Below are positions 1 through 64,000 of a stretch of 64,000 nucleotides of DNA, piece after piece (position 1 is the stretch's first letter; each line of letters opens with the position of its first letter). This DNA is from Zingiber officinale (Eukaryota > Streptophyta > Magnoliopsida > Zingiberales > Zingiberaceae), in NCBI RefSeq assembly GCF_018446385.1, contig NC_056003.1, positions 22,565,198 through 22,629,197 on the forward strand, read 5' to 3'. A model generated the notes under the pieces. It worked only from the letters and a program-made list of their open reading frames with translations, was not told the origin of the DNA and did no database searches. Made by a program: the position numbers and the translations under genes.

Positions 1-990
1 GTCTCATTCAGTCAAAGTCGTGTTGATCTATCAGTTAAAATCAAGATCAATCAAATATGACTCAAAGGTAATTGGACTCTATTCGAATGAGGCTCAGATC
101 TAATTGAATCAGCTTAATACGCTCATTCCAGTGATTTAAGTTTCTTTAAGTGCAAGTCAACTTCAATAACTCCTATCTAAGCTTCTAATCCTAACTTCCG
201 TCTCAGTCATTATTCTGCCCCTGTCTTAGCTCTCAACCCTAACACATTCCCGGGCACAACTTTTGATAGTTGATATCCTCTATGTCTCAGTTCCCGATTC
301 TGAGACTCATCTTGGTTTTAGTCATCGACATTGCTCCTATCTTAGCTCTCAATCTCGACATACTCCTTGGCTCAGCTTCAAATAGCTGACATCCTCCATA
401 TCTTGGCTCTTGATCTTGACATCCGTCTCGGTCTCAGTCACCAACATCGCTCCTATCTTAATTTAGACTCAGATATCTTCTGATTCTTAGTGCCCAACCT
501 TGATACATCCAGTCTCGGCTTCAGATTCAGACATCCTCCATGTCTCAACTCCCGACCTCGATACACCATATGTCTTAGTCTCAAATCTTGACACCACCTA
601 CCTAGCTTGGCCTCAGTCGTTAATATCACCTATGTCTCGGTCTCAGTCGTCAACATCCACTCTGGCTCAGTATCAATCCCGAAATCACCTATGTCTTGGC
701 CTCGGTTGTCAACATCCAATTGGATTCAGTCTTAGATCCCAACACTATCTATGTCTGAGCCTCAGTCGCCAACATTCACTCCAACTCAATATTAGATCCC
801 GGCACCATCTATGCCTTAGCCCTAGTTGCTAACACCACTTTCAGTTCAGGCTCAAATCCCAGCACCATCTATGTCTTTGCCTCATCTGCAAACACCGCTT
901 CTAGTTTAATTTCAAATCCCAGCGCCACTTATATCTCGACCTTAATTGCTAACATCCCTTCCAACTTAATATCCGATCTTGGGGTCTCAT
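1..990. repeat. 60-bp degenerate minisatellite
   Basis: From about 540 to 990 the sequence repeats with an exact 60-bp period: the motif CTATGTCTCGG/CTCAGTCG/CAACATC recurs near 629, 689, 749, 809, 869 and 929. Between 240 and 540 the same words occur in more decayed form. Its reverse complement (units such as GATCTGAGGCCAAGAC) is found at 12620-12760 and 13783-13870. The first 60 bases also resemble the reverse complement of 13900-13960. Short open frames here are products of the repeat, not genes. Confidence 0.7.
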
Positions 991-1318
991 CTTAGCCTTC
1001 GTCGTCGACTTTTGTCTACTTTTAAGGCCACTCAACACCAACTTCAATTCCCATTTCCTCATTCTCGGAACAGGCCCACATTCTATATGGCCTATTGAAG
1101 GCACGAGAGTGGCATGTGAGTAAGGAGGTTGTGCAACCGTCTCATTATTGAAATCATTTCTCTGCGAATACTCCAAAACATATATCATTGGATGAATGGA
1201 GAAGCAATTATAGGATTATTAGATCTGGTCTCCTAGATACCTCTTCCAAACACGTGACACTTAGTGAATGATGAGACAACTAATGACTGTCAGATCTAGT
1301 CCTCTCAGAAACTCATAC
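991..1318. other. Unassigned spacer
   Basis: No gene or recognisable repeat is seen between the minisatellite and the first TRIM element. It ends with the 5-bp CATAC target-site copy at 1314-1318. Confidence 0.5.
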
Positions 1319-1514
1319 TGTTGGGGTTGTAAGGTTGCAAACATAGTCTCACATTGAAAACACATGGAAAAGATCATGAGTTTATAAGAGAAAGATATTT
1401 CCATTGGTATGAGACCTTTTGGGGAGAGCCCAAGAGCAAAACTATGAGTGCTTAGGTCCAAAGTGGACAATATCATACCATTGTGAAGATATCTAAATTC
1501 TTTTCAATCCAACA
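1319..1514 (+). repeat. TRIM left LTR
   Basis: 196-bp 5' LTR of the TRIM, TG...CA ends. Confidence 0.88.
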
Positions 1515-1788
1515 ATTGGTATCAGAACTCTGACTGCCAGAAGATTTAACTGTCGACTGTGCACAAGAGTTATGGTATGATTGAGCCATGTGGGTACAAT
1601 ATTAACCTCGAACAAAGAAAGTGGGGGCTCCTATGTTCGGATCAAGAGAACCAGACACCAGGCAGGAAGTCCTAGTTGCGGCTAGGCAAGGAAGTCCTAG
1701 TAGGTCGGGTGGACCAAGGGGCAGGAAGATCTGGTGGGTCGAGGATCGGACGTGGGAAGTCTGTGATCCTTTGTTTGAGGGGGGGGAT

Positions 1789-1985
1789 TGTTGGGGTTGC
1801 AAGGTTGCAAACATAGTCCCACATTGAAAACACATGGGAAAGATCATGGATTTATAAGAGAAAAGATATCTCCATTGGCATGAGGTCTTTTGGGGAGAGC
1901 TCAAGAGCAAAACTATGAAGGCTTAGGCCCAAAGTGGACAATATCATACTATTGTAGAGATATCTAAATTCTTTTTGATCCAACA
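1789..1985 (+). repeat. TRIM right LTR
   Basis: 197-bp 3' LTR of the TRIM, with the target copy CATAC immediately after it. Confidence 0.88.
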
Positions 1986-2167
1986 CATACAAGGATGATA
2001 GAGGAGAATGCTCTACAGTAGTTGATGTAACGCCCCAGCCCGGGTGGGCCCCACCCGGACCGAACCGGAAATGCCACCAGAATTGCCCATCGGGTTGACA
2101 ACTAGCTCTAAAGACCATCGGAGGTCCTTTCAGCGTGCTTTGTCCTCACTCGGGCGCACCCTGGAAA

Positions 2168-2232
2168 ACTTCCCAGGAGGTCACCCATCCTCAGATTTCT
2201 CCAAGTCAAGCACGCTTAATTTTGGAGTTCTT
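2168..2232 (-). promoter_or_regulatory. 5S rRNA-like Pol III control region, left LTR
   Basis: On the minus strand this carries the 5S C-box-like GGATGGGTGACCTCCTGGGA and A-box-like AATTAAGCGTGCTT. In Cassandra these are 5S-derived internal promoters. It is not a 5S rRNA gene, because the 5' half of 5S is missing. Confidence 0.75.
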
Positions 2233-2622
2233 AAGTTTGGGCTTCTGAAAAGAAAGGTGCACCTTGGTGATATGAATAGTATCATCTAACCTTTTAAGTC
2301 ATATTTAACCAGAATCTCAGAACCGGGATATTACAATCACCCCACTTAAAGACACAACATTCTCGTTGTATAAGCACGAATCACACCACAGACAAATCCT
2401 AGAATCTCCCTCGCTAGGTGGTGCCCTGGGTGCTCCTGCCACAAGCGCACTCACGGTCGCAAGGTCTCTCTGATACCATCTGTAACGCCCCAGCTCAGGC
2501 AGGCTCCACCCGGACCGAACCGAGAACGCCATCAGAATTACCCATCGGGTTGGCAACTAGCTCCACAGACCACCGGGGGTCCTTTCAGCGTGCTTTGTCC
2601 CCACTCGCACGCACCCTAGAAA

Positions 2623-2687
2623 ACTTCCCAGAAGATCACCCATCCTCAGATTTCTCCAAGCTAAGCACACTTAACTTTGGACTTCTT
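2623..2687 (-). promoter_or_regulatory. 5S rRNA-like Pol III control region, right LTR
   Basis: Second copy of the 5S-derived stretch. It is more diverged in the C-box (GGATGGGTGATCTTCTGGGA on the minus strand) than the left copy. Confidence 0.7.
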
Positions 2688-2795
2688 AAGTTTGGACTTC
2701 CGAAAAGGAAGGTGCACCTTAGTGATATGGATAGTACCATCTAACCTTTTAAGTCATACTTAACCAGAATCTCAGGACCGAGATATTACATCTGA

Positions 2796-3793
2796 CATGA
2801 AGATACTCTCCTAACAACTATATATACACTCATGAAGGTAATGAAAAGGGGATCCCTATTCCAATTTCTAAACTCTCTTCCAGGTTTTCTTCTTCTTCTC
2901 CATCTTCTTCCCACATACTACCTTAAGCAAATCCTAACTTGAGTATCGAAGTGATCTACGGGGACTCCCAAGCGCTAGTCTAATTTGATCCAATCCTGGG
3001 AGGAGGATTCGGCTCCTAAGCAACCATAATCCTCTTGTCCTGTCATAGCGACCTCTATTGGGGGTCAGAAATCAATGCCTAAGGTCGAGACTTCAGAGAA
3101 GTGAAAGTCAATGCCCAAGACTGAGAAATTAAAATAGGGACCTGCGACTAGACCAATGATTGAGACTGGGGCATCGAATAAGTCGACAATCGAGGCTGAG
3201 ATTTCAAAAATATATCAATCAAAATGAAGGATTGAAAGATATTCGGAGGCAGGTGAGAGGCTTGTGATGTCTAAGGACGAGGTTGAATTGGGAAGCAAAA
3301 TCGCTTGAGTCTGAGTGGTTTTGCTGATTGTTTAGAAAATCAGAAATTGAGACTTGTGTTGCACGTAGTTTTCTAAAACAAATTTGTCCTCTCCGGACGA
3401 ACGCTTTCACAGATAGAACTACCTTGAGTGCACAACAGAGAGAAAGAATGGGGGAACAAAGGTGGAGTAGTTTCTTTTGCTATTGATTTCATTGTGGCTT
3501 ATCTTTCCAATGGAATTGTAGTTGTCAGTAGTTCTTCTAGTGTTAACCATTATAGTATTTTGTCTTAGAGTTCCACAAATGACTCCAATTTGTTCCGGTC
3601 AAACTATTGTAGATGGTCAATCCACTAGTCAATGAATGATCCGATGTGCACACTCTCTGAAGGTCGCCAATGAATGAGGATGAGACTATCATGAAATGCA
3701 CCTCAATAGAGGGTTAGATTGATACTGGGGAGATCCCGGCAGGCAAATTCGGCACTCAAGTTAGAGTTTACTGATCTATGAAACTAGAGCAGC
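2796..3793. other. Unassigned repeat-like DNA
   Basis: No supportable gene. A TATA-like run (ACTATATATACAC) near 2819, then a pyrimidine-rich stretch around 2880-2920, look like an LTR promoter and leader, but no partner LTR was found. From 3060 to 3200 there are degenerate GAGACTGGGGC-like words. Confidence 0.35.
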
Positions 3794-4017
3794 AGGGTAG
3801 ATGATACCATAGAGCGTGTGTGTGAGAGGAGAAAATAGGAGGCCCTTGCATTTACCTTCTCTAGAGTTTATATAGCCGTTAGAAGAGCATTTCCAAGTCA
3901 ACGTTGATGAGGGGTAGATGATACCGTATAGGGTGTGTGTGTGAGTTGAAAAAGAGGAGTCCCTTACGTTTACCTTCTCTGGAGTTTATATAGCCATCAG
4001 AAGAGCATTTCCAAGTG
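3794..4017 (+). repeat. 117-bp tandem duplication
   Basis: Two adjacent units share GGGTAGATGATACC, a GTGTGTGTGTGAG run, TTACCTTCTCT and GAGTTTATATAGCC, then AGAAGAGCATTTCCAAGT. The offset is 117 bp (gggtagatg at 3795 and 3912). Each contains TTTATATAGCC, a possible TATA element. No coding capacity. Confidence 0.75.
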
Positions 4018-4660
4018 AGAGATGATGAGGGAACCATATCCGATAGCCATTAGTTGTATCCCCATCTGCTAAACACCACATGTTTAAATGAGAGCATTTA
4101 GGAAATCAGATGTAACAACCTCTCAACCACTTCTCTATTCATTTTGTGTCACGTGTTCCAGAATATTCACCATCATTGTGAGCATCTTCTTGGCAAAGCG
4201 GCTTTATTAATGAGGGTTATTGACTAGACATTTGGTGATTGAAAATTCAATAGAAAGTTGGCAAGGGAAAAGTCTAAATGGATCACGGAGGACCAGACAC
4301 TTGGCACAAGATAGTAAGTCCAAGTGGATCATGAAGAATCGAATATTTGGCACGAGATGTAAAGTTCAAGTGGGTCAAAGGTTAACCAGACACTTAGTGA
4401 AGAAGCTCGGGCAGGTTGACTGAATGTTGGATAACGAGAAGTCTCAATGAGTCACGGATGACTTTAGAGTTGGGCAAAAGAACCTTGAACTCGAGATCAA
4501 AGTTAAGATTGTTGACGCAATCATGCCCAAGAAATATAGTTTTGGTGTTTGATAACATTTAAGATTGGGCTAATGAAAAGATATCTTATTTGTGGGATAA
4601 GTGTGCAGGGGAAATTTCTTGTATGTTGGAGATTGGAAGCAAGAAAATGAAAGTCAGTAA
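4018..4660 (+). repeat. Relic of hairpin-bearing LTR sequence
   Basis: Between 4210 and 4440 there are decayed units of the form AGTCCAAGTGG...CACTTAG. These match the stem-loop arrays in the LTRs of the gag-only family (compare 45330-45532). From about 4512, words resembling the edge of those LTRs and a downstream TTTTGGTGTTTGATAACA appear. Probably an old, truncated LTR copy next to the Copia fragment. Confidence 0.4.
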
Positions 4661-5317
4661 AATGGGGAGACTGCAGGCACGATGTCCAAGCAATTCGATA
4701 TGAAGGACTTGGGAGAATACGGACATATTCTTGGGATCAAAGTAATAAGGGATCGCAAGAAAAGAATGTTGTGCTTATCCCAAGCTTCATATATAGATAC
4801 TATCCTAGCTCATTTTATTATGCAAAACTCCAAGAAAGGTTTTCTACCTTTTCGGCAAGGAGTATCTTTATCTAAAAAGATGTCTCCAAAGACATCAAAA
4901 GAGATAGAGGAAATGAAGACAGTTCCTTATGCTTCAGCTGTAGGAAGCCTAATGTATACAATGTATGCACGAGACCGGATATCTGTTTTACCATTGGCAT
5001 GGTTAGCAGATATCAAAGTAATCCAGGACAGGGACATTGGACTGCCGTAAAACATATATTAAAGTACCTGAGAAGGACTAGAGATTATATGTTGGTTTAC
5101 CAAGCAGATGATTTGCTCCCTATGGATTACACAGATTCTGACTTCCAATTAGATAGGGACAATAGTAAGTCTACCTCAGGTTATGTGTTTACTTTAGGAG
5201 GTGGAGCCATAGCATGGAGGAATATTAAGCAGAAATGTGTTTCAGACTCCACCATGGAAGCTGAGTATGAGGCAGTCTCTAAGGCAGCCAAAGAAGTTGT
5301 ATGACTCAGGAACTTCT
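4661..5317 (+). mobile_element. Copia retrotransposon fossil (RT end/RNase H), left piece
   Basis: Translated blocks match Ty1/Copia reverse transcriptase C-terminus and RNase H: FDMKDLGE, LCLSQASYIDTIL, VPYASAVGSLM, DYTDSDFQ, STSGYVFTLGGGAIAW and MEAEYEA. It is a broken fragment with several breaks. No LTR, gag or integrase belongs to it here. It is interrupted by the 7.06-kb element at 5318-12374 and resumes at 12375. Confidence 0.85.
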
Positions 5318-7058
5318 TGTTAGGATCCTTCGTACGGCTAGAGAGGGGGGGTGTGAATAGCCGACCCCAAATTCTCGCGTTTCTTCCTACAATTTGTCAG
5401 CGCAGCGGAAAAACAAACAAGGAAACGAAAACAAGAAGATCAAACCTCAACGCGTCGATGTAACGAGGTTCGGAGATGATACTCCTACTCCTCGGCGTGT
5501 CCGTAAGGTGGACGAAGCCTCTCAATCCGTCGATGGATGAGTCCCCGGAAAACCGGCTAATACAATATACTCCTTGTGGGTGGAGAAACCTCGCCACAAT
5601 ATTCTTGCAACAGCAAGAAAGGAATACAACAAGAGATACAAGAAGACAAGAACAATGAATGTAAAAACACAGGTTTTCTTGCCTCCTTGATGAAGCAGCA
5701 GCCTCACACCACCAACAGCTGACGAGATATCCAGCCGAGAAGCTCACGCGAAGCTTCGAAGAAGAGCTCAACAAAGCTCAAGCACCAGAGCTCTGTAGCA
5801 TAAGAGAAGAGGAAGAAGAAGAAGCAGCATCCCTCACCCCTTTATACCGCGAAGAAGACGGTGAAGAAACTGGCGTTGCGTCAGCTAGAACTCGATCGGT
5901 CTGCGACCGATCAGCCTAAGCGCGTGAAGCTTCATTTGTCACCGATCGGTCCCCGCACCGATCGGTGTCGCGATCAAGCCCCGATCGGTCCCGGACCGGT
6001 CGGGCCTGCGATCGGTCCCCCGATCGATCGATCTGAAGACGTACATGCGTACTACGTCGATGCGTGGACCGATCAGGCCTGGATCGGTCCACGGACCGAT
6101 CCCAACTCGCTTCCTTCCGCGACATCGTCTCCCGATCGGTCGCCACGACCGATCGAGGAAGCTCCCGATCGGTCCACGGCGATCGAGATCTACTCGATAA
6201 GCACATCGATCGGTTCGTCGATCACGGACCGATCGGATAACAATGACTTGGTTTTGCCCAAACCAAGTCCCAAGCCTTCAAACCAACATTCGGTCAACCT
6301 CGACATGTTGGTATAAGACCGTTAGATTCGCTAGAAGACTCCTCCACCCAGTGTCCGGTCAATCCTTTGACCTACTTGGACTTTCCAACACCAGAAGTCC
6401 GATCATCCCTCATCCAGGATTTTCCTTCCCAGCTTCACTCACGGGACTTTCACCGCCTCACTCAGGATTTCCACACGCCTAACATCCAGTTAGGACTTTC
6501 TCACCGGCCTGGCTTCACTCACGGGACTTTCCCACCGCCTGGCTTCACTCACTGGACTTTCCACACTGCCTAACATCCACTAGGACTTTCCCGGCTTCAC
6601 TTACCGGGACTTTCCAACCGCCTAACATCCCAGTTAGGACTTTTCCGATGCCAAGTCTCCATACTTGGACTTTTCCATGCCAAGTCTTCATACTTGGACT
6701 TTTCGTGTGCCAAGCTCCTGCTTGGACTTTTCCTTGCCAAGTCTCTATACTTGGACTTTTCCAGGCCAAGCTCCTGCTTGGACTTTTCGTGCCAAGTCTC
6801 CATACTTGGACTTTTCGAATCAGGTCAACCAGGCCAACCTTGACCTACGGTTGCACCAATAATCTCCCAAACATCTATTCTTGTCCCACATCAAGAATAG
6901 ACTCTCTCACCAGTGTCAAACATCAACATGCAACACAACTAGGTCAACCTTGACCTAAGGTTGCAACAATCTTCCTGGTCAAACATCAAAATACAACTCG
7001 AGTCACGTCAACTCGAGTCGGTCAACCAGGTCAACCTTGACCTAAGGTTGCACCAACA
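5318..7058 (-). repeat. LTR of gag-only copy 1 (3' LTR on minus strand)
   Basis: About 1741 bp. Holds GATCGGTC/GACCGATC palindrome blocks (5936-6240) and a field of short stem-loops (about 6350-6815). Its long translated frames are repeat shadows. Confidence 0.88.
6619..6815. repeat. Short hairpin array in LTR
   Basis: Tandem units of about 28-30 bp have the form TGCC-arm-loop-arm-GGACTTTTC: CCAAGT...ACTTGG alternates with CCAAGC...GCTTGG, after CCTAAC...GTTAGG units. Arms differ between units but pair within each. Confidence 0.8.
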
Positions 7059-9176
7059 ATCTCCCACGATGTTTGACAAAACCATAATCAAGTTAGGTTA
7101 AACCGATAACCTTAACTCGGGTTTTCCAATGTTCTTCCTTGAACATTCTTTCCAAACTCCAATATTCTCCTTGAACGTTTCTCCCCAAACTTAGGTTAAC
7201 CCGATAACCTAACTTGGGTTCCCCAATAATTCTCCCCCTTTTTGACACACATCAAAAAGAATTCCAATGTTCTTCCTTGAACATTCCTTGACATTCTTCC
7301 CCTAGCTTAGGTTAACCCGATAACCTAACTTGGGTTTCCCAATAATTCTCCAATGACTACTCTCCCCTTTTTGACACACATCAAAAAGAAAAAGGAGGGT
7401 ATCAAGGTCAAGAGTTTCTTCCTAATGAAAGTCCCATACCTTTCATTTGAAACTCTTAATTTCCCCCTTGATACTAAACTCAACAATCAACTTAGTGATA
7501 ATCCCATATCACTAATCCTTAAAAGTCTTTTGGAGTAAAAACTCCCCCTAAAGGTCAACTCCCCCTTGACCATTGCACCAACAATGTCTTGGCGAGTTTC
7601 AAACCTTTAGAAACCCGAAACTCAACTCCCAAAAACTGAAATTTCAGACATCCAGTCGAATTTCAGCACATTGGCACACTATCAGACCTCACTGGATCGG
7701 TTACTAGACCGATCCACAGCACTCTGGATCGGTCCAGTGACCGATCCAGCCCTCCCTGGATCGGTTCGGTGACCGATCCAGACTCTGATCACAGGGATTT
7801 CTGATTTTTCTTCTCCCGAAATTCAGAAACCCCTAATAAATTCCATAAAATTCCAAAAATTGTGAAATTTTGAGGATACATTCCTCTTAACATATACTAT
7901 CAAGGAAAAATAGTTTTATATGAAAATAACTTCCATTTTTCAATCTTGATACAAAGTTCAAAAACTTTGAAATATTTCAAGTTTAACTCAACTTTGTATC
8001 ACAATGTTCAATGATGAATGCTATCACTAAGATGACTTCATCAAGGTTTTACAAATCAATTTCAAAATGATTTTAAACCTTTTAATTTAGGACCATAATC
8101 TTAGGGCTAAATGTACATGACTTGTACACAAGATTTTCCTATGATCCTCCATTTCTTGAATTAGGCTCATCTAGGTACAAGAACTATGCACCTTGATCCT
8201 AACTCATGATCCTAATATCTCACACACATCTAAAGTGTATCAAACACATCCATGTCAATTTTGATGTGAGATATGGGTTTAGGTATCTTAGACTAAGGTC
8301 TCATGCATTTTCTAAACACAAATTTGATCTCAATATCAAAATGTGTTTTTCATCCTTAAATCAATTCAATTGATTATTAATGCAAGAGATGATGACATGA
8401 CATAAAATGATATCAAAAATGAAAAACATGTGTCAATGTCATGATGTCATGGCATAAAGTATGAAAACTTAAATAGAGCATGACATATAAACTAGCCTAA
8501 GCACTATCATGACATTTCAAATGATGATAAAACTAAACATGATGTCATGACATGTCATATGGCAAACAACCATGGTAAGTTAACACAAATAAAATACCTA
8601 GATTACCTATCTAAGTATCCTTAATCACTTAGTTAACTTAAATTCTAATCCTAGATTGCCCAAAGTGCTCCAAGAAAATGTCAAAATCCAAATTGGCATT
8701 TCTTGATCTCTTGTTTGATTTATACCATTTTAAAAATTTTACAAGAGTAGCACTTCTAAATTAAGGCCCGGATTGCCTTGATTACCTAAGAGAATATCAA
8801 AAATCCCAATTTGATATTTCTCTAGGTTTTTCCACATTGTGTCAATTTAAAGTAAGATTAATATATTCTCACTTTGGCACACTTTACTCTTCCAAGGAGT
8901 GAATGATAAAGATTATTCCATTTCATTTCAAAGGTTCCCAAAAACCTTGAAAATGCTCCTTGAGTGTCAATTTCCTCAAAGTTGGGTTAACTACCCTTCT
9001 TATTGGAGTTGACACTCTCTAACCCATCTATGGGGTAGAAAATGCTCCTAGGAACCCAATACCTACTTGAGCTCATTGGGTTCACTAAATATTCACTAGG
9101 GATGACTTCCTAGCAACCCTCCTAATGACCCTCTTAGGCTTTAAAGCCTTGGTCATTTGGGTCTCATCAAGGTCAA
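7059..9176. other. Non-coding internal region of gag-only copy 1
   Basis: AT-rich, no coding capacity. It contains CATGACAT-rich stretches (8390-8560), GATCGGTC-type palindromes at 7690-7790, and blocks around CTAACTTGGGTT that recur several times (7080-7350). The copy 2 equivalent is 48015-49962. Confidence 0.7.
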
Positions 9177-10493
9177 CTATAGGGGTGACTCCCTTGTGAC
9201 CTTGGTAATGGTCTTTCTAGCCTTAGGTTTTGTTCCATAATCGAATGGAACATTATGATAGGTGGGCTTGACCATTTGGGACTTAGGTTTGTGACCCAAA
9301 CCCTTTTTGTCCTTGGACATTGGTTTTTGACCCTTAAACCCTAGAGATGACTTCTCCAAGTTTTTAAGAGCCTTTTCCAAAGTATCAAGTCTTGACCTCA
9401 AGACTTGATTCTCCTTCTCTAATACCTCAATTTTTGATTTGTCATTCTTCTTTGAGGCATTCCTAGGCATGTGTCTAGTTGATTTGGGGTTTCTACCTAG
9501 GTTTTCCTTAACCTTAGAAGTGTTAATCCTAGGGTTAGCATTCCTAGTAGTATCCCTATCTAGGTTGACATGTTTAGCACCTAAGCACATGTATTGATTT
9601 CTAGTGTTAACATGCTTATCATTATTGACTAATGCAATAAAATTACTAGCATGTATCCTACTAGACTTGCACGAATGAGCCTTAAAAGATACCTTAGGGT
9701 TTGCCTTAGCTCCCCCTATCGATGTGCCCGGTCTCTTGCCCTTGTGAGGTTGCCTCCCCCTCGGACAATGGCTCCTATAGTGTCCCCGTTGCTTGCATTG
9801 AAAGCACACCACGTGCTTCTTGCCTTTGCGTGTTGGGACTCCGGCTACCTTGACCTTTGGCGCCGGTGGAGTCTTCCTAACTCTCTTTGGACATTTGCTC
9901 TTGTAATGTCCATACTCCCTACACTCAAAGCATAATATATGTAATTTATTTGAAACTAAAATGCTTGAGTTACCTAGGGTTTGGGATGGATGACTCTCTC
10001 CTTCATCCCTTCCGGAGGTAGAATCTTCTTCTTGCTCAGATCTTGAACAAGAGGAACTCTCCTCCTCTTCTTCCTTGGATGTTGAGTAGCCCTCAACTCC
10101 CAATTCGCTCCCTCCATGATGTGAGCTACTTGGCTCACTAGGCTCCTCTTCATGGCTTGAAGTGGAGCTCTCCTCATAGTACTTGGCCAAGTTATCCCAT
10201 AATTCCTTGGCATTGTTGTAACCTATCTTACACAAGATGTTAGTAGGCAATGAAAATTCAATTATTCTCGTTACCTCTTCGTTGATTTCGGATTTGTGAA
10301 TTTGTTCTCTTGTCCACTCCTCCTTCTCAAGTGGTTTTCCTTCCTTATCCACCGGAGGAGTAAAACCTTCTTGTACACAAAACCAATTCATTATGTTAGT
10401 CATAAGAAAGTACTTCATCCTTACCTTCCAATACGCGAAGTCGCCGCATTCGTAGAAGGGTGGAATGGTGATGTCTTCTCCATAGAGATCCAT
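9177..10493 (-). CDS. Gag polyprotein of LTR retrotransposon (fossil element)
   Basis: An open frame of 438 codons on the minus strand. The N-terminal half resembles Copia-type gag (FAYWKVRMKYFL near residue 20; NAKELWDNLAKYYEE near 95). An acidic serine-rich linker follows, then two CCHC zinc knuckles, CFECREYGHYKSKC and CFQCKQRGHYRSHC (around residues 190-245), which bind RNA. The C-terminus is basic with a short coiled-coil-like stretch (LEKENQVLRSRLDTLEKALK). In the family, gag packages the element RNA in cytoplasmic particles. The start lies just inside the primer-binding side of the element. It looks open along its length; no pol domain follows. Confidence 0.85.
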   Translation of the reverse strand: MDLYGEDITIPPFYECGDFAYWKVRMKYFLMTNIMNWFCVQEGFTPPVDKEGKPLEKEEWTREQIHKSEINEEVTRIIEFSLPTNILCKIGYNNAKELWDNLAKYYEESSTSSHEEEPSEPSSSHHGGSELGVEGYSTSKEEEEESSSCSRSEQEEDSTSGRDEGESHPSQTLGNSSILVSNKLHILCFECREYGHYKSKCPKRVRKTPPAPKVKVAGVPTRKGKKHVVCFQCKQRGHYRSHCPRGRQPHKGKRPGTSIGGAKANPKVSFKAHSCKSSRIHASNFIALVNNDKHVNTRNQYMCLGAKHVNLDRDTTRNANPRINTSKVKENLGRNPKSTRHMPRNASKKNDKSKIEVLEKENQVLRSRLDTLEKALKNLEKSSLGFKGQKPMSKDKKGLGHKPKSQMVKPTYHNVPFDYGTKPKARKTITKVTRESPL

Positions 10494-10538
10494 CTCTAGC
10501 CCGTGCTCCCGGGTGTTGATCCGTCGAAGAGCGGCCTC

Positions 10539-10550
10539 GCTCTGATACCA
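10539..10550 (-). promoter_or_regulatory. Primer-binding site (tRNA-Met) of gag-only copy 1
   Basis: GCTCTGATACCA, the reverse of TGGTATCAGAGC, lies 2 bases before the LTR at 10553. It is complementary to the 3' end of initiator tRNA-Met. Confidence 0.85.
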
Positions 10551-10552
10551 TT

Positions 10553-12374
10553 TGTTAGGATCCTTCGTACGGCTAGAGAGGGGGGGTGTGAATAGCCGAC
10601 CCCAAATTCTCGCGTTTCTTCCTACAATTTGTCAGCGCAGCGGAAAAACAAACAAGGAAACGAAAACAAGAAGATCAAACCTCAACGCGTCGATGTAACG
10701 AGGTTCGGAGATGATACTCCTACTCCTCGGCGTGTCCGTAAGGTGGACGAGTCCTCTCAATCCGTCGGTGGATGAGTCCCCGGAGAACCGGCTAATACAA
10801 TATACTCCTTGTGGGTGGAGAAACCTCGCACAATATTCTTGCAACAGCAAGAAAGGAATACAACAAGAGATACAAGAAGACAAGAACAATGAATGTAAAA
10901 ACACAGGTTTTCTTGCCTCCTTGCCGATTGGATTCGTTGAAGCAGCAGCCTCAACACCTGACAAGATATCCAATCGAGAAGCTCACGCGAAGCTTGCGAA
11001 GAAGAGCTCAACAAAGCTCAAGCACCAGAACTGCAAGAAGCGAGAAGAGGAAGAAGAAGAAGTGCAGCCCTCGACCCCTTTATACCGCGAAGAAGGCGGT
11101 GAAGAAACTAGCGTTGCGTCGCAGCTAGAACAATCGATCTGCGGGCCGATCGGCCTAAGCGTGAAGCTTCATTTGTCACCGATCGGTCCCCGGACCGATC
11201 AGGTGTCGCGATCGAAGCCCTGATCGGTCCCGGACCGGTCGAGCCTGATCGGTCCCGAGACCGTCGATCGATCTGCGAAGACGATTCATGCGTGCTTTGA
11301 TCGATGCGTGGACCGATCAGGCCCTGTTGGATCGGTCCACGACCGATCCCAACTCGCTTCCTTCCGCGACATCGTCTCCCGATGGGTCGCCACGACCGTC
11401 GAAGCTCTGATCGGTCCACGCCGATCGGATACCGTCGATAGCACATCGATGATTCTTGTCGATCACCGGACCGATCGGATAACTAGTGACTTGGTTTTGC
11501 CCAAACCAAGTCCCAAGCCTTCCAAACCAACATTCGGTCAACCTCGACATGTTGGTACTTCATTCCTAGCATCCGGTCACTCCCTTGACTGCTAGAACTC
11601 CACCCAGTGTCCGGTCAATCCCTTTGACCTACTTGGACTTTCCAACACCAGTAGTCATCACCCGATCCATCTGGATTTTCCTTGCCCGGCTTCACTCACG
11701 GGACTTTCACCGCTTCACTCACCAGATTTTCCACCGCCTAACATCCCGTTAGGACTTTCTCCTACTGGCTTCACTCACGGGACTTTCCCAGCCTGGCTTC
11801 ACTCACGGGACTTTCCACCTTGCCTAACATCCCGTTAGGACTTTCCTAGTCATTCACTTAGGACTTTCCAACCGCCTAACATCCCGTTAGGACTTTCCAG
11901 TGCCAAGTCTCCATACTTGGACTTTTCGAGTGCCAAGTCTTCATACTTGGACTTTTAGCGTGCCATGCTTGGACTTTTCCGTGCCAAGTCTCCATACTTG
12001 GACTTTTCCAGTGCCAAGCTCCCTGCTTGGACTTTTCCGTGCCAAGTCTCTATACTTGGACTTTTCCAGTGCCAAGCTCCCTGCTTGGACTTTTCCGTGC
12101 CAAGTCTCCATACTTGGACTTTTCCCGAATCAGGTCAACCAGGCCAACCTTGACCTACGGTTGCACCAATAATCTCCCAAACATCTATTCTTGTCCCACA
12201 TCAAGAATAGAACTCTCTCACGAGTGTCAAACATCAACATGCAACACAACTAGGTCAACCTTGACCTAAGGTTGCACCGACAATCTTCCCAGGTCAAACA
12301 TCAAAATACAACTCGAGTCACGTCAACTCGAGTCGGGTCAACCAGGTCAACCTTGACCTAAGGTTGCACCAACA
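10553..12374 (-). repeat. LTR of gag-only copy 1 (5' LTR on minus strand)
   Basis: About 1822 bp. Same modules as its partner: U5-like edge with GCAGCGGAAAA, GATCGGTC palindromes (11140-11480) and a stem-loop array (11690-12125). Confidence 0.88.
11880..12125. repeat. Short hairpin array in LTR
   Basis: Tandem 28-31-bp units with paired arms: CCTAAC...GTTAGG, then alternating CCAAGT...ACTTGG and CCAAGC...GCTTGG, each followed by ACTTTTCC. This array is longer than the one in the partner LTR, showing that unit number changes. Confidence 0.82.
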
Positions 12375-12610
12375 CTTCTTGATGGACTTAGATGTGATTC
12401 CTAGTTTACCCAAAATCATCACAATTTATTGTGATAATAGTGGTGCAGTAGCAAACTCGAAGGAACCACGAGCCCATAAGGCGAGTAAACACATTGAGCG
12501 CAAGTACCACCTGATACGAGACATTGTAAAGCGAGGAGAAGTTGTTGTCACCAGGAGAGATAAGAAAATAACATCGATGTTGAGTAGCCTTGAGAATAGA
12601 TGAAGTCAAC
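12375..12610 (+). mobile_element. Copia retrotransposon fossil, right piece
   Basis: Continuation of the Copia RNase H region split by the nested insertion. It begins with the second CTTCT target copy and resembles the same stretch of the second Copia copy at 16497-16680. Broken, and it ends without a 3' LTR. Confidence 0.8.
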
Positions 12611-12762
12611 AACTGAGATCGAGACATGGAGGATGACAGGATGTGAGGCCAAGACGTGGAGGGTGTGGCCACTAAGGTTGAAAAAGGATGTCAGGATCTG
12701 AGGCCAAGACAGGATGTCTGGATCTAAGATCGAGACAAGATACTGGGATCTGTGGCCGAGAC
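12611..12762. repeat. Minisatellite remnant (inverted partner of 1-990)
   Basis: Words GATCTGAGGCCAAGAC, GGATGTCAGGATC and GATCGAGACA recur; they are reverse complements of the repeat at 1-990. The array is split by the solo LTR at 12763 and resumes at 13783. Confidence 0.55.
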
Positions 12763-13782
12763 TGTTAGATCGTAGAGCTCACTAGAGGGGGGGGTGAATA
12801 GTGATTTAAAATTCGTTTCCAAGTTAGAATACGCAGCGGAAAAAACACAAAACAATGCTAACACGAACCAGTTTTACTTGGTTCGGAGCCTTGGTTGATT
12901 CCTACTCCAAGGCTCGCACTCGTCGAGTGCTTTCATTGGGCAATCACTAATAGTTCGAAAATTGATTACAATAGTAAGTACAAGAACTATTATAAGGAAA
13001 ATACCGATAACAATAAGAAAACAAAGCTTGAGCCGCAGGTTGTCGGAGAGGCTTTGCAGCGTCGCAGAAGCACAGCGTAGTAGAGCAGTCGTTGGAAGAC
13101 GTTGTTATTTTTTGCTCCAGGGTGAGACCTTCTTATATAGGATCCTCCGGACACCCTGATCCCTTCCGGGCGCTTGGACCATGACGTCAGCCGTCCAATC
13201 AGTGCTCGCCTAGCTATCAAGATAATTTTTATCTTTCGGGTGCCCGGACCACCTTTCCCCCAGAATGTCCTTCTCCTGTAAGAAAGTGTTAGTCCGAGGC
13301 AAAATAAAAACTAAACTACCTTGCAAAATAGAAGTTAGCACAATTATAGTAAAAGAGTAGTAATTAGATTCCGTCTCACTGAGATCAGAATCTAGTCACA
13401 ATCTCAACTTAGATTCCCAAAATGGTTCTAAGTTGGATCGACGCCTACTGTTCCCTCGAATGGGGAACGTGTCCTCACCAAGTCACTCCCCTCCATTGAC
13501 TTACCTTAACTTATTTGCCAAACGTCCGGTCAGCCCATCGACCCATCTGGACTTCGTGCCAGCTATCAGGTCAGCTCGTCGACCTAGCTGGACTTCATGT
13601 CAGACATCCGGTCAGCCCGTCGACCAGTCTGGACTTTGTGTCAGCTATCAGGTCGGCCTATCGACCTAGCTGGGCTTCTCCTGCACACTTCGTCAAAGTG
13701 TTAGATCACTATGAAACTAACTTAACTTACTTTATTATTCATCAAAACCTGAGTTAGACCGTCAATGCTAACCGCACCAATA
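12763..13782 (-). mobile_element. Solo LTR (hairpin-array family)
   Basis: 1020 bp starting TGTTAGATCG and ending CCGCACCAATA, flanked by near-identical 5-bp copies GAGAC (12758-12762) and GAGAT (13783-13787). It carries the family modules: GGGGGGGGTGAATAG near the edge, CGCAGCGGAAAA, and a 41-bp stem-loop array at 13524-13676. Related to the LTRs at 41238-42299 and 33974-35076. No internal region, so it is the product of LTR-LTR recombination. Diverged ends suggest some age. Confidence 0.82.
13524..13676. repeat. 41-bp covarying stem-loop array
   Basis: About four units with arms such as CCAGCT...AGCTGG and TCAGAC...GTCTGG around a conserved inner GGTCAGCCCGTCGACC-like stem. Confidence 0.75.
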
Positions 13783-13787
13783 GAGAT

Positions 13788-14382
13788 AAGATGTCGAGAT
13801 CCGAGGCCGAGACAAACTGCAATGATTGATGACTTAGATAGTTAGATTGCGACATGGAGAGAGACGAATATCATCTGGGCTAAGTCTGATTCCCTTTGGA
13901 TCATGTTTGACGTATCTTGACTTTGACTTATTGATCAACATAACTTTTAACCATACGGAACATGTGGAAATGACAGGATTCCACCCCATCAACTGGCCTT
14001 TATTTATCTAATTAAATTACATAAGTGTGAACGTTTTAATTTACTCTATTTATTAAAAAATAAAATAAAGGCTTACAGGAGACCTGTCTTAAATGAGGCC
14101 TACATTATCTCACGACTCAAGTTCATTTGACAATGAGGAGCATCGTTGTGTCGCTGAAGTTCCTATTCCGAGATACATCGGAAAATATTCATAATAGATG
14201 GGGGTGTAGAAGTTCAGTGTCCCATAGTTACAAAACTATTTAGGGTTTTTTTATAAATGCACTATAATTAGGGATCAAATTGTAAATATATGAGTGATAA
14301 TTTGACACCATTCTATTGTACCATAACTCCGGAGGCTATTGAAGTTCTCAATCCATTTTGCAATTATGTAAAAGATACATTC
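13788..14382. other. Unassigned repeat-derived DNA
   Basis: The first 80 bases continue the minisatellite of 12611. The stretch near 13900-13960 resembles the reverse complement of the window's first bases. No gene is seen. It ends with target copy GTCAC (14383-14387). Confidence 0.45.
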
Positions 14383-14387
14383 GTCAC

Positions 14388-15324
14388 TGATGCGGTGATG
14401 ATGAGGGGCCCCACCCCGCTACCACGGTGAAGGTTAAAGTCAAGGCGGTCAATGCTAGACGGTATCGGTCGGTCGGGCAACTCATGCCCCGACCGGGTAA
14501 AGGGCTCCGACCCGCCATCGCCCCCCCCCCCGACACGGGAAACAATCAAACAACTGACGCTCAGGGGAGACAATGTGCAGAAACCAAGTCGAGCGGCTAC
14601 CCTGCTCGACCAGACAACAGAGATATGCAAAGTTCAACTTTGGCCGAGGGGTTGTTCCGCTCGGCCTGGCAACAGACTTCGGTCGAGCGGCTACCCGGTC
14701 GGCCCAACTACGGGCTTCAGCAATAACACAGTGGACCTTCGGTCGAGCATACACACACAGAGGAATAGCGAGGTGCTGGCCGGCCAGACGGAGCACCAGG
14801 GTAGCAGAATTTCGACTGAGCGGCCAATCCACTCGGCCTAACAATACACTTCTGATAATATCTAGTGATATCCTTTTAGGAGTTGATGTCGCCAACACAG
14901 AGCATGAGTTGCCAGAAAATCGTACGGCGAATGGTTCCACTATCACTTCAGATATATGCTTGGCCCGTTAAGGTACTGTGTCAGGGACACTTTACCGACA
15001 AGTCTTTTCAGGGAAAGGTTTGAGATGCGTGCTCATCTTGGGAAGCATGCATGCGTACTACCGGAGCTCTATATAAAGGGGGTCCAAGCTTCGGTGGAGG
15101 TACACAATACACGCAATATTCATTGTTTGTGCTACGGTTCTTGTTGCTCGTCTTCATTCCTCATCGTCGGTGACTGACTTGAGCGTCAGAAAGCCAACAC
15201 CGGGGACCCCTTCCCTAGCTCGACACTGACGTACTCTGTGTTGCAGGTCCGCGCGAAGTCCACAGAAGGTTAGCGTGAGCGCCACATCCACAACTTTCCG
15301 TCTCTTCGACTTTCTGACAGGATC
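14388..15324 (+). repeat. Tat element left LTR
   Basis: 937 bp, GC-rich. Repeated GAGCGGCTACCC / CTCGACC words and a run of C at about 14520. TATA box near 15069. Confidence 0.9.
15069..15078 (+). promoter_or_regulatory. LTR TATA box
   Basis: CTCTATATAAAGGGGG context. The same element sits at about 25671 in the right LTR, as expected for the U3 promoter. Confidence 0.65.
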
Positions 15325-15375
15325 ATATTTGGCGTCATCTGTGGGAGCTAGTTTCACCTACATCCGAGCCGAGAA

Positions 15376-15931
15376 GATGGAGGGCGCTGGACGACTCACT
15401 ACCGTGACGCTCACTCAGGAGGAGCTTGAGATGCTCATTCAAGCCCGAGCATCAAAAATGATCGAGAAACAACAACAACAGGCTCTAGCCAATCGGCAAG
15501 TGTCGTAGCCTACAACATCGACAGCTGGCAAACGAGTGGGACAAGAAGACCGAGTGGAGAAACTCTCCATCTAGGGGCAGAATCGAAGGTTGACTGTCAT
15601 ATAGGGTGAAGCATCGCCTGCGCCAATCCCCTTCCATCGCCCTTTGTTCCAACCCCCCTCGGAGATAGCCCAAGCGCATCAGGAGCGGGGATCATCTTCG
15701 GATGATGCTCCCGTTCGGGATGCACGTAAAGGTAAGGCACCCCGAAGCAATGCGTCTCCCGAACGAATCAATCGGTAGCTCAGAGGAGATCTTACAAGAC
15801 CCTCTGCTCAGACACTACACCCCGCTAGCGATCGAGACATATAACAGATCGATCGACTGCTACAAAAAAAACACCCGTATAGGGGCGGTTTTTTTTACTT
15901 TTAAGAGTGGCTTTCAACCACTCCTACAAGG
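15376..15931 (+). pseudogene. Gag remnant of the Tat element (fossil)
   Basis: Begins with an MEGAGRLTTVTLTQEELEML-like start, typical of gag in Tat elements. It is broken, and is cut short where the Copia fragment begins. Confidence 0.6.
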
Positions 15932-18900
15932 AATCGCAAGAAAAGAATGTTGTGCCTATCTCAAGCCTCATATATAGATACAATCCTTGCTCGTTTTAGC
16001 ATGCAGAACTCCAAAAAATGTTTCTTACCTTTTAGGCTTGGAGTAGCCTTATCTAAAGAGATGTCTCTGAAGACATCAAAGGAGATAGAGGACATGAAGG
16101 CAGTTCCTTATGCTTCGGCTGTGGGAAGCTTAATGCATGCAATGTTGTGTACGAGATTTGATATTTATTTTGCCGTGGGCATGATTAGCAGATATCAGAG
16201 TAATCCTGGACAAGGACATTGGACTGCTGTAAAGCATATATTAAAGTACCTGAGAAGGACTAGAGATTATATGCTAGTTTACCAAGCAGACGATTTGGTC
16301 TCTGTGGGTTACACGGATTCGGACTTCCAATCAGATAGGGACAATAGAAAGTCTACGTCAGGCTATGTGTTTACTCTGGGAGGTGGAGCCATTGCATGGA
16401 AGAGTGTTAAACAGAAATACGTTTCGGACTCAACCATAGAAGCTGAGTATGTGACAGCCTCTGAGGCAGCCAAAGAAGCTGTATGGCTCAGGAACTTCCT
16501 AATGGACTTAGATGTGATTCCTGGTTTGCCCAAATCATCACAATTTATTGTGATAATAGCGGTGCAGTTGCAAACTCGAAAGAACCACGAGCCTATAAGG
16601 CAAGTAAACATATAGAGCGTAAGTAGCACCTGATACGAGACATCGTCAAGCGAGGAGAAGTTGTCGTTGCCAAGATTGCATCAGCAGATAATCTGGAAGA
16701 TCCTTTCACTAAGGCCCTTCAGACGAAAGCTTTTGATCGACATGTGGGAGGGATAAGAATCATATGTATGACAACAGATATGACAGCTTAGTCTTTTAGT
16801 ATAAGTGGGAGATTGTTGGAATGTATACTAAAAGTCTAGCTTTTGTAAACATTTATTTTTGAAATAAAAGAATCACATTGGTCAATATCTATATTTATTT
16901 GTTAAATATAATTGTTCATTTAATTTATATAGTAGATAACATGATGTGTGGTGTCACACTCAGAAGATCATGTTGTCGATTCTTTATAAATTATAAACAG
17001 TTGCTCGCGACTAAGATGGAAAGGAACAAACCATTAGAATAGGTGTAGTGTAATTAAGTATTAGTTTATTTTGACTAATAAATTACACTGGTATACTCTA
17101 AGTGTATTGAGTAGGACCATTTTAGGTAAATTCTTTTTGTACTGACTTAATAAAAAGAACTAGACCTTAGTTATTATGGAAGTGTATACTCTGAATCCTA
17201 ATATAATAACAAGAACATATATTTAGTATTTATTTCTTTAATTTATCAAAGGGTGAGATTTAGCTTGATAAATCAATAGGCCCGATAAGTTGGGAAATGA
17301 TATTACTTATAGTGTATGCTGTTGATTATAGAAGGAAACTGTGTCCTAGTAATCTAGGTTGAGAATGTCCCCAAGAGGAGCTCATAAGGATTGTTATGTT
17401 AAACCCTGCAGGTGGACTTAGTCCGACATGACAATGAAGTTGAGTGATACTACTCTTGGAGTTAGATATTAATTAAGTGAGTTGTCAGTAACTTACTTAA
17501 TTAGTGGGCATTCGTTATCTTAAACACAGGGAGACTAACACACTCATAATAAGAAGGAGCCCATAATGTAATTTGGGATTGGTGCGGTAGTGCGATAATA
17601 ACTCTCTAGTGGAATGAGTTATTATCGAGAAACTTGAGTTGTGTGTTCAGTGTGAACACGGGATACTCAAGCTCATCGGAAGGCCAAAACCAATTTCTCC
17701 TCTAGGTCCCTATCATAGCCTCATTAACGCCTCAAGTTCATTCAAAGAAAGGCTCATCTTGGTGTCCAAGAAGGGGGCCGGTCCGTTGCTTGGTGACCAA
17801 GCAATGGTCGGCCACATCTCCTCTTAAAGGGTCATCCCTTTGCTTGGTGCCCAAGCATGTAGGGGCTGGCTATAATAATTCAAACAAGGAGGGGTGTTTT
17901 GAATTTTTAAAATCTTCTCTTTGTAGAAAACTACAAGTTTTAAAAGAGAATTTTTAAATTTAAAAACTTTCCTTATTTGAATTAGGTCACATGTTTTAAA
18001 AGAAAGTTTAAAAGATTTTAAAACTTTCCCTTTTTAACCATCTTCATGATTTAAAAAAAAAAAGGAAGAGAAGTTTTAAAATTTAAATTTTCTATCACCA
18101 TGTTAAAAAAGGAAATTTTATAAGAGAAGTTTTAAGTTTTAAAACATGGTTTAAATTTTTAGAACTTTCCTTTTTTAACTCTTACTTTAGGAAATTAAAA
18201 GAGAGCTTGTAAAATTTTATAAGGATTTATAAAATTTTATAAAAAAAAATTTCTTTCTTTCCATGATGAGGTGGTCGGCCACCTTGCTTGGTGCCCAAGC
18301 AAGGGGCCGGCCAAAAGAAAATAAAAAGAAATCATCATCCAATTAATGTTTGGTGATTGATTCAATCAAGAGGAAATAAAAGGAAAATAAAAGGGAAAAG
18401 GAAAAACAAGAGGAAGATTTTAACTTTTATAAAAAGTCTTTCCTTATTTGCCTTGGGCAAGTAATATAAAAGAAGGGGTGAGGAGGCCTCGTGAGATCAA
18501 TTCTTATTCTCTTGGTGGAGTCTCTCTAGGTGGTCGGCCCTCCCTCTCCCCTCTTCTTTTCCCTTTGCTCTCTTCTTTTTGGTGGTGGTGGTGGCCGAAT
18601 TTTAGAGGAAGAGGAAGAAAGCTTTTGGGTGGTGTTCATCTTGGAGGATCGTCGCCCACACGACGTTCAAGGGCGAGGCGAGGAATACGACAGAAGATCT
18701 CGAGGTCATTAGCATACAAAGGGAAGGTACAATTAGCAATTATTTTCCGCACCATGCTAGTTATTTCTCTTTGTAAGAATTCCAAACACAAGAGGCATTA
18801 GATCTAGTTTTTCGAATTTATTTTTTCGAGTTTGTGTTTTCTTTGTTTTCGAATTTGTGATTCGATTGTTCTTTTTGGTTAACCTAGAGTTATTTAAGGA

Positions 18901-19254
18901 AATTAAATATTAGCTTTCCTTAAAAGGCTTTGTCTAGGCGGTGGTGGTTGCTCCCATATCCAAGAAAGTCATGTGCCTCGCCATACAGTCCTGGAAGTCA
19001 ATTTTGGAAATTAATATTTAATGGAATTAATAACATATGTGAATTTGGATCAATAGTGTTAAGTTCCGCTTGCGATCCAAATCTAAACCATTAAGAACAG
19101 ATAAGTTAAATTTGGAATCAATAATGTTAAGTTCCGTCTGTGATTCCTAATTTAACTTCTAAAGAATACAATAGGTTATTTAAGGAAAGGTTCGATATTT
19201 GTACAAAAATTTTGTACAATGGAACCGATACGATTTTCCTAGGACTAACCAACA
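15932..19254 (+). mobile_element. Copia 3' fragment with 3' LTR, inside the Tat element
   Basis: Starts abruptly in the RT C-terminus (LCLSQASYIDTIL) and runs through RNase H (HTDSDFQ-type YTDSDFQSDRD, STSGYVFTLGG, EAEYVTASEAAKEAVWLRN). A polypurine tract (AAGTGGGAGAT at 16803-16813) and a 3' LTR follow. The 5' two thirds are missing, and so is the matching part of the Tat host, so the left edge is a rearrangement rather than a clean insertion. Close relative of the fossil at 4661-5317. Broken, at least a few breaks. Confidence 0.85.
16814..19254 (+). repeat. Large Copia LTR (about 2.4 kb)
   Basis: Begins TGTTGGAATGTATACTAAAAG directly after the polypurine tract and ends ACTAACCAACA where Tat RNase H sequence resumes. 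Contains three perfect hairpins around GCTTGGTGCCCAAGC (17786-17804, 17841-17857, 18282-18304). Beyond 17880 it is AT-rich. The size fits the Maximus/SIRE group of Copia. Confidence 0.7.
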
Positions 19255-21096
19255 TTCTCAACCCAGAAGCATCAGGAAGGCTAATCAACTGGACACTGAG
19301 CTGAGAGAGTTCAACATTCAATATCAACCCCGAGCGACAATCAAGGCTCAAGCCTTAGTGAATTTCATCATAGAAGTCGAGAGTGAGGAGTCGGCAGCAA
19401 CATGGAAGATATATGTGGATGACTCGTCCACTCAGCAAGGCAGCATAATCGGCATACTGCTTATCTCGCCACGGGAAGACCAGATGCAGCTCTCCGTCTG
19501 ACTAGACTACAGAGCCACTAATAATGAAGCAGAGTATGAGGCACTGATTGCCGGCCTGCAGATAGCTTGGCATGTTATAACAGTCAAAGTCCTCATCCAC
19601 TCTAACTCCCAGTTTACCGTCCAATAGTTATCTGGGACATTTGAGATAAGTAACGCTCGGCTAAGGCTCTATGCAGAGGCTTTCGAGAAGCTGAAGGTCA
19701 ACTTCCAGGAGATCATTATACAAAAGATCCCCCAATCGGAGAACCAGGCGGCGGATGAGTTAGCAAAACTAGTCAGTTCGTTGATGTTGATCGTCATAGG
19801 TTAGCCGATCGAACAAGTCTCGCTTGTGGCGCATATTGACCAAATGGAAGGAATAACCTTCCCGAACGATTGGAGGACAACTATGACTGAGTTTCTACGT
19901 TCGGGAGCTACACCTACCGATCCGGAAGAAGCCCACTTATTGAAAAAGAGGGTCGAGCGGTTCACCTTGATCGACGACCACCTCTACAAGAGAGCCTTCT
20001 CCAAGCCCCTTCTCAAGTGTGTCGGATCGGAGGACGTCGAGTATATTCTGCGAGAGGTGCACCAAAGTTCTTGCGGAGGTCATCTGGGCAGCCGTGCATT
20101 AGCCTGAAAGATACTCCTAGCCGGATATTTTTGGCCGACCCTCCAAGAGAATGCCGCTCGGACAGTGGTCACCTGCTTGTCCTGCCAGAAGTATCACAAC
20201 ATGCTGTGCTGACCTACCGAGGAAATGAAAGTGCCCACGGTATCATATCCGTTCGACCAATGTGGCATGGATATCGTTGGACCTTTCCCCATGGCGATCG
20301 GTCAGCGGAAATTTCTACTCGTCGCGGTCGACTACTTCTCTAAGTGGGTGGAAGCCGAGCCACTAGCAAGAATCACCGAGTAAATGGTCATTAAATTCGT
20401 TTGGCAGAACATCATTTGCCGGTTCGGCATCCTGCATCGACTCGTATTCTACAATGAAAGGCAGTTCGCCGACCAGAAGCTCAGAGAATGGTGTGAGGGC
20501 TATGGCATCCAACAAACCTTCACCTCTGTGGCCTATCCCCATGGCAACGGGTAGGCCGAAGTCGCCAATTAGGAGATCCTCAGAGTCTTACGTGCTCGGC
20601 TCGACCACATTAGAGGCAGCTGGGTGGATGAACTCCCCAACATGTTATGGGTCCTCCGCACGACCCCGAAGGAGGCGATCGACAAACACCCTTCCATCTG
20701 GTATATGGCGGCGAGGCAGTTGTCCCCATGGAGGTCGGAGTAGAATCTGATCGGGTGCAGCACTACGATGAAGGAAATGCCGAACGGAGGCTTATGGAGC
20801 TCGACTTGGTGGACGAAATGCAAGCAAAAGCAGCGGCTCAGCTAACGGCGTACCGACAACGGATGAAACAGAACTACAATCGGAGAGTGATCCCGAGATC
20901 CTTCCAGGTCGACGATCTCGTCTGGAAGAAAGTGAAACCGGTCGGCAACGTCACCAAGCTCGAGGTCCCATGGGCAGAGCCTTTCAAGGTCATGCAGAAG
21001 CTCCGTTCGAGTACTTACTATCTGGAGTATGAAGAGGGAAGACAGCTCGAGAGGTCATGGAGCGCAAATCATCTTCAACCCTATAGGGTTAGATGA
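19255..21096 (+). pseudogene. Tat-element RNase H and integrase region (fossil)
   Basis: Translation shows the extra archaeal-like RNase H of Tat elements (KIYVDDSSTQQGS, YRATNNEAEYEALIAGLQ). It is followed by integrase: HHCC zinc domain (HQSSCGGHLGSRAL, CLSCQKY), catalytic core (CGMDIVGPFP, VAVDYFSKWVEAEPL) and C-terminal module (VWKKVKPVGN, EPFKVM, NHLQPYRVR) ending near 21096. Several breaks; not functional. Confidence 0.85.
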
Positions 21097-21202
21097 GAGG
21101 TGTGTGAGTGAATACTATGTACTCTTCCGTATTTTTTGTATATCTCCCAAACACAGGGCAGAATTTGAATAAACGACAAAGGCCTCTTGAAGTGCATCTC
21201 CA

Positions 21203-21663
21203 TTAATGGTCGAGCGACAACTTTAAACCCGAGTTTATACAATGGTCGAGCGACGACCTTAAACCCGAGACTATGTCAACAGTCGAGCAGCAACCTTTAA
21301 CCCGGGTCGGCATCGAATTTACATCAATGGTCGAGCGACGACCTTAAACGCTTGTCTCCATCAACGATCGAGCGGCGACCTTAAACGCCTGTCTCCATCA
21401 ACAGTCGAGTGGCGACCTTAAACGCTTGTCTCCATCGACGATAGAGCAACGATCTTAAAACGCGTGTCTACATCAACGATCAAGCGGTGACCTTAAGTGT
21501 ATGTCTCCATCAATAGTCGAGCGACGACCTTAAACCCGACATCACATCAACGGTCGAGCGACAACCTTAAACCCAAGATCACATCAACGGTCGAGCGACG
21601 ACCTTAAACCCCAATGTTTGTATATTTTTCCTCAACGGTCGAGCGACGATCTTAAACCCTTGG
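21203..21663 (+). repeat. 37-bp minisatellite in the Tat element
   Basis: About twelve tandem units of AACGGTCGAGCGACGACC + TTAAAC + a variable 10-12 bp + CATC, mostly 37 bp. It lies between integrase and the antisense ORF region. Confidence 0.85.
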
Positions 21664-22278
21664 CTCACTGAGAGGGCAAGCGTAGGTTACTCAAAAGCCT
21701 AAGTCCTCAAAATATAGTGATCGTTCGACACTATTCTTTAAGACGTCCTTGGGATCGATCGGCAGTTCAAAGAATCAGGACGTCACTGAGTTCAAAAGGG
21801 ATCGGTCGGCTGGATAGACTAACTGCGGACGATTGGAATCACAAGGCCACGAGTTTGTACAATACTCAAAGAAAAGGAGCCAAAAAGACATGCAAAGAGA
21901 TAAAACTCGTCTGTTCGGACGAGCATGCATTAAAACTTCAAAATTTGACATTTTATAGAACTCTCGACCTCACTCAAGATAGTCCAGGACATCGTCAAGC
22001 AGCGCGGCAGTGAGCTTATCCCGGCTGATGACGCTGTTGGTCAGAGCTGCCGGTAGATGACCACCCTCCCTGAGTTGGTCGATCGTCCCATCAATGGCCA
22101 GATCGAAAAGGTGCAGAGCCCGATCGGTGACCTACTCGTTGAAATCATCCGAGCAGAGGTAATTCTTCTTCATGACCTCAAAACGGCTCTGCTCGGCGTC
22201 TTGGTAGGTCTTCAGGGCCGCTCGGGAGCCCTCCAGCTCATCCTTGGCGGTGGCCAACGTAGTGTCCTTAGAGACGAG
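21664..22278. other. Tat element non-coding stretch
   Basis: Lies between the minisatellite and the antisense ORF region. No coding capacity that can be supported. Confidence 0.5.
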
Positions 22279-24233
22279 TTAGCCGTGAAGGGTCATTTCT
22301 TCGGTCGACTGACTGTGTCGTTCAGCGACCAGGAAGTCCTTAGCTTCGTTGAGCTTTTGGGCGAGGGCCCGGGCTTCCTTATTCTTCTCGTCGAGATCGG
22401 TGATGATCTGGTTCTTCCACGGATTGGCCGACTCGGATTTATTATCAAAAGTGGTGACCTGTTTATTGAGCCGCTCTAGCATCGTGACCTGCCCCACGCT
22501 CTTGGCCCGTTCGGCCTCGAGCAGTTTGTTGCTCTTCTCCAGAGTGGCTCGAAATTTGGCCACCTTGGTGTTTGTTTGTTCCTGAGTGACGGAGGATTGA
22601 CCACTCGACGCCTTCAAATGTTTCACTTCCTCCTCCAAAACAGCGAGCCTTTGGCACATTGCCAGACTCTCCACCCAGTACTACAAACAAAGCAAATATA
22701 AGCATCGATCGGAAGTGAATTATGCAAATGTATAGGTAAAACTTACCCCAGTGGACATTTGAGTGTGACTATCTGCGAGTACCCTCGGAGGCATCATCGC
22801 CGCACGGGCCCGAGTGTCCTCCCATATCTTAGCGAGCGCCCCCTGGATGATGATCTGGTGCTCTGGAGCTCAGGACTCGGTGCTGGATTCACACCACTCC
22901 TCAGTCGGGTGGTGCAAAATCACCGTAATATGGCGTTAGCCGCTCGGGGATGACTGTGTAGAAGTGGCCCTCTCGAACGGCTATGATGAAGAAACCGGTC
23001 GGATGCCTGACTTCTTAATCTTCGACTTTGGTGGCAGGAAGGTCATCGGCAATGCGCAAATTGTCCCATGAGACAAATCGGACAGGGAAGTTGTCCGATT
23101 CGACAACTCAGGGGCATTGAGCTCTTGGACAGAAGCGGGGGTCGATGTCTCCACCCATTCGGCGGAGCATACCCCGGAAGTGACGGAGCGCGATGAAGGC
23201 TCCACTAGACGCCTCTTACGCCTGATCAGTGGCTCAGCTGATGAGGCTAAGCCCGAAGCCCCCTCAACTTCGACAATCGGCTGCCGCTCAGAATGATGGG
23301 AGCCACCTGGGCTCCGACACTTGCTCGAGCGGGAGCCGCCTCACTCTCGTCCTACGACTCCTCTTGCGAGCCGACCGGCTGGAGGCCTCGGCTCCCTAGT
23401 TCTTCAACAGCGACTGCGTTGATCGCGACATCCTTAAGCTTCACCTTGCATGCCAGACGTGCGCGCAGCATGACTTCGACTGCACGAAAAGAAGAAAAAT
23501 CAGTTAGAATCAACAAAAGGAGTAAAGTGATCACATACCTAGGCTGGTCGGCAGTCGGATGCGGATCATACTCAAGCTTAAGATATACAGGACACCCTCC
23601 AGCAGCAGCTTGTGGATATCGTATTTCTGACAAGCCAACATCGAAGCTGCGTTGAGGTAGTCTGATCGACTTTTGTACTTCTTCAATGGAGGTTGAGGTG
23701 CCACGTCGAACTGTCAGGAGGTGGGAAAGTCCGGCCGCTCGGGAAAGTGCACGAAAAAGAAGTACTCCTTTCAGTGTTTGTTGGAAGTAGGCATTTTATC
23801 AAAGAAAATCAAACTCACTCGGGCTTGAAAAAGAAAGGTCCCTGGTTGGGACGACTTGGGATAATAAAAGTAATGAAAGAGCCGGGGTGAGTGGAATGTC
23901 GTGTAGGTGAAAAAGGACAACCACCCTGAACAACAGCCAAAAAGAGTTCGACATTAGCTGGTGGAGGGAGACTCGGAAATATTTACACACGGAAGAAAAG
24001 AAAGGATGGATGAGAAACCACATATTGGTGGTAAAATGGTCCCGAAAGAAGGTGATACAGTTGGGCGGCGGAGAATTCGGCCGATCGGAAGGAGAGGGAA
24101 TGATGAGTTCATACTTGGGAGGAAGCTCAAAAGCATCCATCAAACTTTCAGTGTCATCGACGTCGAACCGAGACTCGGTAGAAGTGTACCAGGGCCCTGG
24201 GATGCCGGCGAGAGGCTGCGATGAACTTGTCAT
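22279..24233 (-). pseudogene. Antisense extra ORF of Tat element (Transposase_28-like)
   Basis: On the minus strand the first part (24233 to about 23800) reads FELPPKYELIIPSPSDRP, PPNCITFFRDHFTTNMWF and VVLFHLHDIPLTP. This resembles the plant 'putative gypsy type transposon' domain (Pfam Transposase_28). The far part (22674-22279) is a coiled coil (LAVLEEEVKHLKASSG, KLLEAERAKSVGQV). Tat elements are known to carry an antisense ORF between integrase and the 3' LTR; its role is unknown. Fragmented here, with several breaks or unrecognised introns. Confidence 0.65.
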
Positions 24234-24992
24234 TGCAACACAAGAAAAAAGGAGGAATGGAGTGGCGGAATGGTTGTCGGAACACTGAGATGACGAAAAA
24301 CTTGAGAACGGGGAAGAACAGACCCTGGAAGCCGAAAAAACTCGGAGGTCAGTACGATAGGGAGGAAGCTTACGAGCAAAAGGTTGATGGAGAAGGGCTG
24401 CGGAGAGGAGGTCGCTGGAGGAGCAGTAGGAGAACGTCGCCGGAGCACGAAGTAGGCAGCACCAAAGAGCATAAAGGCGAAATACGCAAAGGCGATGACA
24501 TGCGCGGGCTTATAAGCCTGGGGGTCGGTCGACCGGAGCCGTCCGATCTAAGTCGCAGAAACCCAGGTAAAGATCGGACCATTGAATTCAAACCTCCGAA
24601 CGTCACATCAATACCCAGTCACGTCAAGCGTGCGGCGACAGTGAGAGTGACATGTGGTGCATCGCCACTGGTCGACATTTAATGAAGGCATGAGAACGTG
24701 CTCAGCCTTAATGAGCAGGGATTTGCACAATTTCCCAGAAATTTAGGTGATGTAAGCCTTGCTCGCGCTCGCCTAAGACAACCTAAGTAGAGAATTTACA
24801 AGTACAAACCTTTGACGCGTCGATCGGATTGAGGAGTATACCTACGGTCGAACGACAAGCTTCAACAGATCAACCGACGGAGAGTTGTCTTAGCCAAGAT
24901 ACCGAAGGCCGATCGGGAAGAAGTCTGCTCAGACAATTATCCAGTCAGTCGGACTTACAACTTCGTTCAACTAGACTTGAGGGGGGCGCTTG

Positions 24993-25927
24993 TGATGCGG
25001 TGATGATGAGGGGCCCCACCCCGCTGCCACTGTGGAGGTCAAAGTCAAGACGATCAATGCATAGACGGTATCGGTCAGTCGAGCGACTCATGTCCCGACT
25101 AGGGAAAGGGCTCCGACCCGCCATCGCCCCCAACTTGGGGAACAATCAAACAACCGACGCTCAAGGAAGATAATATGCAGAAACCAAGACGAGCGGCTAC
25201 CCCGCTCGACCAAACAACAGAGATATGCAAAGTTCAACCTTGGCCGAGCGGTTGTTTCACTCGGCCTGGCAACAGACTTTGGTCAAGCGGCTACCCCGCT
25301 AGGCCTGACTACGGGTTTTGGCAATAACACAGTAGACCTTCGGTCGAGCAGACACACACGAAGGAACAACGAGGTGTTGGCCGGCCAGACGGAGCACCAA
25401 GGCGGCAGAATTTCGGCCGAGCGGCTAATCCGCTCGGCTTAGCAGTACACTTCTGATAATATCCAGTGATAACCTTTTGGGAGTTGGTACCACCGACACT
25501 GGGCATGGGCTGCCAGAAAATCGTATGGCGGAAGGTTTCACTGTCACTTCAGAGATATACTCGGCCCATTAAGGTACTGTGTCAAGGACACTTTATTGAC
25601 AAATCTTTTCAGGGGAAGCTTTGGGATGCATGCTCATCTTGGGAAGCGTGCACACACGCTACCAGAGCTCTATATAAAGGGGGGTCCAAGCATCGACGGA
25701 GGTACGCAATACACGCGATATTCACTGTTTGTGCTGCAGTTCTTGTTGCTCTACTTCATTTCTCATCGCCGGTGACTGACTTGAGCGTCGGAGGGCCAAT
25801 GCCGGGGACTCCTTTCCTGGCTTAGCACTGACATAGTCTGTGTTGCAGATCCGCACGGAGTTCACAGGAGGTTAACGTAAGCGTCACATCTCCAGCTTTC
25901 CGTCTCTTTGAATTTCGAATAGGATCA
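24993..25927 (+). repeat. Tat element right LTR
   Basis: 935 bp, clearly aligned to the left LTR but with many substitutions. TATATAAAGG at 25671. Followed by target copy GTCAC. Confidence 0.9.
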
Positions 25928-26077
25928 GTCACCATGACAGCCCTTTAAAGATTATCCCACACTATTAGGAGTTAGTAAATCAAGAAATCAAAATTAACCA
26001 TCAAATAAAAGGATAATTTCTCAAACTTTATCGAGATTCCATCCTTATTTAATTCTATAAATCTACTATGTGGTAAC

Positions 26078-27367
26078 TGTAGAATCGAAACGCGCTAGAG
26101 GGGAGGTATGAAAACACTTGTGGCTTTCACGTTCGTTTAAAACAATCGTGTATAGAGTAAGTGCGGCAGAAAAGAAATAAAGAAAGGAAAATAGAAAGTT
26201 AAGCTGACATATTTGGTTTTTACTTGGTTCGGAGCCTGTAACGACTCCTATTTCAAGGCCCGCGATTGTTGATCACTTTCATTGGACAATCACTATAATT
26301 TCGAAAAATCTTTACAAATAGCAGAATTATAAGTGCAGTAATTTAATTACAATATACCAATAACAACGATGTTGAAATTACGAGCTTCTGGTTGTCGGAG
26401 CAGCGTTATGGCTTCATCATATTGTCTTTGGAGCAGCGCACAAGAGAGTAATCATGAAATCAAGTTCTATCTAGCCACTACTCGAACAAGACCTTTATAA
26501 ACTGCTGAAGGCACCTTCAACCCCATTGAAGGCGCCTCTAGCGGTGCAGCTTATCCCCGCAGCGTTGGAGACAACAACTTCCATAATCTGTGAAGTTTAC
26601 CCTTCGAAGACGCCTTCAAGCTCATGGAATACGCCTTCCATCCAGTCTCCAAGGTGTCTTCAAGAGCATGGAAGGCGTCTCCGCACCTCTATGTGCGAAC
26701 CTTCGGCAAGACACTCGAGGCGTCTTGAACACTGTTCATCCGAGATTGAAATATGTTTTTCACTCCCTACAAGATACGTTAATCCAAAATACCAAATATA
26801 CCCTGCAAAATAAGGTTAGCATAATAAAATATGAATAATAGAACTTCTTGATAGTCTCCGAACTGTCCGGTTATGACTTTCAATTTTCTCAGAAACCCTA
26901 GGTCGAATCGACGTCTACTGTTCCCTCAATAGGAAACGCGTCCTCACCTACTTCTCTCAGAAGAAATTACTTTTTGTCAGATTGGTCCTCCAGACCATTT
27001 GAACTTTTGCTCAGCGCCTGAGACTCTATGATTTCATATTGGATGTTCGATCCTTGACCCATCCAATCTTTCACCTAGTGTTCGTTACCCTCATAATTTT
27101 CACCTAGTGTCTTCGACTTTAGAATTTCGCTCAAAGTCCTCGATCCACCAAAACTTTACCCAGTTCTCCGAATAAAGACTTCGTTGTCTAATCGCAGCTA
27201 AGAATTTCTACCTGACTAGCCTCAATTAGAAATTTTTCTTTGTCTAAGATCAGTTAAGATTTTTCTATCAACTCAATCATACTTATTAGATTAAAATAAC
27301 TTAATTTTAAACTCTTTTATCATAATTAAAATGTAAATTCAATTACCTAATGCTCTATATACCAACA
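26078..27367 (-). mobile_element. Solo LTR, diverged family
   Basis: Starts TGTAGAATCGAAACGCGC and ends TATATACCAACA. Near-identical 5-bp copies GTAAC (26073-26077) and ATAAC (27368-27372) flank it. It has a weakened version of the shared edge module (CTAGAGGGGAGG...TGCGGCAGAAAAG) and words around GGAAGGCGTCT / AAGGCGCC in the middle. No internal region. About 1290 bp; old. Confidence 0.7.
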
Positions 27368-27372
27368 ATAAC

Positions 27373-28386
27373 TAACTCAACTATATCCTAAAAGTGTGAA
27401 ATTCCCAATTTAAAAAAAAAACAGCTCTATACGGATTCACCAGGTGGCTTCATGAACGCACAGCTTTGTACATGAACACCATTCATTCTGCAGAAAAATG
27501 CAGCTTGATGACTGACCTCGAGTCCATGCAGTTAAACTGAAGGAAGATTGAGCTTCCCCAGATCGAATGAGTTGAAGTTCTCAAACATTTATGTAGAACT
27601 CGTGGTCTGCTTTTGACTGGTCAATGTCATGGTCACTGCTCTTCTTACTTACACACAGTTCGTAATCACATACGGCCAATTCAGCTGTGCCAACTGCCAA
27701 GTTTTGGTCTCCAAAACCGATTCTTCCCTGGCTAATTTGTAAAGCAAGTGCTTTCTTTTATTTTTCCTTTTTTTATTTCACACTTTCTGCATCGACGATG
27801 GAACCCCCAGTAGCGAAGCAATTAGCGGAAGCAAAAGAAGTTGAGAAGGAAGCATACTCTATGTCTGTCATCACTATCATGCATTAGTGCCATTTAACAC
27901 AAACAGAATTCCGAGATCGCAGACTCTATTTACCGAGCAGAAAAGAACAGAAGAAAAAAAAAAATGAAGAAAAAGAATAATGAGCTGAGAAAGTTTACTG
28001 CTTACGCTTAAATCTGGCTTTCAATTCTTTGCAGCAGTCTGGTATTCCCAAAGACTCTATCTCATTAAAATGCCTTTTGCAACAGGAAGAGGTTCTTCCT
28101 CTTTATTGACTTCACATGGGCAATTAACTCTACCTCCCTCTCGTTGTTTAACCTGAACGCCAATCTTCTCCTTAAAATGCTAAAAGCTTCACCTCCTTGA
28201 ACCTGAAAGCAAACAACCCGACCCTTCCTTTTCCCTCCTTTTCTTCCTCCTCTTGCCAATTCCACCTTCCAGTCTCTGTTTCTGTTTCCACTCTGATGGA
28301 TGCACCACAAAATCCAAGCTTTTTGTGGTTTCTCGCTTGCCTCTCCTCCGGCGACCGGTAAAGATCGCATCTTTTTCGTGTTTACG
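27373..28386. other. Upstream region of the first OFP gene
   Basis: About 1 kb with no gene or recognisable mobile element. A pyrimidine-rich, TC-repeat-like leader lies at 28190-28300. An in-frame upstream ATG at 28300 is discussed with the gene. Confidence 0.5.
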
Positions 28387-28977
28387 ATGGCTTCGGGCAT
28401 GAGAAAGTTCCTGTTGCGGCATCCGGTGGTGGTTGAGGCGGGATGCGGCTGCCGCCGGCCAAAGCTCCCATCTTTCTTCTCCTGCTCGACGAAATCCAAG
28501 CCTCAAAGCGACGGCGGTTTTCTCTCTCCTTCGACCACCACTTCCCACTGGGGAACCAGCAGCTTCACCGCGACAACCGCCGGCGACTCCTCTTCCACCT
28601 CCCGCTGCAACTTATCGCCGGAGAGGCCGAAGGAGACTGCCGCCGCCGAGGGCGGCCGGCGAAAGCCGAGAAGGAAGAAGAGCAAGCGGGCGGCGGCGCC
28701 GAGGAAGGGCGTGGTGGACGGGAGCGTGGCGGTGGTGAAGGACTCGTCGGACCCGTTCCTGGACTTCCGCGACTCGATGCTGCAGATGATCGTGGAGATG
28801 GAGATCTATGCCTGGGAGGACCTGCGCGACCTGCTCCACCGCTTCCTCGCCCTCAACGCGCCTCGGCACCACCACCTGATCCTCCGCGCCTTCGCCGAGA
28901 TTTGGGGTGGCCTCTTCTCTTCTACGACCTCCCCCTCGACGCCGTCCTCCTCCGCGTTCCACCGTCGCCGGCGGTGA
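28387..28977 (+). CDS. Ovate family protein (OFP6/OFP8-like)
   Basis: 196 residues, intronless, as is usual for OFPs. The C-terminal OVATE domain spans about residues 113-177: SVAVVKDSSDPFLDFRDSML, then MIVEMEIYAWEDLRDLLHRF, LNAPRHHHLILRAF and EIW. The N-terminus has a CGCRRPKLPSFF motif (20-31), typical of one OFP subgroup. A basic RRKPRRKKSKRAA stretch (91-103) is a probable nuclear signal. OFPs are plant-specific transcriptional repressors that bind TALE homeodomain proteins and TRM proteins and shape organs. The start was chosen at MASGMRKF because the family begins just before the CRRPK motif; an in-frame ATG 87 bases upstream would add 29 residues without family similarity. The gene is strongly GC-rich, as in monocots. 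It faces the second OFP gene 2.7 kb away. The subgroup call is by motif only. Confidence 0.9.
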   Translation: MASGMRKFLLRHPVVVEAGCGCRRPKLPSFFSCSTKSKPQSDGGFLSPSTTTSHWGTSSFTATTAGDSSSTSRCNLSPERPKETAAAEGGRRKPRRKKSKRAAAPRKGVVDGSVAVVKDSSDPFLDFRDSMLQMIVEMEIYAWEDLRDLLHRFLALNAPRHHHLILRAFAEIWGGLFSSTTSPSTPSSSAFHRRRR

Positions 28978-31667
28978 GCCTGATGGCCAAAGAAGCCGAG
29001 TTGAGATCCTGCTACCACCTGGCGCACTAACTCCGCCTGGGTGGTGATAGGATCTCAAATCCCCGCAAAATCAAAGACGTGAACCTCGTAGGAACAAGAG
29101 GAGTGCCTAATCGTTGACTTTGTTCTCCAGATTTTAGGATTTGTGATCTGTTTGACTGTCTGCTTTAGATTTTGAGATTGCTAGCTTGCTCTTTCTTCAC
29201 AATCAATGGCTGCACTAATTCAACAATCCAGTTAGTTTTTTTTTTTCTCTTTTAAGAAAAAAAATAGATATGAGAAATAACTTCCAAGTCCTGGCCAACT
29301 AAAATTAACTGATTCATAATTTATTTTTTTTATATAACTTAAAAAGTCGAATCATAAATTTATAAAAATAAATAAGGATTATTTCCCGTTAAATTATACA
29401 GAAATACCTTTTTCTACGTATAACTGTCGACTGACCGTGTAGGGCTTTCGGATTAGTATATGACATTTTATAAAAAATTTATATGCATGAATATCTAAAA
29501 ATAAAATAAATATTTTGTTGATCAATTTAGAATGTGACAAGTTCAATTTTACAAAAAAATTTCATTGATGATCAAAATAAATTGAAAAATATTCACAATA
29601 GATGATTTATTAATTCAATATTCTTAAATTAATCGTCTATTAAAAAAATTTATTTATTAATTTATCAATACCGATATTTCTATACTTAAAAAAAAAAAAA
29701 AAAGAGAATACCCCACCGCTTTACTAGCAAAATGCACATATCATTCTGCTACAATCATAAGTACAGTGATTGATTGAATTGTTCTCCTTATGTTGGTTGA
29801 TTATTAAAGTGTAAACTAATCATTCAACACTGATTTGTAAGAGGAAAAACAACAAACTAACATACTCAGTTTTAGCCTTTTTTATTAAAAAAAAAAAATC
29901 ACTTTGATGAATGCCACTTTTTCCCAAGGAAAAGACAACATTTAAACCTTCATCGATTTGTGAAGAATGCATATGTGGATCCATGAGCAGTATCCTGAAG
30001 ATCATGTCCTGCAAAGTGAAAAAAAAAAATCACCTTTGCAAAGGCATTAACTTTGTGACGTCCCCATCTCACAATTAACACACAGCTACGTACCTCTGGA
30101 ATTGAATTCCAAAGTGACCTAGCGTTGGGGCACTGGCTTAACTTGAAGAGATCACGAGAGACCCACTGAATTGGTGGTGGTTACATGAAAACCATTGTCC
30201 TTTAGTCTCAACAAGAACCTTGTGAGTCATGGCTACTAACTCCTAGTTAATGATCTTGCAGCGTTTATCATTCATTCCATACAATATCGTATCGGAACGT
30301 TAGTCCCCAATACCATAACTTAGAGATACCATTGAGATGATTAGATAGATCCTCAACGACAGAGTTGCATGCCTGAGGCCTCTCCCATAAATTCACATGG
30401 TCAAGCAATAAATCTATTAGATATTCGTGAAGATGAAGCTAAAACTATAAGGTGGCCGTAATGTGTCACCAACATGCATGGCTCTCACTGACATATTTGG
30501 CTTTTATAATTAGCAATTTCAAGAGTAGATCACAAGAAAATCTTCTTGAGTTTTCTTTAGCCATACGAACATCTTTAAGAAGAAACAAGTTGATCACTAG
30601 CTACATCTAACAACAAATAAGCTGTGAGTGAGCATTTAGTACTACTATGCGTTAGGTGAGAGGAGGAGGAGGAGGATTGCATGAGATATTCATAGCATGG
30701 GGTGAACCTTACTCTACCATGGCTAGGCCTTCTTGAAGGGCGGAATATTGAAAAGTGTCCTAGCCCCAACAAGTATTAATTGTAAACGAATTTATCGAAT
30801 GATGCTTTTACAAGTTTCCCTCTTCTTGATACAGACTGGAAGCTTGAATCATCCTTGAGAGGATTCGATAGCAATTATTATATTTATATGTTGGGTTGAT
30901 AGTAGAGAGCAAAGAGGGCTGATGAATGATGGTAGAGAAACGAAAGCATACGAACAATATACTTATAAAAATTCTTCAACTCTACTTTATTAGATGCACT
31001 CAACCCCTGAGTTGTCAGGTAGCTTCTCCAGAGATCTCAAAGAACCATATTATTCAGTCCTGCAGAAGAAGGCCATCATCGAGTTGTATGGAAAAGTGGT
31101 CTGAGATCAGTAACTATGATCACAAGCAACAGTTCGACTCAACCACTCATTAATGGGATTTGTTTCCTTTTCCAACTGATCATGCTTTGTACCCATCCAA
31201 CAACATCAACAGTTCATTCCGGCCTCACACAGTAGAGGGATCTGCCATGGATCTGATGTTGATGCATCAGCCTTGTTGTGCATGGCTCACAGCGAAACCT
31301 CAGCCCCATGAACAGTGTGAGTTGCTGTCATGACCTGCTGTTGAAGCTATAGCTGTTGTTTCCAAAACTATCTACGAACCACTTGCATTTCTATATTAGA
31401 ATTATTAAGAGACATGCCTAACGTCTATCATTTCTCACATCTGTTGGGATTACTCATTTGTCTTAACTAATGATCATGCGATGCACTTAATAAGCATGGA
31501 ACATGGAGTTTAGTCAGCTCCATTATCCATACATACAGGAAATGAAGTTTCTTTGAATCCCAAGAATGTACATTGGAAATGCTTCAAAATGAACGAACTC
31601 AGAAATAGAACAGGCAGGGGAGAATGAAAGAGAGGAGGGAGATTTCGCAATCTCTTGGATATTCAGA
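28978..31667. other. Intergenic region between the OFP genes
   Basis: Shared 3' side of two convergent genes. It contains poly-T/poly-A tracts (29235-29700) and a GGA microsatellite (30661-30675). No gene, RNA or mobile element can be supported. Confidence 0.5.
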
Positions 31668-32297
31668 TTAAACAAGCATTTGATTGGAATCGGTTGATTC
31701 ATGCTCCTTGATTTCTGCAACTTGAAATGAATTGGAGGAGGAGGAAGCAGGGGAAGAGGCGAGGGCCACAATCAAGTCGGCGAAGGCCCCAAAGATGAAC
31801 CCATGCGTCTTCTTCCGGTTGACACTCAAGTACCAGACCAGCAGGGCCTCGAGGCGGCGCCAATCGCTGAGACCGTGCGCCGCCACCATCTCCTCCATCG
31901 ACCGCCGGAAGTCGCGGTAGGGGTCCTCGGAGTTCACGGCCAGCGCGACGCCGCCTTCAAACGGCGGCGGCGCGTCGCTGTAGTCGTCGCCGGTGCAGAC
32001 CGGCTTCGCCTCCTCTAGAATCGAACTGGTCTCCCCGGACCGCCGGAAGAAGATCCGGTCGGCCGGCCGCAGCGGCACCACCGCCTCCTCCGACGCCGCG
32101 GAGAAGCTCTTCCGCGCCTCCGAGGTCGACGAGTGGGTGAAGCAGGACTCGGCGGATTCGAAGTGGACCGAATTGACGGTCTTGCAGACGGAGGCGTCCC
32201 GGAAGGACTCCGTCTTCGGCTCCCTGCAGGAGGGCCACGGCGGCGGCGCGTGCCGGAGCTTGAGTAAGAAGGAGCCAAAGCCGAGCTTCTTGCCCAT
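31668..32297 (-). CDS. Ovate family protein (OFP13/16-like)
   Basis: 209 residues, intronless. The start MGKKLGFGSFLLKL matches the MGKKL-type N-terminus of the OFP13/15/16/18 group. The OVATE domain covers about residues 116-179 (GVALAVNSEDPYRDFRRSME, MVAAHGL, DWRRLEALLVWYLSVN, THGFIFGAFADLI). The middle is serine-rich and low in similarity, as usual. Predicted role: nuclear co-repressor working with KNOX/BELL homeodomain proteins and TRM proteins in organ shape and secondary growth. This is family knowledge and was not tested here. The domain keeps the DPY-DF-SM-M core and the LL--YL-LN block, so it looks intact. It is convergent with the other OFP gene, and the two belong to different subgroups, so they are not a recent tandem copy. 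Confidence 0.9.
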   Translation of the reverse strand: MGKKLGFGSFLLKLRHAPPPWPSCREPKTESFRDASVCKTVNSVHFESAESCFTHSSTSEARKSFSAASEEAVVPLRPADRIFFRRSGETSSILEEAKPVCTGDDYSDAPPPFEGGVALAVNSEDPYRDFRRSMEEMVAAHGLSDWRRLEALLVWYLSVNRKKTHGFIFGAFADLIVALASSPASSSSNSFQVAEIKEHESTDSNQMLV

Positions 32298-33779
32298 GAA
32301 CGCTGATCAAACGATTAGAAGAAGAGGAAATGTGCGTAACGACCAACTAGAAGACTCTCCTTGGACTTGGAGCGAGCTCCAAGCACGCATTAATGGCGGG
32401 TGATCAGAGTGCGTGAGAGGGCAGGGCAGCTTGTGGCGCTTTAATAATAATTATAATAATTGTCTGCAAAACCGGACCAAGAAATGAACCGGCCGGCCGG
32501 TCCGGCTTAGCGTTGATCGCAGGCCCGGTCATGTGGGCATTAAATAGACAGTACATACGTTTTACTGAATGCATGACAATTAATTAAAGGGGTTTAGCAG
32601 ACAGAAATTATTAGATTCTAATTAATGATTAGTTTGCAAGGACATGTCATATGTTGGCTAATCAATGGCCATTAGTTAGACAGATTAATGCATGTTTTCC
32701 ATAATTTCTCTTATTTGTGGGAATTCAATGTTTTAATGGCGTGATACATAGTAATATGCCTATTTATTATGTTTATTAATGATTAGTGGAGGTAAAATAA
32801 ATTTAAAAAATTGGAGTGAGACTTCAATCTTTGGAGAAAATGATAGTTCTTTAAATAATTTGTTAGGTTGAAGTAGGCCATGAAATCAGAGGGGAGACAA
32901 TTAGTTAAGCACTTGATATTAGCGTCTAGGATAACATATATAGAATTAGCTCCTTAATTAGAGAGACAACTATTTTTTTATTTGCTGTTCCTTCCCTATT
33001 TCTTTCCATTCAATTTAAAATTTAATTATGAAATGAGATTTGAAAATAACATGACGGTGAGCCGATTAATCATTATTCTATCTAAAAATTTTACTTTAAA
33101 TTTTGGATAGAGTAATTAAAAATCGTCTGCATCAACTACCCTATCCATTCCCTAAATTTAGATTTGATTAATAGTAATTCTCTAAATTTAGGGAATGAAA
33201 CCTCTATCATAAAAATAAAATAATATTTCTTTTTAATTTATCTTCTTCCACTCAATCTTTTCAATCTCTCTCCTTCCACTCATTTCATAAATATAATAAT
33301 AAAAAATAGAAGAAAGATAAAAAATAATAAAAAAATTAAGGATGATGAAAATTTTAGGGTATTTGATGTAATGTGTAGTGAACAGTGATTATCTAAATTT
33401 AATAAAGTAGATCATTTATCCTAAATTTTAGATATAGTAATAAGGAAACTGATGTGAATGCTTTAACGGAGTGTCATGGTTTGATCCCCATGTTGGGTCA
33501 TGTTTAATGTTGAATTTAGTGAAAAAACTTGAGTTGGATGGGTAAATTAAGACTATAAAGTTGTCTTCAAACATAAAATACCGATTTGATATTTGGATGG
33601 TTTCATAGAGATTAACTTATTTTGATAAAATTGATTGATACCATGTGTAATAAGTGAACAAAGGAAATGACATTATGGTCAAAGTTAAAGTGATATGGAA
33701 CTCAAAGTCAAGAGAACGTATCAGTTAAAGTTAAGATAGGAGAATATTTCCTAGTTAGCTTCGTGGTTTGCCCAACATC
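32298..33779. other. Upstream region of the second OFP gene
   Basis: The first 150 bp hold a CT-rich leader and, on the minus strand, an AT-rich TATA-like run near 32440-32460. No gene further right. Confidence 0.45.
33120..33470. repeat. Possible degenerate MITE
   Basis: AT-rich stretch with CTAAATTTAG words repeated and weakly inverted ends (CTGCATCAACTACCC at about 33127; reverse of GGAAACTGATGTGAATGC at 33444-33461). No target duplication was settled by eye. Confidence 0.3.
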
Positions 33780-33973
33780 AGGGCTCTCGGGTCTAGCTCA
33801 ATCGAATAACAAGTCGTGCGGGAAAGGACCGATCAGTTAGAATAAAGGTTGGTCAGGCCTAAAAGCACTTAGCCCCATAACTCTCCATGTACACCTGTCC
33901 GGTTTACATACTAGTCGGGCTTAAAGCACTTAACATCATAAATCTATATGTACGCCTAGCTAGATGAAATACC
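33780..33973. repeat. About 60-bp dimeric minisatellite, left part
   Basis: Units CTAAAGCACTTAGCCCCATAA...CCGGTTTACATAC alternate with CTTAAAGCACTTAACATCATAA...GATGAAATACC. The array is interrupted by the 24.7-kb nest and continues at 58723. It ends here with target copy ATACC (33969-33973). Confidence 0.75.
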
Positions 33974-34083
33974 TGTTGGTGCGGTTAGCACTAACGGTTT
34001 AACTCAGGTTTTGATGAATGACAAAGTAAGTTAAATTAGGTTTGTTGTGATCTAACTATATAACTGAGTGTGCAGGAGAAGTC

Positions 34084-34275
34084 CAGATAGATCGACGAAC
34101 CGATCGAATATCTGACAAGAAATTTAGCTAGGTTGACGGACTGACCGGATAGCTGGTACGAAGTCTAGATAGATCGATGGGCTGACCAGATTTCTGGCAC
34201 GAAGTCCAGTTAGGTCAACGGACCGACCAGATAGCTGGCACGAAGCCAGACAGGTCAACGGGGCTAACGGAATGT
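34084..34275. repeat. Covarying stem-loop array in LTR
   Basis: Five degenerate units: CCAGAT...ATCTGA, TTAGCT...AGCTGG, CTAGAT...TTCTGG, CCAGTT...AGCTGG and CCAGAC...GTCTGC, around a GGTCAACGG...GACC-like core. Confidence 0.75.
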
Positions 34276-34688
34276 CTGCCAAAATCGTAAGTTAAGGTAA
34301 GTCACTGGAGGGAAGTGACTTGGTGAGGACGACGCGTTCCCCGTTTGAGGAAATAGTATGCGTCGATCCAACTTAGATCCATTTCGAAAATCTAAGTTGA
34401 GATCTTGACTAAATTCGGGTCTCGAGGAGACATAATCTAATTACTACTTTGTTTCTATTATATTTATGCTAACTTTTGTTTTGAAGGATAGTATAATGTT
34501 TATTGTCTCGGACTAATCTTTTTCTTGCAGGAAAAAGCTTTTGCTGGAAAAAGGGGTCCGGACACCCGGAAGGGATCCGGGTGTCCGGAATGCAAAAGTT
34601 TATCTCGTCGCAATGCAGAACGCGCTGAATGGCTGGGCTGACATCATGGTCCAGGCGCCCGGAAGGTATCTGGGCACCCGGAGCTACC

Positions 34689-34697
34689 TATATAAGG
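34689..34697 (+). promoter_or_regulatory. LTR TATA box
   Basis: CTATATAAGGAGCTC context. Conserved at 58355-58363 in the right LTR. Confidence 0.6.
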
Positions 34698-35026
34698 AGC
34701 TCCCCACCTTGAGCAAAGAGACACAACTTCCTTCTATGATTGCTCTGTTGCGCATTGTTCCTGCGACACTGCGAAGCTCCTCCGACAACCTGTGACTTAA
34801 TTTTTTCTTCCTTGTTGTCGGTATTCTTTTCATAATTCTTGTACTAAATCATATAATACTTTTGTGAATTATTAGTGATTACCTAACGAAAGCACTCTCA
34901 CGTGCGAGCATTGGAGTAGGAGTCGACGAAGGCTTCGAACCAAGTAAAATTGATTTTTGTTAACGTTGTGTTTAACTTTCTGTTTCCGCTGCTTACTCGA
35001 TAACGAATTTTCGACAATCGCTTTTT

Positions 35027-35046
35027 CCCCCCCCCCCCCCCCCCCC
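35027..35046 (+). repeat. Poly-C tract
   Basis: Twenty consecutive C at the place where related LTRs have 7-8 (CTATTCACCCCCCC). An expanded homopolymer; its length may be an assembly estimate. Confidence 0.8.
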
Positions 35047-35433
35047 GCGCCGTCCAGCGAACTCTACGATTCAACAAGTGGTATCAGAGCAGGTATCGCT
35101 CTGAATTGGTGCAACCACCAATCAAGTAAAGGGGGTCCTTTTCAAAAGTAAAATTATATATCATTTTCGTTTAAAAATTATTCTTATGTCTTTCATTTTT
35201 TCCCTCCAATTTTTTTTTTGAAAAATTCACTTCAATTTTTTCACTATAAATTAAATTGACAAAATAACCATTCTCGTAAATTTTGTCATAATACTTATTA
35301 TTATTATTTTATTGTTTTATTATTTTTTTAAAAAAATTGGTGAAATACCTTTAATTTTTTTATCTCCCACACTACTTACCCCAAGACAAAGTTTTGGAAA
35401 TCGCTTCGTGTCTATAATTTTTGCAAGTGTATC

Positions 35434-35829
35434 AATGTCTCATCAAGAAGGACGGAGCATCCACGAACTGCCACCATATGAGATATACGAGAGGCACAAA
35501 TTCAATTTGTGGAGGATGTAGATGGAAAGCTTCATCTTTATGAACGACTTTGATGACGGCATGACACTGAGATGATCAACCCAGAACTCGGAAGCAAATC
35601 AAAAGATAATAAAGTTAATTTCAGATCTATTACCTAACAAAGTTACATGCAGGATAGGAAAAGTCAAGGATGCCCACGAGTTTTGGACTTGCATGACTAA
35701 ACTTCACGAGGAACCGTTGGAGTTAGAGAATCAAGTCAAAATCGAATTCAGACTCAAGTCATATTGTCATGTCCCAGAGGAGTCCCTACCAGAGGAAAAT
35801 CCGACAGTATCTCTCTTGTACTGGTGACA
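35434..35829 (+). pseudogene. Gag start of the outer element (fossil)
   Basis: Starts MSHQEGRSIHELPPYE with a following KFNLWRM-like block, as in Copia-type gag. Broken, and cut by the hAT insertion. Confidence 0.6.
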
Positions 35830-35837
35830 ATCTGAAT

Positions 35838-35877
35838 CAGTGGCGGATTTACACTTGGACCCGGGGGGGCCATGACC
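35838..35877 (+). repeat. hAT left terminal inverted repeat
   Basis: CAGTGGCGGATTTACAC followed by an ACCCGGGGGGGCCATGAC block that is itself palindromic. Confidence 0.88.
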
Positions 35878-36885
35878 CCCCCAGTCCATGTGTAAAGTTT
35901 ACTAATATTAGTTATAAACTTATAATATTAATTATGAGTAATAATATTATTAGTAAATATTAATTAAATATTTTGGTGGAAAAACATGTACGAGTTCCTA
36001 ACTTTGCAAGAGGCGGCAGCGTCGTTGCAGCGGCTCCTCTGACCTCTCTCCGGTGTTGTTGAACCAATGATCGTCGGATGTTAGACGTCGAGCGGTGGAG
36101 GTCTAGTGCGACGAGAACATTCTCAAGCCCTATTTGAGAGAAAGGTACAATTTTCTTCTACTCCTTGCTATATAGTTCTTAGGGTTTTGAAATTCTTAAA
36201 TCTGAGAAGGGAGAAAGAAAAAAAAAACTATTTTTTTGATGTTTCCATGTTCTGATGTTCATTTCTAGTTTCCTACCACACTATGAATGTTAGCTGTTAG
36301 CACAAATCCATACCTTTATTTATGAATGAGGCAAACCTGCAAGGCAAGAAGAACATACATACAAGGGACAGGGGAGATAAATACCCAAAGTTCAAAGACC
36401 AAGATTCCATAAATTTTGTGAGAAAAAAATCTTAATATAATAATATTACTATCACATGGTCCCCTTGTCCTACTATTTAACTGCCGTGGGCCCTGAAGCA
36501 ACCTATAGATTCATCCTTGCAGTTCTTTCTCAAAAACAAAATTATCTAAACTTCACAATTTTATTAGATTCCTTATTTTATTTGCTTTTCTCTTTTGTAC
36601 TGCATTCTTTGATTTTGTTTGGCTTTCTCCCATTAAAATGATTAATTTTAGATATTTTAATCAAATCTTGTGATTTTAGAAATTAAACTACCTAAATGGC
36701 TAAATAGTTGAAATTAGAATGGTTGATTTAATATTTGATGAAATAATAAAAAGCATGATGTTTTTTTTTGATGATTTGTTATTATTCACTAACTTAATGT
36801 TTTATTTAATAGTGTTGTTATTAATTATTATTCACTTATTTGAAATAACATGAGTTTTCATTGTCAAAGGCTTCATATACTTCAA
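35878..36885 (+). other. hAT 5' region
   Basis: About 1 kb before the transposase start. A GC-rich patch near 36010-36130 could be an untranslated first exon, followed by a possible long intron. No coding call is made. Confidence 0.35.
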
Positions 36886-39327
36886 ATGGGAAAATCTGTT
36901 ACAATTGATAAGTTTTTTCAAAGAAAGAGAGCAAATGAACATGATCCAGCTACTCCTATAACTCCATCAACAAGATCAAATAACAATGATCTTCCATCTG
37001 AAATCCCCCCTAAAAGATTCAAACATGCAGAAATAGAAGAGGTTGATCTCCATTCTTTAGAGCGTGATCCAGGATTGCGTCGACAAATTTGGGAATATCA
37101 TCCTAACCAACGAGAGGAGATTCGTCGAGCTTATTTGAATCTGAAGGCATATCAACCTATTCTTCGAGAATATCCATTAAATAAAAATATTAAGCACCCT
37201 CGAAGATTTCAGTCTGCTTGGTATGAACAATTTCCTTGGTTGGAGTATTCACCAGCTAAAGATAAGGCATATTGTTTTTCATGTTTTATCTTCAACAAGC
37301 CATCAGGATGCTTAAATCAAACTGCATTTACTGTTGATGGATTTGATAATTGGAAGAAAGTTCGAAATGGAAAAGCTTGTGCTTTCCTAGGCCATATAGG
37401 GAAAGATAATGTATCTTCACCCCATCGTAATGCTGAAAAGGCATGTGAGGATTTGATGAACCAACCACAACATATATCAAGGAGATTCGACAATTTTAAT
37501 GATGAACAAGTCGCAGCTAATCGTCTTCGGTTAAAAGCTCATATACATGTGGTATTGTTGCTTGCACTTCAAGGAATTCCGTTTAGGGGCCATGATGAGA
37601 AATCTAGTTCATCTAATCGTGGCAATTTTCTTGAATTTTTGGATGTGCTAACTATGTATAATGACGAACTTTCAAAAGCAATTGCGAAAGCTCCAAAAAA
37701 TGCCAAGTATACAAGTCATGATATTCAGAAACAAATACTTCATGTGATTTCCATGAGAGTGAAAAATGTAATTCGTGAAGAAATTGGAGTTGCCAAGTAT
37801 TGCATAATTGTCGATGAATCTCGAGATGAATCAAAAAGAGAGCAAATGTCTATAGTATTGAGATTTGTTGATACTAATGGATTCATTCAAGAACGTTTTT
37901 TTGGGCTTGTTCATGTATCTGATACTACGGCTTTAACTTTAAAGAATGTCATATATTCTACTTTGGCTCACTATAATTTGGATGTTCAAAATATTAGAGG
38001 TCAAGGTTATGATGGTGCTAGTAATATGAGGGGTGAGTTTAATGGATTGCAAGCTTTGATTATAAAAGATTGTAGAGGTGCTTATTATGTTCATTGCTTT
38101 GCTCATCGGTTACAATTGGCTTTAGTTGCAGCATCAAAAAATGTGACACCTATTCATCAATTTTTTGATAGATTAACTTTTATAGTTAATATTGTTGGTT
38201 CTTCATGTAAGCGTAATGATGAATTGAAGAATGCTCATGCGGATGACATTGCACATTTGATTGCAATAAATGAACTCGAGACAGGGCGTGGACTTAATCA
38301 AATAGGTACTTTACAACGAGCTGTTGATACACGCTGGAGTTCTCATTTGAGATCATTGAAAGGCCTAATTAAGATGTTTAGTGCATCGTGTACGGTATTG
38401 CTCAAGGTTATGGATGATGGGCTTCCTTCTCAACGAGCAGATGCAACATCTGTTTATGATGAAATGACTTCTTTTGATTTTGTATTCATCTTGCATCTTA
38501 TGAATGAGATTATGGGGATCACAGATATTCTTTGTCAGGCTTTACAAAGTAAGTCTCAGGATATTATAAATGCAATGGAGCTGGTATTATCTACTAAGAA
38601 TTTACTTCAACATATGCGAGATAACAAATGGAATGATTTGCTTGCAAAAGTGAAATCTTTTTGTGAACTTCGAAATATTGATATTCCTGATTTCAATGCT
38701 TCATATATTGATAGACGAGGACGAGCCCGCGTTCGTCAAGACAATTTCACCATTGAGCATCATTATCAGGTAGACCTCTTTTATGCTTCTATAGATTCAT
38801 AGTTGCAAGAAATTAATGGGCGCTTTAGTGATGATGCTATGGAATTGCTCATTCTTAGTAATGCCTTAAATCCTCAAAATGCGATGGAGTCTTTCAAAAT
38901 TGAGGATATTTGTAAATTAGTAGAAAAGTTTTATGCCCAAGATTTTACAAGAGATGAAAAAGAGCAATTGGAGATGCAATTAAAGCATTATGAGCATAAT
39001 GTAGTCAAAGGACCCGACTATAAAAATCTTTCAACCATTTCAGAATTATGTCAATGGTTGGTGAAGACTAACAAATCTGTTACATACAACCTCATTTTTA
39101 GAGTGATTATACTTGTGCTTACTCTTCCGGTTTCCACTGCTACTACAGAACGATCATTTTCTGCAATGAATATTGTGAAAACAAGACTTCGGAGCAAAAT
39201 GGAGGATACTTTTCTCTCGGATGCATTAATGGTATATATTGAGAGAGAAATTGCTAGAGATATAAGCATAGAAGATATCATTGAAGACTTCGAAAATTTA
39301 AAAGAACGTCGAATTCCTTTTAGTTAG
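36886..39327 (+). pseudogene. hAT transposase (TTF zinc finger, DUF4371, hATC)
   Basis: One reading frame of 813 codons interrupted by a single TAG at 38800-38802; the frame continues cleanly after it. The start at 36886 (MGKSVTIDKFFQRKR) is preferred over an in-frame ATG 36 bases upstream. Order: TTF-type zinc finger (SAWYEQFPWLEYS, AYCFSCFIF), DUF4371/RNase H-like core with the likely catalytic VDESRDES and GQGYDGASNMRG aspartates and the HCFAHRLQLAL C-x2-H block, then the hATC dimerisation region (LPVSTATTERSFSAMNIVKT) ending ERRIPFS. Plant relatives are called zinc finger MYM-type protein 1-like. The stop lies between the core and hATC, at a codon where relatives, from memory, have glutamine; CAG to TAG would explain it. 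As written it would lack the dimer domain. Cut-and-paste transposase acting in the nucleus. Confidence 0.9.
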
Positions 39328-39816
39328 AGGATTGTATTTGATACTTAATTGAATGTACATTAAGTCTATGGTTTGATCTTTGACTATGAGACTAATTTAC
39401 AATTAGTTTTATGTCATTTCATCTATTTGAAAAAAAATCTACTGCTCTGTAAATTCAGCAAGTTTGTAGGTATGTTGGAGGTAGTTAATTCCTATTCGTT
39501 ACTGCTCTGTACAATCTGGTGGAGAGTTTGGCTGTGGTGTAAAATCTTGGATTCCTATTTGCTCCCTATCCGTCTATAAAATCTGCTGCTTTGGGAAATC
39601 TGCCGCTCCTATTTGCTGCTGCTTTGTAAATTAAATTTAGCAAGTTCTAAAAAAAATCTGCTTCAAAAGTTCTTATTGGAGGTTTGATAAAATACATTTT
39701 AGAATATCTTATTGCCTTGCTATTGATTTTCTGTTACACAACTTATGATGGTCTTGTTACTTTATAGGTTTTTCATTTGGCACTGAGGATTGAGTTTAAA
39801 AGAAACATTTACAAAT

Positions 39817-40017
39817 TATGAAGTTGTTGATGGTAAGCCGTGATTGTTTTTCTGATTTCTTTTTAATATTTGCAGTACATTATACTCACTGGTATTTATG
39901 CAACTAGAGTCATTATTGATATGGAAAGTGGAAGGTCCAGACTCTAGAGGGTTTGGTTTTATGACTTTTACATGCAGTGAAGAAGCTTCAGTTGCTATAT
40001 GTGGCATGGATGGGAAG
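39817..40017 (+). pseudogene. Captured RRM gene fragment inside the hAT element
   Basis: The piece 39876-40017 reads TRVIIDMESGRSR then, after a frame change of about 7 extra bases, GFGFMTFTCSEEASVAICGM and DGK. That is the RNP1 half of an RNA-recognition motif like plant glycine-rich RNA-binding proteins. It ends AAG|GTAAAC, a splice-donor context, and is preceded by TTTTTAATATTTGCAG, an acceptor context. Upstream, TATGAAGTTGTTGAT|GGTAAG (39817 on) resembles the YGEVVD exon end of such genes. Intron signs mean it was copied from genomic DNA, not from mRNA. Not functional as a protein. Confidence 0.7.
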
Positions 40018-40339
40018 GTAAACATGTTTTTCTATTCTTTTTGTTTATTTTAGATAATGTTAATAGAATATGTAGATGTTGTGGCATCATTCATTTTAAA
40101 AAAATATGAAAGTGATGGGCACTTTATGGGATGCATAGTACAAATTAGTAATCTAATGGTATGGAGTTTCATATAGACACAGTGATTATATTATGCTATG
40201 TTAGATTTCTTAACTAAGGACTATAAATACTAATTTAGTCATTTTTTTTCTTTTTTAATCATTCAAGTGTTTAAGATTGTGCTTAGATCCTTGATAAGTG
40301 CCTTCGGAGAGTTTCTGAGTTCGAAAGAGTAGATAATTT

Positions 40340-40384
40340 TTATTATATGGCCCCCTCAAATGTAAAATCTTAGATCCGCCCCTG
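40340..40384 (-). repeat. hAT right terminal inverted repeat
   Basis: Reverse complement begins CAGGGGCGGATCTAAG and reaches GAGGGGGCCAT. Followed by ATCTGAAT. Confidence 0.88.
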
Positions 40385-41237
40385 ATCTGAATCATATATA
40401 CATCAACAAACAAAATACATCAGCCCACACGACTGGAATATACACACAACCACACAGTTATATATATAAAACAGCACACACTACTGTACTAAAAATACAA
40501 CCACGCGGTTATATATATTAAACAGCCACAAGGCTGCGCTAAAAACACAGCAGAAAAATAAACGGGAATCTCATACAACCAAAACAACACAATGCATGCC
40601 GGCACAACTTAAACACAAATACAACACCAAAATCAAATAAAATAGCCACATGGCTAAACACCAATACAATGCTAAAATCAATAAAGAACGTATAAAAAGA
40701 AAGCAAGTGAGAGGTAAAACTGTCTTCTGATGTGACGAGTGACTGACAGACATGATACCTCTAAGCAACTGCTTAAACATCTACTTGTAATAGGAATAAT
40801 GCAACGGAGTGAGTTCAACAACTCAGCGGGTATCAAGCTGACATACATAGTAAAAGATAACTACCAGTAATAATCATGCGATACATTTCCCTAAACCATA
40901 ATAGGAAATGCAAACTGAAAATGCTGAATAAACTGTACTCATCAGGACCTCCTATCCGAACATAAAGGTGTGAACCTCACCAACAGATGCAGGGTCATCA
41001 GACCAAATACATAAGGTATCCTGTATGCATGTCAAACATATGCATCCACAAAAATGCAACATCCAAAGTGCAGTAATCACAAACAATAAATACAATCCAT
41101 GCATATGATGTAAAAATGACATGGTCATCCCTGACGCCAGTCAGCCATCTCACGCACAATAGTGAGACTGAGTGGGTAGGGCTATGACAACTGTGCACTC
41201 TGCCATCACTACTCCTAAGTGATCAAGTGGACAGGAT

Positions 41238-42299
41238 TGTAGGACCGTGATCGTTCGATAGAGGGGGGGGTGAATATTGATTCGAAAACTTGAGTGTAAA
41301 AGTACGCAGCGGAAAAGTAAATGAACACAGCTGATTTTACTTCGTTCGGAGCCTGTGATGACTCCTACTCGAAGGCCCGTGTTCCTTGACCACTTTCGTT
41401 GGGCAATCACTAGCAATTCGAATATGATTACAAAAAGAGTACAAGAAATGCTAATGAAACAAAGTGATACCAACAAGGAAATTAACCAAAGAAGAAGGAG
41501 CACTTTGTCAGAGCTTTGTTAGCATCGTAGGAGCGTAGAGCAGCAGGGCAAGCAGTCGAAGAGTTCTCAGTTGTGTGTTAAGCTCCACCCCTGGGGCTTC
41601 TTTTATATGCTGCTCCGGGCGCCTGGATCCCTTCTGGGCGCCCTGGTGCGACGTGGCAAGTCCAGTCAGGATGCTCCACGTGGTGAGGCGACGCAGAGGA
41701 TAAAAGTTGCCTCCGGGCGCCCGGACCACCTTTTTCCAGAGATTCCTTCTCCTGCAAAACAAGGTTAGTCCGAGGCAAAATATACCCTGCAACACAGATT
41801 GTTAGCACAATTTATAAAGTATGAATTAACAGAAAAAGTATGACTTAGATTCCGTCTTTCCGAGACCGGAATCTAGTCACGATCTCGACTTAGATATCCG
41901 AAATGGATCTAAGCCGGATCGACGCCTAATGTTCCCTTCCCGGGAACGCGTCCTCACAGTCACTCCCTTCCAGTGACTTACCTTTACTCACCTGTCAGAC
42001 GTCCGGTCAGCCCTTCGACCCGTCTGGACTTCTCGCCAGCTATCCGGTCAGCCCATCGACCTAGCTGGACTTCTCGCCAAGCGTCCGGTCAGCCCGTCGA
42101 CCTGCTTGGACTTCTCGCCAGCTATCCGGTCAGCCCATCGACCTAGCTGGGCTTCGTGCCAGACATCTGGTCAGCCCGTCGACCTGTCTGGACTTCTCCT
42201 GCACACTCGATCAAAGTGTCAGACAACAACAAAACTAACTTAACCCATTTGTCATTCATCAAAACCTAGGTTAGACCGTTAGTGCTACCCGCACCAACA
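41238..42299 (-). repeat. LTR (left copy) of interrupted element
   Basis: 1062 bp. Shared module GAGGGGGGGGTGAATA / TACGCAGCGGAAAAG near its left edge; 41-bp stem-loop array at 41995-42191. Confidence 0.9.
41995..42191. repeat. 41-bp covarying stem-loop array (clearest copy)
   Basis: Five units start at 41995, 42036, 42077, 42118 and 42159, an exact 41-bp period. Outer arms, 6 bp at offset 0 and 27: TCAGAC/GTCTGG, CCAGCT/AGCTGG, CCAAGC/GCTTGG, CCAGCT/AGCTGG, CCAGAC/GTCTGG. The inner stem GGTC...GACC is constant. The arms change but keep pairing. Confidence 0.9.
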
Positions 42300-43779
42300 A
42301 TCTCCCCCTTTTTGATGGAATGACAACCCGGTTAAGTTAGTGAAAAGACGCAAAAAATAAATAAAACAGGTACATGATTTTTTAAAGTTAGTTTTGGTGT
42401 TTTTAATTTGGTTTAGCTAACTTAACCACCTAACCCTCCCCCTTTGGCATTCATCAAAAATAGGCAATGGTAAATAAGCATAGTGTAGAGTTACTGTAAA
42501 AATTTGTAAATTTAAGAGACAGCTAAAAAAGATACTGATAAAAGTACAATTTTTTAAAACCAAGTTAAAAATAGTTAAGTTGACTTGGGGGAGTCTAGAG
42601 AAAGAAAGAAAAAAAATTGCTTTAAGTTATGAAAAACTTAGATTGCAGAGTAATTTTCAAAAGATAATATTTGCAATAATGAATTTTAAAAGTTATAAGT
42701 TTAAAGTTGATAATCTTTTCAAACATTTAAAATTTTTCAAATCAGGTTTTTCAAATTTAGAATTTAAGTAACATATACTTTTCAAAAGGTAAAATCTAAT
42801 TTTCAAATTCCAATTTTCAAACACTAAGTTGAATCTAGTTTTAAGTAAGTAAAATTTTAGCCAAAATAAATTTGTTAAAGCTAATTTGATAAAAACTAAG
42901 TTTGGAAAGTTTAATTTTCAAGCATATGTTATAAAACTGAATAAGTTTAAATTTGTAACAAATTTCAACTTTAAAATCAAGTTTTAAAAATTAGGTGGGA
43001 TTTTTAAACTTCCAATTTTCAAACACTCAGTTAAATTTAACTTCTTGAAAACTAGTGTTCAAAGATAAGTTAGATTTAAAATAGATGTACAAAAGCATTT
43101 TTCAAATATACAAAATTTTAATTAATTTCTCCCCCTGAATTTGACACTTAAAATTAACCAGCTGTCTAACCAATTAGGTACTAACTAACTATCAGAAGAT
43201 AGTAGCTTTCACTTGGTTAGTCAGATTAAGTTGATTATAAGCAGCCAGTGTTTGACTTGATTGATAAACTTAATCTGATTAATGTCTGATTTGTATTTAA
43301 CGTCCAAACTTATGCTGATGCACTGAAATAAGCATCTTAAGTCCAGACAGTTGGCCTATGCATCTCACCCCTTTCTATGTTTGTCAAACACAAGCACGGT
43401 AAACCTAAGGTGTTGGTGAGATGCTCAAAGACTAGTCCTATGGGTACATGTTTTCTAAGGATTTTGAACTAGTCTAAGGCTAAAACTTTATTTGAAAATC
43501 TAAAAAAAGGAAGGTTTTAAAAAACACAATATGTTTCAACCTATAATTTGAGAAAGCCATTTTTGAAACTGTTTTTGAAATTTGAAACTCCTAGGCTACC
43601 AAGATAGAACATAATCAATGCAGGTCTGAAATATCACTAGATAGATCTAAAATCTTTTACAGGTAGTGTAGCTACAGAAGTGAGTCATAACTAGAGCTAC
43701 TGAGATGATGAAGGGGTGGTCCAGATCCCAAGGATCGGAGAAGCGCCATCAGCTCAGTGTGTCGGGTCTCCCTGGTAGC
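42300..43779. other. Internal region of interrupted element
   Basis: AT-rich, with many TTTTCAAA / AAGTTTAA words and no coding capacity. It resembles, in reverse, the right part of the outer element's internal region (56900-57670). Confidence 0.6.
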
Positions 43780-44878
43780 TCGTAACCGTGATCGTTCGAT
43801 AGAGGGGGGGTGAATATCGATTCGAAAACTCGAGTGTAAAAGTACGCAGCGGAAAAGTAAATGAACACCGCTGATTTTACTTCGTTGGGAGCCTGTGACG
43901 ACTCCTACTCGAAGGCCCGTGGTCCTTGACCACTTTCGTTGGGCAATCACTAGCAATTCGAATATGATTACAAAAAGAGTACAAGAAATGCTAATGAAAC
44001 AAAGTGATACCGACAAGGAAATTAACCAAAGAAGAAGGAGCACTTTGTCGGAGCTTTGTTAGTGTCGTAGGAGCGTAGAGCAGCAGGGCAAATAGTCGAA
44101 GAGTTCTCAGTTGTGTGTTAAGCTCCACCCCTGGGGCTTCTTTTATATGCTGATCCGGGCGCCTGGATCCCTTCCGAGCGCCCTGGTGCGACGTGGCAAG
44201 TCCAGTTAGGATGCTCCACGTGGTGAGGCGACGCAGAGGATAAAAGTTGCCTCCGGGCGCCCGAACCTCCGGGCGCCTGGACCACCTTTTTCCAGAGATT
44301 CCTTCTCCTGCAAAACAAGGTTAGTCCGAGGCAAAATATACCCTGCAACACAAATTGTTAGCACAATTTATAAAGTATGAATTAACAGAAAAAGTATGAC
44401 TTAGATTCCGTCTTTCCGAGACCGGAATTTAGTCACGATCTCGACTTAGATATCCGAAATGGATCTAAGCCGGATCGACGCCTAATGTTCCCTTCCCGGG
44501 AACGCGTCCTCGCAGTCACTCCCTTCCAGTGACTAACCTTTACTCACCTGCCAGACGTCCGGTCAGTCCTTCGACCCGTCTGGACTTCTCACTAGCTATC
44601 CGGTCAGCCCATCGACCTAGCTGGACTTCTCGCTGTTGGTGCAACCTTAGGTAAAGGTTGACCTGGTTGACCTGACTCGAGTTGACCTGACTCGAGTTGT
44701 ATTTTGATGTTTGACTTAGGAAGATTGTCGGTGCAACCTTAGGTCAAGGTTGACCTAGTTGAGTTGCATGTTGATGTTTGACACTCGTGGAAGAGTTGTA
44801 TTCTTGATATGGGACAAGAATAGATGTTTGGGAGATTATTGGGGCAACCGTAGGTCAAGGTTGACCTGATTCGGGAAA

Positions 44879-45532
44879 AAGTCCAAGTATGGAGACTTGA
44901 CAACGGAAAAGTCCAAGCAGGGAGCTTGGCACTAGAAAAGTTCAAGTATGGAGACTTGGCACTGGAAAAGTCTAAGCAGGGAGCTTGGCACGCGAAAAGT
45001 CCAAGTATGGAGACTTGGCACGGGAAAAGTCCAAGTATGGAGACTTGGCACGGAAAAGTCCTAACTGGGATGTTAGGCAGTGTGGAAAGTTCTGGTGAGT
45101 GAAGCCAGGCAGTGGGAAAGTCATAACTGGGATGTTAGGCAGTTGGAAAGTCCTGGTGAGTGAAGCCAGGCAGTGGGAAAGTCCTAACTGGGATGTTAGG
45201 CAGTTGGAAAGTCCTGGTGAGTGAAGCCAGGCAGTGAGAAAGTCCTAACTGGGATGTTAGGCAGTGTGAAAACCCTAGTGAGTGAAGCTAGGTGAAAGTC
45301 CTGGTGAGTGAAGCCGGGCAAGGGAAAATCCAGATGGATCAAGGGTGATCGGACATCTGGTGATGGGAAGTCCAAGTAGGTCATAGGAGTGACCGGATAC
45401 TTGGCACGAAGAGGAAAGTCCAAGTGGGTCAAAGGGATTGACCGGACACTTGGTGGGGAGTCTTAGCAGGTCAAGGGAGTGACCGGATGCTAAGCATGAT
45501 GTACCAATAGGTCAAGGTTGACCGGATATTGG
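44879..45532. repeat. Stem-loop field in LTR
   Basis: First part: 29-30-bp units with arms CCAAGT/ACTTGG and CCAAGC/GCTTGG, then CCTAAC/GTTAGG and CCTGG/CCAGG. Second part (45330-45532): five longer hairpins with different arms, CCAGATG/CATCTGG, CCAAGTA/TACTTGG, CCAAGTG/CACTTGG, CTTAGCA/TGCTAAG and CCAATA/TATTGG. All surround a GGTCA...TGACC-type inner stem. Confidence 0.9.
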
Positions 45533-45572
45533 TTTGAAAGGTTTGAGACTTGGTTTGGGCAAAAACCAAGCT

Positions 45573-45895
45573 CTGGATCGGTCTGCAGACCGATCCAGCG
45601 ATACGTTTGTGTATCTGATCGATCTGGTGACCGATCAGATAACAAACAGAAGGCAAAGCGCAGTTCTGTGAGCTTACTGATCGGTCTCCACGACCGATCA
45701 GAGACGCAGCCGAGAGAGGTGGGATCCAGCTGTGGCCCGATCGGTCCACAGACCGATCAGGAAACGAACAGAAAGGTGGGCACTTTCTGTGGAGCAATCT
45801 GATCGGTCTAGGGACCGATCAGCCCAGGGCCTGATCGGTCCCCAGACCGATCAGAAGGGTTCTGGACCGATTAGGGTGGAGCCTGATCGGTCCAC
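45573..45895. repeat. GATCGGTC palindrome array
   Basis: Repeated GATCGGTC-n-GACCGATC inverted pairs. The first (45573-45598) is a perfect 26-bp palindrome from CTGGATCGGTC to GACCGATCCAG. Confidence 0.88.
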
Positions 45896-45971
45896 GATTC
45901 GACCGTTGAGTCACAACGGGTCGCTCCGTCTTCTCCGCTAGCTTCTGTCTTCGCTGTGCAGGTTCGCAGGT

Positions 45972-45980
45972 TATAAAAGG
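45972..45980 (+). promoter_or_regulatory. LTR TATA box
   Basis: GGTTATAAAAGGAG context, downstream of the palindrome array. Conserved at 51268-51276 in the right LTR. Confidence 0.65.
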
Positions 45981-46503
45981 AGATCAAGGCTTTGGTGCAA
46001 CTTCTTCTTCTTCCTTCTTTCTTCTCTTCTTGGTGAAGATTGCTGTTGAGCTCTGTTGAGTTCCTCCGAAGCTTCGCGTGAGCTTCCGGCTGGATCACCT
46101 GCTGCTGTAGGCTGCTTCATCCGGACTCCAGTCGACGAGAAAGCAAGATTGGTAGAGTGCTTGTGTATTCTTATTGTATTTCTTGCTTATTCTTTGTACT
46201 TGTACTCCTGTTTGCTGTTGCAAACAAGTGTGACGAGGTTTCTCCACCCAGAAGGAGTTTTTATTAGCCGGTTTTCCGGGGACTCATCCACCGACGGATT
46301 GATTGGGTTCGTCCACCTTACGGACACGCCGAGGAGTAGGAGCATCATCTCCGAACCTCGTACATCGCTGTGTTAAGGTTTGATATTCTTCCTTTCGTTT
46401 CTAGTTTATTTTTCCGCTGCGCTAACGAATTGTAGGAAGAAACGAGTGATTTGGGGCGGCTATTCACACCCCCCTCTCTAGCCGAGTACGTAGGATCCTA
46501 ACA

Positions 46504-46517
46504 AGTGGTATCAGAGC
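46504..46517 (+). promoter_or_regulatory. Primer-binding site (tRNA-Met)
   Basis: AGTGGTATCAGAGC directly after the left LTR. Confidence 0.9.
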
Positions 46518-46564
46518 GAGGCCGCTCTTCGACGGATCAACACCCGGGGGAGCACGGGCTAGAG

Positions 46565-48014
46565 ATGGATCTCTATGGAGAAGATGTCACGATTCAAGCC
46601 TTCTACGAGTCTCACGACAACTTCACATATTGGAAGGTAAGGATGATGTATTTTCTTAGAACTAATATGTTACATTGGTTTTGTGTACAAGAAGGGTTTT
46701 CCCCTCCGAAGGATGAGGAAGGAAAACCTATCAAGAAGCAGGAGTGGACGAAAGAGCAAATCCGACAATCCGAAATCAATGACGAGGTAACAAAAATTAT
46801 TGAATTTGCTTTGCCTAATAATGTTTTGTGCAAGATAGATAGGTACAACAACGCCAAGGAATTGTGGAACAATTTGGCAAAATTCCATGAAAAGGAGCCT
46901 AGTGAGCCAAGTAGCTCACATCATGGAGGAAGCGAATTGGAAGTTGAGGGCTACTCAACATCCAAGGAAGAAGAGGAGGAGAGCTCTTGTTCAAGATCGG
47001 AGCAAGAAGAGGCATCTACCTCCGGAAGGGATGAAGAAGAAAGCTCATCTCCATCCACAAACCTAGGTAACTCAAACACTTTAATTTCGAGCAAATTACA
47101 TATATTATGCTTTGAGTGTAGGGAGTATGGACATTACAAGAGCAAATGTCCAAAGAGAGTTAGGAAGACTCCACCGGTGCCTAAGGTCAAGGAAGCCGGA
47201 GGCCCGATACGCAAAGGCAAGGAGCACGTGGTGTGCTTCCAATGCAAGCGAAGGGGACACTATAGGAGCCAATGTCCGAGGGGGAGGCAACCTCACAAGG
47301 ACAAGAAACCAAGCACATCAATAGGGGGCTAAGGCAAACCCTAAGGTAATCTCTAAGGTTCATTATTGCAATTCTAATAAAACTCATGCTAGTAGTTTTG
47401 TTGCAATTGTTAATAATGATAAGCATGTTAACTTTAGGAACCAATACATGTGCTTAGGAGCTAAACATGTTAGCCTAGGTAAGGATAACACTAGAAATAC
47501 CAACCATAGGATTAACGCTTCTAAAGTTAAGGAAAACCTAGGTAGAAATCCCAAGAAGACTAGACACATGCCTAGGAATATCTCAAGAGAAAATGACAAA
47601 TTAACACTTGAGGTATTAGAGAGGGAAAATCAAGTCTTGAGGTCAAGACTTGATAATTTAGAAAATGCCCTTAAAAACATGGAGAAGTCATCTCTAGGGT
47701 TTAAGAGTCAAAAACCCAAGTCCAAGGACAAGAAAGGTTTGGGTCACAAACCTAAGTCCCAAGTGGTCAAGCCCACTTATCATAGTGTTCCATTCGATTA
47801 TGGAACAAAACCTAGGGCTAGGAAGACCACCACCAAGGTCACAAGGGGAGTCACCCCTAGAGTTGATCTTGATGAGTCCCAAATGACCAAGGCTTCAAAG
47901 CCTAAGAGGGTCATTAGGAGGGTTGCTAGGGAAGTCATCCCTAGTGAATATTTAGTGAACCCAATGAGCTCACATAGATATTGGGTTCCTAGGAGCATCT
48001 TCTCTATCCCATAG
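46565..48014 (+). pseudogene. Gag region of gag-only copy 2 (fossil)
   Basis: Closely related to the gag at 9177-10493: MDLYGEDVTIQAFYE start, two zinc knuckles (CFECREYGHYKSKC, CFQCKRRGHYRSQC) and the LEVLERENQVLRSRLDNLE coiled stretch. Broken at about one place; not a complete frame. Confidence 0.85.
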
Positions 48015-49962
48015 ATGGGTTAGAGAGTGTCAACTCCAATTAGAAGGGTAGTTAACCCAACTTTGAGGAAATTGACACTCAAGGAGCATTTTCAAGGTTT
48101 TGTGAACCTTTGAAAATGAAAAGGAATTATCGTTTACTCCTTGAAGAGTAAATTGTGCCATATTTGAAAAATATCGATTTTAATCTTATTTGGCACAATT
48201 TAAGAAAACCTAGAGAAATACCATAATTGGGATTTTGGTTTTCTCTTAGGGATATATGGGCAATCTAGGGTTAGATTTTAAGTTAGCTAAGGCTAAGGAT
48301 ACTTAGATAGGGAATTTAGGTATTTTATTTGTGCTAACTTGCCATGATTGGTTGCCATATGCCATGCCATGACATCATATTTAGTTTATTATCATTTGAA
48401 ATGTCATGATAATGCTTAGGCTAGTTTATATGTCATGTTTTATTTAAGTTTTCAAACTTTATGCCATGACATCATGACATTGGCACATGTTTTTACTTAT
48501 GATATCATTATATGTCATGTCATCATCTCTTGCATTATAATCAATGAAATTGATTTAAGGACAAACATATAATTTGATATTGAGATCAAATTGGTGTCTA
48601 GAAAATGCATGAGAACTTAACCTAAGTTGACCTTAACCCATATCTCACATCAAATTGACTTGAATGTGGTTTGATACACCTTAGATGTGTGTGAGATATT
48701 AGGATCATGAGTCAGGATCAAGGTGCATTGTCCTTGTGCCTAGATGACCCTAATTAAAGAAATTAAGGATCATAGGGAAAGCTTGTGTACAAGTCATGTA
48801 CATCTAGCCCTAAGATTATGGTCCTAAATTCAAATGACTTTAAAAGTATTTTAAAATTGATTTGAAAAACCTTGATGAAGCTTTCCTAGTGATAGTATTC
48901 ATCATTGAACATTGTGATACAAAGTTGAGTTAAACTTGAACTATTTCAAAGTTTTTGAACATTGTATCAAGATTGAAAATTGAAAGTTATTTTCATAGAA
49001 AACTATTTTTCCATGATAGTATATGTCATGAGGAATGTATCCTCAAAATTTCACAATTTTTCGAATTTTCTGGAATTTTCTAGGAGTTTCTGAATTTCGG
49101 GAAGGAAATTTCAGAAATCTGCCTATCAGAGTCTGGATCGGTCTGGGGACCGATCCAGGTAAGTCCTGATCGGTCTGTGGACCGATCCAGTGAAGCATGG
49201 ATCGGTCTGCAGACCGATCAGAGAGCTTGGTGCGATCTGGTGAAGGCTTGATCGGTCTGGGGACCGATCCATGGGGTTTCTGATCGGTCTGGGGACCGAT
49301 CAGAGCGTGCCAGTTTCTGATTTTCAGCTGTTGGTCTGAAATTTCAGCTGGAAGTTGGGTTTTGTGGATTTCTAAAGGTTTGGAACTCACAAAGACATTG
49401 TTGGTGCAATGGTCAAGGGGGAGTTGACCTTTAGGGGGAGTTTTACCTAATTGTCAAGGGGGAGTTGACTTTTAGGGGGAGTTTTTACTCCTTAAGACTT
49501 TTGAGGATTAGTGATATGGGATTATCACTAAGTTGATTGTTGAGTTTAGTATCAAGGGGAAAATTAAGAGTTTCAATGAAAGGTATGGGACTTTCATTAG
49601 GAAGAAACTCTTGACCTTGATACCCTCCTTTTTCTTTTTGATGTATGTCAAAAAGGGGAGAGTATTCATTGGAGAATTATTGGAGAAACCCAAGTTAGGT
49701 TATCGGGTTAACCTAAGCTAGGGGAAGAATGTCAAGGAATGTTCGAGGAAGAACATTGGAATTCTTTTTGATGTGTGTCAAAAAGGGGGAGAATTATTGG
49801 AGAACCCAAGTTAGGTTATCGGGTTAACCTAAGGGGAGAATGTCCAGAGAATGTTCAAGGAAAGAACATTGGACATTGGAAGATGATTGGAAAACCTAAG
49901 TTAGGTTATCGGGTTAACCTAACTTGATGATGGGTTTTGTCAAACATCAAAAAGGGAGAGAT
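48015..49962. other. Non-coding internal region of gag-only copy 2
   Basis: AT-rich with CATGACAT words (48360-48520), GATCGGTC palindromes (49135-49310), and repeated TAGGTTATCGGGTTAACCTA blocks (49690-49930), themselves near-palindromic. Confidence 0.7.
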
Positions 49963-50218
49963 TGTTGGTGCAACCTTAGGTCAAGGTTGACCTGGTTGAC
50001 CTGACTCGAGTTGACCTGACTCGAGTTGTATTTTGATGTTTGACTTAGGAAGATTGTCGGTGCAACCTTAGGTCAAGGTTGACCTAGTTGAGTTGCATGT
50101 TGATGTTTGACACTCGTGGAAGAGTTGTATTCTTGATATGGGACAAGAATAGATGTTTGGGAGATTATTGGGGCAACCGTAGGTCAAGGTTGACCTGGTT
50201 GACCTGATTCGGGAAAAA

Positions 50219-50862
50219 GTCCAAGTATGGAGACTTGACAACGGAAAAGTCCAAGCAGGGAGCTTGGCACTAGAAAAGTTCAAGTATGGAGACTTGGCAC
50301 TGGAAAAGTCCAAGCAGGGAGCTTGGCACGCGAAAAGTCCAAGTATGGAGACTTGGCACGGGAAAAGTTCAAGTATGGAGACTTGGCACTGGAAAAGTCC
50401 AAGTATGGAGACTTGGCACGGAAAAGTCCTAACTGGGATGTTAGGCAGTGTGGAAAGTCCTGGTGAGTGAAGCCAGGCAGTGGGAAAGTCCTAACTGGGA
50501 TGTTAGGCAGTTGGAAAGTCCTGGTGAGTGAAGCCAGGCAGTGAGAAAGTCCTAACTGGGATGTTAGGCAGTGTGAAAACCCTAGTGAGTGAAGCTAGGT
50601 GAAAGTCCTGGTGAGTGAAGCCGGGCAAGGGAAAATCCAGATGGATCAAGGGTGATCGGACATCTGGTGATGGGAAGTCCAAGTAGGTCATAAGAGTGAC
50701 CGGATACTTGGCACGAAGAGGAAAGTCCAAGTGGGTCAAAGGGATTGACCGGACACTTGGTGGGGAGTCTTAGCAGGTCAAGGGAGTGACCGGATGCTAA
50801 GCATGATGTACCAATAGGTCAAGGTTGACCGGATATTGGTTTGAAAGGTTTGGGACTTGGTT
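50219..50862. repeat. Stem-loop field in right LTR
   Basis: Same unit types and order as 44879-45532. Some units are missing or duplicated, showing unit turnover after insertion. Confidence 0.88.
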
Positions 50863-50879
50863 TGGGCAAAAACCAAGCT

Positions 50880-51190
50880 CTGGATCGGTCTGCAGACCGA
50901 TCCAGCGATACGTTTGTGTATCTGATCGATCTGGTGACCGATCAGATAACAAACAGAAGGCAAAGCGCAGTTCTGTGAGCTTACTGATCGGTCTGGGGAC
51001 CGATCAGCATGAAGCCTGATCGGTCTCCACGACCGATCAGAGACGCAGCCGAGAGAGGTGGGATCGGTCTGTGGACCGATCCCAGACCGATCCAGCTGTG
51101 GCCTGATCGGTCCACAGACCGATCTAGGGACCGATCAGCCCAGGGCCTGATCGGTCCCCAGACCGATCAGGGTGGAGCCTGATCGGTCCA
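50880..51190. repeat. GATCGGTC palindrome array in right LTR
   Basis: Starts with the same perfect 26-bp palindrome (50880-50905). Unit order differs from the left LTR. Confidence 0.88.
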
Positions 51191-52058
51191 CGATTCGACC
51201 GTTGAGTCACAACGGGTCGCTCCGTCTTCTCCGCTGGCTTCTGTCTTCGCTGTGCAGGTTCGCAGGTTATAAAAGGAGATCAAGGCTTTGGTGCAACTTC
51301 TTCTTCTTCCTTCTTTCTTCTCTTCTGCTGAAGATTTGTGGGCTGCGATAAGAGCTCTGTTGAGTTCCTCCCGAAAGCTTCGCGTGAGCTTCCCCGACTG
51401 GAACAGCTGCTGCTGTTAGGGTTTTTGAAGCTGCTGCTTCATCCGGACTCCAGTCGACGAGAAAGCAAGATTGGTAGAGTGCTTGTGTATTCTTATTGTA
51501 TTTCTTGCTTATTCTTTGTACTTGTACTCCTGTTTGCTGTTGCAAACAAGTGTGGCGAGGTTTCTCCACCCAGAAGGAGTTTTTATTAGCCGGTTTTCCG
51601 GGGACTCATCCACCGACGGATTGATTGGGTTCGTCCACCTTACGGACACGCCGAGGAGTAGGAGCATCATCTCCGAACCTCGTACATCGCTGTGTTAAGG
51701 TTTGATATTCTTCCTTTCGTTTCTAGTTTATTTTTCCGCTGCGCTAACGAATTGTAGGAAGAAACGAGTGATTTGGGGCGGCTATTCACACCCCCCCTCT
51801 CTAGCCGAGTACGTAGGATCCTAACACTCGCCAAGCGTCCGGTCAGCCCATCGACCCACTTGGACTTCTCGCCAGCTATCCGGTCAGCCCGTCGACCTAG
51901 CTGGGCTTCGTGCCAGACATCTGGTCAGCCCGTCGACCTGTCTGGACTTCTCCTGCACACTCGATCAAAGTGTCAGACAACAACAAAACTAACTTAACCC
52001 ATTTGTCATTTATCAAAACCTAGGTTAGACCGTTAGTGCTACCCGCACCAACAAGGAT

Positions 52059-54393
52059 GTGTCGGAGTACACCTATCCTCCTACCCCAAATTGAGTGGGG
52101 AGCTCAATGCTCTCATCTCCCTGAGTCAGTCCAAAGGAAGGATCCCTGCCCGTTTCCTCGCTACAGTTAACACTACCCATGAGCGGACCAGCGAAGCCTG
52201 ACAGAGCAAACTGCATACACCCTGCCTAATGTACCACTAACCCATGAGTGGTTGTATGTGCAGATCATGTAACTGGTGATGTGCTCAACAATAATGAAGT
52301 CAACAATCGCTCAGCATACAATCATGCAAGATGACGCATGACACTAAGCATGTAAATCCTGACAGTATACACCTCCATATAATATATACCAAAAAGGAAA
52401 TAAATCCATGCAATAATCTAAGTATCATAAATCTAGGTACACAAATCAGGTAAATCAATTAACTAGTTCGATACACAATAGGGCGATGTATGTCACTACT
52501 TCTATGAACAAAAGTACACATGACAACAATCAAGAGGATATACACATGAATGCATAACAAGCAACAAATAAGGCATGCTACAGGTAACATGTAGTAACAT
52601 ACCAAACAGATATAAACATAACTATTACTACTAGTTATAACCTACTAAGTATATCAGAAAGACAATATCAAAAGATAAGTCAAAGGTACCCGCCTTAATC
52701 AGTAGTTCGTATTGGAACAAATCCCACGTCGTGATGCTCGTCTCGAAACAACGTCCTGCAAATCACATGATTATAATTTAGCTAATAACATATGCAACAA
52801 CTAACTAAATCTCAAGCCAAACTAATTAGGGGAAACCCTAATCAAATCATCCATGAATCCTTTAATCTTTCCAAACCACTCCACATCTTATAATCAATCC
52901 AATAATCCTTCATATCGATCATGAACTCTTCTATTAATCACCCTTTCAGCAACTAATCCATACATGGAAATCCACCCAATTAAATCACAACATCAATTTA
53001 ATGATTCTATTAATCATAATATCAATTTAATCAACAATCCATCATAATAAATTATAATACTAATCTCATAATCCTAATAATGATCATATAACCTTCTACA
53101 TCAACCAAATCAACAAGATAACCATCCTAAATCAATTACCACATAAACAAATCACAATTACATTGGATTAAGCATACCATAATCAAATTAGGTTAAGCTA
53201 ACTTGAATAAATCCCAACAACTCAAATCCACTCAAGCATCAGATCACCACTAAATAGAATTAGGACACCCTATCCATTCCACAAATAGAATCAAATCTAG
53301 TTCATATACAAAATTACCTCCACAACTTATCCAAATCTGATTGCACCGCTGTTGACCCATGACCGGAGGCGTTTGCTGCCACAACTCAATAGCCGAAGCT
53401 AGGTTAAACTGTTGATCTCCCAAATCGACAAACCTAAATCACAATCAACACATTCATATTCAAGCAGTAGACCCAATTCTTAGTTCACAGCCTAATTCCA
53501 ACTTCTAATCAGATCTAAGATAGGTTAATCAAAACTTAGGCTAAGGAACTAGCTACCATTCAGCCGAGAATGCTCACCACAACTCACGACAGCAACTGAA
53601 GATGAGTAGAGTGGAGAAATCGGGTGACGACCTTGCTATGGCAGTAGTCGTTGCTGCTTAGGGACCGCAAATAAGAGGAGTAACACACTGGATTCGAAGA
53701 TGGAAGAAGGATCATCGACAGTTGGTCGGAGGGAAAAAAACTAAATGGCAGTCGGCTGAAGGAGTGGGTGTCGGTGTTGATCGGGAGAAGGATGAGGAAC
53801 GACGACAGTGAGATCGGGAAAGAGGGTCGGCAAAGGGTTACATCGGTTGTTGGGCTCGCGATGGTTGACGTCGGACCATGGCGGTCGGCGGCGACGCGAA
53901 AGAGGACAATCAGCGATTTTGGATTCAGGAGGAGACCGGGAGAGGAAAGGTGGCACCGAACCTCCCATGGCCAGCGGCGTCGAGGGCTGGCAGCGTCAAC
54001 GCCGGCATCTCACAGGTCGGGGCGGCGCAGTGTCGCGTGAGGGAGATGAGGAGAGGAGAGGTTTCGGTTGCGAGGAGAAAAGATCGGAAAGGAAAGAGAG
54101 GGAATCGGGAAGCTTAGGGTTCGGCGCATGGGGAGAAAGAAAGAAAAGAAAAAGAAAAGAATAGAAAAAAGAAAAATGAACTTAGATTTGCTTAATCAAA
54201 CTCTAAGTACACTCCTCAATCAACTCCCACTTTTGGGTATTCCAAACAAACTTTTCCCATGCCTATAAATGTATCCCCTTAAACTCGTCATACGAGCTCC
54301 GATTAAATCCCAATTTTTTTTTAAAAATTCCGTAAAGGTTATTTACCTATTAAACCTTATTATTTCATTATTATCTGGGTGCTGTATTTTACA
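52059..54393 (-). other. Right piece of the probable Tekay-like solo LTR
   Basis: Non-coding. A GC-rich patch at 53600-54120 gives long shadow frames but no recognisable protein. The remainder is AT-rich. Confidence 0.45.
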
Positions 54394-54398
54394 CATAT

Positions 54399-57300
54399 CC
54401 AATGAAGAAGCCTACTGAATTAGGGGATGCGCTTAAGGTCAATATAATTTACCAAAATACCTCTGTCAATAGTAGTTTAAATTATCTACATGATAATCTA
54501 GATAATTATGAAATTATCCCTAGTATGCTGCATGACAATCTAGATTTTGATTAAGTCAATCAAGACTTTGATCAAATTCGCATCAACCGCGACTTAGTTA
54601 AACATAACATTGACCAAATCAATTCAGACACATTAATTAATTCAGAAAACTTAAAATTAAATAAAAATTTAGAAATAATTAATTCAAACATTAAAATAAA
54701 TTTAAATTTAAAAAATAATGAAATAGATTTAGATAAAATCAATAAATATTTTAATAAACTATTTAATAATCTAGACAATATCAATCTAGAAAATTCTATC
54801 CAAAACTAAGATAATTTAATTAATAAAAAATTAAATTTTAAAAATAGGACTTATCTAATAAATTAAAATATTAATATAAACTTAAAAGACAAAGAAAATA
54901 TAAGGATAAATTCAAATACTTTAATAAAATCAAACCAAAGTTAACAAATTCAAAATTAAATATTAAAGATAACATCTTAGACCATGATAATCCAGAAAAT
55001 TCTAAATCAACAATTAATACAAAGTTAAAAGATAAACCTTTAAAGAAATATAATTCAAATAATTCAAATTTAAAAACTAATAAAAACTTAAACACTAAAA
55101 ATAATATTAACTTAAAATTAAGATGGAAAGAAAATTTAAATATTAAATACACTCTTTTAAAGAAGGACAATTTGATCAATTTAATTAATTCAAAATTAAA
55201 AACTTAGATTTAAATTATAAATTAAGAATTGAATCTCAAATATAATTAATTTTAATTATACAAAAATCTTAAAAGGAAAATCAATAATTTAAGGAGAGAC
55301 TCCAAATTAGTTGGCATCTCCAAAATAACAACTTACTCGACAGGTAATTATGATTAGATTAAAAAGGGACAAAAGTTTAACTTGACCTACGGTACTGGTG
55401 AAATTTTGGATGATAGTAGATTAGAGAAACTATGTCTATGCATGATAGTAAATTTTGCATCTCACAAAAATGATAGAATTTCCTGATTGAAAACATAGAT
55501 TGGATGAGATGACTAAGAACTTAAATTAAATTAAAATTAACTTATTAAATTAAAAATAAATAAAAATTAAATTATTAAATTAAAATTAAATCAAAATTTA
55601 AAATTAAATTAAAATTAATTTATTAAAAATAAATTAAATTATAAAATTAAAATCAAATTAAACTAAATTAAATTATTATATTAAAATTAAATCAAAATTA
55701 AACTAATTAAATTAAAATCAAATTAACTTAATTAAATTAAATTAAATTATTATTAATATTAATATAAAATAAATTAAATTAATTTTATTAAACTAATTAA
55801 ATTAATTTAAATTTAAAACTTAAACTTAAAACTTAAATTTAAAACTTTAAATGAAAATGTTAAATTTAAAACTTAAATTAAAACTTAAAATTTAAAACTT
55901 AAATTAAAACTTAAAATTTAAAACTTAAATTTTACACTTAAATTAAAACTTAAATTTAAAACTTAAATTAAAACTTAAATTTAAAACTTTAAATTAAAAC
56001 TTAAATTAAAATTAAAATTAAAGTTAAATTAAACATAGAACTAAAATTATTTATTTAAAAAAAAAACTCTTTTAAAAAATCATTTAAAAAATTTTTAAAA
56101 GGAAAATTATTCATTTAGATAACAATTAAATCAATCAAAATTTAATTAACTTAAACTTTAAACTTAATTAAATAATTAATAAGTGGTTAGTCTAAATTTA
56201 TTCAAGAACTTAGGTTGATTTGATCAGTACCTTAATTTAACCTAATTAAAATATTAACTTTACTCTAAGTTATTGTAAAACAAACCTGATTGTACATTAA
56301 AATGTTAATCAAAATTTTAACTTTATTTTAATTAAATCATAATTTACCACAATTAAAGATTGACCTAAATTGAACCTTAACTTTACTTTCTTTAATAATT
56401 TTAACAAATTTAACTCTCAATTAATACTAACTTAGTTAATCTAAGTTAAATCTAATAAAAAAGGATGATGTAAATGAAAAATTAAATTATAACTTAGACT
56501 TTCATTAAATCAGTCAATTAATATAAAATGTAATTTATTTTAAATAAGTATTAAATTATTGAAATGAGTCAAGTAGAAGTTAATCAATAAATCATTGATA
56601 ATGATTAACTATTATTAAATTAGTACCAAATTATTTCATTCAACCTTAAACTAAAGGTTAACTTCATACACCTAAATCTAAAATTAATTATTTAATCAAA
56701 CTTAAGTGAACAATCATAATACGGTATAAATAATTTTGATGAACATTAGTATTACGAACAGTAAATTTCCTAGGCACTAAGGTAAAAGTCCTTGTTGCTG
56801 ACAAAGATAACTAGAAAGTGCTAGGTTAAGGGAGAGCAAGGGCCTTAAAAATATGTTGCACATTTTAACATACTCAAATCCTAGTATAAATTCAGGGGGA
56901 GTATTAATAAAATTAATTAATTAATTAATTAATATTTTTACAATATTATGTTTGAAAACTGCTTCCATTTTTAAAATTACTAGCATCTTCAAAACTTTAA
57001 AGTTTTTTTTAACCTCTATTAGTTTTAAAGATAGCTGTAAATAGTAATTTAACAAGTTTAAGTTTTTGACAAGATATTTTTGAAAAGGTATCTTAAAAAC
57101 TCAGTTTTTCATAAAGTTTCAAAATCTTACTTAAGTTTTATCATGTTATTTTTTTTTTTCAAAATTCCTTATTTCGAAAAAGTTTTCAAATGTGTTTGAA
57201 AAATTATTTTTTCAAAATATTCCTTATTTTTTTTAACTTTAAACGTTATTAATGAAAACACTAGCATTTTAAAATTCTGTATATTTATAAAGAATTGACA

Positions 57301-57670
57301 AAAATTTTCAACTTTATTTTTGAAAATCTTGACTTAATATTTTCCAACATTCGTTTTTGAAAAGTTTTTTTCCTAACTTTTTAGTTTTTACTAAGTTAAA
57401 CTTCCCAAAGTAAACCTAGAATTTTTTTTTTGTCAATTTTTTTTCCTTTACTTAGTCAATTTTCCCTAACCTATCTATACTTATTTTTTGATGAATATGA
57501 AAGAGGGAGGATTAGGTGGATTAAGTTAGTAAAAATCTAGAAAAAACATCAAAATAAAAAATCTAGACAAAACACCAAAAACAGTCTAAAATCATATCAT
57601 ATGTCTAATTATTTTTACATATTTTTTCCTAACTTAACCCAGGTTATCATTGCATCAAAAAGGGGGAGAT
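54399..57670 (+). other. Internal region of the outer element (AT-rich)
   Basis: Very AT-rich. The stretch 54560-55200 gives Asn/Lys/Leu-rich translations in several frames. From 55500 to 56060 it is low-complexity (TTAAATTAAAAC words). After 56900 it matches, in reverse, the internal part at 42300-43140. No RT or integrase. Confidence 0.6.
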
Positions 57671-58722
57671 TGTTGGTGTAGTTAGCACTAATGGTCTAAT
57701 TCAGGTTTTGATGAATGACAAAGTAAATTAAGTTAGGTTTGTTGTGATCTAACGATCTAACTGAGTGTGCAGGAGAAGTCGAGATAGGTCGACCGAATAT
57801 CTGACAAGAAATCTAGCTAAGTCAACGGGTTGACCAGATAGATGATACGAAGTCCAGATAGGTCGACGGGCTACCCAGATATCTGGCAGGAAGTCCAGCT
57901 AGGTCAACGGGCCGACCGGAAAGCTGGCACGAAGCTTAGATAGGTTGATGGGCTGAACGAATGTCTGGCAAAACAGTAAGTTAAGGTAAGTCACTAGAGG
58001 GGAGTGACTTGGTGAAGACGCGTTCCCCGTTTGAGGGAACAATAGGCGTCGATGCAACTTAGATTTATTTCGAAAATTTAAGTTGAGATCCTGACTAGAT
58101 TCTGGTCTCAAGGAAACAGAATTTAATTACTACTCTGTTTCTATTATATTTGTGCTAACGTTTGTTTTGTAGGATAGTATAATGTTTATTGTCTCGGACT
58201 AATCTTTTTCTTGTAGAAAAAGCTTTTGTTGGAAAAAGGGGTTCGGGCGCCCGGAATGTAAAAGTTTATCTCGTCGCAACGTGGAGTGTGCTGATTGGTC
58301 GGGTCGATGTCACGATCCAGGCGCTCGGAAGGGATCCGGGCGCCCGGAGCTACCTATATAAGGAGCTCTCCACCTAGAGTAAAGAGACACAACTTCCTTC
58401 TACGATTGTTCTGTTGCACACTGTTCCTGCGATGCTACGAAGCTCCTCCGACAACCTGCGACTTAATTTCTTCTTCCTTATTGTCGGTATTCTTTTCATA
58501 ATTCTTGTACTAAATCGTGTAATACTTTTGTGAATTATTAGTGATTACCCAACGAAAACAGTTTCACGTGCAGGCCTTGGAGTAGGAGCCGACGAAGGCT
58601 CCGAACCAAGCAAAATTGGTTTTGTTAGCGTTGTGTTTAACTTTCTGTTTCCGCTGCTTAGTTGATAACGAATTTTTGACGATCGCTATTCACCGCCCCC
58701 CCAAAAACTTTACAATCCAACA
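57671..58722 (+). repeat. Outer element right LTR
   Basis: 1052 bp. Stem-loop array near 57776-57967, TATA at 58355, CGCCCGG hairpins at 58240-58350. Followed by ATACC. Confidence 0.88.
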
Positions 58723-59010
58723 ATACCGACTGAACCTAAAGTACTTAGCCCCATAACTCTCCATGTACGCTTGTCTGGTTTACATACCGGTCAGGCTTAA
58801 AGCACTTGATATTATAAATCCCCATGTGCACCCGACCAGATGAAATATCGGCCGGGCCTAAAACACTTGTCCTCATAAGGATTTTTGGGTACGTTTGGAC
58901 AAATGATAGGTCGGTTGGGCTTAAGACTTGTGGTCTTATAAGTTTTTCTATACATACCGGGCTAGATTAAAGGTTGGCTGAGTTCGAGGTAGTTAATTTC
59001 ATAAAGCTCT
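58723..59010. repeat. About 60-bp dimeric minisatellite, right part
   Basis: Continues 33780-33973: CTAAAGTACTTAGCCCCATAA, then CTTAAAGCACTTGATATTATAA, then more decayed units ending with CTAGATTAAAGGTTGGCTGAG. Confidence 0.75.
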
Positions 59011-60368
59011 TCATGTATGATCGACCATGAAGCCGTTCGGAATTAAGAAACTTAGTTGCATACTAACTGCCGAATGAATTTTCAGTACACATAGTTTATC
59101 AGGTGGTTGCCTAAGCAGAGTTCTAGCATGCTTAACGTATCATATGATTCTCTGACCGGATTTATGATAACATCTAATGCATAACAAAGCAACTTCATAT
59201 AAGGATAGATATATGGACAACCAACCTTATTAGTCGGTCGAGACATATTCAGCAGATAAGCAACAAATAACATTTTACGAACCTGTCATAATTGTTGGGG
59301 AATATTCTTTTGGGACCGTATTAAGAGATTATCTTGTTTCCTATTAGGCAATCATTTATGACAACATATTTTAATAATGGCTTCATCTAAGTCATAAACG
59401 ACAAAGAAAAGGTATATTTGTAGGTAGATAAAAGATTCCTTAGATGACCATTACATAACAAACTAACAAACTCTTACACACGCATAATCAAGGAGGTTAT
59501 GAAAGGTGATATAAAAAAATAAGGAATCCTCTTCGTGGGGAGGGTACACAATCTACATTATTTGAGATTTATTCTCGCACGAGCACTATTCTTGATTTCC
59601 TCCATCCATGATCATATTAATCCCTTCCTTGGTGTTTGGTCACTAATCTTCTGTTGGATCATCGGTGTGCATGCAAGATCGTAAGGAAGCTTCATCGAAA
59701 AAGAATAAATCTTGCTCCAGTTAACCATTCGTCTATCATCATTAGTACACTATCTCTTAAGTTTTCAGAAAGGATGATTGATATTTATATTATATAGTAA
59801 AATAATAAAAATTAAATAAATTTATATTTTGGAAGATTACATTTTAAAGCGATGTATGTTTTTTTATATTATCTTGAAGTGTAAAAAAAAGCAAAAAACA
59901 AAACAAAACAAAAGTGAGGAAAGAGTACTTTCAAATAAAATGCACGGTATATTTTACTTTTTAAAGTTTGCCTTTTAAAAATAAATCTCTTTCAAAATTT
60001 AAAATCTTTTCTTATTGAGTTTTTCTATATTTATTAGCATTTTAGTCCTCAATACTAGTAATTTATCTAATAGAATAATGATGTGACAATTAACTGATAA
60101 TTACAAAGAATTATTAAGTGAAATAATCTTAATTACAATAATTAAGGGGTGAAAATAGTAATTTAAGAAAACATTTTGTGGTAATTATTATTATTTATTA
60201 TTTTCATTTGTTTTTAAATAATTTAATAATCCAATTTTAGTGATGTGTCACAAGGATAATTAAAAAAAAAACCCGCTGTGGGTTCCATTTCCCCAACCGA
60301 ACCGCTCGATACGCGTCGAACAATAGCCAATCGCCTGAAGGAAGAAGAAGAAGAAGAAGAAGAATCAA
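59011..60368. other. Upstream region of the TLDc gene
   Basis: No gene or clear mobile element. AT-rich from 59780 to 60260. A GAA microsatellite (about 60337-60363) sits immediately before the start codon in the 5' leader. Confidence 0.5.
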
Positions 60369-63300
60369 ATGGGCAACGCGCAGTCGCCGCCGGCCGATCC
60401 ACTCTTCGATACGGCAATCCGGTGAGCAGCTACCGCCTCCTCTTCTCTTATCTTTTATTCCCTTCTCTTCTCCCCACCGTCTTCTTTATTCTTTTCTCTC
60501 GTTGCATTCCCACAGAGCTTTCACCACCCAGGAGCTAGAGGATCTGAAGTCGATCTTCGTGTCTCTGGCCGCCCAATCCGGGAGCAACGGCAAGTTCGTC
60601 TCTCAATCCGTATTCCAGGTCGCGCTTCTCTCTTCCTTCGAACCCTAAAACCAAAATTAGATCTTTCCTTCTCTTTTTTTTTTCTTTTTTTTTTTTTTTT
60701 TGACTTGGATTATTTTGATTTACTCATAGGCGTATTTCCGAGTTCCTGGCCTGCTAGGCACCAAGTTGTTTCAGCTGGCGACACGGAAGCGGAACGATGG
60801 CATGCTTCTTTTCGAGGATCTCGTCGTTACGAAAGTTAGCTTTTTTTTATGCATGGCACTACTACTAACCAATATTGTTTCCTAAAGTTTTTTTTTTCCG
60901 AAATCAAAATCCAAAAGTCTTATCCGTCTTTGAGTTACCTTCACAATGCTTCGTTTATGTTCCAATTTGCGTTGTTCTATAGTTTACCTTTCCTACTTGT
61001 GGTTGCATTTTTACTGTTTTGATTCCATTAAAATATGTGTAATAAGTATTTTTCTTATAGAACAATGGAATAGAACTGAGTAGCAGCATAATCTTACATA
61101 GAATTTATGGACGAAAGTTTAATGGTAGGATAAACTTTATGCGGCTGATTTAAAAAGTTGGGTCTTTGTCTATTATAATAAACTAGAGCTATGGGGTAAT
61201 AATTTGACTTCAGCATTGCAAGGCATTATTCTACATTGGTAGCCTCCAATTCCTTTACTAATGTTTCATGCTCTGATGATTTATCAAGATATAAACCACT
61301 CATTTTTTCCATTCGACATGCCTTTTTGAACTTCTTTTTGATCATCATGTTGATATGAAGATTGAAAACAGTGTCTTTCTATGAGTTTGTTTGAACCTAG
61401 TATTTTCTACAGCTTGTTGTTCGAGTTTATGATCTATAATGTTTCCCTTCCATTCCTATACCAGGCAATATATGAGAAAGGTTCTCGAGATGAAATTGAG
61501 GAGTTTATCTACCAGCTATGTGATGTTACAGGGGATGGTATTTTGGGAAGGTACAAAAATCTAGTTTTTACTCCTGTGATTGAGTTTGAAAATGACTATG
61601 AACAGTACTTTTCTCATCTAGGTACTACATGAGAAGGGAAAAAAAACCCTGGAACATAACTCTGAAAATAACTGCATTTGGTCTGTAATTGTTTGAACAG
61701 ATTGCGGCCATGTTGTAGCAGTAGATTTTCTATTTCACTAAACTTGTGTGATAGGACAGACTTCTACCACTATATGCAGATGAGTTCCTTGGCTACCTAT
61801 TGGGCACTAGAGCTGTTATTACTTGGGTAGTCTAATCATGTCAACCTAACTGGTTGTTCCTATTTGCTATCTAGCTCAGCTGTTAAGATGACTGGAAATA
61901 CTAAATAGTTCTCTTATAATGTAGGATGTTGCCATGTTCATATATCTTTTGTACTGCTGATAAAGTCAACCAAAGAATGATTCAAGTTTGACAAATTTTG
62001 ATGATCTTTAAGTATCATGAAATAAAGATTCTTCAGCAGCAACTTCGAACTATCATCTATCAGGGACATAATTGTCTAATTTACATTTAAACAAAAGTGA
62101 TGAGGTAAGAAAAGAACATTAGATATATCCTTTTGTAGAATCCGTGAACATATATTCTGTTTGTATCTGTTATGTTAGTGTTCAGTGAGAAATTGTTAGA
62201 GAATTAATCAGGCTATGTAGATAAAAGGTATCCTTCTTTGTATTAGTTGGGAAACAAACTATCTGTAATCATCTTATATACAATATCTAAGATTATGATA
62301 AAAATAACATTTTTCTTCAATGAACATGGAATTGCCAACAAGTGCCATTTGCCCATTTGCCAAAGAGCATCACCATGATATGCAATAAGTTAGACAGTTG
62401 CCTATGCTTTTACTTAAGCATCCTGGAATGACAAAGTTAGGATGGTATAGTCATATACTGCTTGTTAGTTATCGTATGTATGTGTTCTTTTATTGCTAAA
62501 CAACTTATGTATAGTGAAGAAAAAGAGGTTAATTTCATTGTCAAGAAAAGGATAAGCGTGTTACTCTTTGCCAATTGGTTTCTTCTTGTGGATTTTTATG
62601 TCCATGAAATTCTGATGTCTATTAAGTTCATTAATTTCTATAGTTGAACTCTTTTGTCCATGACACAATTTTGGGACTAGTTTGTTTTAGCTGAATGTAT
62701 TGAATGCCTTGAACTAAATTCACTTTCCAGATCCGATATTGAAGCTGTAATAAACTCAGTAAATGAGTGCCTATTTTATCCCAAAAGTGATGGTACTGGA
62801 TTGACCTCCCATCAGGATGTTCTCAAAGTGTTTGTTAATGCAGCACAATTCTCTGAGAAAGTTGAAGGATCCTCTGTAGAAAGTATGTCGTTAGCTGATT
62901 TTAGAAGTTGGTGTAGCCTTGTCCCATCAGCAAGGAAGTTCCTTGGAAGTTTGCTGATGCCACCTGATTCAGGTTTACTTTTTATCCCTATATATATATT
63001 CACACTTGTGACTTCAATGTATTTGAAGCAGCCCTCATTCTGTCTAGGGATTCTTAATCATACTGAGTTATTTTATATGTTTCCTATATTGAAACTCTAT
63101 GAAAACTATTAAACTGTTTCTTCTAGCTTACATTTTCCCACTGACATTCTAAATTTTTTTGTTTTCTGCAGGAAGACCAGGCTATCAAGTTCCAACTCTA
63201 CACCATTCAGAAGATATACCTGCTGAGATCCTAATTTTGAGGAAAGAATATGCTTGGCATATTGGAGGAGCTCTTTCACAGGATGAGGTAGAAGATTGGA

Positions 63301-64000
63301 AGCTTTTGTATCACAGTGGAATTAATGGGCTTAGTTTCTCAACCTTTTTGGGCAATTTATCGTGAGTGTCTCTTCCGTTGCAAGTATGCCTAAATGTGTC
63401 TGTTGGACCAATAATTCCATGGGTTGGTATTACAAGATTATTGTGCAATATTAATGTATATGTTCTATGATTTTTGATGGATGGTTGATTTCTATTAATT
63501 ATATTATTTACTTTCTCAACATACCTTTGTATCATTCTTCACTTTGTTTTTCTTTTCTCATTAAAAAATGGTTAATACCTGATTATGTTAGTTAATTGCT
63601 TATGGTCTTGTGAATCTGCAGAAATGGAGATGGGCCAACTGTTTTAATTATCAAGGATAATGAAGGTTTTGTGTATGGGGGATATGCCTCTCAACCATGG
63701 GACCGGCAAAGTGATTTTTATGGTGATATGAAGTGCTTTCTCTACCAATTGTATCCAAAAGCATCTATTTTTCGTCCTACCGGAGCAAACAACAATTTGC
63801 AATGGGTAAGGTTCTATGAATGAAAGTTCTCATAAATATTTCACATTGGTGTAACTCTTCTTCTTGGCTATCGTTAGTCATCCCAAGGATTCATCAAACT
63901 CACTTTTAGTTGGTTAAAAATTATCTTATGTTCTCATCTTTGACTAAATTATGTTCTGCTGTTTCAGGATTTCATTAGCTATTCATTTATAAAAGTGCAT
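60369..64000 (+). CDS. TLDc-domain protein, 5' part (eight exons seen)
   Basis: Exons by GT-AG sites and phase: 60369-60421, 60516-60618, 60730-60834, 61465-61550, 62731-62972, 63172-63361, 63622-63805 and 63968-64000 (runs off the window). This gives 332 residues without a stop. Starts MGNAQSPPADPLFD, a possible N-myristoylation signal (Gly2). An EF-hand-like region follows (AIYEKGSRDEIEEFIYQL, CDVTGDGILGRSDIEAV), then SMSLADFRSWCSLVPSARKF, and the TLDc domain begins near residue 215 (LRKEYAWHIGGALSQDE, WKLLYHSGINGLSFSTFLGN, VLIIKDNEGFVYGGYASQPW). It resembles the plant TLD family protein of Arabidopsis At5g39590 type (recalled, not searched). TLDc proteins in animals protect from oxidative stress and bind the V-ATPase; the plant role is little known. 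Looks intact; the C-terminus is outside. Confidence 0.92.

Follow-up and report, generated by a model that had tools for sequence, protein, structure and literature searches.

Paired arm types in a tandem hairpin array of a Sirevirus-type LTR, probably mainly inherited, with some subtypes that may be younger

Clusters of palindromic repeated motifs, the RM boxes, are known from the upstream half of Sirevirus LTRs, where they precede the TATA box (Bousios et al. 2010, PMC2829016). In the available parts of that paper, the RM consensus sequences are palindromes of 10–20 bp, all but one with a CGG–CCG core, that start 200–400 bp into the LTR. For maize Sireviruses, a 2016 study reported, as far as the available text of the papers covers it, palindromes in the LTR cis-region with predicted hairpins, high variability and small-RNA mapping, the motif being CACCGGACNNNGTCCGGTG (PMC10760457, PMC5311732). 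Here we describe an array of five hairpin units in a window of 64,000 nucleotides (the whole stretch of DNA that was analysed). An earlier note on this DNA knew of no such array in plant LTRs, but palindromic arrays in Sirevirus LTRs have been published (PMC2829016; maize work cited in PMC10760457). Judged against the available parts of these sources, the general kind of array is known in plant LTRs, and the compound bulged unit looks new.

The placement of the array in an LTR by the same note is confirmed: it is part of the 3′ LTR of a copia-type element on the minus strand (element A), and the PPT, LTR junction and inverted repeat, all non-coding signatures, suggest that this element is of Sirevirus type. 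The parts of element A are as follows.

41238–42299, minus strand: 3′ LTR of element A, with a TG start after the PPT and AT, and a CA end at 41238
42302–42309, minus strand: polypurine tract (PPT) AGGGGGAG, followed by the AT/TG junction
42234–42341, minus strand: inverted repeat flanking the PPT and the LTR start (arms 42234–42257 and 42318–42341)
41811–41816, minus strand: first TATA-like site, about 180 bp downstream of the array in sense
41602–41607, minus strand: second TATA-like site, about 390 bp downstream of the array in sense
51826–52053, minus strand: outer piece of the 5′ LTR, array units 1–3 (97.8% identity to the 3′ LTR over 225 positions)
43785–44633, minus strand: inner piece of the 5′ LTR, array units 4–5 (97.1% identity to the 3′ LTR over 833 positions)

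The TSD of element A is AGGAT (41233–41237 and 52054–52058). The AGGGGGAG-AT-TG junction is an exact match on the minus strand at 42291–42309, three AGGGGGAG copies lie on the strand of element A between its LTRs (42302, 42436 and 43129), and the 24-nt arms of the inverted repeat at the PPT/3′ LTR junction are 88% complementary. The array occupies the stretch 108–304 bp inside the 1062-bp LTR, in its upstream half and before both TATA-like sites. Only about 1.5 kb separate the two LTRs, and the longest listed ORF that overlaps this region has 123 amino acids, so element A is probably a deleted or non-autonomous copy. As a side observation, GGGCGCC palindromes occur in its LTR at 41617–41745, in sense just upstream of the TATA-like site at 41607.

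The locus resembles published Sireviruses, within the available account, in its PPT octamer, AT/TG junction, several PPT copies and inverted repeat, and its array resembles RM boxes in its clustered dyad-symmetric units and in its place ahead of the TATA box, within the upstream half of the LTR (PMC2829016). With five units per LTR, element A has ten, counting array units alone, and the published Sirevirus criterion as available is at least eight RM copies. Unlike the RM boxes described there, the unit is a bulged hairpin of 33 nt in which inner stem, loop and bulge are conserved and the outer arms vary and covary. Two further differences from the RM boxes of that account count against the explanation that we prefer below: the array begins 108 bp into the LTR and not at 200–400 bp, and the core of the unit, which reads CCGGTC...GACC on the plus strand and is only partly symmetric, resembles the CGG–CCG core in part only. 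Clearer CGG–CCG palindromes are found nearer the TATA-like site at 41607 and in a nested element (element B, below). The maize palindromes, as available, share with the array their place in the LTR cis-region, the predicted hairpins and the high sequence variability, but the motif is a different one, and small RNAs were mapped in maize whereas the array here is known from sequence (PMC10760457, PMC5311732). The available parts of these two papers make no mention of arm covariation in the maize hairpins, and neither they nor those of PMC2829016 mention a compound bulged unit or paired divergence of positional arm types. Nothing on such arrays appears in the available part of PMC3601003, and the literature on covariation or compensatory change in Sireviruses showed nothing relevant, as judged by title and abstract start.

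The period of 41 bp is exact, with unit starts at 41995, 42036, 42077, 42118 and 42159 (array 41995–42191, n = 5), and the common GGTC...GACC inner stem is present in all five units, as the earlier note had described. On the plus strand a unit consists of CC, five variable bases, TCC, GGTC, an 8-nt loop, GACC, five variable bases and GG; the exceptions are TC in place of CC in the first unit (41995) and TCT in place of TCC in one unit. Because three unpaired bases separate the inner from the outer stem (in sense GGA in four of the five units and AGA in the other), the unit is a bulged hairpin. The outer stem has up to 7 bp; its seventh pair varies too, being A-T or G-C, and is non-Watson–Crick in unit 3 (G-T on the plus strand, A-C in sense). 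The arm classes named in the earlier note are present, but there are four main classes and not three, AGACA/TGTCT and AGACG/CGTCT being separate, and the left arm of the 41995 unit is TCAGAC and not CCAGAC, so that its outermost pair is T-G on the plus strand. In sense we call the classes A (AGACA/TGTCT), T (AGCTA/TAGCT), K (AAGCG/CGCTT) and G (AGACG/CGTCT). The units, and three arrays of like kind elsewhere in the window, are as follows.

42159–42191, minus strand: hairpin unit 1 in sense, class AGACA/TGTCT
42118–42150, minus strand: hairpin unit 2 in sense, class AGCTA/TAGCT
42077–42109, minus strand: hairpin unit 3 in sense, class AAGCG/CGCTT with one base changed (AAGCA/CGCTT)
42036–42068, minus strand: hairpin unit 4 in sense, class AGCTA/TAGCT
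41995–42027, minus strand: hairpin unit 5 in sense, class AGACG/CGTCT with the outermost pair changed
13518–13673, minus strand: diverged 41-bp array
34124–34238, plus strand: diverged 41-bp array
57813–57968, plus strand: diverged 41-bp array

The sense order is A-T-K-T-G in both LTRs of element A, the 5′ LTR having the five unit classes in the order of the 3′ LTR despite being split by element B. The K unit carries different single changes in the two LTRs (AAGTG/CGCTT and AAGCA/CGCTT). An Rfam scan of the window gave no family reaching the gathering score.

In the array of the 5′ LTR of element A, the insertion point of element B is no more than one base away from the foot of hairpin K; element B has hairpins of its own.

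44634–51825, plus strand: element B, delimited by its junctions and the TSD CTCGC
45330–45532, plus strand: five GGA-bulge hairpins with different paired arms in the 5′ LTR of element B (starts 45330, 45372, 45420, 45462 and 45504)
44877–45328, plus strand: 29/30-bp and 61-bp stem-loop arrays in the 5′ LTR of element B

A PBS-like TGGTATCAGAGC of element B lies at 46506. Its family has 24,112 places in the genome when the arms are left free, the outermost C and G are kept constant and at most one mismatch is allowed; 68 of the 79 places listed with letters pair perfectly over seven pairs. These fall into three types, and a T-A to C-G exchange separates two of the three. Several side observations belong here. 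The LTR of element B strings together numerous distinct hairpins, and an AAGTCC...GGCA frame is common to many of them. Palindromes of the GATCGGTC...GACCGATC type at 45571–45910, upstream of the TATA-like site of element B (45972), closely resemble motifs published for Sireviruses, CGGTCTGACCG and CGGTCAGACCG. In hairpins with a TGAGTGAAG loop (45294–45319, 50600–50630 and 6571–6630) one arm pair is T-A, T-G or C-G depending on the copy, a series that resembles a compensatory path via sense G-U, and some older copies are mismatched.

A loose unit pattern with free arms and at most two mismatches matched 83,151 units in the 3.09-Gb genome, and its reversed control had no match genome-wide. Tens of thousands of array copies in one genome are a rare natural data set for telling inherited from maintained pairing. 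Hairpin classes tend toward fixed positions within blocks, so much of the association between arms is inheritance of whole units. Among 23 fetched loci, four (L034, L044, L045 and L048) have an unmutated A-T-K-T-G block; in the remaining 19 the blocks are mutated, longer, shorter or degraded, which we count against the preferred explanation. Locus L033 has the A-T-K-T-G order with single changes in both of its arrays. The variation among the fetched blocks includes K-T insertions, losses and degraded blocks. Units that combine the sense 5′ arm of T with the 3′ arm of K number 158 genome-wide (one of the two directions counted), compared with 12,795 for the parent T and 9,492 for the parent K. 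By eye, the 100 places listed of these 158 include five same-strand pairs 4–12 kb apart; if this is two-LTR spacing, there has been transposition of elements in which one hairpin is largely mismatched, and no hairpin would be strictly needed on its own.

Arms of distinct hairpin types covary, transversions included, and pairing is kept. All five variable pairs are Watson–Crick in 104 of 144 units (window plus the 23 fetched loci, at most three core mismatches; 26 of 170 units were dropped for having more), with 28.6 expected for independent arms. In 29 window hairpins (26 distinct) drawn from the array's own family, the three diverged arrays, element B and older element B relatives, 91.9% of pair cells are paired and 38 cells are changed on both sides. 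The covariation score is 0.408, with at most 0.126 for slid partners and an average of 0.207 for shuffles (0 of 500 reach 0.408), a score to be read with the caveat that the types are few and that related rows inflate such values. The two measures that relatedness affects least give weak results: the 7 pairs with changes on both sides are matched in 31 of 500 shuffles, and the 15 further pair types in 215 of 500. Column pair 5–30 occurs as A-U, C-G, G-C and U-G in the window hairpins, for which deamination alone is no explanation. The proposal in the earlier note that arms change together while pairing is conserved therefore stands between types and in a second LTR family, but much of the joint change is whole-unit inheritance.

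For recent variation within classes, two tests disagree. Genome-wide, exact counts were made at one pair of class AGCTA/TAGCT, with an exact core required, which favours younger units. Relative to the 12,795 parents, the pair-2 singles number 529 (sense G-U) and 331 (A-C), and those at the outer pair 373 (sense G-U) and 325 (A-C). The partner double was seen 21 times with 13.7 expected (odds ratio 1.53, 0.98–2.41) and the non-partner double 24 times with 15.4 expected (odds ratio 1.56, 1.02–2.37). There is thus no excess of partner over non-partner doubles at this pair genome-wide (ratio 0.99, 95% interval 0.54–1.80), and the small excess common to both agrees with a population of copies of mixed age. 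The second test covers five variable pairs in 122 units from the fetched loci (3 of 125 units unassigned, window units left out). The 610 pairs include 6 partner doubles, where site rates predict 1.17, and the 2440 non-partner combinations across the arms include 2 doubles, where 2.89 are predicted; six units have changes in both arms, and each of them includes a partner coincidence. Permutation within classes gives 1.6 partner doubles on average and reaches 6 in 10 of 5000 runs, and permuting only the six units changed in both arms reaches 6 in 210 of 5000. The six come from five loci (L035, L037, L040, L047 with two units, and L051) and look like double transitions of G-C pairs, the class assignment being uncertain for some. 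This excess goes against plain independent decay and may reflect compensated subtypes (for example AAACG/CGTTT), shared ancestry or decay at favoured sites. Independent divergence of the arms, which the earlier note had named as evidence against its proposal, is thus what the genome-wide pair shows and not what the 122-unit sample shows. The conflict can be resolved directly with the full genome, and the count of partner against non-partner doubles is a simple control, usable for other repeat families.

In the same 122 units, departures from the class letters number 48 of 1220 in arms, 23 of 976 in the inner stem, 14 of 366 in the bulge, 42 of 854 in the loop, 34 of 488 in the outer CC/GG and 58 of 610 in the spacer; these counts carry no claim of constraint, given that the loci were picked by a pattern fixing the outer CC/GG and the core and that the spacer letters are partly positional. 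Same-strand recurrences 4–12 kb apart, taken as two LTRs and counted by eye, amount to 8 pairs among the 100 matches listed of the 529 singles, 5 among 100 listed of the 331, 3 among 100 listed of the 373 and 4 among 100 listed of the 325, numbers too few to separate G-U from A-C. The same count gave none among the 21 partner doubles and none among the 24 non-partner doubles.

Folded alone, single units form bulged hairpins on the plus strand in five of five cases and in sense in four of five, unit 3 folding otherwise. The four that do so in sense have a 6–7-bp outer stem, an inner stem of 5 bp closed by G-U and, on the 3′ side, a bulge of 3 nt. For the array of five units as a whole, the fold of the sense strand is not better than that of shuffled sequences (z −1.06; second run −0.81), and its best structure lacks the unit hairpins; the antisense strand folds better (z −2.65). 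The sense strand of region 44870–45570 in element B folds better than shuffles (z −5.41, 20 shuffles), and both sub-regions of this region have antisense z scores that are stronger than in sense, −3.14 and −10.36 compared with −2.25 and −4.5 in sense. Sense G-U singles exceed A-C singles at both pairs counted genome-wide, to different extents (heterogeneity p 0.0016), and this bias could stem from sequence context or founder copies. Neither the folds nor the G-U bias singles out sense RNA.

The explanation to which we lean, with somewhat better than even confidence, is that the array corresponds to the palindromic repeat block of a copia LTR of Sirevirus type, located in U3 upstream of two TATA-like sites, made up of old positional paralogues that spread as whole blocks and whose arms decay after insertion. 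It is favoured because of the junction, the PPT copies, the inverted repeat and the array position before the TATA-like sites; because the A-T-K-T-G order recurs, types covary and the one pair counted genome-wide has no partner excess; and because the units are abundant while the reversed control is empty, with mixed-arm units at 158. The positional paralogues would have arisen from one 41-bp bulged hairpin by tandem duplication, with founder-type arms diverging while complementary, possibly under selection in active elements. Transposition would then have spread whole blocks, and the block variation among fetched loci suggests that unit slippage altered their length. After insertion the arms would decay, independently at the one pair counted genome-wide; with 6 partner doubles where 1.6 are expected in the 122 units, decay may not be wholly independent, and this small sample over all pairs points to an origin of some compensated subtypes inside the main classes as well. 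The pairing would thus be mainly inherited with old unit types, and some compensated subtypes may be younger. The most likely function is that of putative dyad-symmetric cis-regulatory units in U3. In transcripts with the U3 of the 3′ LTR the units could also fold into short hairpins that feed small-RNA production, by analogy with what has been proposed for maize Sireviruses.

A different reading, which we consider unlikely though the strongest of the alternatives, is that active elements are under selection for RNA structure in the sense transcript (3′ copy of U3) and that this structure continues to shape the arms, with compensated subtypes still arising as a result. Covariation between hairpin types agrees with it, as do the excess of partner over non-partner doubles in the fetched units, the surplus of sense G-U singles at pair 2, the fold of region 44870–45570 and the arm series T-A, T-G, C-G in the element B family (CCTGG/CCAGG, CCTGG/CCGGG, CCCGG/CCGGG). 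It has to contend with the missing partner excess at the pair counted genome-wide, the weak G-U bias at the outer pair, an array that is unremarkable in sense and folds better in antisense, mixed-arm hairpins that, judged by eye, some elements seem to carry in both of their LTRs, and mismatched arms in older copies of the element B family; moreover, the six sample doubles, from five loci, are double transitions and may share ancestry. A more specific form, in which compound hairpins (7-bp variable stem, GGA bulge, conserved inner stem and loop) are under structural selection in active Sirevirus lineages of the source plant, as a modular element of the transcript 3′ end whose positional units are kept different so that each folds alone, we hold to be a little less likely still.

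Pairing could also be restored without selection if template switching (quasi-palindrome correction) re-copied one arm from the other. Hairpins are plausible pause sites, and such re-copying would account for joint arm changes, the sample excess included. It predicts an excess of partner doubles everywhere, but the genome-wide ratio at the pair counted is 0.99, and by eye none of the 21 partner doubles recurs at two-LTR spacing; we regard it as improbable. Least probable of all is methylation decay, in which C-to-T change on both strands turns G-C into A-T and mimics compensation, so that recent covariation would be only apparent. All six pairs of the fetched units that changed on both sides are paired, the arms show changes of the G-C to A-T type, and C>T or G>A accounts for 29 of the 48 departures in arms. 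Such decay should raise non-partner doubles too, of which 2 were seen and 2.9 expected, and recent doubles are all that it can explain, since transversions separate the main classes. As a warning, RNA selection can be mimicked by covariation between tandem units or among copies that decay by C-to-T change.

Two minor observations remain. Tandem arrays at 21209–21609 and 612–927, with periods of 36–37 and 60 bp, are by eye unrelated to the LTR hairpins. The arms AAACG/CGTTT, or close forms, recur among the fetched loci (at the K position in L037 and L051, and in L047) and are perhaps a fifth, compensated hairpin class of older elements.
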